From: Chloroflexi bacterium CFX6
GTDB lineage: Bacteria; Chloroflexota; Anaerolineae; Anaerolineales; Villigracilaceae
NCBI GenBank assembly: GCA_030263595.1
Contig: SZPG01000001.1
Location: 1-64,000 of the forward strand
DNA: 64,000 nucleotides
Direction: 5' to 3'
The translations under genes and the position numbers were made by a program. This document shows, piece after piece, positions 1 to 64,000 of the stretch; the stretch's first letter is position 1, and each line of letters starts with the position of its first letter. Below the pieces are notes generated by a model, which saw only the letters and a program-made list of their open reading frames with translations, was not told the DNA's origin and did no database searches.

Positions 1-123
1 CGACTCCTTCAAACTCTGCTCCCTGCTTATCTTCTTCCCTCCCAGCAACTCCTTCCAAAACTCCTCGTCATACCTGCGTGACTCCCCTTCGGGCAGGCAG
101 CGGCAGGGACATCCTGACCGAGA
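1..123 (-). pseudogene. Relic copy of the herA 3' end
   Basis: Read on the minus strand this stretch encodes RYDEEFWKELLGG followed by KKISREQSLKES, clearly related to the C-terminus of the HerA-type ATPase at 911-2353 (RYDEEFWKELLGGGG, then KRSKEQNLKELGF). At DNA level 39-75 matches 961-997 at 35 of 37 positions, and weaker similarity runs on to about 123. Upstream of RYDEE the frame is broken, so it is a relic rather than a gene, and its final codons lie beyond the left edge of the window. It stands downstream of the Phd/VapC pair, so the pair is bracketed by two copies of the herA end. Confidence 0.85.
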
Positions 124-133
124 AACAAGGGAT

Positions 134-571
134 TCATTTGTATCCAATTCCCTTGACCCATTTCACCTTGAATGGTTTCAACGTATTAATCAATCTCATA
201 TCCGCCGTCCAAAGATCAATATCCATCCATTCGGCTAAAGCGAGATAATGGGCATCGTAAGTGGCAGGGAGGTTATATTCCATCGCTATTTCACGAGCGC
301 GCAGATGTAAGTTCGCTTCATTGATCAGATTGATCGGCAGGTCGAGAGCAAGTTCGAGCGCCTTCCCGATTGTTTCAGGCGAGAGAACTTTATTCCTTTG
401 TTGTTGATATAAACCGTTTGTCACTTCGTAAAACAACAAAGTCGGCGCCACCAGGCGAACTTCATCCTCAACCCATGATTGCCACAATCCTTTGATGGCG
501 TCATCGTCAGGTTGCAGGGCGCGCCGCAGGACAATGCTGGCATCAACGCAGACTGTCGAGGAGTTGCTCAT
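134..571 (-). CDS. VapC-like PIN-domain toxin
   Basis: PIN-domain endoribonuclease of a type II toxin-antitoxin pair; family members cleave tRNA or rRNA in a Mg-dependent way. The N-terminal motif VCVDASIVLRRA supplies the first acidic residue, and the C-terminal block YDAHYLALAEWMDIDLWTAD supplies the conserved acidic cluster. About 145 residues, normal for the family. The reading frame is open for 12 codons further upstream, but ATG at 571 (MSNSSTV) gives the usual short overlap with the antitoxin gene, whose stop is at 543-545. Translational coupling with the antitoxin is likely. The gene ends about 10 nt before the relic of the herA 3' end. Confidence 0.88.
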   Translation of the reverse strand: MSNSSTVCVDASIVLRRALQPDDDAIKGLWQSWVEDEVRLVAPTLLFYEVTNGLYQQQRNKVLSPETIGKALELALDLPINLINEANLHLRAREIAMEYNLPATYDAHYLALAEWMDIDLWTADMRLINTLKPFKVKWVKGIGYK

Positions 572-842
572 CGCGTTCTTCCCTTCCCTGGCGGATGACT
601 TCGGCAAGATCAGGCAATTTCCTGCCCTTCAACTCAGCACGGATTCGAACGTGCAGGTCGTCGAAACGCTTTTGAAGATTGGTTTTGTCGTTTGCCGCGA
701 CCAATTGATCGTATGCCTTCTTGGAAAGGACGACGACTTCGGGTTTTCCGCCGCGTTCGACGATAACAGGACCGATTTTTGCCTGCTTCATTACTTCACC
801 GAAATTGATTCGGGCTTTTGTTGCGCTGATTGTCTTGAGCAT
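543..842 (-). CDS. Phd/YefM-type antitoxin
   Basis: 99-residue antitoxin of the Phd/YefM type. The N-terminal half has the family pattern: MLKTISATKARINFGEVMKQAK, then PVIVERGGKPEVVVLSKKAYDQL, a small DNA-binding fold. The charged C-terminal helix (from about residue 55) should wrap the toxin. The ATG at 842 follows an AT-rich leader with a perfect 12-bp inverted repeat at 852-879, the likely autoregulatory operator. The gene overlaps vapC by 29 nt. Its AT-rich promoter contrasts with the GC-rich neighbours, which fits acquisition as a cassette. It lies 68 nt downstream of the herA stop, in the same orientation. Confidence 0.87.
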   Translation of the reverse strand: MLKTISATKARINFGEVMKQAKIGPVIVERGGKPEVVVLSKKAYDQLVAANDKTNLQKRFDDLHVRIRAELKGRKLPDLAEVIRQGREERDEQLLDSLR

Positions 843-851
843 GGTTACCTC

Positions 852-879
852 TTGATTAATTAACGAGTTAATTAATCAA
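852..879 (-). promoter_or_regulatory. Toxin-antitoxin operator, perfect palindrome
   Basis: Arms TTGATTAATTAA (852-863) and TTAATTAATCAA (868-879) are perfect reverse complements separated by CGAG. The palindrome lies 10 nt upstream of the antitoxin ATG, where Phd/YefM antitoxins usually bind to repress their own operon. Binding by this antitoxin is inferred. Confidence 0.75.
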
Positions 880-910
880 AAATATACTCCCAAACGATGA
901 GGCTGTCAAA

Positions 911-2353
911 TCAAAACCCCAACTCCTTCAAATTCTGCTCCTTGCTCCTCTTTCCTCCGCCTCCCAACAACTCCTTCCAAAACTCCTCATCATACCTCCT
1001 TGACCTCACCGGCAGCGGCATAGGCACACCCCAACCAAGCAACAGAACTTCCTCCTTCGGTTGGAGACGCGCCAACATGCCGCGCAAAGCCTCCCGTCCC
1101 GCGAGACCCGAAAGCACCGCGTGGATGTCGTCCTCGTCGCCGAGCCAGCCAGAGATGCGCGTCCCCAACTGTGACATCACCTCGTCGTAAATTTGCGACG
1201 GGCGCTGGTCCACGATCAACAGCGTCACGTAATACTTGCGCAGTTCGCGCGCGATGGTCGCGAAGGTGGTCTGCGCCGCCATCTCGCGGTTCAACAACTT
1301 GTGCGCCTCCTCCACTACGATGATCAACTGGCGCGGCTCCTCTTTTCCATGAGTTCTGAACGCGTTGGTCTTATGCTCCCACGCGTTGCGAATCTTGCGC
1401 GTCAACAGATTCGACACGAGCAGATAATCCAAATCGCTTTCGTGTTCGCCGAACGACAGGATCACGTGCTGTCCATTTTCGAGCGAGGCGATAATTTCCT
1501 TCACGCTGTCCGCGGCGGGCTTCTCGACGATATACGGCTTGCCGAACAACCGCCGCAGTTTATCGTGCAGAGCCTCCGCTGCCGCCACGTTCACGCCGTT
1601 CGCGTTCGCCCACGCCGCCACACTATCGGGGTGCGGCACGCGCTTCGTCTTGCCTCTTTCATCTTCGATTTCAATCTCTTCCCGATTCATCGCTTTGAAA
1701 CGCGCAAACCAATCGCCTCTGAATGACGAATACAATGCTTCGAGTGTTGTGGGTGTGGTCTCTTTCAGATTCAATTCGCGCGTCAACGTTTCGATATCAG
1801 AGGTGGAAATGTCTCCCGTGGAGATTTCCAGATTAAAGTCCGGGACCTGCCCCCGAATCGTTGATCCTGCTCCCAAGCCGACGACTCGCACCTTCGACTT
1901 GAACTTGGTCTTCAGTCCCGTCACGGCATTTTTCGTGTCTGACGCCACATCGTCAAAGCCGTACTCGTTGTGCATATCCAGCACGAACACGGAGGCTTTG
2001 TTGTAGTGCATCAATCCCGCTAAAACAAGCCGCGTGAGAAACGACTTGCCCGTCCCCGTCGCCCCGAACACCCCCGACGATCTCTGCACGAACTTCTCCA
2101 AATCAATGCACACAGGATGATTCTGCTCGCGCGTATACCCGATCACAAAGTTACCCTTTTCTGCGGGGTCGCCGAAGATCTCTGCGATGTCGCCTTCATT
2201 CGCTAGAAATACCTGCGCGTGATGCGGCGGCACATTCTTGACAGGCAATATGCGCGGCTCATCCTTCAAGCCTGCATCAATTTTTCCACGCCAATCCTTA
2301 TAAGCGGGCGTCCCCAATTCAGGACCCACCTCCAGCATCAGGTTCGGCAGCAC
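911..2353 (-). CDS. herA: HerA-type DNA translocase ATPase (5' end frameshifted)
   Basis: HerA-family hexameric ATPase, which pairs with NurA nuclease to resect DNA ends. Walker A is GATGTGKS at residues 97-104 of this frame, the region after it reads VFVLDMHNEYGFDD, and a Walker B-like block (QLIIVVEEAHKLL) lies near residue 350, followed by RELRKYYVTLLIVDQRPSQI. The frame is open upstream of the ATG at 2353 to about 2521, encoding GAFVVIQSGEWNYYGIVTD, the second half of the N-terminal HAS barrel. The true start lies further up in another frame (see 2354-2585). nurA is about 3 kb upstream on the same strand. Either the gene is a recent pseudogene or the sequence has a small deletion. Confidence 0.85.
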   Translation of the reverse strand: MLPNLMLEVGPELGTPAYKDWRGKIDAGLKDEPRILPVKNVPPHHAQVFLANEGDIAEIFGDPAEKGNFVIGYTREQNHPVCIDLEKFVQRSSGVFGATGTGKSFLTRLVLAGLMHYNKASVFVLDMHNEYGFDDVASDTKNAVTGLKTKFKSKVRVVGLGAGSTIRGQVPDFNLEISTGDISTSDIETLTRELNLKETTPTTLEALYSSFRGDWFARFKAMNREEIEIEDERGKTKRVPHPDSVAAWANANGVNVAAAEALHDKLRRLFGKPYIVEKPAADSVKEIIASLENGQHVILSFGEHESDLDYLLVSNLLTRKIRNAWEHKTNAFRTHGKEEPRQLIIVVEEAHKLLNREMAAQTTFATIARELRKYYVTLLIVDQRPSQIYDEVMSQLGTRISGWLGDEDDIHAVLSGLAGREALRGMLARLQPKEEVLLLGWGVPMPLPVRSRRYDEEFWKELLGGGGKRSKEQNLKELGF

Positions 2354-2585
2354 TTCGAGATTGGCGTAGAGCGTCTGTCCATGCAGAGCCTTCGAGATGT
2401 GCGCGGGGAAGCGTCCCTCCGTCTGCTCATCCGCAAAACGCGGATCCGTCGCGCCGAGTTGAATGTCGGTGACGATACCGTAGTAATTCCATTCTCCGCT
2501 TTGGATGACGACGAACGCCCCGCACGCGGAAGTTTTCCTTCAATCCGCCGCCAACCAAGTAACCGATTTTTGTTCTCTGTTCCAT
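2354..2585 (-). pseudogene. herA: 5' part of herA (HAS barrel) with a frame break near 2521
   Basis: From ATG at 2585 the minus strand reads MEQRTKIGYLVGGGLKENFR and VR, a typical start of a HAS barrel, then turns to nonsense and stops. From about 2521 the frame of the main herA reading frame continues with GAFVVIQSGEWNYYGIVTD, TDPRFADEQTEGRFPAHISK and so on. Joining the two would need one frame change plus roughly ten residues expected for this fold, so a deletion of about 31 nt (one more than a multiple of three) would explain it. The deleted length is inferred from family layout. Confidence 0.7.
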
Positions 2586-2651
2586 AATTCCTCTTTCAAG
2601 TGTTAACGTTTCAGGAAGGGGTTGCCACGAAGAAACATCCCGTCAACAGAT

Positions 2652-4058
2652 TCATGGATATGGCGCCGGCGGACCGACCACCTGAATATCATAATAGTCT
2701 GAATAACAGACTGTGGGCCAATACTTTGGATTGTCCGTTGGTATTTCCAGCCTCGCCCAGTTGCTCATGTCAGGGATATTCACAGATTCAAAACCATTGG
2801 CTTTTGCCTGAAGTATGATTTCGTCAACCCGGTCCCATCTCCCGGCAAAATCAATAAAAACGGCGCGCGTGGAATACAGATTCCAGGATGTTTTGAGAGT
2901 GGAAAACCCCATCATCAACAGAATCGGGAGAATCAGGAGCCCGGTTTTGTTCCATGCGGCGTTATATCTTTTCGACAACGTGCTTCCCAGCAAAAAACCT
3001 GCACTAAGAATGCCTGCCACAAGAAAGAACGCCGGGATGATCATCGTTCGAGGCGGGGGAGATTCGAAGTACCCATATACCCCCGGTGGAAAACATGCCA
3101 GTGAAATCGCAATTCCCCCGATAAATAGCGCGGGGATAATATAAGCATTGACCGGAGCGAGTTCCTTGTAATGACCGCCGATCCATGCCACTGCCAGTGT
3201 TGCGCCAATAACGCCCAGGGATTTTTCGGGCGTGGAAAATAAACCCGCCAGAAAATCCACATAGCTTTGAAGCGAGATGATCGTCAATTCCGAGAGGTTT
3301 GGCGTAATGGGCGATGGTCCCAGCCGGATCGCGTTACCGGGAGCCATAACTACTACGATCAATGAGAGGATGCCGCCCGCCGAACTCGAAAACAGTATTG
3401 CAAGATCCGTTCCGGGTCTGTTGGGAAGTTTAAGAATGTATAGACTGATAACAAACAGCAGGAAGGCGAGTTGCGCAATCGCAAATGTTTCGCTAAGACC
3501 GCCGCTAAGAAAGAAGAGGAGAAAACCGAGTATTGAACTTGTCAGCAGGCGGCTCTTAAATCTTTCGACGGCAAGTTGAAAAATCAACACATAAGCGGTT
3601 AACACCAATAACGGCAGCGCGTAGGAACGCATGCCATTCCACCAGAACAAGGATTGCCGAATATCCGGGCTGAGAGTAAATACAAGATACAGAAAAATAC
3701 CGGCCAGAGTCAATGCAACAGCAAAATTTTTGCCTTTCGACTTGCGGAGATACACATACGCTATCAACGTGGAAAATGCCAGCCAGAGGAAAATGGCGAC
3801 CGGCACAACGTAGTGCATTTTATGTGGTCCCAGGGCGAAGGTGAGGATGAACCAGTCCGCCGCATAAGACGAATATCGCCCGCTCCAATTAAGATACCAA
3901 TACCATATCGAACGCAGCAATCCCAGGCGATCGGAAAAATAGATCGAGCATAGATCGTCCGCCAGCAAGCGTGTGAAATTTCCAATGTACGCATAGCTTA
4001 CAAGACCGATATTTGCGAACACAGCGAGGAAATTGACTGTCAAACTTCGTTTTTGCAT
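2652..4058 (-). CDS. Polytopic membrane protein, DUF6056-like
   Basis: 468-residue membrane protein with about ten to eleven hydrophobic segments. After the first segment it has TRLLADDLCSIYFSD, and further on SPDIRQSLFWWNGMRSYALP; these loop motifs resemble the DUF6056 family of GT-C-like membrane proteins. An acidic pair in the first extracytoplasmic loop is a feature of GT-C glycosyltransferases, so a role in cell-surface glycosylation is possible but not shown. It sits between the 197-residue protein gene and herA, 27 nt downstream of the former, and looks like a later insertion into a herA-nurA operon. A purine-rich AGGAATAGAAG precedes the start. Confidence 0.6.
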   Translation of the reverse strand: MQKRSLTVNFLAVFANIGLVSYAYIGNFTRLLADDLCSIYFSDRLGLLRSIWYWYLNWSGRYSSYAADWFILTFALGPHKMHYVVPVAIFLWLAFSTLIAYVYLRKSKGKNFAVALTLAGIFLYLVFTLSPDIRQSLFWWNGMRSYALPLLVLTAYVLIFQLAVERFKSRLLTSSILGFLLFFLSGGLSETFAIAQLAFLLFVISLYILKLPNRPGTDLAILFSSSAGGILSLIVVVMAPGNAIRLGPSPITPNLSELTIISLQSYVDFLAGLFSTPEKSLGVIGATLAVAWIGGHYKELAPVNAYIIPALFIGGIAISLACFPPGVYGYFESPPPRTMIIPAFFLVAGILSAGFLLGSTLSKRYNAAWNKTGLLILPILLMMGFSTLKTSWNLYSTRAVFIDFAGRWDRVDEIILQAKANGFESVNIPDMSNWARLEIPTDNPKYWPTVCYSDYYDIQVVGPPAPYP

Positions 4059-4085
4059 TTTCTTCTATTCCTGAAAGCCTTCCAG

Positions 4086-4679
4086 TCAGGATATATCGCT
4101 CAACGCGCCCAGCACGGACATCAGTGTCGGGTAATCGTCACGCAACAACGCGATGATCTCATGTGTCGCCGCTTCTTTCCACTTTCCACTTTCCAGTCCC
4201 CTCGCCCTCCCCGCCTGTTGCAAATGCGCCGCGACCACCTCGCCGACGGGAATCTCCTTGTTATTGATAATATGCCTGAAATACCCGAAACGCCCAGTAA
4301 AGCGCATAATATCCTCCTCGTCGCACAGGCAGATCACATCCAAACTCAACGGCGGACGCGGCGGCAGAAGATGAAATACCTTCCCGTCCTGCTCGTATCC
4401 CACCGCCAGCACGGACATCTCCACCGGCACGATGCGCCGCTCGCGATTGTCGCGCATCACCTCTTCGCTGACGTTATCCGCCGTGACGAGTTGGCGCACC
4501 AGCCCGTCGTCGTCAATGTGGATGTCGTAAATAATGCCGAAGATTTGATAAGCGTTCGGCAATGGCGCGCGCACCAACGCCCCCAACGACGGCGCGTCGA
4601 GTTGGTTCACGCGGCATCCTGCAATGAAACCCGTCGTCCCTGCGCGGAGCAATCGTCCGATTTCGATTGATTGAGTCAT
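4086..4679 (-). CDS. HerA-NurA associated protein, possible stand-alone HAS barrel
   Basis: 197-residue protein of no family I can name with certainty. Residues about 12-50 (TTGFIAGCRVNQLDAPSLGA, then LVRAPLPNAYQIFGIIYDIH) follow the same beta pattern as the HAS barrel of the neighbouring HerA (GAFVVIQSGEWNYYGIVTDI), so it may be a free HAS domain. The middle contains an acidic DEEDIMRFTGRFGYFRHIIN segment and the C-terminus is helical. It lies between nurA and herA on the same strand, which suggests a part in docking or loading HerA-NurA. Near residue 165 ESGKWKEA is encoded by a short GGAAAGT tandem repeat of the type found between genes here. Confidence 0.55.
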   Translation of the reverse strand: MTQSIEIGRLLRAGTTGFIAGCRVNQLDAPSLGALVRAPLPNAYQIFGIIYDIHIDDDGLVRQLVTADNVSEEVMRDNRERRIVPVEMSVLAVGYEQDGKVFHLLPPRPPLSLDVICLCDEEDIMRFTGRFGYFRHIINNKEIPVGEVVAAHLQQAGRARGLESGKWKEAATHEIIALLRDDYPTLMSVLGALSDIS

Positions 4680-4692
4680 GATATCTCCTCAT

Positions 4693-4773
4693 GTCGCTGC
4701 GAGCGCTTGCTGCGAAGCAGTCTCCCAATAGCGAGGAGATTGCTTCGTCGCCCTACTGGCTCCTCGCAACGAC
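4693..4773. repeat. Palindromic dispersed element, copy 1
   Basis: Begins GTCGCTGCGAG and ends CTCGCAACGAC, with internal GAAGCAGTC and GATTGCTTC forming a second inverted pair. It fills the gap between the acetyltransferase gene and the 197-residue protein gene. Same family as the elements at 6729, 18490, 23490, 29327, 36702 and 46751. Confidence 0.85.
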
Positions 4774-4774
4774 G

Positions 4775-5527
4775 TCACATTCTTGCTTCCAACATTTCAA
4801 TAATCTTCTCTTTATTCGTTGGATGATACGTCAGCAATTCACCATCATAGTACAGACCCATCACACCATAGGCGCACGGCAAATTCTGTGCTTCACGCGT
4901 CGTCGTGGATTCCACAATATGGACAGGGAGGTTAAGTTCCCGTCCAATCTGCCTGATTCCCTCGTCCATTACATACGCGTATGGACACTGTGCGCTTTTG
5001 ATGAGAGTTAATCCATTCGGATATTTATTCCCTTTGCGCCAATTCTTTTTGAAACGCGGCAGGGGCGCATCCGCAGAATTACGTTTAACCAACAAGTCAA
5101 AGGAAGGCGGCGCATGGTCCGCCATTTCAAAGCCGTTCTTCAGGAAGATCTTCGGGGTGGGAAGCCAGTGAGTATTGCTTACAACCACCGCGACGCCATA
5201 ATAATCCTTTGCATCCTTCCAGCAATCTTCGAGCAGTTTCCCGCCGTATCCGTGACCTCTGTTCCGACCGATGACCCACAAACAATGGATGAACAAATAG
5301 CCTTTCGCGTCCACGCCGCGCCAGGCATGCTCACCGGGGATATATTCGATGAAACCCGCCTTGCGCCCGTTGACCTGATAGATCTTGTAACGCAATCCCT
5401 CGCGGAAACGAGCTTTCAGCCACTCGTTCTTCCGGTGGTTCCCTTCGAGATAACGCCCGGAGAGTCCGCAGAAGGTACGGTAGTCATGCAGGTTGTCTTC
5501 TGTAAGCGTGACAATTTCCTCTTTCAT
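4775..5527 (-). CDS. GNAT N-acetyltransferase with YoaP-like C-terminal domain
   Basis: 250 residues. The N-terminal half is a GNAT fold; the acetyl-CoA loop is visible as VIGRNRGHGYGGKLLEDCW (about residues 85-103). The C-terminal part, from about residue 165 (NGLTLIKSAQCPYAYVMDEG), matches the thioredoxin-like YoaP extension, with a single cysteine at the CPY position. The acceptor substrate is unknown. Its ATG at 5527 overlaps the nurA stop in an ATGA, so the two are translationally coupled. Co-transcription with nurA does not by itself imply a role in DNA repair. Confidence 0.8.
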   Translation of the reverse strand: MKEEIVTLTEDNLHDYRTFCGLSGRYLEGNHRKNEWLKARFREGLRYKIYQVNGRKAGFIEYIPGEHAWRGVDAKGYLFIHCLWVIGRNRGHGYGGKLLEDCWKDAKDYYGVAVVVSNTHWLPTPKIFLKNGFEMADHAPPSFDLLVKRNSADAPLPRFKKNWRKGNKYPNGLTLIKSAQCPYAYVMDEGIRQIGRELNLPVHIVESTTTREAQNLPCAYGVMGLYYDGELLTYHPTNKEKIIEMLEARM

Positions 5528-6717
5528 CGTTTGTATGACATCCTTCCTCCCCTGTCTTTCGCCGATTGCTTATTCGAGCCTTCGTCAAGTTCTTCGTTAT
5601 TTCGGCGCAGTTCCATCGTCAGCAATTGTTCGATCTGTTGTTTCTCTTCGTTCTTCACCACCGCAACCTCGTGCGCGCGGTGGAGCAGATACGGATACGG
5701 TCTGCTCCCCATCATGCGGCATTGTTCAACCAATACCCCATGCAGCAAATCCAATTTTTCTTTATCGTCCGCCACCCACTTGGGGACTTCGACGCGCACG
5801 GGCCAGGGATGTCCTTCGGTTCCCACATTCAAATAGAAGAAATGCAGTTCCAACACGCCCTTGTAATTCTTCTCCGAACTCGATTGGATCTTGAAGACCG
5901 CCGAGCGATAACCGGGTTTTAGCAATGGGTTTTCCCGCTCGCCATACAGCCATCGGTCGCTCACGCCGCGTAAAGGGCGGAATTCGCGCAAGTGGGACAA
6001 ATTGTCAATTTGTCCTACGGTTGCCAATTCCAACAAACGCACAACCAGGTCGGCGGAGGGTTTATCCACGTAGCCCGCTGTGATAACGCCGCGCGTTTGC
6101 AGGCGCGAGAGGATGGTTTTGTATCTATCCACGAATTCACTATAAGCCTGCGCGTCATCGCCTTTGGCGCCCCACAACTCGATGGGACCGTCGGTGAACG
6201 TGACAACCTGTCCCTTGATGCCTTTGGATAACTTATCCAGTTTTTCGCGCTCGGCGAGGTCGCGTTTGAGCGCCACCATCCCATCGGACATGGGAACCCC
6301 GTTCGGGAACAGGTCGTCGCCGAAGAGCAGTTCGCTTTCGGTCGAGATATCGGGGGACTCGCCGGAGCTCAACTTCATGATGATCGCGCCGACGTTCACC
6401 AGCCCGAACTGCACGGAAGCGTGACGGTCCGGGTTGATCTGCGAACCGTCGGCGGCGATGAGGGTTGGGGAAACAGAAGCAGGCTGAACGTCGAAGGAGG
6501 AAGCGAGGTTCTCGTCCAGGGGATAAGCGCATCGGATGTTCGGGTCAACTGCTTTGGCGGAATCCACTTTATCCCGAAGGAAATCCAGTTCAGAGGTGTA
6601 TGTGTCGAGCAGGTCACGCGCTTTGAGACGGCGCTCCTCGAGAGTCTTCTTCCGTTCGCGTGCGCCTTTGCCGATTTCATGGATCTTTTCGTAGACCTGC
6701 TGGTAATCTATGGGCAT
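5524..6717 (-). CDS. nurA: NurA-domain nuclease
   Basis: 397-residue NurA-family nuclease, the exo/endonuclease partner of HerA in DNA end processing. The first Mn-binding aspartate lies in LIAADGSQINPDRH (D90), the second in VVTFTDGPIELW (D176), and later parts carry YVDKPSADLVVRLLE and HRAHEVAVVKNEE. The N-terminal 50 residues are predicted coiled coil. Within the gene, 5995-6015 is a perfect 10-bp inverted repeat (GGACAAATTG, T, CAATTTGTCC), encoding part of LATVGQIDNLSHL, apparently a dispersed repeat accommodated in frame. First gene of the minus-strand cluster running to herA. Confidence 0.88.
   Translation of the reverse strand: MPIDYQQVYEKIHEIGKGARERKKTLEERRLKARDLLDTYTSELDFLRDKVDSAKAVDPNIRCAYPLDENLASSFDVQPASVSPTLIAADGSQINPDRHASVQFGLVNVGAIIMKLSSGESPDISTESELLFGDDLFPNGVPMSDGMVALKRDLAEREKLDKLSKGIKGQVVTFTDGPIELWGAKGDDAQAYSEFVDRYKTILSRLQTRGVITAGYVDKPSADLVVRLLELATVGQIDNLSHLREFRPLRGVSDRWLYGERENPLLKPGYRSAVFKIQSSSEKNYKGVLELHFFYLNVGTEGHPWPVRVEVPKWVADDKEKLDLLHGVLVEQCRMMGSRPYPYLLHRAHEVAVVKNEEKQQIEQLLTMELRRNNEELDEGSNKQSAKDRGGRMSYKR
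5995..6015. repeat. Short palindrome inside nurA
   Basis: GGACAAATTG and CAATTTGTCC are perfect reverse complements with a 1-nt spacer. A similar hairpin (GGACAATT, 5 nt, AATTGTCC) lies at 7796-7816 in the leader of another gene, so this seems to be a dispersed small palindrome. Confidence 0.65.
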
Positions 6718-6728
6718 GTTGTTTTCCC

Positions 6729-6772
6729 GTCATTGTGAGGAGATTGCTTCGGGCTGGCGCTCTCGCAATGAC
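6729..6772. repeat. Palindromic dispersed element, copy 2 (short form)
   Basis: GTCATTGTGAG at the left and CTCGCAATGAC at the right, with a single internal GATTGCTTC. It lacks the GAAGCAATC half found in longer copies and lies just upstream of nurA. Confidence 0.8.
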
Positions 6773-6902
6773 GAACGTCGCATAGAACAAATGTGTCAGG
6801 ATTGTACAGGCAAACGGGCGAAATTTCAAGAACCGGCGCGGAACTTTTTGGGGCGGCGGGCGTCTAACCAGCGAGGAGAATCATTCTCGACAAGGAGTAA
6901 AC

Positions 6903-7628
6903 ATGAAGACCAAATTGTATCTCGCTGCCGTGGTTGCCCTGCTTGCGCTCGTCGTCAGCGCCTGCGGACCGACCACCATCAACCAACAGGCTTTACCACC
7001 CCAGCGCACCGTCAGCGTAATGGGTTCGGGCATGGCTTACCTCGTGCCGGACATCGCCTACATTTACGTGGGCGTGCATACCGAAGCATCCAGCGCGGCG
7101 GACGCCGTGAAAGAGAACAATGCCCAAACCCAGAAGGTGATCGAAGCCCTCAAGAAGTTCGGCATTGATTCGAAGGATATTCGCACGACCAACTTCAGCA
7201 TCTGGCCCCAGGAACGCTACGACCCGCAAACGGGAGCGTCCACCGGGCAGAAGACCTACGTGGTGGATAACACCGTCTACGTCACCGTGCGCGATCTCGA
7301 CAAACTCGGCGACCTGCTCGATACCGTCATTGCGGCAGGCGCGAACACCGTCAACAGCATCCAGTTCGACGTGGCAGACAAGGACGCCGCCCTCAAGCAA
7401 GCCCGCGCCGACGCCGTAAAGGACGCCGAAGCCAAGGCGCAGGAACTCGCCAGCGCGGCCGGGTTGAACCTCGGCGAAATCCAGTCCATCGGCTTCAGCG
7501 ACAGCCAGCCCTACCCCATCTTTGGCGGCAAGGGAGGCGGCGGAGCAGCGGCGGAAGCGGCTGTGCCGATCCAGCCCGGGCAGTTGACCTTCACCGTGAC
7601 CGTCAACGTCACGTACGAGATCAAATAA
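6903..7628 (+). CDS. SIMPL-domain (DUF541) lipoprotein
   Basis: 241 residues. The N-terminus is a lipoprotein signal ending in LALVVSACG, with the lipidated cysteine near residue 21. The rest is a SIMPL/DUF541 domain: MGSGMAYLVPDIAYIYVGV, DSKDIRTTNFSIWPQ, and a C-terminal beta strand QLTFTVTVNVTYEIK. A Gly/Ala-rich loop (GGKGGGGAAAEAAV) sits near residue 212. The family is found in cell envelopes and is of unclear biochemical function. An AAGGAG site lies 6 nt before the ATG. It stands alone, followed by a hairpin terminator. Confidence 0.88.
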   Translation: MKTKLYLAAVVALLALVVSACGPTTINQQALPPQRTVSVMGSGMAYLVPDIAYIYVGVHTEASSAADAVKENNAQTQKVIEALKKFGIDSKDIRTTNFSIWPQERYDPQTGASTGQKTYVVDNTVYVTVRDLDKLGDLLDTVIAAGANTVNSIQFDVADKDAALKQARADAVKDAEAKAQELASAAGLNLGEIQSIGFSDSQPYPIFGGKGGGGAAAEAAVPIQPGQLTFTVTVNVTYEIK

Positions 7629-7677
7629 CCCGCCGCCCGGCTCGAACTGATCCTTCGCCTTCGTTCAGGACAATCTG

Positions 7678-7712
7678 GAACCTGCCTCCGCTTCGAGAGG
7701 CAGGTTCTTTGC
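7678..7712 (+). terminator. Rho-independent terminator after the SIMPL gene
   Basis: GAACCTGCCTC (7678-7688) pairs with GAGGCAGGTTC (7697-7707), followed by TTTGCTTTG. The T-run is weak but the stem is strong and directly follows the gene. Confidence 0.65.
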
Positions 7713-7717
7713 TTTGA

Positions 7718-7759
7718 CCCATCCCTCCCCAAATTCCCAGGAATTTGGGGAGGGATGGG
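7718..7759. repeat. Perfect 20-bp hairpin
   Basis: Two 20-nt arms (7718-7737 and 7740-7759) are exact reverse complements with only CA between them; the left arm starts CCCATCCCTCC. It lies between the SIMPL terminator and the promoter of the next gene and looks like a MITE-type palindromic element or a second terminator. Confidence 0.75.
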
Positions 7760-7773
7760 GAGGGGTGGAGCGT

Positions 7774-7816
7774 TATAATCCCTCAAAAATCTGCAGGACA
7801 ATTCGTCAAATTGTCC
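7774..7816 (+). promoter_or_regulatory. Promoter -10 box and leader hairpin
   Basis: TATAAT at 7774-7779 gives a leader of about 46 nt before the ATG at 7833. The leader holds a hairpin, GGACAATT (7796-7803) and AATTGTCC (7809-7816), ahead of the AAGGAG ribosome binding site. No convincing -35 box is seen. Confidence 0.55.
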
Positions 7817-7832
7817 CACGTAAGGAGTCATC

Positions 7833-8720
7833 ATGCTCAAAGTCGGGTACATCGGTCTCGGGTTGATGGGCAAGTCCATTGCCCGCAACATTCTCAAAGC
7901 GGGGTTTCCCCTCGTCGTTCACAACCGCTCACGCGCCGCCGTGAACGAACTCGCTGCCGAGGGCGCGATCGCCGCGAACTCACCCAAAGAGGTTGCCGCG
8001 CAAGTGGATGTGGTCTTCAGCAACCTTCCCGATTCACCGGATGTGGAAAAGGTGGTATTGGGTGAAAACGGGATCATCGAAGGCGCCCGCGAGGGATTGA
8101 TCTTCGTTGACAATTCCACGATCAAGCCCGCCTCCGCCCGCACGATCGCGCAGAAACTCGCGGAGAAAAATGTGTTCGCGCTCGACGCGCCCGTCTCCGG
8201 CGGGGACATCGGCGCGCGGGACGGCACGCTCACCATCATGGTCGGCGGCGACGCGTCCGCGTTGGAGAAGGTCATGCCGGTATTCAAGGCAATGGGCAAA
8301 ACGGTCACACACGTCGGCGAGGCGGGCGCCGGTCAGGTGGCAAAAGCCGCCAACCAGATCATGGTTGCCGCGCAGATGGCGGCAATGGGCGAATTACTCG
8401 TCTTCTCGAAGAAAGCCGGAGTTGATCCGCGCAAGGTGGTGGAGGCGATCAGGGGCGGCGCGGCGCAATGCTGGACGCTGGACGTCAAGCCGCCGCGTTT
8501 ATTCGCGGGCAATCGGAATCCCGGCTTCAAAGCGCACATGCAATTGAAGGATTTGAAGATCGTTCTCGAAACCGCAAGGGAATACGACATCCCCGTCTCT
8601 TCGACCGCCGAAAACACCAAACTCTTCCAGCAGATGATCGAACTCGGCATGGGCGAATTGGACAACTCGGCGGTGGTGGGCGTGATCGAGAAGATGGCAG
8701 GGGTGGGGATCTTGGATTGA
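7833..8720 (+). CDS. NAD(P)-dependent oxidoreductase, 3-hydroxyisobutyrate dehydrogenase family
   Basis: 295-residue beta-hydroxyacid dehydrogenase. The N-terminal Rossmann fold has GYIGLGLMGKSIARN and VVHNRS; the family signature is FVDNSTIKPASA, and the substrate block DAPVSGGDIGARDGTLTIMV carries the conserved SGG. The catalytic lysine is in AGQVAKAANQIM. Members reduce tartronate semialdehyde or oxidise 3-hydroxyisobutyrate; the sequence alone does not decide which. It overlaps the YitT gene by one base (TGATG), so the two form an operon. Confidence 0.88.
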   Translation: MLKVGYIGLGLMGKSIARNILKAGFPLVVHNRSRAAVNELAAEGAIAANSPKEVAAQVDVVFSNLPDSPDVEKVVLGENGIIEGAREGLIFVDNSTIKPASARTIAQKLAEKNVFALDAPVSGGDIGARDGTLTIMVGGDASALEKVMPVFKAMGKTVTHVGEAGAGQVAKAANQIMVAAQMAAMGELLVFSKKAGVDPRKVVEAIRGGAAQCWTLDVKPPRLFAGNRNPGFKAHMQLKDLKIVLETAREYDIPVSSTAENTKLFQQMIELGMGELDNSAVVGVIEKMAGVGILD

Positions 8721-9607
8721 TGAAAAAACGCCTCCCCGCCCTCCGCGATTACGCTCTCATTATCCTTGCCGCGCTGTTGCAGGCGTTTTCCCTGCGATTG
8801 TTCTTCGTGCCTGCGGAACTCGCCTCCGGCGGCGTGAGCGGCATCTCGCAGTTGATCAATCACTTCACGGGATGGCCCATCGGTTTGATGATCCTGATCG
8901 GCAACGTTCCGTTATTTGCGTTGGGCTGGCGTTTCCTGGGCGGATACCGTTTTGCATTGCGCACCGCCACAGCCGTCCTTGCCTATTCCACCTTCACCGA
9001 CCTCATCCTCAAAACCCCGCTCTTCGCCCCGAACGGAGCCGGAACCGCGCTCATCAACGACCTGCAAGGGGATATCTTCCTCAGTTCGCTCTACGGCGCG
9101 ATCGTGAGCGGCATCGGCTATGGTTTGGTCTATCGCGCGCGCGGCACCAGCGGCGGATCGGACATCCTCGCCCGCATTCTCAACAACTGGCGCGGCATCC
9201 CGATGACGCAAAGTTATCTCATGGTGGATACGGCGGTCATTCTCGGCGCGGGGTTCGTCTTCGGCTGGAAGGAGGCTTTGTACGCGATGATCGCCCTCTA
9301 CGTGAGCGGACTTGTCGCCGAAACGACCCTCGAAGGCGGCGGGACGGTCCGCACGGCGATGATCGTCACCAGCGAGCCAAATGCTGTTTCGCAGCGCGTG
9401 CTGGATGAACTTCTGCGCGGCGTTACCGTCCTTCGAGGGACGGGCGCGTTCACCGGAGCGGAGCGTCCCGTCCTGTACGTCGTCATCACGCGCGCCGAGG
9501 TGGCGACGCTGAAAACCATCGTCCGGGAGGTGGACCCGGCCGCCTTCATGGTCATCGGTCACGCACACGAAGCGCTCGGCGAGGGGTTCAGATCGCTGAA
9601 ATCTTAA
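8720..9607 (+). CDS. YitT family membrane protein (DUF161 + DUF2179)
   Basis: 295 residues from ATG 8720. Five or six transmembrane segments fill the first two thirds (DYALIILAALLQAFSLRLFF, then PAELASGGVSGISQLIN, a family hallmark; RARGTSGGSDILARI is the second glycine-rich loop). The C-terminal ~90 residues (AMIVTSEPNAVSQRVLDELL, TVLRGTGAFTGAERPVLYVV) form the cytoplasmic DUF2179 domain. The transport function is undefined. A longer in-frame reading frame starts inside the upstream gene, but the TGATG overlap fixes this start. Confidence 0.87.
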   Translation: MKKRLPALRDYALIILAALLQAFSLRLFFVPAELASGGVSGISQLINHFTGWPIGLMILIGNVPLFALGWRFLGGYRFALRTATAVLAYSTFTDLILKTPLFAPNGAGTALINDLQGDIFLSSLYGAIVSGIGYGLVYRARGTSGGSDILARILNNWRGIPMTQSYLMVDTAVILGAGFVFGWKEALYAMIALYVSGLVAETTLEGGGTVRTAMIVTSEPNAVSQRVLDELLRGVTVLRGTGAFTGAERPVLYVVITRAEVATLKTIVREVDPAAFMVIGHAHEALGEGFRSLKS

Positions 9608-9649
9608 CCGCGTATCCATGGGGGTAACCCGCCTTCACGCGCGCATCCC

Positions 9650-9680
9650 TTGACTCTCCAGCCACTGGAGGGTGTATAAC
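9650..9680 (+). promoter_or_regulatory. MerR-type promoter with 19-bp spacer and central dyad
   Basis: TTGACT at 9650-9655 and TATAAC at 9675-9680 are separated by exactly 19 bp, the overlong spacing typical of MerR-controlled promoters. Inside the spacer CTCCAG (9656-9661) and CTGGAG (9665-9670) form a perfect dyad around CCA. It lies directly ahead of the MerR gene, so autoregulation is the simplest reading. Confidence 0.85.
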
Positions 9681-9700
9681 ACGCATCGGAGGACCTCCCC

Positions 9701-10081
9701 ATGATCCGGATCGGAGACTTTTCAAAACTCAGCCGCGTCCCGGTCAAGACGCTTCGTTACTACGACGAAATGGGCTTGCTCGAACCTGTGGAAGTGGATC
9801 CATTCACAGGGTATCGTCTCTACGAGTACAGCCAGTTGTCAACGTTGAACCGCATCCTGGCGCTCAAGGATTTGGGTTTCTCGCTCGAGGAGATCGGGCG
9901 TCTGCTCGACGACGGTCTTTCCGTGGAACAGATGAGGGGGATGCTCAGGCTCAGGGAAACAGAAGCCAGGCAGAGGGTACGGGAAGAGGCGGAACGTCTG
10001 GAGCGGATCGAGGCAAAGAACGGCAGTCAGACCGACCCCGATACAGTGACGGAGATCCAGTTCCCGGTGGAGAAGGCGTAA
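9701..10081 (+). CDS. MerR family regulator, apparently without its ligand-binding domain
   Basis: 126 residues. Residues 1-70 are a standard MerR winged helix (IGDFSKLSRVPVKTLRYYDE, MGLLEPVEVDPFTGYRLYEY) followed by the dimer helix with LRLRETEARQRVREEAERLE. The close relatives normally continue with a GyrI-like effector domain of about 150 residues. Here the protein ends DTVTEIQFPVEKA, which resembles the last strand of that domain, as if the middle had been lost in frame. An AGG-rich site (TCGGAGGACC) precedes the ATG, and the 19-bp-spacer promoter lies upstream. A terminator follows. Confidence 0.82.
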   Translation: MIRIGDFSKLSRVPVKTLRYYDEMGLLEPVEVDPFTGYRLYEYSQLSTLNRILALKDLGFSLEEIGRLLDDGLSVEQMRGMLRLRETEARQRVREEAERLERIEAKNGSQTDPDTVTEIQFPVEKA

Positions 10082-10102
10082 GCAGCCTCCAATGCAAGCA
10101 GG

Positions 10103-10138
10103 CAGCCCGACAGGTCGAACCCGTCGGGCTGTTTTTTT
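10103..10138 (+). terminator. Rho-independent terminator after merR
   Basis: CAGCCCGAC (10103-10111) pairs with GTCGGGCTG (10123-10131), followed by a run of T residues. Confidence 0.85.
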
Positions 10139-10253
10139 GTCTTTCCACCCCCATAATTTCCACACACTCGTATCACAACCTCATAACAACCCTTCGATAA
10201 GATAGGGGCAAGGTTGGACGCGGTCCAGCCAAAACCAAACAAGGAGATAAACA

Positions 10254-10757
10254 ATGAAAAAGAAAATCTTGATTGCGATCGGCGGCTTGCTTGCCGCTTT
10301 GCTGGTGGTCGGTGTGGTGGGGACAACCTCTGCGTATGCGCAGGGACCCAATCCGCCCGGCTCCGGCATGATGGGCGGCGGGCGCGGCTTCGGCTGGAGC
10401 GACGCGGCGCTGGATGCCGCTGCAAAAGCGCTCGGCATGACGACCGATGAACTCACCTCCGCTTTACAGTCCGGGAAGACGCTCCAGGACCTCGCCGCTG
10501 AAAAGGGCGTTGACATTGCGGACGTTCAGTCCGCGGTCCAGGCTGTGCGCGTCACTGAAATGCGCGAAGGCATCGCCCAGGCTGTGAAAGACGGCACGAT
10601 GACCCAGGAGAAAGCGGACTGGCTGCTCGAAGGTCTTGACAATGGCTTCATGGGCGGCGGAATGGGACGCGGCTTCGGCGGTCAGCGTGGAGGAGGGCAG
10701 GGATTGGGTAACGGCAACGGCTTCGGCTTCGGCAATTGCCCGCAGGTCCAGCCCTAG
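10254..10757 (+). CDS. Small secreted protein with Gly-rich tail
   Basis: 167 residues. The signal peptide (KKKILIAIGGLLAALLVVGV, cleavage near AYA-Q at about residue 29) is followed by MMGGGRGFGW, then a helical repeat region (ALDAAAKALGMTTDELTSAL, TLQDLAAEKGVDIADVQSAV, EMREGIAQAVKDGTMTQEKA) that resembles the LysM-less DUF2680-type helical modules of secreted Chloroflexota and Firmicutes proteins. The C-terminus is Gly/Phe/Asn-rich (GMGRGFGGQRGGGQGLGNGN). Function unknown. AAGGAG lies ahead of the ATG. It follows the MerR gene and its terminator, so it is a separate unit, possibly still under MerR influence. Confidence 0.75.
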   Translation: MKKKILIAIGGLLAALLVVGVVGTTSAYAQGPNPPGSGMMGGGRGFGWSDAALDAAAKALGMTTDELTSALQSGKTLQDLAAEKGVDIADVQSAVQAVRVTEMREGIAQAVKDGTMTQEKADWLLEGLDNGFMGGGMGRGFGGQRGGGQGLGNGNGFGFGNCPQVQP

Positions 10758-10795
10758 TTTCTGAACGGTCCACAGACCTGAAAGCAAGTCAATAA

Positions 10796-10830
10796 GAACA
10801 GGTGAGGCGACTCCTCCGCCTCACCTGTTC
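10796..10830 (+). terminator. Hairpin terminator after the Gly-rich protein gene
   Basis: GAACAGGTGAGGCG (10796-10809) and CGCCTCACCTGTTC (10817-10830) form a perfect 14-bp stem with a 7-nt loop. Only GTTCATTTCC follows, so the T-run is poor. Confidence 0.6.
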
Positions 10831-10929
10831 GTTCATTTCCTTCGGGTTCAATATCTCGCCGCTTGCGACAGAATAGAGCCTGGGGCTTGCCCCGAGGTGA
10901 ATATCTTTTATTTGTTTTACGACAAAAGA

Positions 10930-12708
10930 TCAAGGCAGAATTTCGATTGCGTCAATTTCAGTCTGGTTATCATTACCGTCTGGCGGGGCGTAAAAACGAA
11001 TGTACGTATAGGTTCCCGGGGGAACAATACCATCAATGTCAATTGTTACACCCGTTCCATTATAGAGATCGCCGGTGGCTATGGGACGTTCGTCCATTTC
11101 TTCGGGATTCGGCGGGGGGACCGGCAAAGTTAGAATCGTGTAATCCACGTTCGTGTTCGTATCCCTGGAATTATCGCCCCAATTGAACACTACATACCAG
11201 TTGCTCCCATCGCTTATCTCTATAACGACCCAGTCGAGCCAGATTCCATCGAATGTTGGAATCAGCGAGTATTCGTAATAAACCAAATCCGCGCCCGGGT
11301 CTCCATTGGCTATCAGATCGCTACTTAACCTCAACGTCAGCGTATTTCCGGCAGTCAGGATGTACGTAATGTTATCCTTTGCACCCATATTCGGCGGCAG
11401 GGGCTCTTCGATGATCAAAGTGTCCGAATCTGTTGCGGAGTTGTTGCCCGGCGCAGGGTCGGTAACACCCGGCGGCTCGGTAACCGTTGCGGTATTGTCC
11501 AGGGGTCCCGACGGAATGGGCACAACCTGTACTGTAACTGTATAGGTAATTGACGCGCCGGCGGGGATGTTGACTGTGTCGTTGATGTTGTCCGTGCCGC
11601 CGGGCGTGCAGGTCGCCGAACCCGAAGCGGAACAGGTCCAACTCGCGCTGGCGATATTCGAATTCGGTGGATTTGTCAGGGTAAGATCGGTGACGGTCGC
11701 GCCGATCACATCGGAGGGTCCCGCATTGGTAACTACGATGGTGTACGTCTTTACGGCGTCTCCGACGTAATGTGTGGCGCCATCGTCTTTCGTGATCCGC
11801 AGGTCGGCGATTGGAGCGGGGGTATCCATATCGGTTGCGGAGTTGTTGCCGGGAACCGGGTCGGTGTAACCGGCAGGCGCGCTGACCGATGCCGTATTGG
11901 TCAAATTCCCTGTCGCCGAGGATGCGATAGCGGCAGTGACCGTGTAGGTGATGCTGCCGCCGCTTTGAATATCCACTATGTCCGCAAAATTCGCCGCGCT
12001 TCCCGTAACTGCATCGCAACCGCTGGCATTGACGACTGTAGTGCAAGCCCAATCCCAGGTTGTGACCTGCGCGGGTTTGGCGTCGCTGACCGCCGCGCCG
12101 ATCACGTTGTTGGGTCCGTTATTGGCGACGACGACCGTGTAGATAACCGTCGAACCCGCCGTATAGGTTGTCGAGCCGTCCGTTTTTGTGACGCTCAAAT
12201 CCACAGGGATGGCGGGCGTGGGCGGAGTGTTGGTGATGGAGGGAGTCAACGTGATCGTTGGCGGAATCGAGGTGACGGTGGAGGGCGGTCTCCGCGTGGA
12301 TGTGGGCGGAGGGAAGAAGGGCAGGGTGGAGGTCGGGCTTGGCTGGGTCGCTGTGGGGGTACGGAAGATGGAGGGGGACGTGTTCGTAGGGGCGGAGATG
12401 GTGACCGAGGCTGGCGCCGGCGTGCGCGGCTCGAAGGCGATGCCCGGCGTCAGGAATGCGTTGACCCAGGTCGGCTGGGTGAGGATGGATGGGTCGAGGG
12501 GCTGGAAGTAATTGGCGGGTCTGTTCGTGAGGAAGATTCCGTCCGGGTCGAGATTCGACCTCATGTTGGAATCCAGTTTCCAGGTCGGGGAGAAGCGGAT
12601 CGCCTGTTCGCCGGCGATGATCACGCACAGGAATCCGAAGAGCAGGATGATCAGGATGATCGTCCAGTCGCGTCGTTTGCGCTCACGGATTTTTCCGTTC
12701 CCATTCAT
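10930..12708 (-). CDS. Membrane-anchored surface protein with two DUF11 domains
   Basis: 592 residues. The cytoplasmic start RKRRDWTIILIILLFGFLCV is a signal anchor (about residues 15-35). Residues about 90-165 are Pro/Thr/Ser-rich and form an extended stalk. Two DUF11-type beta domains follow: VDLSVTKTDGSTTYTAGSTV (about 170) and ADLRITKDDGATHYVGDAVK (about 295), each ending with an NNSATD motif. The C-terminal 150 residues (NITYILTAGNTLTLRLSSDL onward) form another beta-rich module with no family I recognise. No sortase signal. Its ATG directly follows the stop of the histidine kinase gene, so the two are co-transcribed and the kinase may sense the envelope. Confidence 0.8.
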   Translation of the reverse strand: MNGNGKIRERKRRDWTIILIILLFGFLCVIIAGEQAIRFSPTWKLDSNMRSNLDPDGIFLTNRPANYFQPLDPSILTQPTWVNAFLTPGIAFEPRTPAPASVTISAPTNTSPSIFRTPTATQPSPTSTLPFFPPPTSTRRPPSTVTSIPPTITLTPSITNTPPTPAIPVDLSVTKTDGSTTYTAGSTVIYTVVVANNGPNNVIGAAVSDAKPAQVTTWDWACTTVVNASGCDAVTGSAANFADIVDIQSGGSITYTVTAAIASSATGNLTNTASVSAPAGYTDPVPGNNSATDMDTPAPIADLRITKDDGATHYVGDAVKTYTIVVTNAGPSDVIGATVTDLTLTNPPNSNIASASWTCSASGSATCTPGGTDNINDTVNIPAGASITYTVTVQVVPIPSGPLDNTATVTEPPGVTDPAPGNNSATDSDTLIIEEPLPPNMGAKDNITYILTAGNTLTLRLSSDLIANGDPGADLVYYEYSLIPTFDGIWLDWVVIEISDGSNWYVVFNWGDNSRDTNTNVDYTILTLPVPPPNPEEMDERPIATGDLYNGTGVTIDIDGIVPPGTYTYIRFYAPPDGNDNQTEIDAIEILP

Positions 12709-14589
12709 CTACTTGTGTCCGTCAATGGGCAGGCGTATGAAGACGGTCGTGCCGGGATTCTTCGCTTCGTCGTGACCGGCGCTTTCGAGCCAGATGCGCC
12801 CGTGATGCGCGTCCATGATGCCGCGCGAAATGGCGAGACCCAGCCCGGGTCCGCCGCCCTTGAACTTGGTCTTGCCCGAAGAATGCAGGAGGACTTCGCC
12901 GGTTTGATAGAACTTTTCGAAGACGAGTTCGTGATATTGCGGATCAATGCCGATGCCCGTGTCTTTGACCTTGATCTCGATCTCGGGCGGTTTACCGCGC
13001 TCCCGCACCGTGGAACCGCTGACCACGATCGAGCCGCCGTCCGGCGTGTATTTGATGGCGTTTCCTATGACGTGATAAAAGACCTTGTATAACAGTTCGG
13101 TGTCGGCTTTTACGACAGGCAGGTCGGCAAGACCCTGCGCGCTGAAGTTCATCCGCCTCTCTTCCAGGGAGGCGTCGAAGGTCTTTTTCGCCTTTTCGAC
13201 CAGCGCCGCGATCTCCACGTCGGTCGCCCGCACGTCGAGCAGGTTGCTGTCTATGCGCGAAACGTCGAGCAGGTTGTCCACGATGCTCACCATCCGCTCG
13301 GCGCCGCTGACGATGCCCCGCGCGTATTTCTCGAGATCCTTGTTGCCTTTGGATTTGAGTTCGACCATTTGCGCGTACCCCTGAACCAAAGTGAGAGGGG
13401 TCCGCAATTCGTGGGCGGAGATCTGAATGAAGCGGACCTTGGTGCGGTCCATTTGTTCGAGGACGCGGTTGGTCTTTTCGAGTTCGTGCGTTCTTTCCTG
13501 CAGGTTTTCGGTCATCGCGTCGAACGCGCTTGCCAGCACGCCGATCTCGTCGTTGGTGCGGACGCCGGTGCGCCGGTTCAGGTCTCCCCCCGCAATGGCG
13601 CGCGAGGTGCGTACCAGGGACGAAAGCGGGTTGAGAATGATGATGCGGGCGATGAGATAACCGACCAGGATCACGGCGATCATCGCCGCCGAATACAGGG
13701 CGACGTAGTTGTTGCGACTGACCGAGCTCGATTCGACGACGAATTGCATCGGCAGGATCACCGCGAACACGGCAATGCGGTCGTCGCTGATCTTCAAGGG
13801 ACTGAAGCCGCTGCGATAAAAGCGTCCCTCCACTTCGAAGTTCTCGCCCTCGACCGATTCGTCCTGGACGATGACGCGGTCGTAAAAATCCTTTTCGATC
13901 GAAAGGGTGCGGAGGAAGAGCGGGTCTGTGGTGTTGCCTCCCAGCGTGGAGGCGAGCGCCTGCCCGTTCTTATCGTACAGGATGACGTCGGCGGAGGCGG
14001 TCGCTTTCAACAACGGGACGAGCGTATCCAGCGAAGTGCCTGCCACCGCGACCCCGACCACGCGATCTCCGAAAGGGATGGGGATGGCTGTAAAGTAATA
14101 ATAACGCCGGTCCACCGGGTTCTGCGCCAGCGCGCGGCGAGGGAGGCTGTCCGGGCTGTTCTCGGCGAGCAGTTCCTCCACGATGGGCAGCGCGGCTTGT
14201 TGATCCCGCTGTGTGACCTCCCGGATCGTCCCGTCGGATTGTTTGATCGTGTGGAGTTTTTCGCGTCCCTGCGCGTCGAAGACCATCAGGCTTTCGACGT
14301 TCAGCCCCCCCGCGGCCGGCTTCGCCAAAACCACAACCTGCTCATCGTCCCCGTCCCTGAGCGCTTCGCCCAGGCCGCTGGTAAAGGCGACGAGGCGGGC
14401 ATCCTGGAAATGGTCAATTTCCCTGCGCGCCATCGAATCGGAGACGACGCGTCCCGCCTCGAACAGTTGATTGGACAGGCGTTCTTCGAGGGAGTTCGTC
14501 ACCAGGCGCGTGACCACGTAGGCGCCCGTCACTGCGACGAGGAGCGTCAATAACAAGTACGGCAGGATGACTTTGAAGCGGATGCTCAC
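12709..14589 (-). CDS. Membrane sensor histidine kinase (Cache-like sensor, HAMP, HisKA, HATPase)
   Basis: 626 residues, GTG start at 14589. TM1 is about residues 8-28, an extracytoplasmic sensor of Cache type about 35-290 (RYYYFTAIPIPFGDRVVGVA is typical), TM2 about 296-316, HAMP about 317-368, a short coiled coil, then HisKA with the phosphoryl histidine in ISAHELRTPLTL (H393). The ATPase domain shows HVIGNAIKYTPDGG, KDTGIGIDPQYHELVFEKF and GGGPGLGLAISRGI. No response regulator gene is adjacent, so its partner lies elsewhere. Followed without a gap by the DUF11 surface protein. Confidence 0.9.
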   Translation of the reverse strand: MSIRFKVILPYLLLTLLVAVTGAYVVTRLVTNSLEERLSNQLFEAGRVVSDSMARREIDHFQDARLVAFTSGLGEALRDGDDEQVVVLAKPAAGGLNVESLMVFDAQGREKLHTIKQSDGTIREVTQRDQQAALPIVEELLAENSPDSLPRRALAQNPVDRRYYYFTAIPIPFGDRVVGVAVAGTSLDTLVPLLKATASADVILYDKNGQALASTLGGNTTDPLFLRTLSIEKDFYDRVIVQDESVEGENFEVEGRFYRSGFSPLKISDDRIAVFAVILPMQFVVESSSVSRNNYVALYSAAMIAVILVGYLIARIIILNPLSSLVRTSRAIAGGDLNRRTGVRTNDEIGVLASAFDAMTENLQERTHELEKTNRVLEQMDRTKVRFIQISAHELRTPLTLVQGYAQMVELKSKGNKDLEKYARGIVSGAERMVSIVDNLLDVSRIDSNLLDVRATDVEIAALVEKAKKTFDASLEERRMNFSAQGLADLPVVKADTELLYKVFYHVIGNAIKYTPDGGSIVVSGSTVRERGKPPEIEIKVKDTGIGIDPQYHELVFEKFYQTGEVLLHSSGKTKFKGGGPGLGLAISRGIMDAHHGRIWLESAGHDEAKNPGTTVFIRLPIDGHK

Positions 14590-14623
14590 GCGATGCCTTC
14601 AGCCCGTTCGGCGGGTTTCATAT

Positions 14624-14654
14624 ATTATAAGGAATTTGTTGAAAAATATCACAA
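14624..14654 (-). promoter_or_regulatory. Putative promoter of the histidine kinase gene
   Basis: On the minus strand TATAAT is at 14629-14624, 34 nt upstream of the GTG start, with TTGTGA (14654-14649) as a possible -35 box at a long 19-bp spacing. The -10 box is good, the -35 box uncertain. Confidence 0.45.
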
Positions 14655-14770
14655 TTCCCACAATACTGAAAGATTTTTACAATGCGGTTATCGAATGTGC
14701 AAAGTCTCCCGGGGAAACACACGCCTGCACAAATAAAATCCGCCCGTACGGCAGCGCAGCGGGGTTTTGT

Positions 14771-14800
14771 GAAAAAAATAGCCCCGCCGATCGCGAGGCT
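14771..14800 (-). terminator. Terminator downstream of tRNA-Val
   Basis: On the minus strand AGCCTCGC pairs with GGCGGGGCT (one wobble and one bulge) and is followed by ATTTTTTTC. It lies directly after the tRNA 3' end. Confidence 0.75.
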
Positions 14801-14802
14801 TG

Positions 14803-14876
14803 TGGGCGCTGAGGGACTCGAACCCCCGACCTTCTCTGTGTAAGAGAGACGCTCTAACCAACTGAGCCAAGCGCCC
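14803..14876 (-). tRNA. tRNA-Val (anticodon UAC)
   Basis: Full cloverleaf on the minus strand: acceptor GGGCGCT with AGCGCCC, D stem GCTC/GAGC, anticodon stem TCTCT/AGAGA around the loop CTTACAC (anticodon TAC), T arm with TTCGAGT. Position 14803 gives discriminator A. CCA is not encoded. 74 nt including the discriminator. Confidence 0.96.
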
Positions 14877-14885
14877 GTGCCTGTT

Positions 14886-14891
14886 ATTATA
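14886..14891 (-). promoter_or_regulatory. -10 box of tRNA-Val
   Basis: TATAAT on the minus strand ends 9 nt before the first base of the tRNA, the same distance as at tRNA-Arg (56902-56907). Confidence 0.65.
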
Positions 14892-14924
14892 CATCATGTT
14901 ACACTTGGGGCGTTGGAGGAAACC

Positions 14925-15698
14925 ATGCGCATCGTTCGTTATGAAATGAAGGAAGGAAGATCGAAGCCGAAGTACGGCTGGTTGTTGGACGACAAAGTCG
15001 GCGAGATCAGCGGGAACATCTTCGGACGCTACCGGCGCAGGGAGGCGGAAACGCCTCTCGCGGACGTGAACCTGCTCGCCCCTTCCGAGCCGTCCAAAAT
15101 CGTATGCGTGGGACGCAATTACGTGGAGCACGCAAAGGAACTGGGTAACGAAGTGCCGAAAGTGCCGCTCATCTTTCTGAAACCGCCCTCGTCCATCATC
15201 GCTCCGGGCGAGACGATCATCCTGCCTCCGCAATCCGCGCAGGTGGAACACGAAGGCGAACTGGTGGTGGTGATCGGGAAACGCGGACGCCACATCGCCG
15301 CCGGGAACGCGAAGAAACACATCCTGGGTTACACCATCGGCAACGACGTGACCGCGCGCGACCTGCAAAAGATTGACGACCAGTGGACGCGCGCCAAGGG
15401 CTTCGACACGTTCTGTCCGTTCGGTCCCTGGGTGGACACCGATTTCGATCCGGCCGATGCAGTCCTCACCGTCCGCGTGAACGGGCAGATGAGGCAGATG
15501 GCGTCCACGCGCGATATGGTCTTCAGCGTGGGCGTGTTGATCGCCTACATCTCCTCCATTATGACGCTCGAACCCGGCGACCTGATCTTTACCGGGACGC
15601 CCTCGGGAGTGGCGCCTTTGAAGGATGGGGATGAGGTGTCGGTGGAGATCGAAGGGCTGGGGGAGATCAGGAACAAGGTCCGGGCAGAGAACCGTTAG
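14925..15698 (+). CDS. Fumarylacetoacetate hydrolase family protein
   Basis: 257 residues, FAH C-terminal fold. Family motifs: KIVCVGRNYVEHAKELG, PLIFLKPPSSII, the metal ligands in VEHEGELVVVIGKRG, GYTIGNDVTARDLQ, KGFDTFCPFGPWVDT and LIFTGTPSGVAP. Such enzymes act as acylpyruvate or oxaloacetate hydrolases/decarboxylases or as 2-hydroxyhepta-2,4-diene-1,7-dioate isomerases; substrate not decidable here. The start is ATG 14925 with GGAGGA upstream; an earlier in-frame start at 14877 would run into the tRNA promoter. It leads a plus-strand run with the hemerythrin-like and GcvT-like genes. Confidence 0.9.
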   Translation: MRIVRYEMKEGRSKPKYGWLLDDKVGEISGNIFGRYRRREAETPLADVNLLAPSEPSKIVCVGRNYVEHAKELGNEVPKVPLIFLKPPSSIIAPGETIILPPQSAQVEHEGELVVVIGKRGRHIAAGNAKKHILGYTIGNDVTARDLQKIDDQWTRAKGFDTFCPFGPWVDTDFDPADAVLTVRVNGQMRQMASTRDMVFSVGVLIAYISSIMTLEPGDLIFTGTPSGVAPLKDGDEVSVEIEGLGEIRNKVRAENR

Positions 15699-15715
15699 GC
15701 AGAGGGATTCGAACC

Positions 15716-16273
15716 ATGCGTATCGAAAAGAATTTTCGCGCGGACCAGGAGGTCATCCTGCGTTTTTTGGATGCGCTGGGAGGCGGAGCGGCGATCCTTT
15801 CGGGCAATAAAAAGGCGCGCCCCGGTTTTTTCATCTTCGCGCATACCTTCATCGAGGAGTTCGTTGACGGGAGCTTCTTCAAAAAGGAGGCCCTGCTCAT
15901 CGCGGCTCTGGAAAATAACGGCTTTCCCTCGGACGAGGGACCGGTCGGCGCGATGCGCGCGGAGCAGGAAAAAAGCCGCGACGCCGCCCGTCACATGTTG
16001 AGCGCCGCAAAGGGATGGCAGGAGGGCGACGAGGAGGCGCGCGGCGAGGTGGGTTGGGCGACGAGCGAGTACACGTCCACGCTCCGCCAGCATTTGAACA
16101 GGCTCAAGACCCTGATCTTCCCGCTGCTCGAGCAGAACATATCCCCCGAAGACGAACATGGAATTTCGGAGGGATTGAACGTCATCGCCTTCGAAAACAG
16201 CATGAAGGGCGACGCGGACAGGCACGCCAAGTTGATCGAGTCGCTGGAGGATGAATTGAGCGAGTGGAAGTAA
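15716..16273 (+). CDS. Hemerythrin-like four-helix protein, metal site degenerate
   Basis: 185 residues, all helical. The pattern fits hemerythrin/HHE proteins: FFIFAHTFIEEFVDGSFFKK for helix A-B (H near residue 43), MRAEQEKSRDAARHM for helix C, and RQHLNRLKTLIFPLLEQ for helix D. The EH pair usual at the start of helix C is EQ here and several histidines are missing, so diiron binding is doubtful. Role unknown; oxygen, NO or iron handling is typical of the family. It lies 17 nt after the FAH gene and 18 nt before the GcvT-like gene, evidently one operon. Confidence 0.72.
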   Translation: MRIEKNFRADQEVILRFLDALGGGAAILSGNKKARPGFFIFAHTFIEEFVDGSFFKKEALLIAALENNGFPSDEGPVGAMRAEQEKSRDAARHMLSAAKGWQEGDEEARGEVGWATSEYTSTLRQHLNRLKTLIFPLLEQNISPEDEHGISEGLNVIAFENSMKGDADRHAKLIESLEDELSEWK

Positions 16274-16291
16274 GGTTTTGCGAGAGAGAGC

Positions 16292-17488
16292 ATGTTCAAA
16301 CTCGAAACCACTCCCTTCCACGAACGGACGTCCAAACTGTGCCTCCCCCAAAACTGGCGGCGGTGGGCGGGATACATCGTCGCGGGTTCCTACGAACTGA
16401 CCCTCGACCGCGAGTATTGGGCGATCCGCAACTCGGCGGCGTTGATTGATGTCACGCCGTTGATCAAGTACGTCATCGAGGGAAAGGACGCGGCGGCTCT
16501 GTTGCATCGCGTCACCACCCGCGACATCCACAAAATGAAAGTGGGACAGGTCTATTACACGGGCTGGTGCGACGAGGAAGGCAGGATGATTGACGACGGC
16601 ACGATCACACGCCTCGAAGAACAGACCTTCCGCCTGACCGCTGCGGAACCGAACCTGCGCTGGCTGACGATGAACGCGGTCGGCATGGAAGTCGGGATTA
16701 TGGATGTCACCGCCGAAATCGCCGCGCTCAGTTTTCAAGGACCGAACACGAGGAAGATTCTGAACCTTGTCGTTGAAACGTCCGTGGACGAGTTGAAATA
16801 CTTCCGCGTGATGAAGAATAAGATCAATGGCATGGACGCGACCATTTCGCGCACCGGCTATACCGGCGACCTCGGTTACGAGATCTGGATGGAGAACAGG
16901 GACGCGCTTGCAATTTGGGATGCGTTGATGGAAGCAGGCGCGGACTACGGCATCATGCCGGTCGGCATCCTTGCCATGGACATGGCGCGCGTGGAGGCGG
17001 GTCTCTTCATGCTCGACGTGGATTACACCTCCACGACACACGCGTGGATCGAAGCGCAGAAGTCGTCGCCATTCGAGTTGGGACTGGGCTGGACGGTTGC
17101 GCTCGACAAGCCCGGCTACTTCGTCGGGCGGCGCGCCTTGGAACGCGAGAAACGCGAAGGCTCGGTGTGGAAGTTGATGGGACTTGAAGTCAATTGGGAG
17201 GGGATGGAAAAGATTTTCAAGGAGTCCGGCTTGCCTCCGCAGATACCCGGTATGGCGGTGCGGGCGAGTTTGCCGATTTTGGTTGGGAACGCGCAGGTGG
17301 GTTACGCTTCCACCTCGAGTTGGTCGCCGTTGTTGAAGAAATACATCGCCCTCGCTCATTTGCAGAAACCGTATTATGAAGTTGGGACGAACGTGCGAAT
17401 GGAGATCACAGCGGAACATCAACGCCGGCACGCCCCGGCGAAGGTGGTCAAACTCCCGTTTTACGAACCGGAGTGGAAGAGGAGGTAG
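16292..17488 (+). CDS. GcvT-family aminomethyltransferase-like protein
   Basis: 398 residues. Tetrahydrofolate-dependent GcvT fold: N-terminal AALIDVTPLIKYVIEGKDAA with LLHRVTTRDI, central SRTGYTGDLGYEIWMENRD, and a C-terminal barrel from LGLGWTVALDKPGYFVGRRA. Length suits glycine cleavage T protein or the related demethylases. There is no gcvH or gcvP nearby, and it travels with FAH and hemerythrin-like genes, so a demethylase for another methylated substrate is as likely as glycine cleavage. ATG at 16292 follows GAGAGAG. Confidence 0.85.
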   Translation: MFKLETTPFHERTSKLCLPQNWRRWAGYIVAGSYELTLDREYWAIRNSAALIDVTPLIKYVIEGKDAAALLHRVTTRDIHKMKVGQVYYTGWCDEEGRMIDDGTITRLEEQTFRLTAAEPNLRWLTMNAVGMEVGIMDVTAEIAALSFQGPNTRKILNLVVETSVDELKYFRVMKNKINGMDATISRTGYTGDLGYEIWMENRDALAIWDALMEAGADYGIMPVGILAMDMARVEAGLFMLDVDYTSTTHAWIEAQKSSPFELGLGWTVALDKPGYFVGRRALEREKREGSVWKLMGLEVNWEGMEKIFKESGLPPQIPGMAVRASLPILVGNAQVGYASTSSWSPLLKKYIALAHLQKPYYEVGTNVRMEITAEHQRRHAPAKVVKLPFYEPEWKRR

Positions 17489-17608
17489 AAGGCGGGTATC
17501 GGAGCGCTCGACGCGAAAACATAACAATCGTCAGGGAAGTTTTGTGCTTCGCGGCTTTAGCAATTCCCATTGGGTTGGAGTATCATAATGATAAGACAGG
17601 AGAAACTC

Positions 17609-18484
17609 ATGCGTGAATTGACCAGTGAAATCATCGAACTGATCCGCCGCACGTCCACGAGCCTGCCGAAGGACGTGGAGGACAGGTTGCGGGCGTCCGT
17701 CGAGAAGGAGGCGCCGGGCTCGGCGGCGCGCGGCGCGCTCGAGACGATCATGAAGAACATCGAGTTATCGCGCGCCCACTCCACGCCGATCTGCCAGGAT
17801 ACGGGGACGCCCATCTTTTACGTGCATTATCCCGAAGGGACGAGCACGCGCAAACTCAAAGGGCAGATCAGAGCCGCGCTGGCGGAGGCAACCAAACGGT
17901 CCTATATGCGACCGAACGCCGTGGACGCCATCTACGACAGGAACTCCGGGAACAATCTCGGCGGCGACGATTTCCCGTACATCCATTTTGAAGAGGTGGA
18001 TGCCGACCAGCCTTTGGTCATCGAATTGATGCTGAAAGGCGGCGGGTGTGAGAACGTCGGCGCGCAGTATTCGCTGCCGGATAACAAACTGGGCGCGGGG
18101 CGCGACCTGGCGGGCGTCCGCAAGGTGGTTTTGGATGCAGTGCAGAAGGCGCAGGGAAAGGGATGCGCGCCGGGCATCCTGGGCGTATCCATTGGCGGCG
18201 ACCGGGGATCGTCCTACGTCAAATCGAAGGAAGCGCTGTTCAGCGAGATGGGGACGCGCAACCCCGACCCGAAGATCGCCGAACTCGAAGAACGCCTGAC
18301 GCGGGAAGCCAACGAACTGGGCATCGGTCCGATGGGCTTTGGCGGGCAGACCACCGTGCTGGATACGAAGATCACCGGAATGCACCGCTTACCCGCTTCG
18401 TATTTTGTGTCCGTTTCGTACATGTGCTGGGCATACCGCCGCCGCAGGATGACGGTGAAGGGCGAGGAAGTGGAATACGATTAA
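17609..18484 (+). CDS. fumA: Fumarate hydratase class I, alpha subunit
   Basis: 291 residues, N-terminal domain of class I [4Fe-4S] fumarase or the related L(+)-tartrate dehydratase. Cluster ligands appear in STPICQDTGTPIFYV, LKGGGCENVGAQYSLP and AQGKGCAPGILGVSIGGDRG. C-terminal TTVLDTKITGMHRLPASYFV is typical. ATG 17609 has ACAGGAG upstream; an earlier in-frame ATG (17570) lacks a site. The beta subunit gene follows after a palindromic element. Converts fumarate to malate in the TCA cycle; fumarase is preferred over tartrate dehydratase because no tartrate genes are near. Confidence 0.88.
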   Translation: MRELTSEIIELIRRTSTSLPKDVEDRLRASVEKEAPGSAARGALETIMKNIELSRAHSTPICQDTGTPIFYVHYPEGTSTRKLKGQIRAALAEATKRSYMRPNAVDAIYDRNSGNNLGGDDFPYIHFEEVDADQPLVIELMLKGGGCENVGAQYSLPDNKLGAGRDLAGVRKVVLDAVQKAQGKGCAPGILGVSIGGDRGSSYVKSKEALFSEMGTRNPDPKIAELEERLTREANELGIGPMGFGGQTTVLDTKITGMHRLPASYFVSVSYMCWAYRRRRMTVKGEEVEYD

Positions 18485-18489
18485 CATAT

Positions 18490-18566
18490 GTCATTGCGAG
18501 CGTTCGCTGCGAAGCAATCTTCACGTATGCAAGGGGATTGCTTCGGGCTGTCGCCCTCGCAATGAC
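18490..18566. repeat. Palindromic dispersed element, copy 3 (best conserved)
   Basis: Perfect 11-bp ends GTCATTGCGAG and CTCGCAATGAC, with internal GAAGCAATC and GATTGCTTC. It lies between the two fumarase subunit genes, so it is probably transcribed as part of that mRNA and may form a stabilising or attenuating hairpin. Confidence 0.9.
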
Positions 18567-18584
18567 GTGTGAAAGGAAGAAACC

Positions 18585-19214
18585 ATGCGTGAAATAACCA
18601 TTCCCATCAGCAATGAAGTCATCCGCAGTTTGCGCGCGGGAGACCCGGTCGAGTTAACAGGGATCATGGTGACCGGACGCGACGCCGTCCACAAGTGGAT
18701 GAGCGAGACGTTCATCAAGAAGACCCGCCAGCCGCAGGGCGACGATTTGCAGGCGTATGAAGCGATCAAAAAGCATCTCGATCATGGCGTGCTATATCAC
18801 TGCGGTCCCGTTGTCTCCGGGCTGGATACGAAGGCATACAAGTTCGTCGCGGCGGGACCCACCACCTCCACGCGCGAGGAGCCGTATCAAGCCGACGTGA
18901 TGAAGCACTTCGACATCAAGGGCGTGATCGGCAAGGGGGGCATGGGGGCGAAGACCCTGAAGGGATGCGAAGAAACGCCCGGCGTATATTTCCATGCCAT
19001 TGGCGGCGCGGCGTCGTTTCTCGCGCAGACCGTGCAAAAGGTGTTGGGCGTTTACAAACTCGAAGAATTCGGCGTCCCCGAAGCGATGTGGGTGATCGAG
19101 GTGAAGAACTTCCCCGTCGTCGTCACCATGGATTCGCACGGCGTGAGCAAACATTCGACTTTGGACGAAAGTTCGCGCAAGGTTCTGGACGAACTTCTGG
19201 CGCAGCCGTATTGA
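18585..19214 (+). CDS. fumB: Fumarate hydratase class I, beta subunit
   Basis: 209 residues, C-terminal domain of class I fumarase: LRAGDPVELTGIMVTGRDAV, LYHCGPVVSGLDTKAYKFV, VAAGPTTSTREEPYQADVM and GKGGMGAKTLKGCEETPGVY, which is the usual substrate-binding layout. AGGAAG precedes the ATG. It is separated from the alpha subunit by 100 nt occupied by a palindromic element. Function requires the alpha subunit. Ends in front of a strong hairpin at 19303. Confidence 0.88.
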   Translation: MREITIPISNEVIRSLRAGDPVELTGIMVTGRDAVHKWMSETFIKKTRQPQGDDLQAYEAIKKHLDHGVLYHCGPVVSGLDTKAYKFVAAGPTTSTREEPYQADVMKHFDIKGVIGKGGMGAKTLKGCEETPGVYFHAIGGAASFLAQTVQKVLGVYKLEEFGVPEAMWVIEVKNFPVVVTMDSHGVSKHSTLDESSRKVLDELLAQPY

Positions 19215-19299
19215 GTCACGCGCTGCGCGCCGTCCCGAAGGTCGAACAGGGACAAGACTGGATCGCGAACCCTTCGGGGCGTTATCCGTAAAACGAGAC

Positions 19300-19338
19300 T
19301 ATAATCACCACCGGGACTTCCTCCCGGTGGTGATTTTT
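19300..19338 (+). terminator. 14-bp hairpin with T-run abutting the ogt start
   Basis: Arms AATCACCACCGGGA (19303-19316) and TCCCGGTGGTGATT (19322-19335) with a 5-nt loop, then TTT. It should terminate fumB transcription. Its left arm also overlaps a TATAAT (19300-19305). The ATG at 19340 follows within 5 nt, leaving no room for a ribosome binding site outside the stem. Confidence 0.7.
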
Positions 19339-19339
19339 C

Positions 19340-19873
19340 ATGAAAACGAAGATAGCCGCGGCAAATCCCATGTACACCGGCGAACTGAACGGGACGCCCA
19401 TTGGAGACCTGCGCCTCGCCGCCTCCGACTTTGGGCTGGTCGCCGTTGAATGGGCTGAATCCCAGCCCGAGTTCGACGCCTTCCTTGCCCGCCTCAAACG
19501 TCCCATCCAACCCGACGAGCGCAGGATCAAACCCTACGCCCGCGAACTTGCGGAATACCTCAACGGCAAACGGACCGCCTTCACCATCCCCATTGACTGG
19601 ACGATCTTCCGTCCGTTCCAACGTGAGGCATTGCAGGCGATCTTCCGCATCCCTTACGGCGAAACACGGACGTATGCCGAGATCGCCGCGCAGATCAACC
19701 GTCCGCGCGCGTATCGCGCCGTCGGACGCGCCAACGCCACCAACCCCATGCCGCTGGTGATCCCTTGTCACCGCGTCATCGGCACGGATGGCAAACTCCA
19801 CGGCTACGGCGGCGGGGAGGGATTACCTACGAAGGAATGGCTGTTGAAGATGGAAGGCGCGGTGATGGCGTGA
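19340..19873 (+). CDS. ogt: Methylated-DNA--protein-cysteine methyltransferase
   Basis: 177 residues, suicide alkyltransferase for O6-alkylguanine. Active site NPMPLVIPCHRVIGTDGKLH with the acceptor cysteine in PCHRV; DNA-binding helix-turn-helix in RIPYGETRTYAEIAAQINRP with AYRAVGRANATN. N-terminal domain begins TPIGDLRLAASDFGLVAVEW. ATG 19340 is the first possible start, but ATG 19370 (MYTGELNG) is also plausible because the hairpin at 19303-19335 covers the upstream region. Single gene. Confidence 0.9.
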   Translation: MKTKIAAANPMYTGELNGTPIGDLRLAASDFGLVAVEWAESQPEFDAFLARLKRPIQPDERRIKPYARELAEYLNGKRTAFTIPIDWTIFRPFQREALQAIFRIPYGETRTYAEIAAQINRPRAYRAVGRANATNPMPLVIPCHRVIGTDGKLHGYGGGEGLPTKEWLLKMEGAVMA

Positions 19874-20029
19874 AAAATATAGACCTAAGAAATTTTCAAA
19901 ATCTCGCAGGTCTAAAGCGCAAGAATCGGGTAGGCATGATCGAGGTTATCTCATAGAATGAGCCAGTGTGTAATATTTCCACCATCAAGTTCATCGTAAC
20001 TTCATCGTCCAAAGGATAAGGAGAGCAAC

Positions 20030-20935
20030 TTGAAACCCAAACACTGGTTCGTATTCATCACATTAGGTCTGATCTGGAGCTCTTCGTTTCTCTGGATCAA
20101 GATCGGCGTGCAGGAGATCGGTCCCATGGCGCTGACCGCCTTCCGCATGTTGTTCGGCGCGGTCACCGCGGCGGCGATCGGCGCATTCCGCAAAGTGACC
20201 TGGCCCCGCGACCGGAAGACCTGGGGCATCTTCGCCGTCCTCGGTCCCGCCAGCCTTGCCATCCCCATCTTCTTCATCTCGTGGGGCGAACAGACGATTG
20301 ACTCGGCGGTCGCCTCCATCCTCAACGCGACCGTCCCGTTGTTTACCATCGTCCTCGCCCATTTCCTGCTGCACGACGACAGGATGACCGCCCAAAAAGT
20401 TACCGGCTTGTTGATCGGTTTTGCGGGCGTGGTGGTCCTGATGAGCAAGGACCTGACCGCAGGCGCGCACAACTCGATCATCGGGCAGGCGGCGGTCATC
20501 CTGGCTTCCCTCTTCTACGCGGGGAGCGCGGTCTTCGCCCGCAAACTCACCCAGCACGTGGAGGGCATTGTGCGCGGCGCGATGCCGCTCATCACCTCCG
20601 CGCTCTTCATGTGGGCGGTCGGTCCGCTGGCTGAAAAGCCGTTCCTCTTCCCCAGCCTGCCTCTCACGTGGACTGCGATCCTGTGGCTGGGCATCCTCGG
20701 TTCGGGGGTGGCGGTGATCATGCTCTGGTACCTCATCCATGAGATCGGTCCCACGCGCACGTCGTTGGTGACGTATCTTTTTCCCGTCGGCGGAGTCATC
20801 CTCGGCGTCATCTTTTTGAACGAACAACTCTCGTGGCAGTTGGTGGCCGGGACGCTTTTGATCGTCGCGAGCCTCGCGGTCGTTAATTGGAAGCCAGCCC
20901 AACGTCCGGCAATCGAAACGCAAAAGTCTGCATGA
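20030..20935 (+). CDS. EamA/DMT family transporter
   Basis: 301 residues with ten predicted transmembrane segments in two EamA halves: FVFITLGLIWSSSFLWIKIG (TM1) and SIIGQAAVILASLFYAGSAV for the second half. Start is TTG at 20030, supported by AAGGAGAGCAAC just before it. Family members export amino acids or metabolites; the substrate is unknown. The stop overlaps the start of the next gene (ATGA), giving an operon with the glycosyltransferase and era. Confidence 0.86.
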   Translation: MKPKHWFVFITLGLIWSSSFLWIKIGVQEIGPMALTAFRMLFGAVTAAAIGAFRKVTWPRDRKTWGIFAVLGPASLAIPIFFISWGEQTIDSAVASILNATVPLFTIVLAHFLLHDDRMTAQKVTGLLIGFAGVVVLMSKDLTAGAHNSIIGQAAVILASLFYAGSAVFARKLTQHVEGIVRGAMPLITSALFMWAVGPLAEKPFLFPSLPLTWTAILWLGILGSGVAVIMLWYLIHEIGPTRTSLVTYLFPVGGVILGVIFLNEQLSWQLVAGTLLIVASLAVVNWKPAQRPAIETQKSA

Positions 20936-22569
20936 CGAAATCAGTTTCCCGAAAAGCCTTCCTCGAACAATACGAGTTTCTCGTCCCGCTCGTATTGTTC
21001 ATCCTTTTCCTCGCGTTCACGCTGCCCGGCATCTCGTGGGGCGCGCCGTCCGTCTGGCACCCCGACGAGATCGTGGTGCGCTCGATCAAGGCATTGCACG
21101 GCGAGTGGCAGTTTAGCGAGATCAACTTCGATTACCCCGACCTGCCGCAGTACGCAATGTTCTTCCTCGGGAAGTTGCTCCTCGCCCTCGGCAAAACGGA
21201 CGGCGACGTGCTTGTCGCTTCGCGCGTCCTTTCGGCTGTCCTCGCGGGTCTGACGGTGATCCTCACCTATATCATCGCGCGCCGCATCGGAGGCGGTATC
21301 TTCACCTCAGGCTTGAGCGGACTTTTGCTCATCTCCGTCAGCGAAATGTCCCACAACGGACGCTTCGCGCACAACGACACCTATCTTATCTTCTTCACAA
21401 CATTATCCGTTCTTTGTTTGCTCAATTACGTCAACGGTCACAACAGGATCTGGTTGTATGCATCCTTTGTGACGGTGGGCATGGCGGCATCCAGCAAATA
21501 CATCGGCGGGAGCCTTGTGCTGGCGCCATTGGCAGTCTATCTCATCGAACAGAGACATCGCATTGGAAAACAGTGGCTTCCTTTTCTTGAAACGCTGTTC
21601 ATCAGCGCGGCAGTGACGTTTTTGGGATTCGCCCTCGGCACTCCCAAGGCGCTGACCTGGATGGCGTACTACTTCAAGCGGTTATTCTCCACCCTGCAAT
21701 GGCAGGTGAATTACGGGCACCAGCCGGACAGCGTGCGCGGCATCCTCGGGCAATACGGCGTGATGGCGAACGGACTCGGTCTTGCGCTTGTCCTGCTATT
21801 TGGCATCGCGTTCTTCTGGACGGTCTGGAAGGTGGTCGAGGCATTTCGAAAGGACACGACATCAGGGGAGCCGCGGACAGGATCATTCGCCGTTCTTCTG
21901 CTTGCGATCCTCGCGCTCGACCTGCCGATGATGATCTCGTACAACTACCAGTTGCGATACTTTCTGACGTTGATGCCGTTCCTTGCCGCGCTCGCCGCGT
22001 TCTTCATCGCGGACGTTTATCAACGGGCAAGGGCAACGGGCAAAACGGTCCATCCCGTTGCGGTCACTGTGACGGTTTCCGCGGTCATCCTGTATTCGCT
22101 TGCGCGCCTCGTCAGCCTCATGCTGCTGGTGATGAACGACGCGCGCATGCCCGCCTCCGCCTTCATGGACGCGTTACCGGCCGGGGCGACCCTCGAACAT
22201 ACGTATTACCCGCCGACCTACGATGGAAGTCGTTTCGAACGCGAACATAACTATCCCATTTACTTCGTGAGAGGCGACGAACCGCTGCCAACGGATAAAC
22301 GATTCGAATACAACGCCGGGGAGACGGGCCTCGACGACCGTGAAACGGATTACCTCGTCGTTGACAGTTTCACCTCGGACAAATTCGACGACCCGCATTA
22401 TTGCGAATCCATGCCAGCCGAATGTGAGTTCTTCAAGCAACTCGAAACGGGCGGCTCGAACCATTACAAACTATCGAAGGAGTTCAAGTACAGCCTGCCG
22501 CCGTATCTGCCGCAGATCAATTTCGAGTTCATCAACCCATCCATCCGCATCTACGAAAGGGTCCCATGA
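20932..22569 (+). CDS. GT39-like membrane glycosyltransferase
   Basis: 545 residues. GT-C fold: TM1 (VPLVLFILFLAFTLPGI), then SVWHPDEIVVRSIKALHG, in which the DE pair is the catalytic motif of PMT/ArnT-type enzymes, followed by about ten more membrane segments and a soluble C-terminal domain of 150 residues. Likely transfers a sugar from a polyprenyl phosphate donor onto a protein or lipid at the outer face of the membrane. ATG 20932 overlaps the EamA stop by 4 nt, and its own stop overlaps era the same way. Confidence 0.8.
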   Translation: MTKSVSRKAFLEQYEFLVPLVLFILFLAFTLPGISWGAPSVWHPDEIVVRSIKALHGEWQFSEINFDYPDLPQYAMFFLGKLLLALGKTDGDVLVASRVLSAVLAGLTVILTYIIARRIGGGIFTSGLSGLLLISVSEMSHNGRFAHNDTYLIFFTTLSVLCLLNYVNGHNRIWLYASFVTVGMAASSKYIGGSLVLAPLAVYLIEQRHRIGKQWLPFLETLFISAAVTFLGFALGTPKALTWMAYYFKRLFSTLQWQVNYGHQPDSVRGILGQYGVMANGLGLALVLLFGIAFFWTVWKVVEAFRKDTTSGEPRTGSFAVLLLAILALDLPMMISYNYQLRYFLTLMPFLAALAAFFIADVYQRARATGKTVHPVAVTVTVSAVILYSLARLVSLMLLVMNDARMPASAFMDALPAGATLEHTYYPPTYDGSRFEREHNYPIYFVRGDEPLPTDKRFEYNAGETGLDDRETDYLVVDSFTSDKFDDPHYCESMPAECEFFKQLETGGSNHYKLSKEFKYSLPPYLPQINFEFINPSIRIYERVP

Positions 22570-23483
22570 ACGATTTCCGTTCGGGCTTCATCGCCATCAT
22601 CGGACGTCCGAATGTCGGCAAGTCCACGCTGGTCAACGCGCTGCTTGGTCAAAAGATCGCCGCGGTCTCGCCCAAGCCGCAGACCACCCGCAAACGTCAG
22701 CTCGGCATTCTCACCACCGATTCGTATCAACTCGTTTTTGTGGATACGCCCGGCATCCACAACCCGCGCCACAAACTTGGGAAGTTCCTGAACCAGGAAG
22801 CGGAGGAATCATTGGAGGGCGTGGACGTGATCCTCTGGCTGGTGGATGTCTCGGTCAAGCCGACGGAGGAGGACAAACAGATCGGACTCCTGCTCGGCAG
22901 ACTCCCGCGTCGGACTCCTCTCGTGCTTGCCGCGAACAAAATGGACCTGGTCCCGGCTGAGGCATTGACCCGCAATCTCGAAGCGTATCAGGCGTCGGTG
23001 AAGAAAGAAGCGCACGTCGTCTCCATCTCCGCCACGCATGACATGCATCTCAATGAGCTGGTCGAGTTGCTTGTTTCGCTCAGTCCATTTCGTGCACCTG
23101 AATATGACGAGGAGCAAATCACGGACTCATACGAACGCGACATCGCCGCAGACTTGATCCGTGAAGCGTGCCTGAACCATCTGCGCGATGAAGTGCCGCA
23201 TGGCGTCGGCGTGCGCATTGACGAGTTCAAGGAACGCGAGAACGGGATGTTGTACATCGCCGCGACGATCTTCGTGGAACGGGACTCGCAGAAGGGGATC
23301 GTGATCGGCGAGGGGGGCAGGATGTTGAAGGCGATCGGGAGCGACGCGCGGAAGGAGATCGAGGAGATGGGCGGGCGGCCTGTATTCTTGGAGTTGCGTG
23401 CCAAGGTGCTGAAGGACTGGCGTAACGACGAGAACGCCATGAACCGGCTTGGGTATCGGATCGGGAAGAAAAAGAAGAGATAG
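22566..23483 (+). CDS. era: GTPase Era
   Basis: 305 residues. GTP-binding motifs: GRPNVGKSTL (G1), TTRKRQ with the effector threonine (G2), DTPGIH (G3), ANKMD (G4), and SISA (G5). The C-terminal KH domain carries VERDSQKGIVIGEGGRMLKA with the GxxG-like IGEGG. Needed for 16S rRNA maturation and 30S assembly. ATGA overlap with the preceding glycosyltransferase gene; the usual partners ybeY and dgkA are not here but at 54.5-55.4 kb. Confidence 0.94.
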   Translation: MNDFRSGFIAIIGRPNVGKSTLVNALLGQKIAAVSPKPQTTRKRQLGILTTDSYQLVFVDTPGIHNPRHKLGKFLNQEAEESLEGVDVILWLVDVSVKPTEEDKQIGLLLGRLPRRTPLVLAANKMDLVPAEALTRNLEAYQASVKKEAHVVSISATHDMHLNELVELLVSLSPFRAPEYDEEQITDSYERDIAADLIREACLNHLRDEVPHGVGVRIDEFKERENGMLYIAATIFVERDSQKGIVIGEGGRMLKAIGSDARKEIEEMGGRPVFLELRAKVLKDWRNDENAMNRLGYRIGKKKKR

Positions 23484-23489
23484 GTATAT

Positions 23490-23560
23490 GTCATTGCGAC
23501 CTTCGGGAAGCAATCCCCGCTACAATGTTGGAGATTGCTTCGCCTTCGGCTCGCAATGAC
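23490..23560. repeat. Palindromic dispersed element, copy 4
   Basis: Left end GTCATTGCGAC, right end CTCGCAATGAC, internal GAAGCAATC and GATTGCTTC. Fills most of the gap between era and the next gene. Confidence 0.88.
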
Positions 23561-23581
23561 ATAACTGTTCGGGAGGCACAA

Positions 23582-24247
23582 ATGAACATCTGGCTTATCC
23601 TTGCCTTCGTCTTCGCCGCGTTGGAGGCGCTGGCATTGCGGAGGGGATGGGATAAATTGGAATACGCTGCCAAGCCTGCCGTGATGATCTGCCTGTTCGC
23701 GTGGCTGTATTTCGCCACAGGCTTGCAGGGCGTGACGTTCTGGTTCGGGGTCGGGATTCTGTTCGCTCTGGCGGGGGACGTTCTGCTGATGATCTCGCTC
23801 GACCGCATGTTCATCTTCGGGTTGACCGCGTTCCTGTTCGCGCACCTCTCCTATCTCGCGGGGTTCCAGAACGAATTGAGGACGGTCAGTTTCTGGTCGG
23901 TATTGCTGGTCGTGATCGTTTTTATCAACGCAGCAAGGTTGATGCGGAGGATAATCGCGGCGATCCGCGCAAAGGGACAATCCCGCCTGGTCGGTCCGGT
24001 CGTCCTGTATTCGAGCGTGATCACCGTAATGCTCTACGCCGCGATGACGACGCTTTCAAACCCCTCCTGGAAGGCGGGCGCTTCGCTCCTCGTGGGGCTG
24101 GGCGCGTTCCTGTTCTATCTTTCCGATATCATCCTGGCGTGGAACAAGTTCGTCTCCCCCGTCAAGAACGGACGATTGCTCAACATCGCCGCCTATCACC
24201 TCGGGCAGATCGGTCTGATCGCCGGGGTGATCGCTCAGTTTGGGTGA
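23582..24247 (+). CDS. YhhN/TMEM86 family membrane protein (lysoplasmalogenase-like)
   Basis: 221 residues with seven to eight membrane segments. Conserved family sites: FALAGDVLLMISLDRMFIFG (acidic residues within the membrane), AFLFAHLSYLAGF, and the late FLFYLSDIILAWNKF. Members hydrolyse the vinyl-ether bond of lysoplasmalogens, which would suit an anaerobe. ATG 23582 has GGGAGG upstream; the long upstream extension of the frame runs into the repeat element and is rejected. Overlaps the convergent DUF2277 gene by 13 nt. Confidence 0.82.
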   Translation: MNIWLILAFVFAALEALALRRGWDKLEYAAKPAVMICLFAWLYFATGLQGVTFWFGVGILFALAGDVLLMISLDRMFIFGLTAFLFAHLSYLAGFQNELRTVSFWSVLLVVIVFINAARLMRRIIAAIRAKGQSRLVGPVVLYSSVITVMLYAAMTTLSNPSWKAGASLLVGLGAFLFYLSDIILAWNKFVSPVKNGRLLNIAAYHLGQIGLIAGVIAQFG

Positions 24248-24456
24248 GGGGGGCGGTTTGCCTGCTTCAATTGACCCAGCAATACCCGCGTGGCTTTCGC
24301 CACCTCCTCCACCGCCCGCTCGAACGCCTCCTCGTTGACCTTCGACGGTTTACGGTACCCGCTGATCTTTCTCACGTATTGCAGCGCCGCGGCGCGGACG
24401 TCCTCCTCGCCGGCGGGGATTTCCGCATTTCGTAATGTTTTGATGCTCCGGCACAT
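24235..24456 (-). CDS. DUF2277 family small protein
   Basis: 73 residues. The start MCRSIKTLRN and the block AALQYVRKISGYRKPSKVNE, then AFERAVEEVA, match the DUF2277 family, which is short and helical and has an N-terminal MCR(S/N)I(K/R) signature. Function unknown. Converges on and overlaps the YhhN gene. The next gene upstream ends 10 nt away, suggesting a small operon. Confidence 0.85.
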   Translation of the reverse strand: MCRSIKTLRNAEIPAGEEDVRAAALQYVRKISGYRKPSKVNEEAFERAVEEVAKATRVLLGQLKQANRPPHPN

Positions 24457-24465
24457 GGTCTGCTC

Positions 24466-24807
24466 CTATTGAACCTTTGGCGGCGCGTCCCGGCCGTCCA
24501 GCGTGTACATGTCCGCGTCGGCGGGCTGGAGGGTGACGCCGAAGATGCGGCTCAGGTTGTTGTTCGCGGCTTCGAGCAGGCTGTTCAACTGCGCCTCGTC
24601 CTTTGCTTCGCCGCGTAAGACGATCTCCTTGCCTCCGCTCAAACGCTGGATGAAATGCACCCATTCGTAGACGCCGTCCACGCGCTTCTTGACGAGCAGT
24701 TTGTACATGCCCACTTCCTTGATGTAGGGCGTGATCCAGGCGCCCGCGATCTCCTCGCCCTCGTCTATCGTCATGATCGCCAGTTCACGCAGGGATGGTT
24801 TTTTCAT
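24466..24807 (-). CDS. Hypothetical protein
   Basis: 113 residues from ATG 24807, which has an AAGGAAGTCC site upstream; longer in-frame starts lack one. No family recognised. The protein is soluble and mixed alpha/beta: SLRELAIMTIDEGEEIAGAW, then a beta hairpin KEVGMYKLLVKKRVDGVYEW, and a helix with DEAQLNSLLEAANNNLSRIF. The tail ends LQPADADMYTLDGRDAPPKV. Conserved-looking gene in an operon with DUF2277; about 100 nt separates it from the holB stop. Confidence 0.65.
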   Translation of the reverse strand: MKKPSLRELAIMTIDEGEEIAGAWITPYIKEVGMYKLLVKKRVDGVYEWVHFIQRLSGGKEIVLRGEAKDEAQLNSLLEAANNNLSRIFGVTLQPADADMYTLDGRDAPPKVQ

Positions 24808-24910
24808 AAAGGACTTCCTTTCTCGAAGAAGTAACGGCTGATGATTTTTAACTCGTAATGCCGCCCAGGGCGCGTTGGAGAACGCCAATTACGCGGGTTA
24901 CTGCATAAGA

Positions 24911-25939
24911 TCAGACTCCCGGCAGATCCAACAACATGATCTCCGCCAGCAAACGCGGGTTGACGTTCCTCTCCATTTGTTCGAGCGCGTTTTCGAGACC
25001 GCTCACCGCCTTGCGCGAAGAGGCTAGATCCATTTTTCCCGCCAGGTCTTCGATTTCCACGTTCCTGTCCACGTTGACCAGCGGAGTCTCCGCCTGCGCG
25101 GCGCGCAACATCACGTCGCGCCAGTACGACAGCCAGAAAGCGATCGTCTGCCGCATGGCGTCCCTGTCCTTCGACAATTTATCGGCGTATTTGAATTTTT
25201 CCACGCGCGAGGCGGAGAGGAGGGTCAACAGGTCGTTCAAGCGTTCCTCGCGTTGTTCGAGCAGGGAGTCATTTTCGAGCAAACGGAGCGCGTATCCCAT
25301 CCGCCCGCCGGAGATGTGCGCGATCAACTTCGCCCGCGAATTCTCCAATCCCCTGCCTGTCAGTTCCCTTTGAACTTCTTCCACCGATAACGGTCTCAAC
25401 CTCAACACCTCACAACGCGAGACGATGGTCGGTAATAACTGTTCGGGGTTGTCGGCGGTCAATACCAGGACGGCATACGAGGGCGCTTCTTCGAGCGTTT
25501 TCAACAGGGCGTTCGCCGCGTTGTCGTTCGCCTCGTGAAAGCGCAGGAACAACGCCACGCGATACTTCGACATGTACGGTTTGAGGATCAACCTCTTGCG
25601 CGCTTCGCGGATCTGGTCCACTTTCAATATCCCGCCTTCGGAGTCGGCTTGGACTATGGTCAGGTCCGCGTGCTGCATGGATTCGATTTGTTTGCAGTCG
25701 CGGCACTTTCCGCATGGGATTCCGGGCTCGAGCGGAGTCGGGCAGTTCAAAGCCTGGGCGAAGCGCAAAGCCAGGGTGCGGCGGCCCAGCCCCGGAGGTC
25801 CGCAGAAAAGATACGCATGGCGCGTCGTCCCGCGGACGATGTGTTTCTTCAACATATCCACAGCCCATGCGTGACCGGTCAAGTTCCAGTTGTTTGTCCT
25901 GGGCGACGGAGGAAGAGGGGTGATCGAGTTATCGGTCAT
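24911..25939 (-). CDS. holB: DNA polymerase III delta' subunit
   Basis: 342 residues, clamp-loader subunit of the AAA+ type. Modified P-loop GPPGLGRRTL, zinc module CGKCRDCKQIE with the upstream cysteine in LNCPTPLEPGIPC, sensor region FHEANDNAANALLKTLEEAP, then LTADNPEQLLPTIVSRCEVL with the SRC motif of clamp loaders. The SRC and zinc module favour delta' over other ATPases. Start ATG 25939; just upstream is a block of short tandem repeats (25946-26036), so its promoter lies in or beyond that repeat. Confidence 0.9.
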   Translation of the reverse strand: MTDNSITPLPPSPRTNNWNLTGHAWAVDMLKKHIVRGTTRHAYLFCGPPGLGRRTLALRFAQALNCPTPLEPGIPCGKCRDCKQIESMQHADLTIVQADSEGGILKVDQIREARKRLILKPYMSKYRVALFLRFHEANDNAANALLKTLEEAPSYAVLVLTADNPEQLLPTIVSRCEVLRLRPLSVEEVQRELTGRGLENSRAKLIAHISGGRMGYALRLLENDSLLEQREERLNDLLTLLSASRVEKFKYADKLSKDRDAMRQTIAFWLSYWRDVMLRAAQAETPLVNVDRNVEIEDLAGKMDLASSRKAVSGLENALEQMERNVNPRLLAEIMLLDLPGV

Positions 25940-25945
25940 TGGTTG

Positions 25946-26082
25946 TCAGTGAGCAGTGAGTAGTGAGCAGTAATCAGTGAGCAGTGATCAGTGAGCAGTG
26001 ATCAGTGAGCAGTGATCAGTGGGCAGTGAGCAGTATCCAATAGTAAATCGAAAATCGCCAATTCTCCAATTTTCTAATCTTT
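25946..26082. repeat. Short tandem repeat block (CAGTGAGCAGTGATCA type)
   Basis: 25946-26036 is made of 7-9 nt units built on CAGTGAG, CAGTGAT and TAGTGAG. 26050-26082 continues with a second type, CCAATTCTCCAATTTTC. The block separates holB from rsgA and just touches the rsgA stop. Similar blocks occur at 37905, 55385 and 58043. Confidence 0.85.
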
Positions 26083-27003
26083 TCCCGCGCGCAACCTCAA
26101 ATACGACTCGTATCTCCCTCGATGGATCCGCCCCTGCTCCAGCGCGGCGCGCACTGCGCAACCCGGCTCGTGGATGTGCGTGCAATCGCTGAACTGGCAA
26201 TGCGGCACGAGATCGCGCAGTTCGGGAAAATAGGCGTCCATCTCTTCGGGCGTGGTGTCCCACAACGCGAGAGACTTCCAGCCCGGCGTGTCGGCGACAT
26301 ATCCGCCGCCTTCGAGCGGGAACATTTGCCTCGTCACAGTTGTGTGCCTGCCCTTGTTGATCGCCTTGCTGACCTCCTTCACTTCCAACCCCAGGCCGGG
26401 CTGAATCGCGTTCAACAGGCTGGATTTTCCCGCGCCGCTCGGTCCCGCCAGCGCGCTGATCTTTCCGATCAACGCGCGCTTCAATTCGTCGAGTCCCGCG
26501 CCGGTTTTGACCGACGTGTAGAGCGCGCGATAGCCGATGTCTTCGTACATCCCGAAGATCTCCCTCGCCTCGCGCGGAGACGAAACGTCCTTCACGAGAT
26601 CAACCTTGTTCGCGACGATGACCGGCTCGACCTTTTGTTTTTCGGCGATGACGAGGAAACGATCCAGCATTCTCAATTTCGGTTTGGGATGCGCGCACGC
26701 AAAGACGAAGACCGCCTGATCGGCGTTCGCCAACAGAACCTGCTGATACTCCCCGATGGGCCTCGGGTCGAGCCTGACGATGGCCCGCTTCCGCTCCCCG
26801 ACCTCTTCGATCACCCCGGTCCCATCCTCCAACATCGTGACCCGCACCTTATCGCCGATCGCGGCGAGGTCGCCGGTGGGTCGTCCCTGTTTCAGTTTGC
26901 CGCGCAATTGACAAACGACCAACCCCGACCCGGTCTTCACGGTGAAGAAGCCGGATTGGGCTTTGACGATCAAACCGTTGGTCTCCAATTCTCCAACCTC
27001 CAA
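26074..27003 (-). CDS. rsgA: Ribosome small subunit-dependent GTPase RsgA
   Basis: 309 residues. OB fold at the N-terminus (GFFTVKTGSGLVVCQLRGKL), circularly permuted GTPase with NKVDL (G4) ahead of GPSGAGKSSLLN (G1), DTPGW (G3), and a C-terminal zinc site HCQFSDCTHIHEPGC. Assists 30S maturation. The start is a TTG, at 27003 or 26988. Both lie inside a GGAGAATTGGAG tandem repeat, so the first residues (EVGELETNG) are repeat-derived and the repeat itself supplies the GGAG ribosome binding site. Confidence 0.9.
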   Translation of the reverse strand: MEVGELETNGLIVKAQSGFFTVKTGSGLVVCQLRGKLKQGRPTGDLAAIGDKVRVTMLEDGTGVIEEVGERKRAIVRLDPRPIGEYQQVLLANADQAVFVFACAHPKPKLRMLDRFLVIAEKQKVEPVIVANKVDLVKDVSSPREAREIFGMYEDIGYRALYTSVKTGAGLDELKRALIGKISALAGPSGAGKSSLLNAIQPGLGLEVKEVSKAINKGRHTTVTRQMFPLEGGGYVADTPGWKSLALWDTTPEEMDAYFPELRDLVPHCQFSDCTHIHEPGCAVRAALEQGRIHRGRYESYLRLRAGKD

Positions 27004-27065
27004 TTCTCGAATGCTTTATGGCGTCAAAAAGGGATTGCTTCCGGCTTCTTTTCGGGCTTCCTCAA

Positions 27066-29306
27066 TTACGGTCTCGGCGTTTCGGTCGGGATGCCGCCGA
27101 ACGGAGTCGGCGTGTACAACGGCCCGCCGATGGGACCGAACCAGGGCCTGCTTTGCGGGTTGCCGAAGTAATACGTTTCCACGATCGCCCTGAAGACCGG
27201 CGCGGCGTAATCGGAACCCTCGCCGATGTTCTCGATGACGACGGCGATCGCAATATCCGGCAGCCCCGTGCTTTCGCCTGCCATCGTGTATCCTGCGAAC
27301 CAGCCATGGGGCAAGCCGCTTCCCGATTCGGCTGTGCCGGTCTTGCCTGCAACGGGGATCTGCAAACCGCGCAAACGGAAGTTGGCGGTGCCGCGCGGGT
27401 TGCTCACCACATCGCGCATCGCCTCCCGGATGAGTTCCAGACGGAAGGGCTGGATAGGCAGGGTGCCGCGCGCTTCCGGTTTGAAGACCTGGGTGGCGGC
27501 GCTCCCATCCACAGGCTCGATCTTCTCCACCAGTTGCGGACGGTACAACGTGCCGCCGTTAGCCAGCGCGGCGGTGAAGGTCGCGACTTGCAACGGCGTG
27601 ACCAGAACGTCCCCCTGACCGATCGCCTGGTTCACTTCGTCAATGTCGCTTCGCGGGTCGTTGATCTGCCCCGCCTCCTCCGCGATCTGCCCGATGCCGG
27701 TCGGCTGACCCAGTCCGAAGGCGCGCGCCATGTTCGCAATGTCGTTGGGACGGTCGTTATAGTACAACGTGTACCCTATCTCCCAGAAGAGCGGGTTGCA
27801 CGAACGCATCAGACCTTCGGAAAGCGTGAGCAAACCCGAAGGCGTGCTGTCGCTGGAGTTGCACTCCTGTCCCGCCGCCAACCTGTCCTGGCAGTGCTGG
27901 TACGTCCAATCGTAGCGGATCTGGTCCGGCAGGCGCGTCCACGTGTACTGGCAGTCGTAGGTGGTTTCGGGGACGAACAAGCCGCTTTCCATCCCCGCCG
28001 CCATCGTAATGATCTTGAAGACCGAACCGAGCGGGTACTGTCCCTGCGCGGCGCGGTTGAGAAGAGACCCCGGGACCAATTCCGCGATCTGCGACTGGCT
28101 GTTGGGGTTGTTCGGCTCGAAGATATTCGCATCGAAACCCGGGGAGGACGCCATGGCAAGCACGCGTCCCGTTTCCACTTCGATCACGACCGCCGCGCCG
28201 GTAAAACCGGTCAACGCCTGTTGCGCGTAAAACTGGAGGTTGTCGTCAATGGTGAGGTAGACCGAGTCGGCGGGTTTGGGCGCGCTCTCGCCGACGCGCG
28301 TCACGATCTGCCCGGTGGCCGGGTTGACCACGTACAACGTCCCGCCATGCTGACCGGCGAGATAATCCTCCGCCCATTGTTCGATGCCCGTCGCGCCCAC
28401 GCGTTCATCCCCCCGGTAACCGAGGCGGCGGTACTGTTCCAGGTTTTCCTCCGAAATGAACTGTGTGTAACCGACGATATTGGAACTCGTCCCCCGATCG
28501 AAATAGAAACGGGAGTTGTACGGGGTCCATTGCAGACCGGCGGGATAAACGCTTCGTATGCGTTCGGACTCCTGTTCGGACGCTTCGCATAACGGGATGG
28601 GGAAGAAGGCGGGCGTGTTGGCGATCTCCTGCGCCAGTTCCTCGGGGTCGTTGCCGCACAATCTCCTGACCTCTGAAAGCAGGATCGGCAAACTCTCCTC
28701 CGTGACGTTTCCCGGAATGATGCTGAACGCGTAGGCGTCGGTCTGCGCCGCGACCACGTCGCCGCCGCGGTCGTAGATGTTGCCGCGGGAGGGGATGCTG
28801 TAGTCCATGCGCAGGACGTTGCCGCCCGCCAGTTCCGGCAGGATGAGCGAATCGTCCCATCCCAGTTTCCATTCGCCGTTTTCGAGCGTAAAGCGCGCAA
28901 TGATGTCGCGTTGAATGTCGCCGACCAGCGCGGTGTGATAGGTCACTTTGTAGGCGATCTCCGCGGAATACGGGTTTACGAGCGAGGAAAGCACTTCGTA
29001 ATCGAACGAGCCGGCGCTCATATTGTTGAGCGCGTCGCGGTTGCGCCTGGCAAATTCTTCAAGGGGAATTGCATCCTGCGTCACTTTGCCGAGCAGGTTA
29101 TACATGGCGTTGTAATCGTCCGCCTTGTACGCGTCGAGATAGGTTGTCAACGCGGCGTTCGGGTCCGGGGCGGATTCGACGGTTACCACCGGCGGAGGCA
29201 GCGGGGTATCGGTCGCGCCGATGGGAAGAAGCCCGTTCCCGCCCGACCCGCACGCGCTCAGGAAGATCGCGATGACGATGAGATTCAACCAGCGAAAGAA
29301 CTTCAT
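27066..29306 (-). CDS. Class B penicillin-binding protein, lipoprotein with MecA_N-like domain
   Basis: 746 residues. Lipoprotein signal ends IAIFLSACGSGG (C19). Residues about 45-155 resemble the NTF2-like MecA N-terminal domain, then a PBP dimerisation domain from about 165 (YSIPSRGNIYDRGGDVVAAQ). The transpeptidase has SVFK (S428), SCN (502-504) and KTG (655-657), all three active-site motifs intact. It crosslinks peptidoglycan at the outer membrane face, and with the MecA-like domain may have low beta-lactam affinity. The C-terminus is Pro-rich (GGPLYTPTPFGGIPTETPRP). Lies 62 nt upstream of rsgA. Confidence 0.9.
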   Translation of the reverse strand: MKFFRWLNLIVIAIFLSACGSGGNGLLPIGATDTPLPPPVVTVESAPDPNAALTTYLDAYKADDYNAMYNLLGKVTQDAIPLEEFARRNRDALNNMSAGSFDYEVLSSLVNPYSAEIAYKVTYHTALVGDIQRDIIARFTLENGEWKLGWDDSLILPELAGGNVLRMDYSIPSRGNIYDRGGDVVAAQTDAYAFSIIPGNVTEESLPILLSEVRRLCGNDPEELAQEIANTPAFFPIPLCEASEQESERIRSVYPAGLQWTPYNSRFYFDRGTSSNIVGYTQFISEENLEQYRRLGYRGDERVGATGIEQWAEDYLAGQHGGTLYVVNPATGQIVTRVGESAPKPADSVYLTIDDNLQFYAQQALTGFTGAAVVIEVETGRVLAMASSPGFDANIFEPNNPNSQSQIAELVPGSLLNRAAQGQYPLGSVFKIITMAAGMESGLFVPETTYDCQYTWTRLPDQIRYDWTYQHCQDRLAAGQECNSSDSTPSGLLTLSEGLMRSCNPLFWEIGYTLYYNDRPNDIANMARAFGLGQPTGIGQIAEEAGQINDPRSDIDEVNQAIGQGDVLVTPLQVATFTAALANGGTLYRPQLVEKIEPVDGSAATQVFKPEARGTLPIQPFRLELIREAMRDVVSNPRGTANFRLRGLQIPVAGKTGTAESGSGLPHGWFAGYTMAGESTGLPDIAIAVVIENIGEGSDYAAPVFRAIVETYYFGNPQSRPWFGPIGGPLYTPTPFGGIPTETPRP

Positions 29307-29326
29307 TCTTTACCTTTCGATCTTAT

Positions 29327-29442
29327 GTCGTTGCGAGGAGGGCGATCCCTTCGACTTCGCTCAGGGCAGGCTTCCCGACGAAGCAACCTGCTCCTCGAAC
29401 AGGAGATTGCTTCGTCGTCGCTCCGCTCCTCCTCGCAACGAC
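29327..29442. repeat. Palindromic dispersed element, copy 5 with a nested repeat
   Basis: Ends GTCGTTGCGAGGAG and CTCCTCGCAACGAC. Internal GATTGCTTCGTC pairs with GACGAAGCAA. A 20-bp unit of another family (29347-29366, CCCTTCGAC...GCTCAGGG) sits inside the left half. Confidence 0.88.
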
Positions 29443-29443
29443 A

Positions 29444-30085
29444 TTATTCATTTAGTATCGAATCAAATATGGGACAATCATATTCCAATAGTTTCCGACA
29501 ACTCAACGACACATCCGCATTGGGATGGATGCCCATTTTACGCATCGTTCTGACCACGTGACATAACGGCAATCCCATCACGCTGGCGTAACATCCGTTC
29601 ATGGAGGCGACGGGACGAAAGACCGGATGTTGGATCGCGTACGCCCCGGCTTTGTCGAGCGGGTCGCCGGTGACGACGTACGCATTGATCTCTTCATCGG
29701 AGTAATCGCGCATCGGCACATCCGTAACGCAGAGGTCGGTCAGGAGGTAGTCGTCGCTCACTCGAAGCAGGGCAATTCCGGTGTAGACCTGATGCGTGCG
29801 TCCGCGTAGACGAGATAACATCGCCGCAGCCTCCGTATTGTCACGCGGTTTTCCCAAAATCTCCGACCCATCCACGACGGTCGTGTCTGCGGCGAGGATG
29901 ATCCTGTCTGAATCCGTTCCGACCGCGCGCGCTTTTGTTTCGGCGAGTCTCAGGACGTAATCGGCGGGCGGTTCGTTCTCTCGAGGGCTTTCATCCACAT
30001 CCGCAACGGAGACGATGAAATCCCAACCTGTCAGCGCGAGCAATTGACGGCGACGCGGCGAATTGGACGCAAGGGTCAAAGTCAT
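29444..30085 (-). CDS. maf: Maf-like nucleotide pyrophosphatase
   Basis: 213 residues. Starts TLTLASNSPRRRQLLALTG, the Maf signature with SxRR; DADTT-like catalytic block ILAADTTVVDGSEILGKP; and AYAIQHPVFRPVASMNGCYA near the C-terminus. Hydrolyses non-canonical or canonical NTPs such as dTTP/UTP to the monophosphates. ATG 30085 is preceded by TAGAAT with an 8-nt gap on the minus strand, so the mRNA may be leaderless. The 3' end reaches the dispersed element at 29442. Divergent from xpt. Confidence 0.88.
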   Translation of the reverse strand: MTLTLASNSPRRRQLLALTGWDFIVSVADVDESPRENEPPADYVLRLAETKARAVGTDSDRIILAADTTVVDGSEILGKPRDNTEAAAMLSRLRGRTHQVYTGIALLRVSDDYLLTDLCVTDVPMRDYSDEEINAYVVTGDPLDKAGAYAIQHPVFRPVASMNGCYASVMGLPLCHVVRTMRKMGIHPNADVSLSCRKLLEYDCPIFDSILNE

Positions 30086-30119
30086 GGGTGAGGATTCTAA
30101 CACAGGGGGTAGTGGTACA

Positions 30120-30734
30120 ATGGCGAAAACCTGGCTGATCTCGGAGGCGGACGTGAAGGAACTCGAAGAACGCATTTTGCGGGATGGGAAGAACCTGGGC
30201 GGGGGAATTTTGAAGGTGGATAGTTTCGTCAATCATCAAGTGGACCCGTTGTTGATGGATGCCTGCGGCAGGGAGTTTGCGCGGCGCTTCGCTTCGGTCG
30301 GCGCGACGAAGGTGCTGACCGCGGAGATCTCGGGCATTGCCCCCGCCCTGACGACGGCGATCCATCTGGGCTTGCCGGTGGTGTACGCGCGCAAGCACAA
30401 GCCGATCACCATGCCCGATCAGGTGTACCTGACGCTCGCGCCCTCGCACACGAAGGGGCGTATGGTGGAGTTGATCGTTTCTCCGGAATACCTGGCGAAC
30501 GATGAGAAGGTGTTGATCGTTGACGACTTCCTCGCCAGCGGTCAGACCATCCTCGGGCTGGCGCGGCTGGCGGAGGCATCCGGTTCGCGCATCGTCGGCA
30601 TCGGCGCGTTGATCGAGAAGGTCTTCGAAGGCGGTCGTGATGCCTTGAAGTCTCTCGGCGTGCCGATCCACTCGCTGGCTTGTATTACGAAGATGGAGGA
30701 TGGGAAGATTGAATTTAGCGGAGCAGAGAATTAG
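30120..30734 (+). CDS. xpt: Xanthine phosphoribosyltransferase
   Basis: 204 residues. PRPP-binding loop EKVLIVDDFLASGQTILGL, and N-terminal LGGGILKVDSFVNHQVDPLL, which is characteristic of Xpt rather than Apt. Salvages xanthine to XMP, in keeping with guaA just downstream. ATG 30120 is only 34 nt from the divergent maf start. No purine riboswitch fits in that space. The last codons are followed by a GAGAATTAGAGAATTGGG tandem repeat. Confidence 0.88.
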   Translation: MAKTWLISEADVKELEERILRDGKNLGGGILKVDSFVNHQVDPLLMDACGREFARRFASVGATKVLTAEISGIAPALTTAIHLGLPVVYARKHKPITMPDQVYLTLAPSHTKGRMVELIVSPEYLANDEKVLIVDDFLASGQTILGLARLAEASGSRIVGIGALIEKVFEGGRDALKSLGVPIHSLACITKMEDGKIEFSGAEN

Positions 30735-30756
30735 AGAATTGGGAAATTGGTCTTAA

Positions 30757-31167
30757 TTGGCACGTGTCAATTTTCGGCGTAGAGTTCTTTGGCGTATTGC
30801 GACGGTCATCGGTTGGATCTTCGAACACATGAGTTTTGCCGTTCCCGTAAAACGTTTGCGCGAGACCGAAACGTTGATGGCGTTCCATCACCCGAAGCCG
30901 TCGTATCCGTTCCACGTCCTGCTCGTGCCGAAGAAGGCGGTCAGGACGTTGATGGAGTTCGATGCAAAAGATTCCGCCTTTCTCGGCGATCTGTATTCCA
31001 CAGTTCAAAGCCTGGTCGAAGAATTCCAACTCCCCGCGTATCGGTTGATCGTCAACGGCGGGGAGTACCAGGATTTTCCGCAATTGCATTTTCATTTGGT
31101 TTCGGATGTAGGGGCGAGGTCATCTCGCCCCGGTCACGGGCGGGAAGACCCCGCCCCTACGAGATGA
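30757..31167 (+). CDS. HIT family nucleotide hydrolase, C-terminus repeat-derived
   Basis: 136 residues. HIT core AFHHPKPSYPFHVLLVPKKA and the catalytic PQLHFHLVSD (normally HxHxH; here the first histidine is replaced by Q, giving QLHFHL). Members cleave AMP conjugates. TTG 30757 is the longest start; ATG 30829 (MSFAVPV) is an alternative. The last ~19 residues, VGARSSRPGHGREDPAPTR, are encoded by a palindromic repeat (31108-31160) that replaced the original 3' end. Ends 7 nt before guaA. Confidence 0.8.
   Translation: MARVNFRRRVLWRIATVIGWIFEHMSFAVPVKRLRETETLMAFHHPKPSYPFHVLLVPKKAVRTLMEFDAKDSAFLGDLYSTVQSLVEEFQLPAYRLIVNGGEYQDFPQLHFHLVSDVGARSSRPGHGREDPAPTR
31108..31160. repeat. 53-bp palindromic element at the 3' end of the HIT gene
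   Basis: GTAGGGGCG (31108-31116) and CGCCCCTAC (31152-31160) are perfect inverted ends; GGGCGAGGTCATCTCGCCCC forms an inner hairpin on the left and GCGGG...CCCGC another on the right. It is translated as the C-terminal tail of the HIT protein. Confidence 0.85.
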
Positions 31168-31174
31168 ATATTTC

Positions 31175-32734
31175 ATGGACTCCATCGCCATTCTCGATTT
31201 CGGTTCGCAGTATGCTCAACTCATCGCGCGGCGCGTGCGCGAGGCGCAGGTCTATTGCGAGTTGTTCCCGTGGGACGCGCCCATGGATAAGGTGCTCGCC
31301 ATCCGCCCCAGGGGATTCATTCTCTCCGGCGGACCGCGCTCCGTGTACGAGGAGAACGCGCCCTACATTCAGGATTTCATCTTCAAAACGGGATTGCCCA
31401 TCCTCGGCGTTTGTTATGGGATGCAGGCGTTGACCCATGCCCTCGGCGGTCAGGTGGATGCCTCCGCGCAGCGCGAATATGGATCGGCAGAGATCGAACC
31501 TGCAATCCCCGGCACGCTGCTGGATGCGATCTCCAAAGTGTGGATGTCGCACGGCGACCGCATCACCAAACTCCCCGAAGGTTTTATCCCGCTGGCGCGC
31601 AGCGGCAACAGTCCCTTCGCGGCGATGGGCGATATGAAGCGCAAATATTTCGGCGTGCAGTTCCATCCCGAGGTGCATCACACGCCGAACGGCGAAAAAC
31701 TGCTCGAACATTTTGCCGTTGACATTTGCGGAGCAAAACCGAACTGGACTCCCAAATCCATCATCGAGGAGGCGGTGGAACGGATTCAAAAACAGGTGGG
31801 AAACGAACCCTTCGACAAGGCTCAGGGACCGCGCGTCCTTGCGGCGGTTTCGGGCGGGGTCGATTCATCGGTCGCGGCGGCGCTGGCGCATAAGGCGGTC
31901 GGCGATCAACTCATCGCGGTCTTCGTGGATACCGGCCTGCTGCGGAAGAACGAGGGGGAACAGGTCGCTTCGACGTTTCGGGATCATTTGCACGCGGAAC
32001 TGATCACCGTTGACGCCTCCGACGAATTCTTCTCGGCGCTCGCGGGCGTCACGGAGCCGGAGCGGAAACGCAAGATCGTCGGCGAGAAGTTTATTCGGGT
32101 GTTCGAAGCGCAGGCGAAGCAACTCGGTCATCCGAGGTTTTTGGTGCAGGGAACGATCTATCCCGACGTCGTGGAATCATCCGCTCCCGACAGGAACAAA
32201 GCGGAGAAGATCAAGACGCATCACAACGTCGGCGGTCTGCCGGAGGACATGCAATTCGAACTGGTCGAGCCGTTGAGGTATCTGTTCAAGGACGAGGTGA
32301 GGGCGGTTGGCGAGGCGCTCGGGCTGCCGGGAAGCCTTGTTTGGCGGCAGCCGTTCCCGGGTCCCGGCTTGACCGTGCGCTGTCTCGGGGAGGCGACGCG
32401 CGAGCGCGTATCCCGTTTGCGGGCGGCGGATGCGATCCTGATCGAGGAATTGTCCAAAGCGGGTTTTTTGGGGAAGGGGGCGGAAACTTCACAGGCGTTC
32501 GTGGTCCTGCTCCCCGTGCGTTCGGTGGGCGTGATGGGCGACCAGCGGACGTATCAGGAGGCGGCGGCGATCCGCGCGGTGACGACCGAGGATTTCATGA
32601 CCGCCGACTGGGCGCGCCTGCCGCACGACCTGCTGGCTCGCGTCGCGAACCGCATCGTCAACGAAGTGGACGGAATAAATCGCGTGGTGTATGATATTAC
32701 GAGCAAACCGCCCGCGACCATCGAATGGGAGTGA
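31175..32734 (+). CDS. guaA: GMP synthase (glutamine-hydrolysing)
   Basis: 519 residues. Class I amidotransferase half: ILDFGSQYAQLIARRVREA, nucleophile in ILGVCYGMQALTH, histidine in VQFHPEVHHTPNGE. ATP pyrophosphatase half: AAVSGGVDSSVAAALAH. The C-terminal dimer domain ends VVYDITSKPPATIEWE as in the family. Converts XMP to GMP. Between the two halves NEPFDKAQGPR is encoded by a 20-bp dispersed repeat (31808-31827), an in-frame insertion into the linker. Purine salvage neighbours: xpt. Confidence 0.96.
   Translation: MDSIAILDFGSQYAQLIARRVREAQVYCELFPWDAPMDKVLAIRPRGFILSGGPRSVYEENAPYIQDFIFKTGLPILGVCYGMQALTHALGGQVDASAQREYGSAEIEPAIPGTLLDAISKVWMSHGDRITKLPEGFIPLARSGNSPFAAMGDMKRKYFGVQFHPEVHHTPNGEKLLEHFAVDICGAKPNWTPKSIIEEAVERIQKQVGNEPFDKAQGPRVLAAVSGGVDSSVAAALAHKAVGDQLIAVFVDTGLLRKNEGEQVASTFRDHLHAELITVDASDEFFSALAGVTEPERKRKIVGEKFIRVFEAQAKQLGHPRFLVQGTIYPDVVESSAPDRNKAEKIKTHHNVGGLPEDMQFELVEPLRYLFKDEVRAVGEALGLPGSLVWRQPFPGPGLTVRCLGEATRERVSRLRAADAILIEELSKAGFLGKGAETSQAFVVLLPVRSVGVMGDQRTYQEAAAIRAVTTEDFMTADWARLPHDLLARVANRIVNEVDGINRVVYDITSKPPATIEWE
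31808..31827. repeat. 20-bp dispersed repeat inside guaA
   Basis: CCCTTCGACAAGGCTCAGGG, an interrupted palindrome; related copies lie between genes at 29347-29366 and 32739-32758 and, more diverged, at 7651-7670. Here it encodes part of the inter-domain linker. Confidence 0.85.
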
Positions 32735-32738
32735 GCGA

Positions 32739-32758
32739 CCCTTCGACCGAGCCCAGGG
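32739..32758. repeat. 20-bp dispersed repeat after guaA
   Basis: CCCTTCGACCGAGCCCAGGG, same family as 31808-31827. Confidence 0.8.
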
Positions 32759-32782
32759 CAGGTTTGCGATTGAGGAAAAACG

Positions 32783-33691
32783 ATGAACTTCGACTATGGC
32801 GAACTTTTCACCCGCGCCGGGCAGATCGCCTGGAAACATAAGATCCTGTGGCTGTTCAGCGCATTGCCCACACTTTTGAGTTTCACGATCTTTCCGGTGG
32901 TGTTCCTGCCGATCCTCCTTACGGATTTCGACCCGTACGGCGAACCCTTCTTCGTGGAGCAGCCAGCCTACATCGTCCTTCTCGTCGGCTTCAGCATTCT
33001 CATCAGTATCCTTAGCATCCTTCTGTACGCGGTGTCGTCGGCGTCGGTGGCGCTCGGCGCGGTGCGGGCGGAGGGCGGCGCGGAGACGCTGGCAATGAGG
33101 AAACTGTTCGAGGACGGAAAAAAATACTGGCTGCGCGTGATCGGCGTTGTCCTGCTGTTCAGCCTGGGGGTCTGGATCGTGATGATGACGCTCTTCGGCT
33201 GTATGGCGTTGTTGGGGGCAGTGACGATGGGCATCGGTTTCATCTGCCTGCAACCGTTGTTCCTTTTGACGTTCCCGCTCATGCTCGTCCTCTACGGCAT
33301 CATCGAAGAATCGCTGGCGGCGGTCGTCGTGGACGACCTCGGCGTGACCGACGCCATCCGCCGCGGCTGGGAACTGGTCAGGGCGAACTTCTGGCGCATC
33401 CTGTTGATCTCGTTGGTCGCCTACCTGGGCGTCGGCATCCTCAGCGCCATCGTCACCATGCCCTTCATGGTTCCCTTTTTCTTCATGCCCTTCTTCATGC
33501 AGGATCCGTCCGGCTTCGACCCGCGGACGATGATGCTGTTCATGGGCGGATTCATGCTGCTCCTTCTGCCGATCATGGCGCTGGTGCAGGGAGTCACGAT
33601 CACCTTTTTGAAAGCGACCTATACACTCGTGTACCTGCGGCTGACCCGGCCGCGGGAGGACGCTTCGATCCCCGTTGAGGCGAATGCGTAG
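32783..33691 (+). CDS. Integral membrane protein, glycerophosphodiesterase-membrane-domain-like
   Basis: 302 residues with about six membrane segments. MNFDYGELFTRAGQIAWKHK precedes the first segment, and the central amphipathic IRRGWELVRANFWRILLISL resembles the repeated motif of the DUF7544/GPDP_inner membrane family. Function not known. It overlaps the VWA/FHA gene by 8 nt and leads what looks like a three-gene operon ending with a PP2C phosphatase, so it could be a membrane partner for that signalling set. Confidence 0.7.
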   Translation: MNFDYGELFTRAGQIAWKHKILWLFSALPTLLSFTIFPVVFLPILLTDFDPYGEPFFVEQPAYIVLLVGFSILISILSILLYAVSSASVALGAVRAEGGAETLAMRKLFEDGKKYWLRVIGVVLLFSLGVWIVMMTLFGCMALLGAVTMGIGFICLQPLFLLTFPLMLVLYGIIEESLAAVVVDDLGVTDAIRRGWELVRANFWRILLISLVAYLGVGILSAIVTMPFMVPFFFMPFFMQDPSGFDPRTMMLFMGGFMLLLLPIMALVQGVTITFLKATYTLVYLRLTRPREDASIPVEANA

Positions 33692-35579
33692 ACTCTTCCG
33701 CTTCCTACTTACCCTCAGCCTGTTCACCGGGACCCAAGCCTTCGCGCGCGCCCAAACCGCCGCCTCCGCAGAGATCGCGCTCATTGACGCCGCGAACTTC
33801 CCGAAGATCTCCGCGCTCGTGGACGTGTACGACGCGAACGGCGAATTCATCGCCGGACTCGGACCCTCCGACGTTATCGTATACGAAGACGGGCGCGAGG
33901 GCAAAGCCGATACGATCCGCCGTTCCGAGGTGCCCGTGCAGGCGGTGATCGCCATCAACCCGGGCGCGCCCATGGCGATACGCGATTCGAACGGCGTCTC
34001 GAGATACGACCGCGTGATCGCCGCATTGGGTCAATGGGCGGAAGCGCAGCCCTCCGACTCAGCCGACGACCTCAGCCTGGTTTCGTTATCGGGTTCGTTG
34101 ATCAACCGCGCCAACGCGCGCGACTGGTCCGTAAGCCTGAACGCCTTCAAACCCGACCTGCGGAACTCCACGCCCAACCTGCAAACCCTCGCCATCGCGC
34201 TGGATACGGTCACCGCGCCGACGCCGCAGCCCGGCATGAAGCGCGCCGTGCTGTTCGTCACCCCGCGCATGGACGACCCCAACATTGACAACGCCGTCGC
34301 CCCGTTCATCCAGCGCGCGGTGGACGCGAAGGTGCGCGTCTTCGTCTGGTTCGTGGACGCGGAGGAGCAGAACGTCTCCGCCAGCGCCAACGCCTTCAGG
34401 ATGCTCGCCCAACAAACCGGCGGCGCGTTCTTCTCGTTTTCCCGGAACGAACCCTTCCCGGACCTGAACGCCTATTTCGCCCCGCTGCGGAACATCTACC
34501 AGATCACCTACACCTCCTCCCTGACGACCGCCGGCGATCACACGCTCGGCTTGTACATCGAAACGCCGCAGGGAACCATCCCCGCGCTGGACAAGACCTT
34601 CAGCGTAAACGTCCAGCCGCCCAACCCGATCTTCATCGCGCCGCCGCTGCAGATCACGCGCCAGCCTCCCGCCGACGATCCCTATAACGCGGAGAGCCTC
34701 GAACCTTCGCAGCAGATCATCGAGATCATCGTCGAGTTTCCCGACGGACACACACGCAGACTCAAGCGCACAACCCTGTACGTGGACGGCCAGGCGGTCG
34801 CCGAAAACACGCAGGAACCCTTCGAGAAATTCCTGTGGGACCTCAGCGCGCTCGACCAAAGCGGACAGCACGAGATCGTCGTCGAGGCGGAGGACGCGCT
34901 GGGTTTGACAAAATCGAGTATCGGCATTCCCGTCACGTTTACGGTCATTCACCCGCCCGGCGGCATGGAACTCATCCTTGCGAAGTACAGCAACCACCTG
35001 GTGATGGGCGCGCTGGCGTTTGCCGGGCTTGCCCTGCTGGCGATATTGGTGAGAAGCCGCGTGAGGAATATCCCGGAATCCCGCCGCAAAAAGAATCGAA
35101 AGGCAAAGGAAGACCCGCTCACCCAGCCCGTCCCGGCATTGACGGAGCCGCCCGTTTCGGCTGCAAAGAAGGTCAAATCGCAGCCGCGCTTCGGTTGGAT
35201 GACGAGACAAAACCGCCTGCCCTCCGCGCCCGCCTATCTCATCCGCCTGGCGAACGGAGGCGAACCCGCCAGCGCCAGCCCGATCCCCGTGACCGAAAAG
35301 GATACGACGTTCGGCACGGACCCGGTACAATCCATGCTCGTGCTGGATGACCCGTCCATTTCGCCGCTGCACGCCCGCATCCGCCAGACCCGCGAAGGTT
35401 ATTTTGTAATCATGGATCATGGTTCGGTGGCTGGCACGTGGGTGAACTACGAAGCGGTCCCGCGCGAAGGCGTCCGCTTGAAGCACGGAGACAGGATCCA
35501 CTTCGGGCGTTTGCAATATCGCTTCGATCTGAGCCAGCCCCCGGCGGAGTCCGAGCCGAAGGTCGTTCCCCTCGAATAG
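33684..35579 (+). CDS. VWA-like/FHA membrane protein
   Basis: 631 residues. Signal peptide LFRFLLTLSLFTGTQAFARA; an extracytoplasmic VWA-like fold about 30-300 whose MIDAS motif is degraded (AVIAINPGAPM instead of DxSxS); Ig-like segments with PPNPIFIAPPLQITRQPP; TM at about 434-456; a basic linker; and a cytoplasmic FHA domain about 542-625 (TTFGTDPVQSMLVLDDPSIS, LHARIRQ). FHA binds phosphothreonine, so this may link surface sensing to Ser/Thr phosphorylation. ATG 33684 chosen over TTG 33675. PP2C gene follows after 8 nt. Confidence 0.8.
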   Translation: MRRLFRFLLTLSLFTGTQAFARAQTAASAEIALIDAANFPKISALVDVYDANGEFIAGLGPSDVIVYEDGREGKADTIRRSEVPVQAVIAINPGAPMAIRDSNGVSRYDRVIAALGQWAEAQPSDSADDLSLVSLSGSLINRANARDWSVSLNAFKPDLRNSTPNLQTLAIALDTVTAPTPQPGMKRAVLFVTPRMDDPNIDNAVAPFIQRAVDAKVRVFVWFVDAEEQNVSASANAFRMLAQQTGGAFFSFSRNEPFPDLNAYFAPLRNIYQITYTSSLTTAGDHTLGLYIETPQGTIPALDKTFSVNVQPPNPIFIAPPLQITRQPPADDPYNAESLEPSQQIIEIIVEFPDGHTRRLKRTTLYVDGQAVAENTQEPFEKFLWDLSALDQSGQHEIVVEAEDALGLTKSSIGIPVTFTVIHPPGGMELILAKYSNHLVMGALAFAGLALLAILVRSRVRNIPESRRKKNRKAKEDPLTQPVPALTEPPVSAAKKVKSQPRFGWMTRQNRLPSAPAYLIRLANGGEPASASPIPVTEKDTTFGTDPVQSMLVLDDPSISPLHARIRQTREGYFVIMDHGSVAGTWVNYEAVPREGVRLKHGDRIHFGRLQYRFDLSQPPAESEPKVVPLE

Positions 35580-35587
35580 TCCATTCC

Positions 35588-36700
35588 ATGATACGCACAT
35601 CACGCGCGCATTTGAACGTCGAAGCGCATACCCATCAAGGTATGACGGGCAAGAACAACGAGGATCGTTTCGCGGTCGCGTCGTTTCACGTCAGCGAGAA
35701 GGATCGCACGCCCGTTTTGTTCGCCGTGCTTGCGGACGGCATCGGGGGTCACAAGGGCGGCGAGGTGGCGGCGGAACTGGCGGTCAACCACATCATGCAG
35801 AGCGTGGCGAAGGGCGACGGCAAATTTTCACGATACATCATCGAACAGGCGGTGCATGAAGCCAGCAGCGCCATTGCATCGCACTCCGCCGCCAACGAAA
35901 ATCTCAAGGGCATGGGCGCCACCTGCGCCATCGCCTGGATCATTGACAATAAACTTCACACCGCCTACGTGGGTGATTCGCGCATTTACCTGATGCGCGG
36001 CGGGCGCATCCAGCAACTCACGGTGGATCATTCGTGGGTGCAGGAAGCCATCGAGAAGGGCATCCTCACGCCCGAACTGGCGCGCGAACATCCGAACGTG
36101 CACGTCATCCGCCGATATCTCGGCTCCACCGTGCCGCCCGAACCGGACTTCCGCCTCAATCTGTTCGACGGCGAAGGCGCGCATCACGCCGAGAACAACC
36201 AGGGCGTCGAACTCCAGCCGAACGACGTGCTGCTCCTTTGCACCGACGGCTTGACCGACCTCGTGTGGAACGACGAGATCCTCGAGGTCGTGCGCACGAG
36301 ATCGAACCTGAAGGAGGCAAGCCGCGCGCTGGTGAACCTCGCCAACGAACGCGGCGGTCACGATAACATCACCGTCTTGCTGATCGGCGTCCCTGCGGAT
36401 TTCCGCTCGAAGACCGCGCCCGGTAAGAGGAAATCGAACTGGCTTCCGTGGATCCTCGGAACGGTGGTTGGCTTGCTGCTCCTCCTGTTCGCCGCTTCGA
36501 TCCTGACCTTCAACCTGCTCCGCCGCCTCGGAACTGCGACTCCCACCTCAGCCTTTTCCGCGCCGCTGCCCGCGCTGGTCACGGAGACTCCGTTGATCCG
36601 CCCCACGTTCACCCCCATCCCCACCCGGACCGCATCCCCGAACGCGATCCAGTCCACCGCCACCCTCACGCCGTGGCCCACGAATACGGTTAGACCATAG
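35588..36700 (+). CDS. PP2C-type Ser/Thr phosphatase with C-terminal TM anchor
   Basis: 370 residues. All PP2C metal motifs are present: GKNNEDRFAVASF, FAVLADGIGGHKGGEVAAEL, TAYVGDSRIYLMRGG, LLLCTDGLTDLVW and RGGHDNITVLLIG. TM about 283-308 (WILGTVVGLLLLLFAASILT), then a Thr/Pro-rich outer tail (TPIPTRTASPNAIQSTATLT). Reverses Ser/Thr phosphorylation, presumably of the FHA partner system encoded just upstream. No kinase gene lies in the window. Start ATG 35588; an upstream extension of the frame overlaps the FHA gene and is rejected. Confidence 0.9.
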   Translation: MIRTSRAHLNVEAHTHQGMTGKNNEDRFAVASFHVSEKDRTPVLFAVLADGIGGHKGGEVAAELAVNHIMQSVAKGDGKFSRYIIEQAVHEASSAIASHSAANENLKGMGATCAIAWIIDNKLHTAYVGDSRIYLMRGGRIQQLTVDHSWVQEAIEKGILTPELAREHPNVHVIRRYLGSTVPPEPDFRLNLFDGEGAHHAENNQGVELQPNDVLLLCTDGLTDLVWNDEILEVVRTRSNLKEASRALVNLANERGGHDNITVLLIGVPADFRSKTAPGKRKSNWLPWILGTVVGLLLLLFAASILTFNLLRRLGTATPTSAFSAPLPALVTETPLIRPTFTPIPTRTASPNAIQSTATLTPWPTNTVRP

Positions 36701-36701
36701 C

Positions 36702-36816
36702 GTCATTGCGAGGGCTGATGGTCGGGCATGGCGAGTGTTCTTCTTGCCCGTGTCGGGACCAAGGCCGAAGCAATTCCCCGCGAAGTTGGAGATTGCTTCG
36801 CTCCGCCCGCAATGAC
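36702..36816. repeat. Palindromic dispersed element, copy 6 with an internal insertion
   Basis: Left GTCATTGCGAGGGC, right CCCGCAATGAC, internal GAAGCAATTCC and GATTGCTTC. About 50 bp of unrelated sequence (TGATGGTCGGGCATGG...) interrupts the left half, which suggests a nested insertion. Confidence 0.85.
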
Positions 36817-36830
36817 AGAGGAGAGATAAT

Positions 36831-37193
36831 ATGTCCGTCAAACATTCCCACGAAGTGGAAGCCAAAAACGTAGCCGCCGGCAAGGACACGACCATCCAGG
36901 TCCTGATCTCTTCGCAGGAGGGACCCAACTTTGCCCTGCGAAAATTCTCCATGCAAAAGGGAGGCGGGATGCCGCGCCACACGAACACTGTGGAACACGA
37001 GCAATACGTCCTGCGCGGCGAAGCGGCGATCACCATCGGCGGGGAGACACATCACGTCAAAGCGGGGGACGTGGTCTTCATCCCCGAAGGCGCGGTACAT
37101 TCGTATGAGAACACCGGCGACGAACCGTTCGAGTTCCTGTGCATCATCCCCAACAAGGAGGACAGGATCACGATCGTGGAGGAGGGGTGTTGA
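36831..37193 (+). CDS. Cupin-domain protein
   Basis: 120 residues, one cupin barrel: MPRHTNTVEHEQYVLRGEAA (motif 1, with histidines at the usual spacing) and VVFIPEGAVHSYENTGDEPF (motif 2 with the final histidine). Small stand-alone cupins bind a metal or serve as sugar or auxiliary enzymes; substrate unknown. GGAGAG lies before the ATG. The last 40 nt (37152-37191, [13 protein letters not shown]) reappear at 37861-37900 downstream of the MntA-HepT module. Confidence 0.86.
   Translation: MSVKHSHEVEAKNVAAGKDTTIQVLISSQEGPNFALRKFSMQKGGGMPRHTNTVEHEQYVLRGEAAITIGGETHHVKAGDVVFIPEGAVHSYENTGDEPFEFLCIIPNKEDRITIVEEGC
37152..37191 (+). repeat. Direct repeat A: cupin 3' end (gene copy)
   Basis: 40 nt matching 37861-37900 at 38 of 40 positions; here it is the functional end of the cupin gene (stop TGA). 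Confidence 0.9.
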
Positions 37194-37224
37194 TTTTGCA
37201 TCAAGGATAAAGGGACTTCTCGTG

Positions 37225-37230
37225 TAAAAT
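37225..37230 (+). promoter_or_regulatory. -10 box of the MntA-HepT operon, leaderless
   Basis: TAAAAT followed by exactly 7 nt and then ATG at 37238, the same arrangement as at 39309, 51902 and 57246; no ribosome binding site precedes the start. Confidence 0.6.
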
Positions 37231-37237
37231 AGCAACC

Positions 37238-37531
37238 ATGAACGCGTATCCTTTCGACGTTGCCCGCCTGGTTGATATTTGCCGCCGGAATGACGTTTCG
37301 ATGGTAGGAGTCTTCGGCTCGACGGCGCGCGGAGAGGCGAAGATGAAAAGCGACATTGATCTAATCGTCCGTTTTTCAAAACGAAAAAGTCTGCTGGCGG
37401 TTGTGCGCCTGGAACGTGAACTTTCCCAGGCGCTGGACCGCAAAGTGGACCTCCTGACCGAAGCCGCCATCAGTCCCTATCTGCGGGAGCGTATCTTGAA
37501 AGAGATGCAGGTGGTTTATGGAAAAAGATGA
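37238..37531 (+). CDS. mntA: MntA-like nucleotidyltransferase antitoxin
   Basis: 97 residues, minimal nucleotidyltransferase. Motif [16 protein letters not shown] (residues 27-42; D39 and D41) plus KVDLL (D70) gives the three catalytic acids. MntA proteins neutralise HepT by transferring AMP groups to a tyrosine near the toxin's active site. It overlaps hepT by 14 nt. It starts 44 nt after the cupin stop in the same orientation and appears leaderless (TAAAAT at 37225). Confidence 0.9.
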
Positions 37532-37874
37532 CAGCGTTTATCTTCGGCACATTCTGGATTCCATAGCGACTATCGAAGAATATCTGCGCGGGGTCAACGA
37601 GTTGAAGTTCAAAGCCACCAAACTGCTTCAAGATGGAGCCATAAGACAAATCGAGATCATCGGTGAAGCAGTGCGGCACATTTCGAAAGATCTGCGAAAG
37701 ACCTATCCCGAAGTTCCCTGGGAGGATATCGCGGGAATGCGCGATAAACTCATCCACGATTATTTCGGGGTTGATCTCGAAAAGGTATGGCTGACAGCAC
37801 AGGAAGATTTACCAGCGCTCAAGAAGAAAGTCGTGGAGATTCTGAAGGCTTATGGGCAAGAACAGGGAGGATAG
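37518..37874 (+). CDS. hepT: HepT-like HEPN RNase toxin
   Basis: 118 residues, DUF86/HEPN. The catalytic RX4HXY motif is intact as RDKLIHDYF (R75, H80, Y82), and the second helix has [13 protein letters not shown], usual for the family. HepT cleaves tRNA or mRNA unless the tyrosine is AMPylated by MntA. The last codons (EQGG, stop TAG) lie inside the repeated cupin 3' end at 37861-37900, so the insertion joint runs through the toxin gene's end. Confidence 0.9.
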
Positions 37875-37900
37875 GATCACGATCGTGGAGGAGGGGTGTT
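37861..37900 (+). pseudogene. Direct repeat B: relic of the cupin 3' end
   Basis: In the cupin frame it reads [13 protein letters not shown] then stop TAG, against [13 protein letters not shown] then TGA in the intact gene: 38 of 40 nt match, with one Lys-to-Arg change and one silent change. It lies downstream of the toxin gene. Confidence 0.88.
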
Positions 37901-37904
37901 AGTT

Positions 37905-37990
37905 CAGTTACCAGTGATCAGTGATCAGTTAGACAGTGGATTCAGACATAAGACACTGATTACTGATCACTGTTGACCGCTAACTGCTCA
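37905..37990. repeat. Short tandem repeat block between the two cassettes
   Basis: Units such as CAGTGATCAGTGATCAGTTA and CACTGATTACTGATCACTG, on both strands. Same type as 25946 and 55385. It separates the cupin-side relic from the rsmG-side relic. Confidence 0.82.
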
Positions 37991-37992
37991 CC

Positions 37993-38038
37993 CTCTATAA
38001 CGGCTGTTTCATCGGCATGCCCGGCTTGCAGGGATATT
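37993..38038 (-). pseudogene. Relic of the rsmG 3' end
   Basis: The 35 nt from 37994 on are identical to 38591-38625, the end of rsmG, and in frame encode KYPCKPGMPMKQPL then TAG, against KYPRKPGMPMKQPL in rsmG. Weaker similarity of the frame (AAKVSL) runs on to about 38060. It lies downstream (minus strand) of DUF2442. Confidence 0.88.
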
Positions 38039-38086
38039 TTAGCGATACCTTCGCGGCTGCGCCTGTTGGCTGCAAAATGATCCCCC

Positions 38087-38353
38087 TTACGCGGTGACAG
38101 GTGCGGTCGGCGTCTCCTCGGCTTCCATTTGATATAAATAATCAGGGGCGAAATCCGCGCCGTTGGGCCAGGTCACAGTGCGCGAATCCGGGTCAACGTA
38201 GGCTTTTGCAAAATAAGAGGGATCGCGAAGCGGCTCGAAAATCGGACCATAAAGTTCAGGACGCAAATTGACACGCTTTTGGACGCCGTTATCGAAGGTC
38301 AACTCAAGCGAGTAGGCGCCCACAACTCTTACCTCTGTAATATGAATAATCAT
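38087..38353 (-). CDS. DUF2442 protein (toxin-antitoxin-like partner)
   Basis: 88 residues from ATG 38353, with AGGAG upstream. DUF2442 pattern: ITEVRVVGAYSLELTFDNGV, KRVNLRPELYGPIFEPLRDP, YVDPDSRTVTWPNGADFAPD. The family is usually paired with DUF4160 and has the gene-neighbourhood behaviour of a toxin-antitoxin module, but its activity is not established. It follows the truncated DUF4160 gene with a 14-nt gap. The 44 nt after its stop contain nothing obvious before the rsmG relic. Confidence 0.88.
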   Translation of the reverse strand: MIIHITEVRVVGAYSLELTFDNGVQKRVNLRPELYGPIFEPLRDPSYFAKAYVDPDSRTVTWPNGADFAPDYLYQMEAEETPTAPVTA

Positions 38354-38367
38354 TTGCAAATCTCCTG

Positions 38368-38590
38368 TCAATCCAAAGGTTCGATCTGATGCAATGGCAA
38401 CCCGGCCCTTGCCAGCTCCCAATTCGCTCGAAGTTCCGCCTGATGAATTGCCGCCCATTCGAAAACTTTGGAACGAGTCGCTCGTGACAGGCTCCCTTCG
38501 AGGATCATGATTGGATCAATGCCTACTTCGGCTTCATCCCCGGCGTATTCAGCGTGGAAATGAGGCGGCTGGCGCTCACAACGCGTAGCC
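38368..38590 (-). pseudogene. DUF4160 gene lacking its 5' end
   Basis: The minus-strand frame reads QPPHFHAEYAGDEAEVGIDP, IMILEGSLSRATRSKVFEWA and ANWELARAGLPLHQIEPLD then stop, clearly DUF4160. The first ~18 residues usual in the family, up to the HFH motif, are absent: the open frame continues backwards straight into the rsmG 3' end in another frame and has no suitable start codon. The insertion that placed the cassette behind rsmG thus cut off the start of DUF4160. Confidence 0.85.
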
Positions 38591-39301
38591 CTATAACGGC
38601 TGTTTCATCGGCATGCCCGGCTTGCGCGGATACTTGGGAGGCGTCGCCGCGACCTTCTCCACGATCACGAGGTAACGATCATCCGCCACGCCCGGCAAAT
38701 GGACCGGGATCAACTGCTCCAGTTTTCCGCCCAATAGTTTCATCGCCTTTTCCGCGGACTGCGCCTCGGCGGGTCCGCTTTCGCCTTTTTGCGCGAGCAT
38801 CCGTCCGCCGATCTTCACCAGTGGAATGAGGTATTCGCTCAACACGTTGAGGTTCGCCACCGCGCGGGCGATCGCCCAATCGTAACATTCGCGGTGCTTC
38901 GGGTTATGTCCCAGGTCTTCCGCGCGTTTGTGGACGACGTCCACGTCCTCCAAGCCCAGCACGCCGACGATGTGCTGGCAGAACATGGCTTTCTTGCCGA
39001 CCGATTCGACCAGCGTCAACTTCATGTTCGGGTAGAGAATTTTGAGGGGAAGGCCCGGGAACCCCGCGCCGGTTCCAACGTCAATGAGGCGAGCCGGGGG
39101 ATTCGCCTTCCACGCCAGCACGCACGAGAACGAATCCAAAAAATGCTTCGTGCGGATGGAATCCAGGTCACGGATGGCGGTCAGGTTGAACTTCTGGTTC
39201 CATGCCATCAGTTCCTTTTCGTAGGTGATGAGCGACATCACCTGCCGCCCGGTCACGTGGACGTGGAACAATTCGAGCGCGTCGCGAACGAGTTTTTCCA
39301 T
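38591..39301 (-). CDS. rsmG: 16S rRNA (guanine527-N7)-methyltransferase
   Basis: 236 residues. SAM-binding motif RLIDVGTGAGFPGLPLKILY, then LTLVESVGKKAMFCQHIV and AIARAVANLNVLSEYLIPLV typical of RsmG (GidB). Methylates G527 of 16S rRNA. ATG 39301 is preceded on the minus strand by TATAAT with a 7-nt gap, so the mRNA should be leaderless; an upstream extension of the frame enters the neighbouring terminator. Its last 35 nt are duplicated at 37994-38028. Confidence 0.93.
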   Translation of the reverse strand: MEKLVRDALELFHVHVTGRQVMSLITYEKELMAWNQKFNLTAIRDLDSIRTKHFLDSFSCVLAWKANPPARLIDVGTGAGFPGLPLKILYPNMKLTLVESVGKKAMFCQHIVGVLGLEDVDVVHKRAEDLGHNPKHRECYDWAIARAVANLNVLSEYLIPLVKIGGRMLAQKGESGPAEAQSAEKAMKLLGGKLEQLIPVHLPGVADDRYLVIVEKVAATPPKYPRKPGMPMKQPL

Positions 39302-39308
39302 TGAGTGG

Positions 39309-39314
39309 ATTATA
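39309..39314 (-). promoter_or_regulatory. -10 box of rsmG, leaderless
   Basis: TATAAT on the minus strand, 7 nt (CCACTCA), then ATG. A start site 6-8 nt after the -10 box would coincide with the A of ATG. Confidence 0.7.
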
Positions 39315-39335
39315 CATGGTTGCGCAGCGCGATGT

Positions 39336-39375
39336 AAATCAAAAGACCCGGCAGGCTTCCAAACCTGTCGGGTCT
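39336..39375 (-). terminator. Terminator of the DUF4349 gene
   Basis: On the minus strand AAGACCCGACAGG (39375-39363) pairs with CCTGCCGGGTCTT (39355-39343), one mismatch, followed by TTGATTT. Confidence 0.82.
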
Positions 39376-39400
39376 TCCGTATATCATCCGTCACCGAAGA

Positions 39401-40378
39401 TCACTTCTTCTCTTCCTCTTTCATTTCAGCGCCAGCCTTCGATCTCCCGAACCTGCGGACCAGCGCCCGCACGCCGATGAAGGCTCCATAAGCCGGAATG
39501 GCGATCAGGATCAGGGCGGGCAGATACGAGAGGAAGAAGCGGATCAGGAAGCGGGCAAAGCCCTGCGTGAAGCGGATCAAGTCCTGGACGGCGTCGCTGG
39601 CTGTGCCTTGCAGTTTCCAACCGCCGATCTCGATGGGCTGGACCGTCTCCTCCGCGATCAAACGAATGCTGACGGCGGACAGCGCAACGGATTCTTCATA
39701 GTATTTGATCTGTCCCTTCAGAACCTCGATCTCGGTCTGGATGTTTTGTATCTGCATGTAGATCGCGAGGACGTCCTCCGCGTTCGTGGCGGTATCCATG
39801 ATCTCGAGCAGTTTCTTCTCGGCATCCTGCTTTGCCTTCAAACGGGATTGCAAGTCCACATACTGATTGGTCACGTCCTCGCCGGAACGATTCTCGTACG
39901 GGACCTCGACCGCGCCCTCCTTGATCTTTTCGAGCGCTTCATCCAGTCTTTGCGAAGGGACGCGGATGGTCATGGTGACTTCCGGCGCCTCGATCTGGTT
40001 GGGCCCGTACGTGGATTGATAAAGGTTCGACGAAACGACGAAGCCGCCCATCCCGACAGCCAGGTCTGCGATCTCTCCCATGCGCGCCTTCGGGTCGGGG
40101 ACGACGACGCTCATGTCCACAGTCTGGATGACGAGGCGTTCCGCGGTCACATTGGCGACGGTTTGCTCATACGAATAATCGGACGCGCCGCCCGATCCGC
40201 CATAAAATTCGACCTGGGGCATCGCGGGGAGGGGGGCAATGGCAGGGTCGAGGCTTCTATACGATTCCATCGGCGCTCCGGCGCCTCCAAAACTGCCTGC
40301 CGCAAAAAACAACGCGCCGCCGATCAAGGTCAACACAACCAGGGTCGTCAACGCGATGGTTATCAAAGTTCTTTTCAT
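39401..40378 (-). CDS. DUF4349 membrane protein
   Basis: 325 residues. N-terminal signal anchor TLITIALTTLVVLTLIGGAL, an extracytoplasmic DUF4349 domain about 75-265 (RLVIQTVDMSVVVPDPKARM, IRVPSQRLDEALEKIKEGAV), a coiled coil (LQSRLKAKQDAEKKLLEIMD) and a C-terminal TM about 290-310 followed by a basic-acidic tail (AEMKEEEKK). The family is a widespread envelope protein of unknown role. ATG 40378 has GAAGGAG upstream. A clear terminator follows. Confidence 0.87.
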   Translation of the reverse strand: MKRTLITIALTTLVVLTLIGGALFFAAGSFGGAGAPMESYRSLDPAIAPLPAMPQVEFYGGSGGASDYSYEQTVANVTAERLVIQTVDMSVVVPDPKARMGEIADLAVGMGGFVVSSNLYQSTYGPNQIEAPEVTMTIRVPSQRLDEALEKIKEGAVEVPYENRSGEDVTNQYVDLQSRLKAKQDAEKKLLEIMDTATNAEDVLAIYMQIQNIQTEIEVLKGQIKYYEESVALSAVSIRLIAEETVQPIEIGGWKLQGTASDAVQDLIRFTQGFARFLIRFFLSYLPALILIAIPAYGAFIGVRALVRRFGRSKAGAEMKEEEKK

Positions 40379-40532
40379 TGGTTCTTCTCCTTCGTGGGCG
40401 TAAGGTGACTCTACCTTACAGACGAAACCCTCGACCAAAAGTTCCTTCCGCTCGCTCCCCCGATCCTCCAATTCTCATCCCTCCGCGCATCCTCGATACG
40501 ATTCAACGATCGCGGCTTTACTCAACCACCGC

Positions 40533-41264
40533 CTACCACCCCTCCGCCAGCCGGATGGCGTGCTTCTCCGGCAGGTTCGATTCACGGATGCGGCGCTGCA
40601 CTTCGGGGATGTTGTACTCCACGCGGCGCGGCTCCCAGACGTAACTCTCCGTATCGTAGATGGCGTAGGCGGCGCGCGGGTCGCGGTCGCGCGGCTGACC
40701 CACCGAGCCGGGATTCAGGATCGCCCTCGGACGCAGGGGAAAATGCTCCCCCGCGCGGATCGGCGAGAGACTCACCCGGTCGTTGTTCGTATCCAGTTGG
40801 AACATGCACTGCAAATGCGAATGACCCACGAAGCACCAGGCGGTTGTGAAATGATCGAAATTCAAGCGCGCCGAAAGCGCGTTCAGGATGTATTCCCAGA
40901 CCGAATCGCGCGGGCTTCCATGCACGATGCTCACGTCCCCCAGCACCTTCAAAGTCGAGGGCAGCGATCGCAGAAAATCCATGTTATCCGCGGTCAACAC
41001 GCGTTCGTGATATTCGAGCGTGCGGCGCGCGTCCGTGTTGAAGACCTCGAAGGGGATGCGCCCGATGACCGCCATATCGTGGTTGCCCAGGATGCAGGTC
41101 AGGTTCGGGATTTCGCGGATCTGCTCCATCACCGCGTTGGGGTCGGGCCCATAACCCACCATGTCGCCCAGGCACCAGGTCGCGTCCACCTCACCGGCGT
41201 CTTTCAGCACAGCCTCCAGCGCGGTGTAATTCGCATGAACATCCGAAATTACCAATACTCGCAT
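40533..41264 (-). CDS. Metallophosphoesterase, YfcE/MJ0936-like
   Basis: 243 residues, calcineurin-like phosphoesterase. Metal motifs: VLVISDVHANYTALEAVL (D-x-H), CLGDMVGYGPDP (GD), CILGNHDMAVIG (GNHD), SIVHGSPRD and FVGHSHLQC (GHSH). Closest in layout to the YfcE-type phosphodiesterases. ATG 41264 lies 1 nt after the coaBC stop, so it is co-transcribed with coaBC. Substrate unknown. Confidence 0.87.
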   Translation of the reverse strand: MRVLVISDVHANYTALEAVLKDAGEVDATWCLGDMVGYGPDPNAVMEQIREIPNLTCILGNHDMAVIGRIPFEVFNTDARRTLEYHERVLTADNMDFLRSLPSTLKVLGDVSIVHGSPRDSVWEYILNALSARLNFDHFTTAWCFVGHSHLQCMFQLDTNNDRVSLSPIRAGEHFPLRPRAILNPGSVGQPRDRDPRAAYAIYDTESYVWEPRRVEYNIPEVQRRIRESNLPEKHAIRLAEGW

Positions 41265-41265
41265 T

Positions 41266-42477
41266 TCACTCCAAAAGCGCCGCAACGCGCTCGACGATGA
41301 TCTCCGCCGCCTCGCTCTTGCTCATCAATGACAAGGATTCCGTGCGCCCGTCGGCAAACAATAAAGTGATGCGGTTGGTCTCGACGGAAAACCCCGCATC
41401 TGCGGCGGAAATATCGTTGGCGGCGATCAGATCCAGTTTCTTGGATTGTAACTTATTTGACGCGTTTTGCAGGAGGTCCTGCGACTCCGCCGCAAACCCA
41501 GCCACGACCTGCTTCCGCTTCATCCTCGACCTTAGCTCTGCCACCGCTTTCAAAATATCTTCCGTCGCTTCGAGTTCGATCTGCGGGACTCCGCCCTCTT
41601 TTTTGATCTTCTGCTCCGATTGTTTCCCGGGTCGAAAATCCGCCACCGCCGCCGCCATGATGAGGACGTCGCTTTCGGGGAATTCCTTCAACACCGCATC
41701 CAGCATCTGCCTTGCGGTTTGAACGTTGACGACCGTTGCGCCCACCGGCGGAATCAATGCAGTGGTCGTCGTGACCAGCGTGACCTGCGCGCCGGCATCC
41801 AGCGCGGCTTGGGCGAGGGCGTATCCCTGCCTGCCGGAGGAACGATTGGCAAGGACGCGCACCGGGTCGAGCGGTTCCTGGGTCCCCCCGGCGGTGATCA
41901 AAACTTTTTTATGCGCGAGCAAGCCCCGGCGTCCGAGGGCGAGGCGAATGTGTCCGATGAGTTCGGGCGTTTCGGGCAGGCGTCCTTTTCCCGTGAGTCC
42001 CGAAGCGAGATGTCCCTCGACAGGTTCGATGATGTACGCGCCGCGCTTGCGGAGCGTATCGAGGTTTTCCTGTGTGGCGGGATGATCGAACATGCCGCCG
42101 TCCATCGCGGGCGCAATGACGAGCGGGGCTTGCGATGCCAGCGTAGCGACGGTGAGCAGGGTGTCCGCCTGCCCGTGCGCGAGTTTGGCTATGGTGTTGG
42201 CAGTGCAGGGCGCGATGACGAGCAGGTCGGCGGCGTGACCCAGCCCCACGTGTAACACGTGCGCCTCGTTTCCCCAAAGATCGTTATCGGTATACACACG
42301 CCGCCCCGTCACGGATTGGAACGTGAGCGGCGCGATGAACTTTTCCGCCGAATTCGTGAGGATGACGTCCACCTGCGCGCCCGCCTGCGTGAGTTTCGAC
42401 GCCAGGTCCGCGGCTTTATACGCGGCGATGGAGCCGGTCACCCCCAGGACGATTCGTTTTCCCGAAAGAATGGACAT
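41266..42477 (-). CDS. coaBC: Bifunctional phosphopantothenoylcysteine decarboxylase/phosphopantothenate-cysteine ligase
   Basis: 403 residues. CoaC half: ILGVTGSIAAYKAADLASKL, PLTFQSVTGRRVYTD and the catalytic APAMDGGMFDHPATQEN. CoaB half from about 185: KKVLITAGGTQEPLDPVRVL, then ANRSSGRQGYALAQAAL, and DLIAANDISAADAGFSVETN. Two steps of coenzyme A synthesis. TATAAT (42493-42488 on the minus strand) lies 10 nt ahead of ATG, giving almost no leader. Confidence 0.94.
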   Translation of the reverse strand: MSILSGKRIVLGVTGSIAAYKAADLASKLTQAGAQVDVILTNSAEKFIAPLTFQSVTGRRVYTDNDLWGNEAHVLHVGLGHAADLLVIAPCTANTIAKLAHGQADTLLTVATLASQAPLVIAPAMDGGMFDHPATQENLDTLRKRGAYIIEPVEGHLASGLTGKGRLPETPELIGHIRLALGRRGLLAHKKVLITAGGTQEPLDPVRVLANRSSGRQGYALAQAALDAGAQVTLVTTTTALIPPVGATVVNVQTARQMLDAVLKEFPESDVLIMAAAVADFRPGKQSEQKIKKEGGVPQIELEATEDILKAVAELRSRMKRKQVVAGFAAESQDLLQNASNKLQSKKLDLIAANDISAADAGFSVETNRITLLFADGRTESLSLMSKSEAAEIIVERVAALLE

Positions 42478-42533
42478 AGACGCATTGATTATACTTCCTG
42501 ATTACGACACGAAAGGGTCTTCGAGGCGATCGT

Positions 42534-42592
42534 GAAAGCCTCCCGGCTGGGTCTGGTCTTTTAACCGCACCCGCGCGGGAGGCTTTTCGTTT
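42534..42592 (-). terminator. Long hairpin between the secreted nuclease gene and coaBC
   Basis: GAAAGCCTCCCG (42534-42545) pairs with CGGGAGGCTTTTC (42576-42588). The T-rich side (TTTTCGTTTTC) follows on the plus strand, only TTTC on the minus strand. Probably ends the nuclease transcript; orientation uncertain. Confidence 0.5.
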
Positions 42593-42651
42593 TCGATTCC
42601 TCGACCCCTTTGCGGTCGGGGAAATTTCATTCAGGTTGTTTCATCCGCCCA

Positions 42652-45600
42652 TCATGGCAGGGACATGTCTCCGCCGCCGAAGTCGTCGAAGAAGGCATCC
42701 CGGGCGTCAATGAACCAGAGACCGATGTGACCGCCCCTGGGGTTGAAGAATGCCTGGTCGGCAGCGTTGAGCGTCACCCTGCCCACCTCCACGCCGTTCT
42801 TGAAGATCACCACGTCGCCCGTAGCCAGAGCCCGCGCGCCGAACTGGTCGCCATTGGCATAAGCAACCGGGATGTCCGCATATTTGAACCACATCAACGT
42901 TTGCGGGCGGAAAGTCCAGACAGTCACCTGGTTTGCCGCGGCGTCGTAGAGAACTTCGATCACGCCATCGCCCCAATTGGGACCGTAGACGTTTTGTACC
43001 TTGAGGAGCAGGTCCTGTTCCCAGCCCGCCGCGTCCACGTTGGTGAGGGTGACGAAGACCTCCTGGTCCACGCCGAAGGCGTCCTTCCAGTAGATCGCGC
43101 CGTCGCGCCGCACGTCCACCTGGTTGCCGACGATGCGATAGGAACCGCTGGCGCCCATCCAATTCGGACCGAGGAGTCCGTTGGGACGGTTGAAGTCGTC
43201 GAGGACGGAGGTGGTCGGGAAGGGCGGAGCAATCTCAAGTCCGACGATGACCGGGTCGTGATCCGAGGAGCGATAGGCATCCGGCGCGTAGATGGCATCC
43301 TGCGCGGGGAGTTTGAAGGAAGTGTCGTAGTCAATCAGGTCGGGCTCGTCGGCGTTGATGTGCCATGCGGTCGCGCCTGAAACCTGTCCCAGCAGGTTCG
43401 CGCTTGCCAGCGCGTAATCGAGATAACCGGTCTGCCCATCGAAGACGTAGGTGTAGGCGTCCTCGCCGACGAACTGGTGCAGCAGGTCGGTGTATCCACC
43501 GGCGAGGAAGACATCTATGGGGTCTTCCTTGTCGTAGGAGTTGAGGTCGCCTATGATGAGGAAGTCGGGATCGCCGCTCCCGGTGGGATCGCCCACCAGC
43601 CAGTCCACCAACGCTTCGGCGGCGGCTTTGCGCGTCTGGTTGCAGTTGCCCTGACCATCGCCCAGATCGGGATCGCCAATGGCGTTGCAATCGGAGCCTT
43701 TGGATTTGAGGTGATTGACCGCCACAGTGAAGATGCCGCCCGTGGAGTTGTCCTGGAAGGTCTGCGCCAGCGTGGGTCTGTTGAAATCGTCGAGGAAGCG
43801 CGCATCCACCAAAGAATCAAGGACAGCGAAGGAACCGACCGGGGAAACCGAGGCAGGTTTGTAGACGAAGGCGACGCGGATGGCGTCCGAACCGATCGCG
43901 CCGGTGGCGATGTAGTCGTAGGTGCCAGCGCCCATCGCCGCATTGAGTCCGCTTACGAGGTCGGCGGTGGGAACGTCGCCGGGATGGTTTTCGATCTCGA
44001 TCAAGCCGACAATGTCCGCGTCGATGACGGAGAGCGCGGCAATGATCTTATCCCGCTGGCGCGTGAACTCGAGGGGTTGATCCGCGTCGGCGCCGCGACA
44101 TTCCTGGTTTTGCAGCGGACCGCATTTGTTATCCAGCGGGTCGCCGGGCGGGTAATCCAATGTGGTGAAGTAGTTCAGCACGTTGAAGGAAGCCACCGTC
44201 AGGCTGCCGCCCACCGGGTCGGGCGATGCCGGGCGCGGGTTGGCATTGACGTAGTCCGCTCCCTGGGTTGGGTGGACGCGGTAGAGACCGAACGCGTAAT
44301 CCAGCACGCCGGTCACGTTAGCCACCGTATCGCCGCCGCGGAACAGGTTCGTCAGGTCGAACACGCTTCCGTTCGGATGTATGGCTGGGTCCGGGTTTTG
44401 AACCGTCCGCCCATCGTCGAGCGTGATGCGGTCGAGCAGGAATTCCTGCGCGGCTTGGATGGCTGGCGCGCCGGGTTCGAACTCAGCGGTCGGCGTGAGA
44501 TGCCTCTCGGAGGTCAGGACGATCTCGCCAAAGCGATCGAAGTTGAAATACTCCGAGATCACCAGGGCTTGCGGGAACGTGACCAACATGCCCTCGTAGG
44601 CTTCGAAGTCGGTGACGCTCGTCACGGGCAGCGAAAGGGTCGCGGCGGTGGGAAGCGGGTTTCCGCCGCCGAGCACGGTCACGTCGGTAAAGGATGTGAT
44701 CTGCGTCAAGCCGTTGAACTCGGAGACGACGCCTTCCACGCGCACGAGATCGCCGGTCTGCACGTTAACGCTGGGCGAACTTCCGTTGAAGATAAAGATG
44801 CCCTCGGATGTCAGCGGGTCTGCGTCCGCATCGGCATCCTCCTCCTGAACGTTGAAACCGCGCAAGTCGCCGTGCGTGCCGCTGGCGCCCGCCTGAAAAT
44901 CGCCGACGACAATGCCTTCGATGACGACCGTCTGCCCGACCAATGGGCTGGAGGGACCGTTCCCCTGGACTTCGTGGATTTTGATCACAGGCGACGGGCA
45001 GCCCGCGAACTGACTCCCATCAATCTTTGTGCCGGGGGAGTGCAACGCTCCGCCCGACCCGGTGGCTGTCGCGTGTTTAACGAGCGGTTCCCCACCCGTG
45101 ACATCCGGGTCGCGCGTCAACGACTGGTTGTCGCCGCCCTCGCTGCCATAGGTGTAACTTACCACGTCGCTCGTCCCATTGTTGAGGGTGACGGTATCGC
45201 CCGCGTTGTTGAGTCCCAGTTGGGTCGAGGATGCGACTTGAACAAGACTGCCGCCAAACCATCCGTTCGGCGCGCCGCCGCCAAACACCACCACCGAACA
45301 ATTCGCCGGAACCATACTGCCCGATGGGAAGGTATGACGCACGCCGACGGCGTCTTTCAACGTCCAGCCGCTCAGGTCAATGCTGGATGCCGCCGTGTTG
45401 ACGATTTCGACGAATTCATCCTGTGTCGTGTTGACCGTGCCGTCTCCGTTGGCGTCGCCGTTGGTTGCATCCGGGTCAGCCAAAATTTCGTTGATGACGA
45501 GTTGTACGGGAGGGGGAGGCAGTTGAACGGTCAGGTTGATCGAGGCGCTGCCGTTGCGCGCTTCCGCGTCGGTGATGGCGCATGGCAGGCTCTTTGCGCC

Positions 45601-46461
45601 TTCGCTCGTCCCGCTGTCAACGGTTGCGAGGAAGGAGAAGGTATCGTCCCCGGCGGCGGTATCGCCATTCGAACCGTCGTCGAAGAAGGATTGGGTCGCG
45701 CTCCCGCCGATCGTGGAAAGATCGCAAACGACAGCCAGACCCGTGCTGGCGGGATTGGAACCGGGCGTCACGGCGACCGCAAGCAGGGATGGATCGCCGG
45801 GCGCGACCGTGGCAGGATCGGCTGAACCTGTCCCGGAGGGATTGGTCGGTCCGCCGCCGGCGACAAAGGTCTGCCCCGTGTTGGGACTACCGAAAGTGTT
45901 CGCTGTGGTGGCTGTCCATGTGAAGTCGCCGTAGGTCGCGCCGCTGCCGGTCAATTGCAGGGAGGAGCCCACCGGCTCGGAGCCAGTCTGGCTGACCCCA
46001 ATATCCGTGCTGGTCATGCCGTTTGCCGGTCCGCCGACGGCTGTGAAGACTCCCTCGTAACTGAGGAATTGGACGACGGTCGTGCCGTTCACCAATGCGA
46101 TGCCGTCGGGCGCACCGTTCTGTATTCCATTGGAGGGATAGGTCAAAACAACCGTGCCGTATCCGCCCTGCTGGTTGGGAATGGTTCCGCTCAACGTATC
46201 CGTATCGTACGTAGCCCCGCCGGAACCGTTGTAAAGGACGATGCTCCAGCCGGTCAGGTCCGTGCCAGCGGGCCCGGCGATCTCGATTGCTTCGCCGGCA
46301 TCCGTTCCGGTGTTATCGTAATGGATCTCGTTTATGAAAACCGTAGTGCTGGGGTTTGCGAACAGATCGGGCGCCGCCTTCGCAGGCTGGGCAACGGACA
46401 ATATGCTCAGCGTGAGCGCCAGAACCAACATGACCGAAGTCAATTTGGATAACCGTTTCAT
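42652..46461 (-). CDS. Secreted ExeM/NucH-type nuclease with lamin-tail domains
   Basis: 1269 residues from ATG 46461 (GAGGAGAATAAT upstream). Signal peptide (LSKLTSVMLVLALTLSILSV, cleavage after AKA). Two lamin-tail domains (FINEIHYDNTGTDAGEAIEI; VINEILADPDATNGDANGDG), an OB-fold-like region (IKIHEVQGNGPSSPLVGQTV), then an endonuclease/exonuclease/phosphatase domain: LTVASFNVLNYF, DIVGLIEIENHPG, FTVAVNHLKSKGSDC, LIIGDLNSYDKEDPI, RSSDHDPVIVGLE, all catalytic positions present. The C-terminal 200 residues (TSVLDDFNRPNGLLGPNWMG onward) form a jelly-roll-like domain. Extracellular DNA degradation or nutrient scavenging. Extends to the cell exterior without a visible anchor. Confidence 0.88.
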   Translation of the reverse strand: MKRLSKLTSVMLVLALTLSILSVAQPAKAAPDLFANPSTTVFINEIHYDNTGTDAGEAIEIAGPAGTDLTGWSIVLYNGSGGATYDTDTLSGTIPNQQGGYGTVVLTYPSNGIQNGAPDGIALVNGTTVVQFLSYEGVFTAVGGPANGMTSTDIGVSQTGSEPVGSSLQLTGSGATYGDFTWTATTANTFGSPNTGQTFVAGGGPTNPSGTGSADPATVAPGDPSLLAVAVTPGSNPASTGLAVVCDLSTIGGSATQSFFDDGSNGDTAAGDDTFSFLATVDSGTSEGAKSLPCAITDAEARNGSASINLTVQLPPPPVQLVINEILADPDATNGDANGDGTVNTTQDEFVEIVNTAASSIDLSGWTLKDAVGVRHTFPSGSMVPANCSVVVFGGGAPNGWFGGSLVQVASSTQLGLNNAGDTVTLNNGTSDVVSYTYGSEGGDNQSLTRDPDVTGGEPLVKHATATGSGGALHSPGTKIDGSQFAGCPSPVIKIHEVQGNGPSSPLVGQTVVIEGIVVGDFQAGASGTHGDLRGFNVQEEDADADADPLTSEGIFIFNGSSPSVNVQTGDLVRVEGVVSEFNGLTQITSFTDVTVLGGGNPLPTAATLSLPVTSVTDFEAYEGMLVTFPQALVISEYFNFDRFGEIVLTSERHLTPTAEFEPGAPAIQAAQEFLLDRITLDDGRTVQNPDPAIHPNGSVFDLTNLFRGGDTVANVTGVLDYAFGLYRVHPTQGADYVNANPRPASPDPVGGSLTVASFNVLNYFTTLDYPPGDPLDNKCGPLQNQECRGADADQPLEFTRQRDKIIAALSVIDADIVGLIEIENHPGDVPTADLVSGLNAAMGAGTYDYIATGAIGSDAIRVAFVYKPASVSPVGSFAVLDSLVDARFLDDFNRPTLAQTFQDNSTGGIFTVAVNHLKSKGSDCNAIGDPDLGDGQGNCNQTRKAAAEALVDWLVGDPTGSGDPDFLIIGDLNSYDKEDPIDVFLAGGYTDLLHQFVGEDAYTYVFDGQTGYLDYALASANLLGQVSGATAWHINADEPDLIDYDTSFKLPAQDAIYAPDAYRSSDHDPVIVGLEIAPPFPTTSVLDDFNRPNGLLGPNWMGASGSYRIVGNQVDVRRDGAIYWKDAFGVDQEVFVTLTNVDAAGWEQDLLLKVQNVYGPNWGDGVIEVLYDAAANQVTVWTFRPQTLMWFKYADIPVAYANGDQFGARALATGDVVIFKNGVEVGRVTLNAADQAFFNPRGGHIGLWFIDARDAFFDDFGGGDMSLP

Positions 46462-46870
46462 ATTATTCTCCTCGATATGAAATTGGATGTGGAAAAAACA
46501 CACCGACAGGAAAGCGGGCGGGCGTGAAGTCCGGTTTTTGAGAAAGCGAAGCACCTCCTTGAACTCAACAACGGCAATCGTAAAATTTCCCCGCGCCCCT
46601 CATTCTATGTGAGACCCGGCAAAAAGGCAAGGCAGTTGTAACCTATACATTTCCCAAAATTCCTGCGTTGCTCGAATCAAAACTTCCGGGACATTCGCCT
46701 CGGAAGTTTTCCTTTCGCCTTAGGGTTCGTAAAACCATAAGTTCCCTCTTGTCCTTGCGAGGGCGTTCGTCCCGAAGCAATCCCCGCCTTGCAGGAAAAT
46801 CTGTAGACAACAGGAGATTGCTTCTCGAAGACTCGCAGCGACGTGAGGGAAGTACATAATTTTCTGATCC
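46462..46870. other. Intergenic region of 409 bp
   Basis: No gene seen. It holds the promoter region of the secreted nuclease and one palindromic element (46751-46842). Short open frames here have no family resemblance. Confidence 0.7.
46751..46842. repeat. Palindromic dispersed element, copy 7 (diverged)
   Basis: Left GTCCTTGCGAG, right CTCGCAGCGAC, internal GAAGCAATCCCC and GATTGCTTC. Less conserved at its ends than copies 3 and 4. Confidence 0.82.
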
Positions 46871-47287
46871 TTACAGTTCGTAATCTCCTGCAGATTCGGG
46901 TTGATAGAGGATTCTTTCGACCTTGAGTCGCCTTTTTCCGGCGGGGACCTCCCACTCGAACATATCGCCGACGCGGTAGCCGAGCATGGCTGTCCCGATC
47001 GGCGCGAGGATCGAGACTTTGCCCTCCGCCATGTTGGCGTTCTCAGGATAGACCAGCGTATAGGTCTCCTCTTCGCCGCTGTCCATATCCCTGAGGGCGA
47101 CCTTCGAGTTCATGGTGATAACGTCGCCGGGGATCTCCTGCGGCGGGACGATGCGGGCGCGGCTGAGTTCGCCGCGCAGTTTTTCGAGATACACGCTGCC
47201 GCGGTATTCGCCGGACTGCGCATCCATGATCAAGTCAATCAGGCGTTGACGGTCCAGTTCCGTGATGTGAATGTTTTTTTCGTTCAT
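46871..47287 (-). CDS. rnk: Rnk-type nucleoside diphosphate kinase regulator (GreA/B C-terminal fold)
   Basis: 138 residues. The N-terminal helix pair (ITELDRQRLIDLIMDAQSGE) and the C-terminal FKBP-like GreA/B domain (VSILAPIGTAMLGYRVGDMF, EWEVPAGKRRLKVERI) with the preceding ITMNSKVALRDMDSGEEETY fit Rnk rather than full GreA, because the long coiled coil is missing. Binds RNA polymerase in relatives. ATG 47287 has GAAGGA upstream. 13 nt downstream of the cysS stop, same operon. Confidence 0.85.
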   Translation of the reverse strand: MNEKNIHITELDRQRLIDLIMDAQSGEYRGSVYLEKLRGELSRARIVPPQEIPGDVITMNSKVALRDMDSGEEETYTLVYPENANMAEGKVSILAPIGTAMLGYRVGDMFEWEVPAGKRRLKVERILYQPESAGDYEL

Positions 47288-47300
47288 TGTGAGTCTTCCT

Positions 47301-48701
<1,401 letters not shown>

Positions 48702-48721
48702 GGTTTTATCATTTTTATTTG

Positions 48722-48946
48722 TCTCATAGTCTTATAGTCTGATAGTCTCATAGTCTTATAGTCTTATAGTCTTATAGTCTCGTAGTCTCGTAGTTTGGTA
48801 AGTGTTTTATGACGAGTGACCATCCGACTATCCGACTAGCGACTATCCGACTAGCGACTATCAGACTATCAGACTATCAGACTAACGACTATCAGACTAA
48901 CGACTATCAGACTATCCGACTAGCGACTATCAGACTATCAAACTAT
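48722..48946. repeat. Short tandem repeat block (GACTATCAGACTATC type)
   Basis: 48722-48795 consists of TAGTCTTATAGTCTCATAG-like units and 48825-48946 of the opposite-strand form GACTATCAGACTATCCGAC. The two arms are largely complementary, so the pair could fold into one long hairpin around 48796-48824. Placed between cysS and the TRAM/PIN gene. Confidence 0.85.
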
Positions 48947-50055
48947 TTCTTCCTCTTCCCATTGTCCTCTTCCACGCGCGCGAAGATCATGCGTCCCGCC
49001 GCGGTTTGCAGGACCTTGGTCACGACCACTTCCTTGTATTCGCCGATGTAATCCTTGCCGTTCTCCACCACGACCATGGTGCCGTCGTCCATGTAGCCCA
49101 CGCCCTGACCGTATTCCTTGCCTTCCTGGAAGATGTTGATGGTCATGCGCTCGCCGGGTAACACAACCGACTTGACCGCGTTCGCCAGTTCGTTGATGTT
49201 CAGGATCGTCACGCCCTGTAATTCGGCGATGCGGTTCAGGTTGAAATCGTTGGTGAGGATCGGACATTTCAACTGCCGCGCCAGCACCACCAGTTTATCG
49301 TCCACTTCGCGCACGCCCTCCGCGTTGATGTCGCTGATGCGGACGAGGATGCTGGGGATCTTTTGCAGTTCGGCAAGCACCTCCATGCCGCGGCGTCCGC
49401 GTTGGCGGCGCAAGCCGTCGGGGGAGTCGGCAATATATTGGAGTTCGTTCAGCACAAAGCGGGGGATGAGAAGCGTGCCGGGCAGGAATCCCGTTTTGGC
49501 GATGTCGGCGACGCGCCCGTCAATGATCACGCTCGTATCCAGTAAGATGGTGCGGTTGAGATTCGTCCACGAGGAGGAGGAGCCTCCCTCGCCCCCGCGT
49601 CCGCTCAATGCGCTCACCAGCCCCAACAGGTCGCCCTGCCGCATCACGAACAGCGAGACGCCGAGATACGCGAAAGCCGCCACGCCGACGAAAGGCAGGA
49701 TTTCCCCAAACGGAGAAGGGAGCAGGGAAAGCGGAAACGCCAGCAGGGCGGCGGTGAGCAGACCCACGATCAACCCGACCAGCCCCGCGAAAAGGGTCTC
49801 CGCCGAAAGATGACCAAGCATCCTGCGGATGGCGCGCGCCGGGCGCGTCGTGAAATAAGGGATCAGGATGAACCCGGACAACCCTCCCAGCAGCGCAAAG
49901 ACGGTCTGGTATAGAAAGACCTCAGCCGTATCCGAGGAATGGAAGAAATCTGCAACTGCTTCCCCAAACGAAAACCCGGCGGCGCTGAAAACGAATAAAC
50001 CTATGAAGCGGACGATAAATTCGACGATGCGAAAAGAATAACTGCTCTTGTTCAT
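48943..50055 (-). CDS. PIN/TRAM-domain membrane protein (YacL-like)
   Basis: 370 residues. Four N-terminal membrane segments (residues about 10-140), a PIN domain (ILLDTSVIIDGRVADIAKTG, RQRGRRGMEVLAELQK, CPILTNDFNLNRIAELQGV) with its acidic residues, and a C-terminal TRAM domain (VVENGKDYIGEYKEVVVTKV). YacL-type proteins are conserved in Gram-positive-like bacteria; an RNase activity is assumed from the PIN fold. A purine-rich AAAAAGGAG site precedes ATG 50055. Divergent from moaA. Confidence 0.88.
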   Translation of the reverse strand: MNKSSYSFRIVEFIVRFIGLFVFSAAGFSFGEAVADFFHSSDTAEVFLYQTVFALLGGLSGFILIPYFTTRPARAIRRMLGHLSAETLFAGLVGLIVGLLTAALLAFPLSLLPSPFGEILPFVGVAAFAYLGVSLFVMRQGDLLGLVSALSGRGGEGGSSSSWTNLNRTILLDTSVIIDGRVADIAKTGFLPGTLLIPRFVLNELQYIADSPDGLRRQRGRRGMEVLAELQKIPSILVRISDINAEGVREVDDKLVVLARQLKCPILTNDFNLNRIAELQGVTILNINELANAVKSVVLPGERMTINIFQEGKEYGQGVGYMDDGTMVVVENGKDYIGEYKEVVVTKVLQTAAGRMIFARVEEDNGKRKK

Positions 50056-50158
50056 GGATAACTCCTTTTTGTAACGTGCGAAATAAAGAATAATGTCCGT
50101 ATGATAGCATGTCTGAAAAGACTAGTCAATTGCTTATAAAATCCTCACATACTCTTGT

Positions 50159-50164
50159 TATAAT
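50159..50164 (+). promoter_or_regulatory. -10 box of moaA
   Basis: TATAAT on the plus strand gives a leader of about 80 nt before ATG 50250; no clear -35 box. No fold that I can identify as a molybdenum-cofactor riboswitch was found in the leader. Confidence 0.5.
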
Positions 50165-50249
50165 CCCCGAAACCTCCCACCCTCAGAGATACGCCCGCTT
50201 CGATCCCCATCCGGGGCTGGCGCGGGACGAAGGGACCGATTCCACGCCC

Positions 50250-51254
50250 ATGCCTTTTACCGACCTCCTCAACCGCCCCCTGCGCGACCTGCGCATCTCC
50301 GTCACCGACAGGTGCAACTTCCGCTGCGTGTATTGCATGCCGAAGGAGATCTTCGGCTCCGATTACCATTATCTCCCGCACGACCAGGTGTTGACCTTCG
50401 AAGAGATCGCGCGGCTGGCGCGTATGTTCGCCGCGCACGGCGTAAAAAAGATCCGCCTGACCGGCGGCGAACCGCTCGTCCGCAAGGACCTGCCGCTGCT
50501 GGTTTCCATGCTGTCGCAGATCCCGGACATTGACCTGACCATGACCACCAACGGGTCGCTCCTCCCGCGCTACGCGCAGGCGTTGAAGGATGCCGGCCTC
50601 AAGCGAATTTCGGTCAGTTTGGACTCGCTCGATAACGACGTGTTCAAAGCCATGAACGACGTGGACTTCCCCGTGGAAAAGGTTCTGGAGGGAATGGAAG
50701 CAGCCCAAAAGGTCGGGTTGGAGCCGATCAAGGTCAATATGGTGGTCAAGCGCGGGATGAACGAATCCAGCATCCTGCCGATGGCGCGCTTCTTCCGCGA
50801 AAAGGGATACATCCTGCGCTTCATCGAATACATGGACGTGGGTCACACGAACGGCTGGCGCATGGACGACGTGATCTCGGCGAAGGAGATCGTGGAGATC
50901 ATCAACGCCGAGATGCCGCTCGAACCGCTCGACCCCAATTACAAGGGCGAGGTGGCGGAACGCTGGCGTTACAAGGACGGCAAAGGCGAGATCGGCGTCA
51001 TCGCCTCCGTGACTCAGCCCTTCTGCCGCGACTGCAATCGCGCCAGGTTATCCGCCGAAGGGAAACTCTACACCTGCCTGTTCGCCATCAAGGGACACGA
51101 CCTCAAGAGCCTGCTCAGAGGCGGCGCGACCGACGAGGAGGTTTCACAATTCATTGAGCGCGTCTGGGGCAGGCGCAGTGACCGCTATTCCGAACTCCGC
51201 TCGGAGAATACGGTTGACCTTCCTAAAGTGGAAATGTCACATATCGGGGGATAG
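50250..51254 (+). CDS. moaA: GTP 3',8-cyclase (molybdenum cofactor synthesis)
   Basis: 334 residues, radical SAM. First [4Fe-4S] triad [30 protein letters not shown]-terminal cluster [20 protein letters not shown]. The usual C-terminal GG is present (SHIGG). Converts GTP to 3',8-cyclo-dihydro-GTP. The frame is open back to 50109, but ATG 50250 ([20 protein letters not shown]) is the conserved start. No other moa gene is near. Confidence 0.94.
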
Positions 51255-51255
51255 G

Positions 51256-51888
51256 TTGATCGAACCCTCGCAACTTTATCTGTTCATGGGCGCCGCGCTG
51301 GTGCTGTTGCTGGTGCCGGGTCCGGCGGTGTTGTATATCACGGCGCGCAGCGCCAGCCAGGGACGCATGGCGGGGCTCGTTTCGGTATTTGCAATCGAAA
51401 CCGCAAACTTTCTCCAGGCGGTCGCCGCGGCGCTGGGGCTTTCCGCCATCCTGTTATCGTCCGCGCTGGCGTTCGATGTGGTGAAGTATCTCGGCGCGGC
51501 GTATCTGGTCTATCTCGGTATTCGCAAGTTGACCTCTTCGGGGGGCAGGGTGGAGGACGAGACGCTGAAACGGGAAAGTCTCTCGCGCATTTACTGGCAG
51601 GGATTCGCCGTCAACATTCTCAACCCAAAGACCGCGTTGTTCTTCTTTGCCTTCCTGCCGCAGTTCGTTGACCCGGCAAAGGGGAACGTCGTCGGTCAAA
51701 ATCTGTTACTGGGCGCGGTATTTGTCGGCATGGCAATCGTTACAGACAGTATGTACGCGTTACTGGCAAGTTCCATTGCGGGCAGGTTTTCGGGAAACCG
51801 CCGCTTTCAAAAGGGAGGACGTTATTTTGCGGGGCTGGTATATATCGGTTTGGGGATCACCACCGCGCTGACGGGGGCGAAGAAATAA
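51256..51888 (+). CDS. LysE family translocator
   Basis: 210 residues with six membrane segments: LFMGAALVLLLVPGPAVLYI, where PGP is the family mark, and FAVNILNPKTALFFFAFLPQ. Exports amino acids or related metabolites. The start is TTG at 51256, one base after the moaA stop, with GGGGG just upstream in moaA. An in-frame start within moaA is rejected. Confidence 0.85.
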   Translation: MIEPSQLYLFMGAALVLLLVPGPAVLYITARSASQGRMAGLVSVFAIETANFLQAVAAALGLSAILLSSALAFDVVKYLGAAYLVYLGIRKLTSSGGRVEDETLKRESLSRIYWQGFAVNILNPKTALFFFAFLPQFVDPAKGNVVGQNLLLGAVFVGMAIVTDSMYALLASSIAGRFSGNRRFQKGGRYFAGLVYIGLGITTALTGAKK

Positions 51889-51901
51889 CTTCCTTCTCTG
51901 C

Positions 51902-51907
51902 TATAAT
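51902..51907 (+). promoter_or_regulatory. -10 box of the YqeY gene, leaderless
   Basis: TATAAT, 7 nt (CCTCTCC), ATG 51915. No ribosome binding site. Confidence 0.65.
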
Positions 51908-51914
51908 CCTCTCC

Positions 51915-52361
51915 ATGAACCTCAAGACCCAACTCAACGACTCCATGAAGGACGCCATGAAGAGCGGCGACGAGGTACGCAAACGCACGGTGCGGATGGC
52001 GCTCGCCGCGGTCAAACAGGCGGAGGTGGATAAACGCATCGAACTCGACGACATGGCGGTGATCGGACTCATCCAAAAGGAGGTCAAAAACCGCCGCGAA
52101 GCCATCGAGGAGGCGAAGAAGGCGAACCGCGCCGACCTGATCGCCGACAACGAAGCCGAGATCAAAGTGCTGGAAGCCTTCCTGCCCAAAGCCATGCCCG
52201 AGGAGGAATTGCGCGGGATCGTCAGCGCCGCCATCGCGGAGACCGGCGCCGCCTCGCCCGCCGATATGGGCAAGGTGATGAAGGTCGTCATGGCAAAAGT
52301 CGCGGGCCGCGCCCCCAACGACAGGATCAGCGCGACCGTGCGGGAACTTCTTCAAAAATAG
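51915..52361 (+). CDS. GatB/YqeY domain protein
   Basis: 148 residues. LKTQLNDSMKDAMKSGDEVR, TVRMALAAVKQAEVDKRIEL, IEVLEAFLPKAMPEEELRGI and KVMKVVMAKVAGRAPNDRI fit the YqeY family, a helical tail domain found also in GatB, where it touches tRNA. The role of free YqeY is unclear. TATAAT 7 nt upstream makes a leaderless mRNA probable. It precedes the HD-hydrolase gene by a single base. Confidence 0.88.
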   Translation: MNLKTQLNDSMKDAMKSGDEVRKRTVRMALAAVKQAEVDKRIELDDMAVIGLIQKEVKNRREAIEEAKKANRADLIADNEAEIKVLEAFLPKAMPEEELRGIVSAAIAETGAASPADMGKVMKVVMAKVAGRAPNDRISATVRELLQK

Positions 52362-52362
52362 G

Positions 52363-54480
52363 ATGGCTATCGTACCCGCGCGTCGCCGCCAGACGCCGCC
52401 GCGCATCCGCGTGCTTCAGATCATATTGCTCATCCTCGTGAGCGTCATTTCCTACGGGGCATTGGTCCTGCCGTCCCTGACGGGACCCGCGGCGATCTCC
52501 CTGCAGGCGGGGGACGTTTCGCCCAGCGATTTCCAGGCGCCGCAAGACATCGAATACATCAGCGAAGTGAGGACGGAGGAGGCGCGCCTCGCGGCGGAAA
52601 ACGCGGTCGCGCCCGTTTACGCCCCGCCCGATCCAGCCATCGCGCGCAAACAGATCGAACGCCTGCGCGCCGCGCTGCAATACATCACCCTCGTGCGCGG
52701 GGATGAGAACGCCGCGCCCGAACAAAAAGCCTCCGACATCGCCTCCCTCAGCGACGTTACGCTCAAACCTCAAACCATCGAACAGATCCTCGCGCTGACC
52801 CCCGCGCGCTGGGATTCGATCCAGCAGGAGTCGTTGAACGTGCTGGAACAGGTCATGCGCCGCTCCATTCGGGACACCGAACTTGATTCCGTCCGAAGGA
52901 CCCTTCCCTCGCTGGTCAGTCTCGCGCTCAACGAGGAACAATCCGCCATCGTCGTGGAACTGGTCTCGGCGTTCGTGACAGCCAACAGCGTGTATTCCGC
53001 CGATTTGACGGAATCAGCCCGTCAGTCCGCGCGTGACGCGGTGGAGCCGGTCGTCCAGAGATACAAGGCGGGCGAGATCATCGTCCTGCGCGGGCAGATC
53101 ATCCGCCCCGCGCAACTGGAGGCGCTGCAAAAACTGGGTTTGATCGGACGGACCAGTCCCTGGCAGGAATACGCCGGCGCGGGCGCGCTGGTGTTGATGC
53201 TGACGGCTTTGAGCGGGTTGTATTTTTCGCGGCGGCGGTTGAACTTCCTGTTCGACGCGCGCAGCCTGGTGATCGTCGCGCTGGTCTTTCTCGTGTTCGT
53301 GATGGGCGCGCGCGTCATCATCCCCGATCGCACCGTATTGCCGTATGCCTACCCGTTGTCCGCCGCCGGTTTGTTGATCGCGACGCTGTTCGGGCTGGAG
53401 GCGGGGATCATCTTTTCGATCCTGATCTCCCTGCTCGTCCCTTATGGAATGCCCAACGCGTTCGACCTGACGCCCTACTTTTTGCTTTCATCGCTGGCGG
53501 GCGTGCTCGTCCTGGGGTCGGCGCGGCGCGTGTGGACGTTCTTCCGCGCCGGCATGGGGGTCGCCGTCGCGGGGATCGTCGTGCTGGCGGCGTTCCGCCT
53601 GCCCTTCACTTCGATGGACGGCGTCGCCATGCTCCAACTCACGGGCGCGGCGATCTTCAGCGGGCTGGCTTCCTCGAGCATCGCGTTGTTGCTGCAATAT
53701 TTCCTCGCGCAAACGCTTGGTCTCACCACTGCGCTGCAACTCATCGAGATCTCGCGCCCCGATTTTCCGTTATTGCAATTCTTTTTACGCAACGCGCCGG
53801 GCACCTACCAGCACAGTTTACAGGTGGCGAACCTTGCCGAACAAGCCGCGGAGTTGATCGGCGCGGACGCCCTGCTCACGCGCGTCGGCGCGTTGTTCCA
53901 CGACGTGGGCAAGGCGCTCAACCCTTCCTTCTTCATCGAGAACCAGGCGGCGGAGGGGATCAACCCGCACGACGATCTCGACCCTGAAGAAAGCGCGGCG
54001 GTCATCATCGCGCACGTGCCAGATGGGGTAACGCTGGCGCACAAACACCGCCTGCCGCGCCGCATTGACGATTTCATCCTCGAACATCACGGCACCATGG
54101 TCACGCGTTACCAGCACAACCTGGCTGTGCAAGCCGCGGGCGGCGACGCCTCCAAAGTGGACATCGAAAAGTTCCGTTACCCGGGTCCGCGCCCGCGCTC
54201 GCGCGAAACGGCTCTGCTCATGCTTGCCGATGGCGTCGAGGCGCGCTCGCGCGCTGAACGCCCACAGGATGAGGAGGCGATTCGCAAACTCGTGCGCTCC
54301 ACGATAGAAGCCGCGCAGAAACAGGGTCAACTGGACGATACCCAATTGACCCTCAAGGATCTCGGCATCATCACCGAGGCGTTCGTCACGATCCTGAAAG
54401 GCACGCATCACCCGCGCATCGCCTACCCCAAGGAGGTGACAGCCGGTGAGGATGTCGTGACGGCGCCGCGCAAGACATGA
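52363..54480 (+). CDS. 7TM-HD family cyclic dinucleotide phosphodiesterase (PgpH-like)
   Basis: 705 residues. N-terminal TM, an extracytoplasmic 7TMR-HDED-type domain (about 60-255, ENAVAPVYAPPDPAIARKQI), seven membrane segments about 265-450, then an HD domain: QHSLQVANLAEQAAELIGAD, TRVGALFHDVGKALNPSFF (HD), IIAHVPDGVTLAHKHRLPRR, FILEHHGTMVT. PgpH relatives hydrolyse c-di-AMP. Translationally linked to YqeY (1 nt gap) and overlapping ybeY by 4 nt. This order resembles the Gram-positive yqfF-(phoH)-ybeY-dgkA cluster with phoH missing. Confidence 0.9.
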   Translation: MAIVPARRRQTPPRIRVLQIILLILVSVISYGALVLPSLTGPAAISLQAGDVSPSDFQAPQDIEYISEVRTEEARLAAENAVAPVYAPPDPAIARKQIERLRAALQYITLVRGDENAAPEQKASDIASLSDVTLKPQTIEQILALTPARWDSIQQESLNVLEQVMRRSIRDTELDSVRRTLPSLVSLALNEEQSAIVVELVSAFVTANSVYSADLTESARQSARDAVEPVVQRYKAGEIIVLRGQIIRPAQLEALQKLGLIGRTSPWQEYAGAGALVLMLTALSGLYFSRRRLNFLFDARSLVIVALVFLVFVMGARVIIPDRTVLPYAYPLSAAGLLIATLFGLEAGIIFSILISLLVPYGMPNAFDLTPYFLLSSLAGVLVLGSARRVWTFFRAGMGVAVAGIVVLAAFRLPFTSMDGVAMLQLTGAAIFSGLASSSIALLLQYFLAQTLGLTTALQLIEISRPDFPLLQFFLRNAPGTYQHSLQVANLAEQAAELIGADALLTRVGALFHDVGKALNPSFFIENQAAEGINPHDDLDPEESAAVIIAHVPDGVTLAHKHRLPRRIDDFILEHHGTMVTRYQHNLAVQAAGGDASKVDIEKFRYPGPRPRSRETALLMLADGVEARSRAERPQDEEAIRKLVRSTIEAAQKQGQLDDTQLTLKDLGIITEAFVTILKGTHHPRIAYPKEVTAGEDVVTAPRKT

Positions 54481-54938
54481 TCCACATCGAATCGAAAACG
54501 CCGTTTCCCAGGGAACTTCTCGAACGCGCCGCGAGAGCCGCGCTCGAACATCAATCCAAATCTTTGGCTTCGGATCTGACCATCGTATTGACCGACGACG
54601 CGAAGATCCGCGAACTGAATCGGGAGTACCTGGGAATCGACGCGCCGACCGACGTGCTTTCGTTCCCCGCCTCCGAAACGGACGGGTCGGAATTCGACCC
54701 GGAAACCGGCGTGCATTACCTCGGCGATATCCTCATTTCGATCCCTTACGCCGCAAAAAGCGCAAAGCAGGCTGGTCATCCGCTCGAGGCGGAAGCGCAG
54801 TTGCTCGTTGTGCATGGCGTCCTGCACCTGCTCGGTCACGACCACGCCAAACCAAAGGAAAAAACGAAGATGTGGAAGGCGCAGGCGGAGATCCTGGAAT
54901 CGCTTGGGCTGGGCGATATAAAGATCCGCGAGGAATGA
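54477..54938 (+). CDS. ybeY: Endoribonuclease YbeY
   Basis: 153 residues. Zinc motif HGVLHLLGHDHAKPKEKTKM with all three histidines; N-terminal IVLTDDAKIRELNREYLG and TDVLSFPASETDGSEFDP, then YLGDILISI. Acts in 16S rRNA 3'-end maturation and ribosome quality control. ATGA overlap with the HD-hydrolase gene. dgkA follows after 60 nt. Confidence 0.94.
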   Translation: MIHIESKTPFPRELLERAARAALEHQSKSLASDLTIVLTDDAKIRELNREYLGIDAPTDVLSFPASETDGSEFDPETGVHYLGDILISIPYAAKSAKQAGHPLEAEAQLLVVHGVLHLLGHDHAKPKEKTKMWKAQAEILESLGLGDIKIREE

Positions 54939-54999
54939 ATACGCGCGGTACGAAATACGGAGCGAGTGGTGCGTGTTGCGTGCTGCGTAATTTGTAAAT

Positions 55000-55395
55000 A
55001 TGACGCTCAAAGAATTCATCTACTCCCGCATCGCCGCGTTCGGTCATGCCTTTCGCGGCTGGTGGTATGTCCTCCAGACCCAGCACAACGCGTGGATCCA
55101 TGCCGTCGCCGCCGTCGTTGTATTCGTTGCCGCGTTGTGGCTGGGGTTGCCCGCGCGTGATTGGGCGGTGCTGATCCTGACCGTTACGATGGTCTTCGCG
55201 GCGGAATTCGTCAATACCGCCATCGAAGCGGTCGTGGATTTGGCAAGCCCGGTGCATCATCCGCTGGCGAAGGTTGGCAAGGACGTGGGCGCGGCGGCGG
55301 TGCTGATCGCGGCGCTGGCAGCGGTGTTGATCGGTTTGTTGATCCTCGGTCCGCCTTTGTGGGCGCGGCTTTCGTCACTGATCACCGTTCACTGA
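55000..55395 (+). CDS. dgkA: Undecaprenol/diacylglycerol kinase (DgkA family)
   Basis: 131 residues. Three to four membrane segments; the catalytic motif MVFAAEFVNTAIEAVVDLAS holds the family glutamates, and GKDVGAAAVLIAALAAVLIG ends the core. N-terminal AFGHAFRGWWYVLQTQHNAW. Phosphorylates undecaprenol or diacylglycerol. The final residues SSLITVH are encoded by the beginning of the TCACTGATCAC tandem repeat, so the true C-terminus may have been changed by the repeat. Confidence 0.9.
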   Translation: MTLKEFIYSRIAAFGHAFRGWWYVLQTQHNAWIHAVAAVVVFVAALWLGLPARDWAVLILTVTMVFAAEFVNTAIEAVVDLASPVHHPLAKVGKDVGAAAVLIAALAAVLIGLLILGPPLWARLSSLITVH

Positions 55396-55528
55396 TCACT
55401 GATTACTGTTCACTGATCACTGATCACTGATCACTGGTCACTGATTACTGTTCACTGGTCACTGATCACTGGTCATTGAGCGTTGGAAATTAGAGAATTA
55501 GAGAATTGGAGAATTAGAGAATTGGAGA
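55385..55528. repeat. Short tandem repeat block after dgkA
   Basis: 55385-55474 is CACTGATCACTGATTACTG-like, 55484-55528 is GGAGAATTAGAGAATTGG. The second type lies immediately before the start of the next gene and contributes GGAG upstream of its ATG. Confidence 0.85.
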
Positions 55529-55540
55529 ATGGAGAATTTC

Positions 55541-56395
55541 ATGGCGCTATCTTTTCAATTCGGAACGGTCGGTTCACCCATCGGAACGCCAAAGAAACCG
55601 GGCGGATCGGTGGGAGCCATCGAGTTCAGCAAATCCATCGGGTTGACCGCGTTGGAGTTGGGTTGGGTGCAATCCGTCCGCGTGACGGAGGCGACGTGCG
55701 CGGCGATCAAGGCAAAGGCGGCGGAGCAGGAGGTCTCGTTGAGCGTCCACGCGCCGTATTTCATCAATTTGAACGCGGACGAGGAGGAGTGGCCCAAATC
55801 GCGTAAACGTCTTATGGACGCGGCGCATTACGGCAATCTCGCCGGCGCGACGGACGTCATCTTCCATCCCGGTTCGTATTTCCTACGTCCGCCTGCGGAG
55901 GTATTGAAGGTTGCCATCCCGCGCTTGAAGGGTTGCGTGAGGGAATTACGCAAGGCGAAAAACCCGGTCATCCTGCGCCCGGAGACGATGGGCAAGTCCG
56001 CGATGCTGGGTTCGCTGGAGGATACGCTGGAGATGAGCAAAGCCATCGAGGGCGTCCAGCCGTGCCTCGATTTCGCGCACCTGCACGCGCGTCCCGGCGA
56101 TGGGACGATGAATTCGGTCAGGGAGTGGACGAGGCTGCTCGAAGCGTATCAGGCGTCGTTGGGAAGGGAGGCGTTGAAGAGTCTGCACATCCATCTTTCG
56201 GGAATCGAGTACGGTCCCAAGGGCGAGAAGAATCACCTGGCGTTGAAGGAATCCGATTTGAAGTTGAACGCGTTGTTCGAAGCGTTGAGGGATTACGGCT
56301 GCGCGGGGCGCATCCTGTGCGAAAGCCCGATCATGGAGGAGGACGCGCTGTTCCTGAAGGAGGCGTGGAGGAAGGCGAGCGGGGCAAGGAAATAA
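55541..56395 (+). CDS. TIM-barrel AP endonuclease IV-like protein
   Basis: 284 residues, xylose-isomerase-like/endonuclease IV fold. Metal-type positions visible: VSLSVHAPYFINLNADEEEW (H), TDVIFHPGSYFLRP (H), VILRPETMGKSAMLG (E), CLDFAHLHARPGDG (D-x-x-H), LHIHLSGIEYG (H), and RILCESPIMEEDALFL (E). All expected metal ligands of endonuclease IV seem to be present. ATG 55541 (MALSFQF) is preferred; 55529 (MENFMALS) is in frame, inside the repeat, and cannot be excluded. Acts in base-excision repair if the activity holds. Confidence 0.82.
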   Translation: MALSFQFGTVGSPIGTPKKPGGSVGAIEFSKSIGLTALELGWVQSVRVTEATCAAIKAKAAEQEVSLSVHAPYFINLNADEEEWPKSRKRLMDAAHYGNLAGATDVIFHPGSYFLRPPAEVLKVAIPRLKGCVRELRKAKNPVILRPETMGKSAMLGSLEDTLEMSKAIEGVQPCLDFAHLHARPGDGTMNSVREWTRLLEAYQASLGREALKSLHIHLSGIEYGPKGEKNHLALKESDLKLNALFEALRDYGCAGRILCESPIMEEDALFLKEAWRKASGARK

Positions 56396-56396
56396 C

Positions 56397-56789
56397 TCAC
56401 TTTTCAACCGCCAGCCTGAGCGCGCAAAGCGCCAATGTCAACGTGATGGGGGCAAGGATGAAGTTCTCGGCGGAAACGCCCGAGGCAAGATTGCCCAATG
56501 TGTTCAACAACAGAAATGCGAAAACGATCCAGACAAGGATATGCACTGCCCCGGCGAATTTGCCCGCTTTGACATATCCCGTTTTTGCGGCAATGATCCA
56601 GACAAAGAACAGGGTCACAACAATGGCAATGATCTCCAGAGCGACAAGATTGTCTGCATTGGCTTGTCCGCCCCAGATCATATCGGCAGGGAGGATTTTC
56701 AAAAGCACGAGAATATGAAAGACCAGCAATGATCCCAGGGAGGCAAGGAGGATATTGCCCGCGAGTTTGGCGGTGATGAGTTTTTTCAT
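56397..56789 (-). CDS. Small integral membrane protein
   Basis: 130 residues with four predicted membrane segments (about 8-30, 47-68, 76-95, 100-125). No family recognised. TAKLAGNILLASLGSLLVFH begins the first segment; the loop after it has ADMIWGGQANADNL. Converges on the TIM-barrel gene with a 1-nt gap between the two stops. AATCCTCGG upstream on the minus strand is not a strong ribosome binding site. Confidence 0.65.
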   Translation of the reverse strand: MKKLITAKLAGNILLASLGSLLVFHILVLLKILPADMIWGGQANADNLVALEIIAIVVTLFFVWIIAAKTGYVKAGKFAGAVHILVWIVFAFLLLNTLGNLASGVSAENFILAPITLTLALCALRLAVEK

Positions 56790-56901
56790 GGAACGATTCC
56801 GAGGATGGGGTTTTGTTGATTATAACGCCGGAAAGCCGCGTCCCAAATTGACGCGGCTTTCCGGCACAGGCTGCATAAATAAAGCATCGTTTCCTTTGAG
56901 G

Positions 56902-56907
56902 TATAAT
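56902..56907 (+). promoter_or_regulatory. -10 box of tRNA-Arg
   Basis: TATAAT ends 9 nt before the tRNA, the same distance as at tRNA-Val. Confidence 0.65.
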
Positions 56908-56916
56908 CTTCATCGC

Positions 56917-56988
56917 GCCCCGGTAGTTCAATGGACAGAACAAGGCACTCCTAAGGCTTAGATGTAGGTTCGATTCCTACCCGGGGCA
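56917..56988 (+). tRNA. tRNA-Arg (anticodon CCU)
   Basis: Acceptor GCCCCGG with CCGGGGC and discriminator A at 56988; D stem GTTC/GAAC; loop CTCCTAA with anticodon CCT after T33; T arm GTAGG-TTCGATT-CCTAC. The anticodon stem AGGCA/GGCTT has an A-G mismatch next to the loop and a G-T pair. CCA not encoded. Confidence 0.92.
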
Positions 56989-57245
56989 TATATACGGGGG
57001 CGTATATGTCAGGTTTCTAATAAATCTTTCAGGCAAAACTCTTGTATTTTCCGGGAGGTTGTAGTAATATACAGCCGATGACTGCTAGGGTGCCCCCCTC
57101 ACTCTGGCAGTTATCATTTAACGAACCGACCTCGATGGGACCTGTCGCACAAAATCGCGCGGCGCAGGTCAAATCCATCGAGGTTTTGTTTTGCGCGCTC
57201 CGCAAAAAAAACGTTACCGAACCGAAATCCTTCGAACTCTCCTGC

Positions 57246-57251
57246 TATAAT
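57246..57251 (+). promoter_or_regulatory. -10 box of the membrane protein gene, leaderless
   Basis: TATAAT, 7 nt (CCCGTTC), ATG 57259. No ribosome binding site visible. Confidence 0.65.
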
Positions 57252-57258
57252 CCCGTTC

Positions 57259-58071
57259 ATGTCTTCGATCCGTCGGACGCTTGCCAGGTTTTGGACCCGC
57301 GACAGCAGCATCCTGCTCGGCGGGTTTTTCGTTACCATCTTCCTCATCGTGTACATCTGGTGGCCCCTGGCGGAGGAGGTTCTTTCCTACGTGAATTGGA
57401 ACGGCGCGTGGTGGCGGACCATGGACTGGCTCCTGTTGGGCATCTTCGCCTTCATGTCCGTTACGATCATCGCGCGCGCAAACCTCAAAACGGATCTGCT
57501 GATCGTCTTCGTCGGCGTCTTCGGCGGGCTTGCCATCGAATCGTGGGGGACGCAAACCAACCTGTGGCACTATTACACCAGCGAGCGCCCGCCGCTCTGG
57601 ATTATCCCTGCCTGGCCCATCGCAAGTCTATCCATTGATCGCATCACAAGATTCCTGAATTGGATCATGGATCAATTGGACAGAAGGGTGACACTCAATT
57701 TCCACTTTCCACTATCCACTCTCTACTGGCTCACCTTCGCCTCCTTCCTGACCCTCATGCTGGTCTTCGTTTCCCCGACCTTCGACAAGTCCTTTACATG
57801 GTTCGCCCTAATTCTCTGCATTCTCTTAATTCTCACCCCAACGGATCGTCGTTTTGCCCTTCTCACCTTTTTTGCCGGTTCGGGCTTGGGCTATTTCCTT
57901 GAGTTGTGGGGGACGACCCGTCAATGCTGGACGTATTACACTTATCAAACGCCGCCTCTGTTTGCGGTGCTGGCGCACGGGATGGCGGCGGTCGCGTTCT
58001 GGAGGGCGGGGTTGTTGATGAGGATGGTGATAGGGAAGGTGAAGCAGGTATCAGTGAACAGTTATCAGTGA
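57259..58071 (+). CDS. Membrane protein with duplicated halves
   Basis: 270 residues with about eight membrane segments. Two related halves: IESWGTQTNLWHYYTSERPP (about 94-113) and LELWGTTRQCWTYYTYQTPP (about 214-233), sharing E-x-WGT-x4-W-x-YYT-x3-PPL. No known family recognised. Between the halves RRVTLNFHFPLSTLYWLTFA is encoded partly by a TTTCCACTTTCCACTATCC repeat, and the C-terminus VKQVSVNSYQ comes from a TATCAGTGAACAG repeat. Leaderless promoter upstream. Nothing nearby suggests the function. Confidence 0.75.
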   Translation: MSSIRRTLARFWTRDSSILLGGFFVTIFLIVYIWWPLAEEVLSYVNWNGAWWRTMDWLLLGIFAFMSVTIIARANLKTDLLIVFVGVFGGLAIESWGTQTNLWHYYTSERPPLWIIPAWPIASLSIDRITRFLNWIMDQLDRRVTLNFHFPLSTLYWLTFASFLTLMLVFVSPTFDKSFTWFALILCILLILTPTDRRFALLTFFAGSGLGYFLELWGTTRQCWTYYTYQTPPLFAVLAHGMAAVAFWRAGLLMRMVIGKVKQVSVNSYQ

Positions 58072-58078
58072 GCAGTGG
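58043..58078. repeat. Short tandem repeat at the 3' end of the membrane protein gene
   Basis: CAGGTATCAGTGAACAGTTATCAGTGAGCAGTGG-type units; translated as the last residues of the preceding protein. Confidence 0.75.
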
Positions 58079-58241
58079 ACAATCCCAAAGGGACGACAGG
58101 ATTATGGAAAAAGGGGGGACGGGTGAATAACCTCGAAGGCGACATATTGAGCCTGCCGAAATGGGTGTCACAAAGGTTTGGACGCAGGAAAAAATCCCGG
58201 TAAACAGAATCAACCACGGGCAGGGAGCGAGGCGGACTCCC

Positions 58242-58303
58242 TTGACATGGGGGGAAATCGTCGTAGAATGTGACTTCGTGGTCACATGACCAGGAGGTCA
58301 CAT
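58242..58303 (+). promoter_or_regulatory. TetR promoter and operators
   Basis: TTGACA (58242-58247), 16 nt, TAGAAT (58264-58269). The inverted repeat ATGTGAC (58268-58274) and GTCACAT (58281-58287), 6 nt apart, overlaps the -10 box and start site; a third GTCACAT follows at 58297-58303, overlapping the Shine-Dalgarno region. Probable operator for the TetR protein encoded 4 nt further on. Confidence 0.8.
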
Positions 58304-58306
58304 TGC

Positions 58307-58969
58307 ATGCCCAAACAAACCTTTCTCAATCTTCCCGAGGAGAAGCGCAAGATCATCATTGACGCGGCAATCGAGGAGTTCGCCGAGCATGGACTGGAGA
58401 ACGCCTCCACGAACCGCATCGTGGCGAGCAGCGGCATCTCGAAGGGAAGTTTCTACCAGTATTTCGAGGATAAACAGGACGTTTTCATGTATTTGCTCAC
58501 TATGCTCGAGCGCGAAAAGATGGAATACTTCAAGGGCAAACATCCGCCGAGCGCGAACATGGATACGTTCCAATACTTTCGCTGGATGATCAAGACCGGC
58601 ATGGAGTTCAACACGTCACACCCGTTGTTGACGCAAGCCATCAGTCGCGTGATGTTCAGCGAGGGCATGTACTATGGAAGGAACTTTGCCAGCGTCCGGG
58701 AAAGGACCGCGCGGGGATTGCGCGCGATGATCGAGCAAGCCATCGCACGCGGCGAGGTGGACCCGAGCGTGGACGTGGACCTGGCGGTGATGATCATGGA
58801 GACCTGGACGAATGCCATCAGCGCCTACGTCATCAACGAAGGTATGAAACAAAAAGACATCATGAAATGGGTGCGCTCCGCGAAGGTTCAGGAACGGATC
58901 GACAAAATGTTGTATGTGATGGAATACGGCTTGCGCAAAACAGAATCACAATTCGAAGCGAGCGTTTAG
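58307..58969 (+). CDS. TetR family repressor
   Basis: 220 residues. DNA-binding domain: KRKIIIDAAIEEFAEHGLEN, ASTNRIVASSGISKGSFYQY, with FEDKQDVFMYLLTML after it. The C-terminal ligand domain is unlike a named subfamily. ATG 58307; AGGAGGTCA precedes it and overlaps the third operator half-site. Directly followed (13 nt) by a permease gene, so it probably controls the efflux cluster and itself. Confidence 0.9.
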   Translation: MPKQTFLNLPEEKRKIIIDAAIEEFAEHGLENASTNRIVASSGISKGSFYQYFEDKQDVFMYLLTMLEREKMEYFKGKHPPSANMDTFQYFRWMIKTGMEFNTSHPLLTQAISRVMFSEGMYYGRNFASVRERTARGLRAMIEQAIARGEVDPSVDVDLAVMIMETWTNAISAYVINEGMKQKDIMKWVRSAKVQERIDKMLYVMEYGLRKTESQFEASV

Positions 58970-58982
58970 AAAGGACGACACC

Positions 58983-60212
58983 ATGAATTTATTTCTACGC
59001 ATAGCATGGCGGAACGTATGGCGTCAACGCCGCAGGACGCTCCTGATCGCGGGCGCCATGGGCGCCATGATGGCGCTGCTGGTGTTCTATGACGGTCTGA
59101 TCGGCGGTTTCGAGCAGGCGATCTACGGCAACGCCATTCAACTGTTGGGAGGCAACATCCAGGTACATGCGCCCGGCTATGGCGATACTTTGGGAAGCAA
59201 ACCGTTGCTTCCGCTGACCGACCCGGATGTGGTAGTGCAGGCAGCGGAGTCGCGACCCGAGGTGGTTGCCGCGTCGAAGCGCATCGTCACAGGCGGGTTG
59301 GTGACCAACCGTGAAGGCGCGTTCGCAGTCTCGATCATCGGCATCGAAACGGAGAAGGAAGCGGATATCACACCGGTGGCGGAGAACATCACAAAGGGAC
59401 GCTACCTCAATCCCGACGATGGCGACCTGGTCGTGATCGGTCAGGGACTCGCCACCGCCATGGGCATTGACGTGGGCGACCGCATCACGATGGTGGGCAA
59501 TTCCAGGAATGAACAGAACCGCCAGCGCACGATGACCGTTGTCGGCATTTACGATGTGGGCGTGCCTTCCGTCGAGAAAGCCATGATCTACATGTCGCTT
59601 GCCGAGGCGCAGAGCCTGTTCGGGTTGAATGGTCAGGTGACGGAGATCGTCGTCTCGCTGAAGCAGATCGGGCAGGAAGCGGCTGTGATCAACGCCATCA
59701 ACGGGTCGGTGTCGGGCTATGAAGTGGAGACCTGGGAGAGTTCATTTCCGGAACTCAAACAGACCATGGATATGAAGACCGGCGTGATGAGTTACATGGG
59801 CGTATTCATGCTGAGCATCGCCGCGATCGGCATTCTCAACCTGTTGATGATGGCGGTCTTCGAGCGGACGCGCGAGATCGGCATCGTCGGCGCGCTGGGG
59901 TTGAAACCGCGTGAGATCACCGTCCTGTTCCTCCTGGAAGGGACATTGATCGGCGTGATGGGCGCAGTGATCGGTGCCGTTCTGGGCACCACCGTCAACG
60001 GCATCTTCAGCGTTGTGGGATTGGACTACAGCCAGTTCGCCAACCTGACCGAGTACACCGCCCTGATCAGCGGCAGCATCTACACCCAGCTTGTGCCGCT
60101 CAAGGTGCTTCAACACGCGATCACGGTTGCCGTCATTGCGACGCTTGCGGCGGTCTTTCCTGCCATCCAGGCTTCGCAGCGCGAACCGGCGGAGGCATTG
60201 CATTACGTGTGA
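58983..60212 (+). CDS. ABC transporter permease, MacB/FtsX type (1)
   Basis: 409 residues. N-terminal TM (IAWRNVWRQRRRTLLIAGAM), a large extracytoplasmic MacB-PCD-like domain about 45-270, then three C-terminal membrane segments with NLLMMAVFERTREIGIVGAL, the conserved FtsX loop, and EPAEALHYV at the end. GAAAGGAC precedes the ATG. Partner of the second permease and the ATPase downstream. Confidence 0.88.
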   Translation: MNLFLRIAWRNVWRQRRRTLLIAGAMGAMMALLVFYDGLIGGFEQAIYGNAIQLLGGNIQVHAPGYGDTLGSKPLLPLTDPDVVVQAAESRPEVVAASKRIVTGGLVTNREGAFAVSIIGIETEKEADITPVAENITKGRYLNPDDGDLVVIGQGLATAMGIDVGDRITMVGNSRNEQNRQRTMTVVGIYDVGVPSVEKAMIYMSLAEAQSLFGLNGQVTEIVVSLKQIGQEAAVINAINGSVSGYEVETWESSFPELKQTMDMKTGVMSYMGVFMLSIAAIGILNLLMMAVFERTREIGIVGALGLKPREITVLFLLEGTLIGVMGAVIGAVLGTTVNGIFSVVGLDYSQFANLTEYTALISGSIYTQLVPLKVLQHAITVAVIATLAAVFPAIQASQREPAEALHYV

Positions 60213-60215
60213 TAA

Positions 60216-60312
60216 AAACCTGACAGGTTTCCACAGAGCCTCTCCCAAAAAGGTTCTGTGGTTTACGAAGGTGACTGTTCGTCAGACCTCCCGATAAAAC
60301 CTGTCAGGTTTG
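60216..60312. repeat. Pair of AACCTGnCAGGTT palindromes between the permease genes
   Basis: AAACCTGACAGGTTT-like at about 60215 and AAACCTGTCAGGTTT at 60297-60311, bracketing about 65 bp; the two palindromes can pair with each other as well as fold alone. Intercistronic. Confidence 0.7.
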
Positions 60313-60322
60313 GAGAAATAAC

Positions 60323-61540
60323 ATGCTGAATTATTTCAAACTGGCTTATCGAAACCTGGGCAGGCATCGCCGCCGCTCGCTCCTTTCGGGGCTGGCGCTG
60401 GCGATGGGGACCGCCCTGTTGATGTTCATCGCCGCTTTTTTTCAAGGCGAGATGCGCAGCGCCATGGAATCCACACTGCGCCTCAGCAGCGGACACCTGC
60501 AAGTGCGCGACGCGGATTACGACCCCGATAAACTCAGCGTCGCCTGGGAATATCTGATCGAGAACCCGGAACAGATCGCGGCGCAGATCGAAGCGCTGGA
60601 CCAGGTGGATGCGGCGACGCCGCGCTTGTTCGCCAGCGGAATCATCTCGGTGCAGGACGATTCCATCGGCGTCCAGATCATGGGCATAGACCCGGCTTCG
60701 AAGGCAAACGATCCGTACCGTCGCCTCGTCTCGGGTGAGTTTCTCACGGCGGACGACCGCGAAGGCATCCTGATCGGTTATCCGCTCGCGCAAAACCTGG
60801 CGCTCAACGTCGGGGACCGGATCAACCTGCTGGTCAACACGGCTGACGGCACGGTGGATGAGCAATTATTCACGGTGCGCGGCATCTACACGACCGGCAC
60901 CACGGCTTATGATAAGGGCATCGTTTTCCTTCCGCTCGCCAAGGCGCAGGCTTTTTCGGGCGCCGGGGATCACGCCAGCATGATCTTCGTCCTGCTGAAG
61001 GACCGCGAGCAGGCTGAGTTCGTGGCGGAGGCGATTCCCAGCCAGGGTTTCCAGGTGGAGACGTGGCGGGAGTTGAACGCGCTGCTTGTGCTGGTCAACG
61101 ACTTCTCGAACGCCTATCTTACGGTCATCAACCTGATCATTCTGGGCGTGACGATCACTGTCATCGTCAACACGCTGCTCATGTCCGTCTTCGAGCGTAC
61201 GCGCGAGATCGGCATCCTTTCCGCCATCGGCATGAAAGGCAGGCAGATCATCGCCATGTTCCTGGCAGAGGCAAGCCTGCTGGCTTTGGGCGGCGTCACA
61301 GCCGGTTCGCTGGCAGGTTGGGCGCTCTCCGCCTACTTTGGAAAGGTCGGCATCTACTTTGGAGACCTCGGCTTGAGCGCCGACATGCTCCTCGAGGACC
61401 GCATCTATACCTACCTGACGCTCGAATCAGCCATCAACCTGATCGTCACCGCCTTCGTCTTTACCCTGATCGCTTCGCTCTACCCGGCGCGATTGGCTTC
61501 CCGCATGGAACCCGTCGAAGCATTGCACAGCGCACAATAA
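60323..61540 (+). CDS. ABC transporter permease, MacB/FtsX type (2)
   Basis: 405 residues with the same architecture as its neighbour: KLAYRNLGRHRRRSLLSGLA, extracytoplasmic domain, then TLLMSVFERTREIGILSAIG and MEPVEALHSAQ. The two permeases are clearly paralogous (start and FtsX loop nearly the same) and likely form a heterodimer. GGAGAAATAAC precedes ATG 60323. Confidence 0.88.
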   Translation: MLNYFKLAYRNLGRHRRRSLLSGLALAMGTALLMFIAAFFQGEMRSAMESTLRLSSGHLQVRDADYDPDKLSVAWEYLIENPEQIAAQIEALDQVDAATPRLFASGIISVQDDSIGVQIMGIDPASKANDPYRRLVSGEFLTADDREGILIGYPLAQNLALNVGDRINLLVNTADGTVDEQLFTVRGIYTTGTTAYDKGIVFLPLAKAQAFSGAGDHASMIFVLLKDREQAEFVAEAIPSQGFQVETWRELNALLVLVNDFSNAYLTVINLIILGVTITVIVNTLLMSVFERTREIGILSAIGMKGRQIIAMFLAEASLLALGGVTAGSLAGWALSAYFGKVGIYFGDLGLSADMLLEDRIYTYLTLESAINLIVTAFVFTLIASLYPARLASRMEPVEALHSAQ

Positions 61541-61545
61541 AGGCG

Positions 61546-61594
61546 CGTAAGAGAACGCGCCCTACGCAATACGCGTAGCGGACGTTCTCTTACG
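61546..61594. repeat. Intercistronic hairpin before the ATPase gene
   Basis: CGTAAGAGAACG (61546-61557) and CGTTCTCTTACG (61583-61594) are perfect inverted copies; inside them CTACGC and GCGTAG form a second stem. May stabilise the upstream mRNA part or lower read-through. Confidence 0.78.
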
Positions 61595-61616
61595 TCCGCA
61601 CTAAGGAGATACAAAA

Positions 61617-62312
61617 ATGGAAGTCGCAAAATTAACAGATGTCACCCGCATCTACAAGATCGGCGAGGTGGAAACCCGCGCCCTCAACGGAGTCAGCCTG
61701 GCAATCGAAAGCGGAGAGTTCACCTCGCTCGTCGGTCCTTCCGGCTCCGGCAAGACCACGCTCCTGCAGCTCATCGGCTGTCTCGATCAGCCCACCTCCG
61801 GCAAGGTAATCATCGCAGGCAAGGATGCCACCAATCTGAATCGCAACCAACGCGCTGATTTGCGAAAAGGCACGATCGGTTTCGTGTTCCAATTCTTTGC
61901 CCTCATCCCCACACTGACCGCGTACGAAAACGTCGAAATGCCGCTTCTGCTCAACGGGTTGACAGCCGCACAACGCAAACAACGCGTCATGGATTTGCTC
62001 TCCGCTGTCGGCATGACCGACCGCGCGAACAACCGCCCCGATCAACTCTCCGGCGGACAACAGCAGCGCGTCGCGGTCGCCCGAGCGCTTGCCACTGACC
62101 CCAAACTGATCCTCGCCGACGAACCCACCGCCAACCTCGATACCGAGAACGGCGAGCAGGTCATGGAGATCATGAAGAAACTCAACAAGGAGACCGGCGC
62201 CACCTTCGTCTTTGCCACGCACGATCCGCGCGTCATCAAGTACGCCAACCGGGTCGTTACCTTGCAGGACGGTTTGATCGTCAAGGACGGCAAGGTCAAT
62301 GGAAAGTCATAG
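61617..62312 (+). CDS. ABC transporter ATP-binding protein, MacB/LolD type
   Basis: 231 residues. Walker [17 protein letters not shown], signature [15 protein letters not shown], Walker [14 protein letters not shown]-loop in VFATHDPRV. Typical for MacB-like tripartite exporters. CTAAGGAG precedes the ATG. Powers the two permeases upstream. Confidence 0.93.
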
Positions 62313-63546
62313 AGTGAGAATGAAGAAATTAAACTTCCATCGCGCTGAGCGGAGCCGTAGGCGCAGTCGAAGCGCGTTACTCATAATATCAATAACAACT
62401 CTGGCATTGATCCTTTCCGCCTGCGGCTCCTCTTCCACGCCGACGCCCATTCCAACGATCGTCGTCGAAAGCGGCAACAGCCACCCGGTCCAGCCTGCCG
62501 CGCCGGTTTCGAGCGGAGGAAGCGTCGTCGCTTCGGCGGTCGTCGTCCCCGCGCAGGAGGCGCATCTGGCTTTCGTCGCAGGCGGGAACGTTGCGAAGGT
62601 CAATGCGGAGGTCGGCGACCGCGTAACGGCGGGGTATATCCTGGTAGAACTGGATAACGCTCTCGCCCAATTGGAGGTCGAGCGGGCAAAGCGCGCCCTG
62701 CGCGAACTGACCTCGCCCGCCATGATCGCCGCCGCCGAGGAGGCGCTCGCCTCCGCGCAAAAAGACCTGGACGACGCGCAGAAAAAAGTGGTCGCCCTGT
62801 CCCTCCCGCGCGCCTCCGACGCCTTGATTGATAACGCCGAAGCCGAGATCACCCTTGCCGAACAACAACTGGCGATCGCGTCGGACACCTACAGGCAGTT
62901 TGCCCGGCTTTCCGATGGCGACCCCAGAAAGGCGAAGGCGCTCGTCGCCATGACCAACGCCCAATTGAACCTGAACACGCTCCGGGCAAAATACAACTGG
63001 CTGACGGGCAAACCCTCCGAAACGGACGTTGCCATCACGCAGGCAAAACTGAGCGCCGCGCAAGCCGCAGTCCAGGAAGCGGAATGGTATCTCGACGCCC
63101 TCAAGGGAGAACAGGTCCCGCCGGATGCTTCGGGTATGAGACTGGCGCAAGTGCAGCAGGCAAGGGACGACCTGACCGCCGCGCAGGAACGACTCGATCA
63201 AACCCGTTTGATCTCGCCCATCTCCGGGGTGGTGGCGCAGGTCAATGTGATCGCGGGCGAATACGCCACGCCGGGCAGGATCCTGGTCGTCGCGCTCGAT
63301 ACGAACCAATTGCTGGTCAAGACCACAGATTTGAGCGAACGCGACGTGATAAAAGTAAAGATCGGCGCTCCCGCAAGCATCCTCATCAAAGCCTTGAACC
63401 GGGAATTCGAGGGGGAGGTCCTCAATATTTCGCCGCTGGCAAACACCCTCGGCGGGGATGTCGTTTACGAAGTCACGCTTACATTCAGTGAGCAACCGGC
63501 CGGCGCGCTGGCTGGGATGAGCGCGGAGGTGACGATTGGGGAATAG
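62299..63546 (+). CDS. HlyD-type efflux adaptor lipoprotein
   Basis: 415 residues. Lipobox in [20 protein letters not shown]. Lipoyl-like part ([34 protein letters not shown]), a long coiled coil about 135-290 ([20 protein letters not shown] and similar), second lipoyl half ([20 protein letters not shown]), then a beta-barrel ([20 protein letters not shown]). In a bacterium without an outer membrane it links substrate binding to the permease pair. The start is ATG 62299, overlapping the ATPase stop, or ATG 62320 (MKKLNFHR); neither has a strong site. Confidence 0.85.
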
Positions 63547-63552
63547 GCAGGG

Positions 63553-63712
63553 GGTAGTTGGGAGTCGTCAGTCGTTAGTCGGTGGTCGGTAGTCGTTGGT
63601 CGTCAGTCGGTAGTCGTTGGTCGTTAGTCGGTGGTCGGTAGTCGGTGGTCGTTGGTCGGTAGTCGGTAGTCGTTGGTCGTTGGTCGGTAGTCGGTAGTCG
63701 TCAGTGAACAGG
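63553..63712. repeat. Heptamer tandem repeat block (AGTCGTT/GGTCGGT)
   Basis: About twenty contiguous 7-nt units of the form (A/G)GTCG(G/T)(T/C), in mixed order. The units keep the 7-nt register throughout. It follows the end of the efflux operon. Confidence 0.9.
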
Positions 63713-63743
63713 ACGCGGATGGTTTACACCCTTTCGGGTATTG

Positions 63744-63749
63744 TATAAT
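63744..63749 (+). promoter_or_regulatory. -10 box of the GH4-type gene
   Basis: TATAAT with a weak TTTACA 15 nt upstream; implies a leader of about 100 nt ahead of ATG 63854. Confidence 0.6.
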
Positions 63750-63773
63750 CGCCGCGTCCTTGTTTTAACGCAC

Positions 63774-63832
63774 CGTCCCGAAGGTTTATCCCTCCACAAG
63801 GTTTCCCCCAAAAAAACCTTCGGGACGTTTTT
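63774..63832 (+). terminator. Terminator-like hairpin in the leader of the GH4-type gene
   Basis: CGTCCCGAAGGTTT (63774-63787) pairs with AAACCTTCGGGACG (63814-63827) and is followed by TTTTT. It lies between the -10 box at 63744 and the start codon at 63854, so it could act as an attenuator. Confidence 0.7.
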
Positions 63833-63853
63833 AACAAACTGGAGAACTCACTC

Positions 63854-64000
63854 ATGTCCCTCCCTACAAAGATCACCGTCATCGGCGCAGGTTCAGCCTC
63901 GTTCGGCGAGAACACCTTATCCGCCATCATGCGCTCGAAAAAACTCAAAGGCTCCACGCTTGCATTGGTGGACAGAAACGCTCAAAGCCTGGATATCGTC
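63854..64000 (+). CDS. GH4-type glycosidase (partial, cut by the window edge)
   Basis: Only the first 49 codons are present: MSLPTKITVIGAGSASFGEN, TLSAIMRSKKLKGSTLALVD. This is the NAD-binding start of the GH4 family (alpha-galactosidase/alpha-glucosidase, MelA-like), which use NAD+ and Mn2+. GGAGAA precedes the ATG. The rest is beyond the window. Confidence 0.78.
   Translation, partial: MSLPTKITVIGAGSASFGENTLSAIMRSKKLKGSTLALVDRNAQSLDIV

Follow-up and report, generated by a model that had tools for sequence, protein, structure and literature searches.

Toxin–antitoxin (TA) cassettes probably carry a copy of the 3′ end of a core gene, insert at this end by homologous recombination, cap the gene with the imported copy and displace the native tail. 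As far as the comparison of sequences goes, we demonstrate for herA of Anaerolineales the recurrence of such displaced tails (hereafter relics), their confinement to a single strand, their limit at the stop codon, the TA nature of the cargo, the linkage between tail and cargo, and, in several relatives, the combination of a native relic with a foreign cap; on the same footing we demonstrate a reciprocal hybrid structure in herA locus L148 and in the mutA gene of genome G015. TA operons are believed to move from one chromosome to another although such small units have neither a transposase nor an integrase.

The herA locus in the window

The window, i.e. the whole stretch of 64,000 nucleotides analysed here, starts with base 1 of its contig, in an assembly of 4.07 Mb and 141 contigs whose closest named relatives are MAGs of Anaerolineales (Chloroflexota), one of them labelled Villigracilaceae. 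The features at its left edge are as follows:

1..128, minus strand: displaced herA 3′-end relic, cut by the contig edge (herA-tail DNA profile, E 3.2e-20)
39..75, minus strand: relic copy of the conserved core (RYDEEFWKELLGG region), 35/37 nt identical to 961–997
134..607, minus strand: predicted PIN-domain toxin (VapC), Pfam PIN (PF01850) 7.3e-6 and PIN_2 4.3e-6; likely start at the ATG near 571 (MSNSSTVCVDAS...)
543..842, minus strand: predicted Phd/YefM antitoxin, Pfam PhdYeFM_antitox (PF02604) 3.3e-11
843..910, minus strand: putative TA promoter/operator region, TTGACA..TATATT right after the herA stop
911..2353, minus strand: herA, DUF87 9.8e-27 and HerA_C 1e-5
961..997, minus strand: conserved core copy in intact herA, counterpart of 39–75

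The initial annotation had recognised the C-terminal block of HerA at the left edge, on the reverse strand, and this was confirmed at the protein level, where 4–96 (minus strand) was 80% identical to HerA residues 447–477 (E 4.7e-6), and with the DNA profile of herA tails, which matched the relic 782–908 nt beyond the herA stop codon (E 3.2e-20). The similarity extends over about 1–128, equivalent to the final ~44 codons of herA; a small insertion near 80–97 breaks its frame, and the contig edge falls ~11–14 nt short of its expected stop codon. The match of 35 out of 37 nt between 39–75 and 961–997 proved exact and, with both strands of the 64 kb searched, 39–75 found no other counterpart reaching even 24/37. 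A short GC-rich insert in relics (CCTGCCCGNAGGGGAGTC) was considered as a REP-type repeat and rejected as such: it is present in a single copy in the whole genome and marks related relics instead.

The Phd/VapC pair does lie between the two herA tails, as had been proposed, and the Pfam assignments of both proteins hold (3.3e-11 and 7.3e-6, respectively). The Phd/YefM gene precedes that of the PIN toxin and their ORFs overlap at 543–571, as in type II TA systems of the Phd/YefM–PIN (VapC) kind. A near-perfect palindrome of 28 nt in the promoter region (852–879), which matches its own reverse complement, is the probable operator of the pair. In comparison with its relatives, herA of the window is devoid of 32 nt after the codons FRVR, and its N-terminal part (~2427–2585, upstream of 2353) is out of frame; the missing stretch reflects a lesion of recent date or, alternatively, a fault of the assembly. 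NurA is encoded at 5524–6717.

A complete second herA to the left of the relic is geometrically impossible, as herA is read leftwards and any 5′ part would have to be on the right-hand side. An assembly artefact or duplicate was likewise rejected, because ~22 further loci show this architecture with other cargo, and the same recurrence speaks against a tandem gene copy; the relic is a true herA 3′ end. The earlier description of it as a diverged copy and not a duplication artefact stands in so far as there are differences between the tails beyond the core, but the relic is not merely an aged copy of the herA next to it.

Recurrence and cargo of herA relics

One or two herA 3′-end relics bracketing TA operons were present at ~23 of the ~107 Anaerolineales herA loci, some genomes occurring in both collections used. 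The search, performed with a profile of the last 150 nt of herA against up to 8 kb downstream of the 107 loci, returned 29 relic matches at E < 1e-3, all on the strand of herA, and no match on the opposite strand. Nearly all relics run to the herA stop codon and end there. At the 5′ side they begin anywhere between about −141 and −32, and the conserved core is missing from about seven of the short ones. Since many contigs end in such repeats, the counts are to be read as minima; most genomes surveyed were MAGs. A search with the HerA protein also revealed, in many related genomes, short C-terminal fragments just downstream of the intact gene. Same-strand tail copies within 2.5 kb were found for 19/94 herA genes versus 15/953 other genes; only four of these 15 reach the stop codon, three of them being spurious on inspection and the convincing one belonging to rsmG of the window.

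At least seven TA families are situated between herA and its relics, namely Phd/PIN, BrnT/CopG, BrnT with an unnamed partner, AbrB-MazE/PIN_3, FitA/PIN, DUF433/DUF5615 and MNT/HepT, with a HicB-family protein located beyond the relic in G016. A TA homologue was detected within 1 kb at 21/21 scored relic-bearing loci, the seeds having been drawn from relic loci; a Fisher test of the association is partly circular for this reason, and the count alone is used. In ten further loci, a TA operon adjoins herA with no relic detectable in the first 1 kb. The rank of a given cassette within the array differs among genera: AbrB/PIN_3, for instance, leads the array in G012, G018 and L142 and takes the second place in L111, L140 and L163.

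The interval downstream of herA is a defence hotspot beyond TA units. Larger genes of defence type (DNA methyltransferases, a DpnI-family nuclease and others) were observed there in L107, L108, L110, L041 (G011) and L049 (G025), and genes for RAYT-like transposases of the REP-associated (Y1) type behind herA in L118, L121, L123, L126, L127, L132, L138, L155 and L156. These transposases were considered and rejected, as they are not systematically found beside relics. In L067 (G018; oriented positions 2812–3000), a complete divergent herA (67% identity to that of the window) is followed by AbrB/PIN_3 and then by a herA fragment of native type (90% identity), which is cut by the contig end and is apparently a much longer displaced piece.

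Relics might also arise incidentally when chromosomes that already differ downstream of herA undergo ordinary homologous exchange, with nothing specific to TA operons. The presence of larger restriction-modification and defence genes without relics in the same interval would agree with this, as would the whole divergent herA of G018 with its native-type 3′ fragment beyond the TA operon. Ordinary exchange, however, leaves no second tail; moreover, the intervals delimited by relics mostly consist of single TA operons, and one mutA cassette with an identical junction occurs in two species (see below), which makes this explanation highly improbable.

Origin of the two tails at herA, mutA and rsmG

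Differences between relics and the herA of the same locus, pooled over codon positions 1, 2 and 3, numbered 61, 52 and 138, respectively. The resulting third-position rate ratio of 2.43 (bootstrap 95% 1.9–3.3) is to be compared with about 2.7 between working herA genes of the genus and with at most ~1.5, by our own estimate, for the neutral decay of a local copy; the two tails have therefore mostly diverged while both were coding.

Furthermore, sequence comparison indicates that the last 60 nt of herA change when the downstream cargo changes. Among pairs of genes with ~92% identity in the body, these 60 nt were 92% identical in the 6 pairs that share their downstream DNA, as against 65.5% in the 86 pairs that do not (Mann-Whitney p 6e-5, the pairs not being independent). 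In L112, G143 and L148, the last 30–60 nt of herA are foreign and it is the relic that looks like the tail found in close relatives. A reciprocal hybrid is present in L148, in which herA combines its native left side with an L122-type end and the relic an L122-type left side with a native-type end, the crossover being placed within a core of ~27 nt. G143 and G120 have in common an unusual tail, ELNPDWGKD, and a first cargo that is the same at 94%. The relic of the window scores higher against the herA tails of L109 (68) and L106 (65), which belong to other species, than against its own herA (56); here either tail may be native, the nearest herA body being only 86% identical. The relics of L115, L140, L142 and L165, in turn, are closest to their own herA, a pattern that would also be expected from local duplication, with the third-position excess equally strong.

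These data bear on the possibility that the TA operon was inserted at the herA 3′ end with a long target duplication, whereby the local tail was doubled and the outer copy decayed. The geometry is the one ascribed to restriction-modification units, which insert with a long (variable) target duplication (Nobusato et al. 2000, according to the passages citing it in PMC3031569 and PMC3874152) and for which it has been argued that addiction counters loss between the direct repeats (PMC3031569, PMC3874152). As in that case, the herA loci contain an addictive pair between long direct repeats of the target with the host gene intact. The relics that have their best match in the adjacent herA also speak for duplication. 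In contrast to it, the cargo at herA is mainly TA, the copy is often imported with the native end displaced, the repeats end at the stop codon, and insertion recurs at one gene across genera. The third-position excess across relics and the change of the tail together with the cargo also count against duplication, and in L112, G143, L148 and mutA of G015, where a foreign cap stands before a native-like relic, the two repeats do not stem from one local copy of the target. We regard target duplication as unlikely and as weakened as a general mechanism, although it could still be the birth route of new cassettes.

A scan for tail copies over ~860 kb and 761 genes from the genome of the window and from G015 led to a second gene. 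In G015 (L345) an antitoxin/PIN pair is bracketed by a tail copy of a gene which we take to be that of methylmalonyl-CoA mutase (mutA). The other matches of the scan that reached a stop codon mostly came from CRISPR-type repeat arrays or were weak or due to paralogues. Relics of mutA were found in G012 (L334), G015 (L345), G021 (L336), G023 (L337) and G025 (L335), several of them bracketing TA operons, and the mutA 3′ end is a second hotspot with gene-tail relics. G010 represents the empty site: the end of its mutA, with the TAA stop and the ACGCTTGAATCC that follows, is present in the G015 relic and absent from the tail of G015 mutA. The cassette at G012 mutA is the same as in G015 (98% over 660 nt) and has the same toxin-to-tail junction, its relic ending in a different, G002-like native tail. 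No other comparison argues as strongly as that of mutA for a cassette that imports its own tail and pushes the native tail aside.

The window harbours a candidate at rsmG as well:

37995..38039, minus strand: rsmG 3′-end relic of 45 nt (93% identity, E 8.9e-13) that extends to the stop codon and ends there
38087..38458, minus strand: DUF2442 ORF between rsmG and the relic, Pfam 2.1e-13
just upstream of the DUF2442 ORF, minus strand: DUF4160 remnant, Pfam 4.7e-5
38591..39394, minus strand: intact rsmG (GidB), Pfam GidB 5e-47

This is probably a further case of the same tail-carrying insertion; no rsmG relic was seen in 30 relatives. A HepT pair lies just beyond the relic.

Mechanism of insertion and comparison with known systems

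The model that we favour considers the Phd/VapC operon as a mobile TA cassette equipped with a short copy of the herA 3′ end, about 30–150 nt. It would enter by homologous recombination between the carried tail and the resident herA tail, either by a single crossover of a circular form or, equivalently, from a linear piece flanked by two tail copies. After the crossover, herA would be complete, capped with the tail of the cassette and followed directly by the TA promoter, and the resident tail would persist as a relic beyond the TA operon. Repeated insertions would generate tandem arrays of the type herA*-TA1-tail*-TA2-tail*. Such insertions would be tolerated exactly there because the host gene stays complete. 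The direct repeats would favour loss of the insert and TA addiction would punish it, so that only addictive cargo would persist.

Host homologous recombination is the presumed agent, since no recombinase was found on the herA contigs tested and none of the viral, phage or plasmid records contained the tail. Neither tyrosine (PF00589) nor serine (PF00239) recombinase genes were found on the herA contigs tested from relic-bearing genomes, and 783 kb of DNA downstream of herA contained one partial serine-recombinase match (G120, 4.4 kb downstream). A carrier element (virus, phage or plasmid) was rejected: the herA tail was absent from viral contigs and from phage and plasmid records, the TA DNA was absent from plasmids, and no circular or free form was seen. 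What counts against the model is that the homologous arms are short (30–150 bp, 75–95% identical) and as such poor RecA substrates, and that relic 5′ ends vary and short relics are devoid of the core.

The outcome at herA, a gene end restored by an imported one with the native end on the far side, is also that of integrative elements which use gene 3′ ends, and TA cassettes could be integrase-less passengers of a site-specific recombinase that acts in trans on the herA 3′ end as attachment site. The crossover of L148 within a core of ~27 nt agrees with such a classical att outcome. On the other hand, the recombinase searches described above revealed no candidate carried by or located beside the cassettes on the tested herA contigs, save for the partial match in G120; the cargo is of ~0.5–1 kb, unlike that of the known elements; relic starts are variable; and no core common to the herA, mutA and rsmG tails was evident by eye. 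We therefore give a recombinase in trans little credence in comparison with host recombination.

Integron cassette arrays are similar in that cassettes of a single operon, frequently a TA operon, stand in tandem with a recombination element repeated after each of them, and differ in that the repeat at herA is the tail of a protein-coding gene and not a known attC, and in that no tyrosine recombinase resides at the locus: IntI was not found at the arrays, in line with the lack of PF00589 on the searched contigs of relic-bearing genomes. The dif (pdif) modules of Acinetobacter plasmids, in which small TA modules are moved between repeated sites (PMC6449649, PMC13141974), resemble the herA cassettes as discrete small TA units between repeats. 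The herA repeats, unlike those, are direct gene-end copies in one orientation and chromosomal, with no Xer site recognised; inverse Xer sites of alternating orientation are not seen, all relics being on the strand of herA. A literature search of partial coverage returned no paper on TA units bracketed by core-gene tails.

A broader and more tentative reading, which we consider possible, treats the 3′ ends of core genes as portable homology arms of recombinase-free, integron-like cassettes, whereby TA operons with a gene-end copy would enter the corresponding gene of other species through host recombination, the C-terminus would be swapped upon each insertion and only addictive cargo would survive between the direct repeats. 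The herA and mutA loci offer a concrete and testable route for TA operons with visible stages, namely the empty site, the cassette, the displaced native tail and the tandem arrays. Turnover of the cargo rewrites the C-terminus of HerA, an ATPase of DNA repair that is otherwise conserved, and such insertions can be sought in any genome by a simple sequence signature, namely the repetition of a gene tail behind a TA operon.
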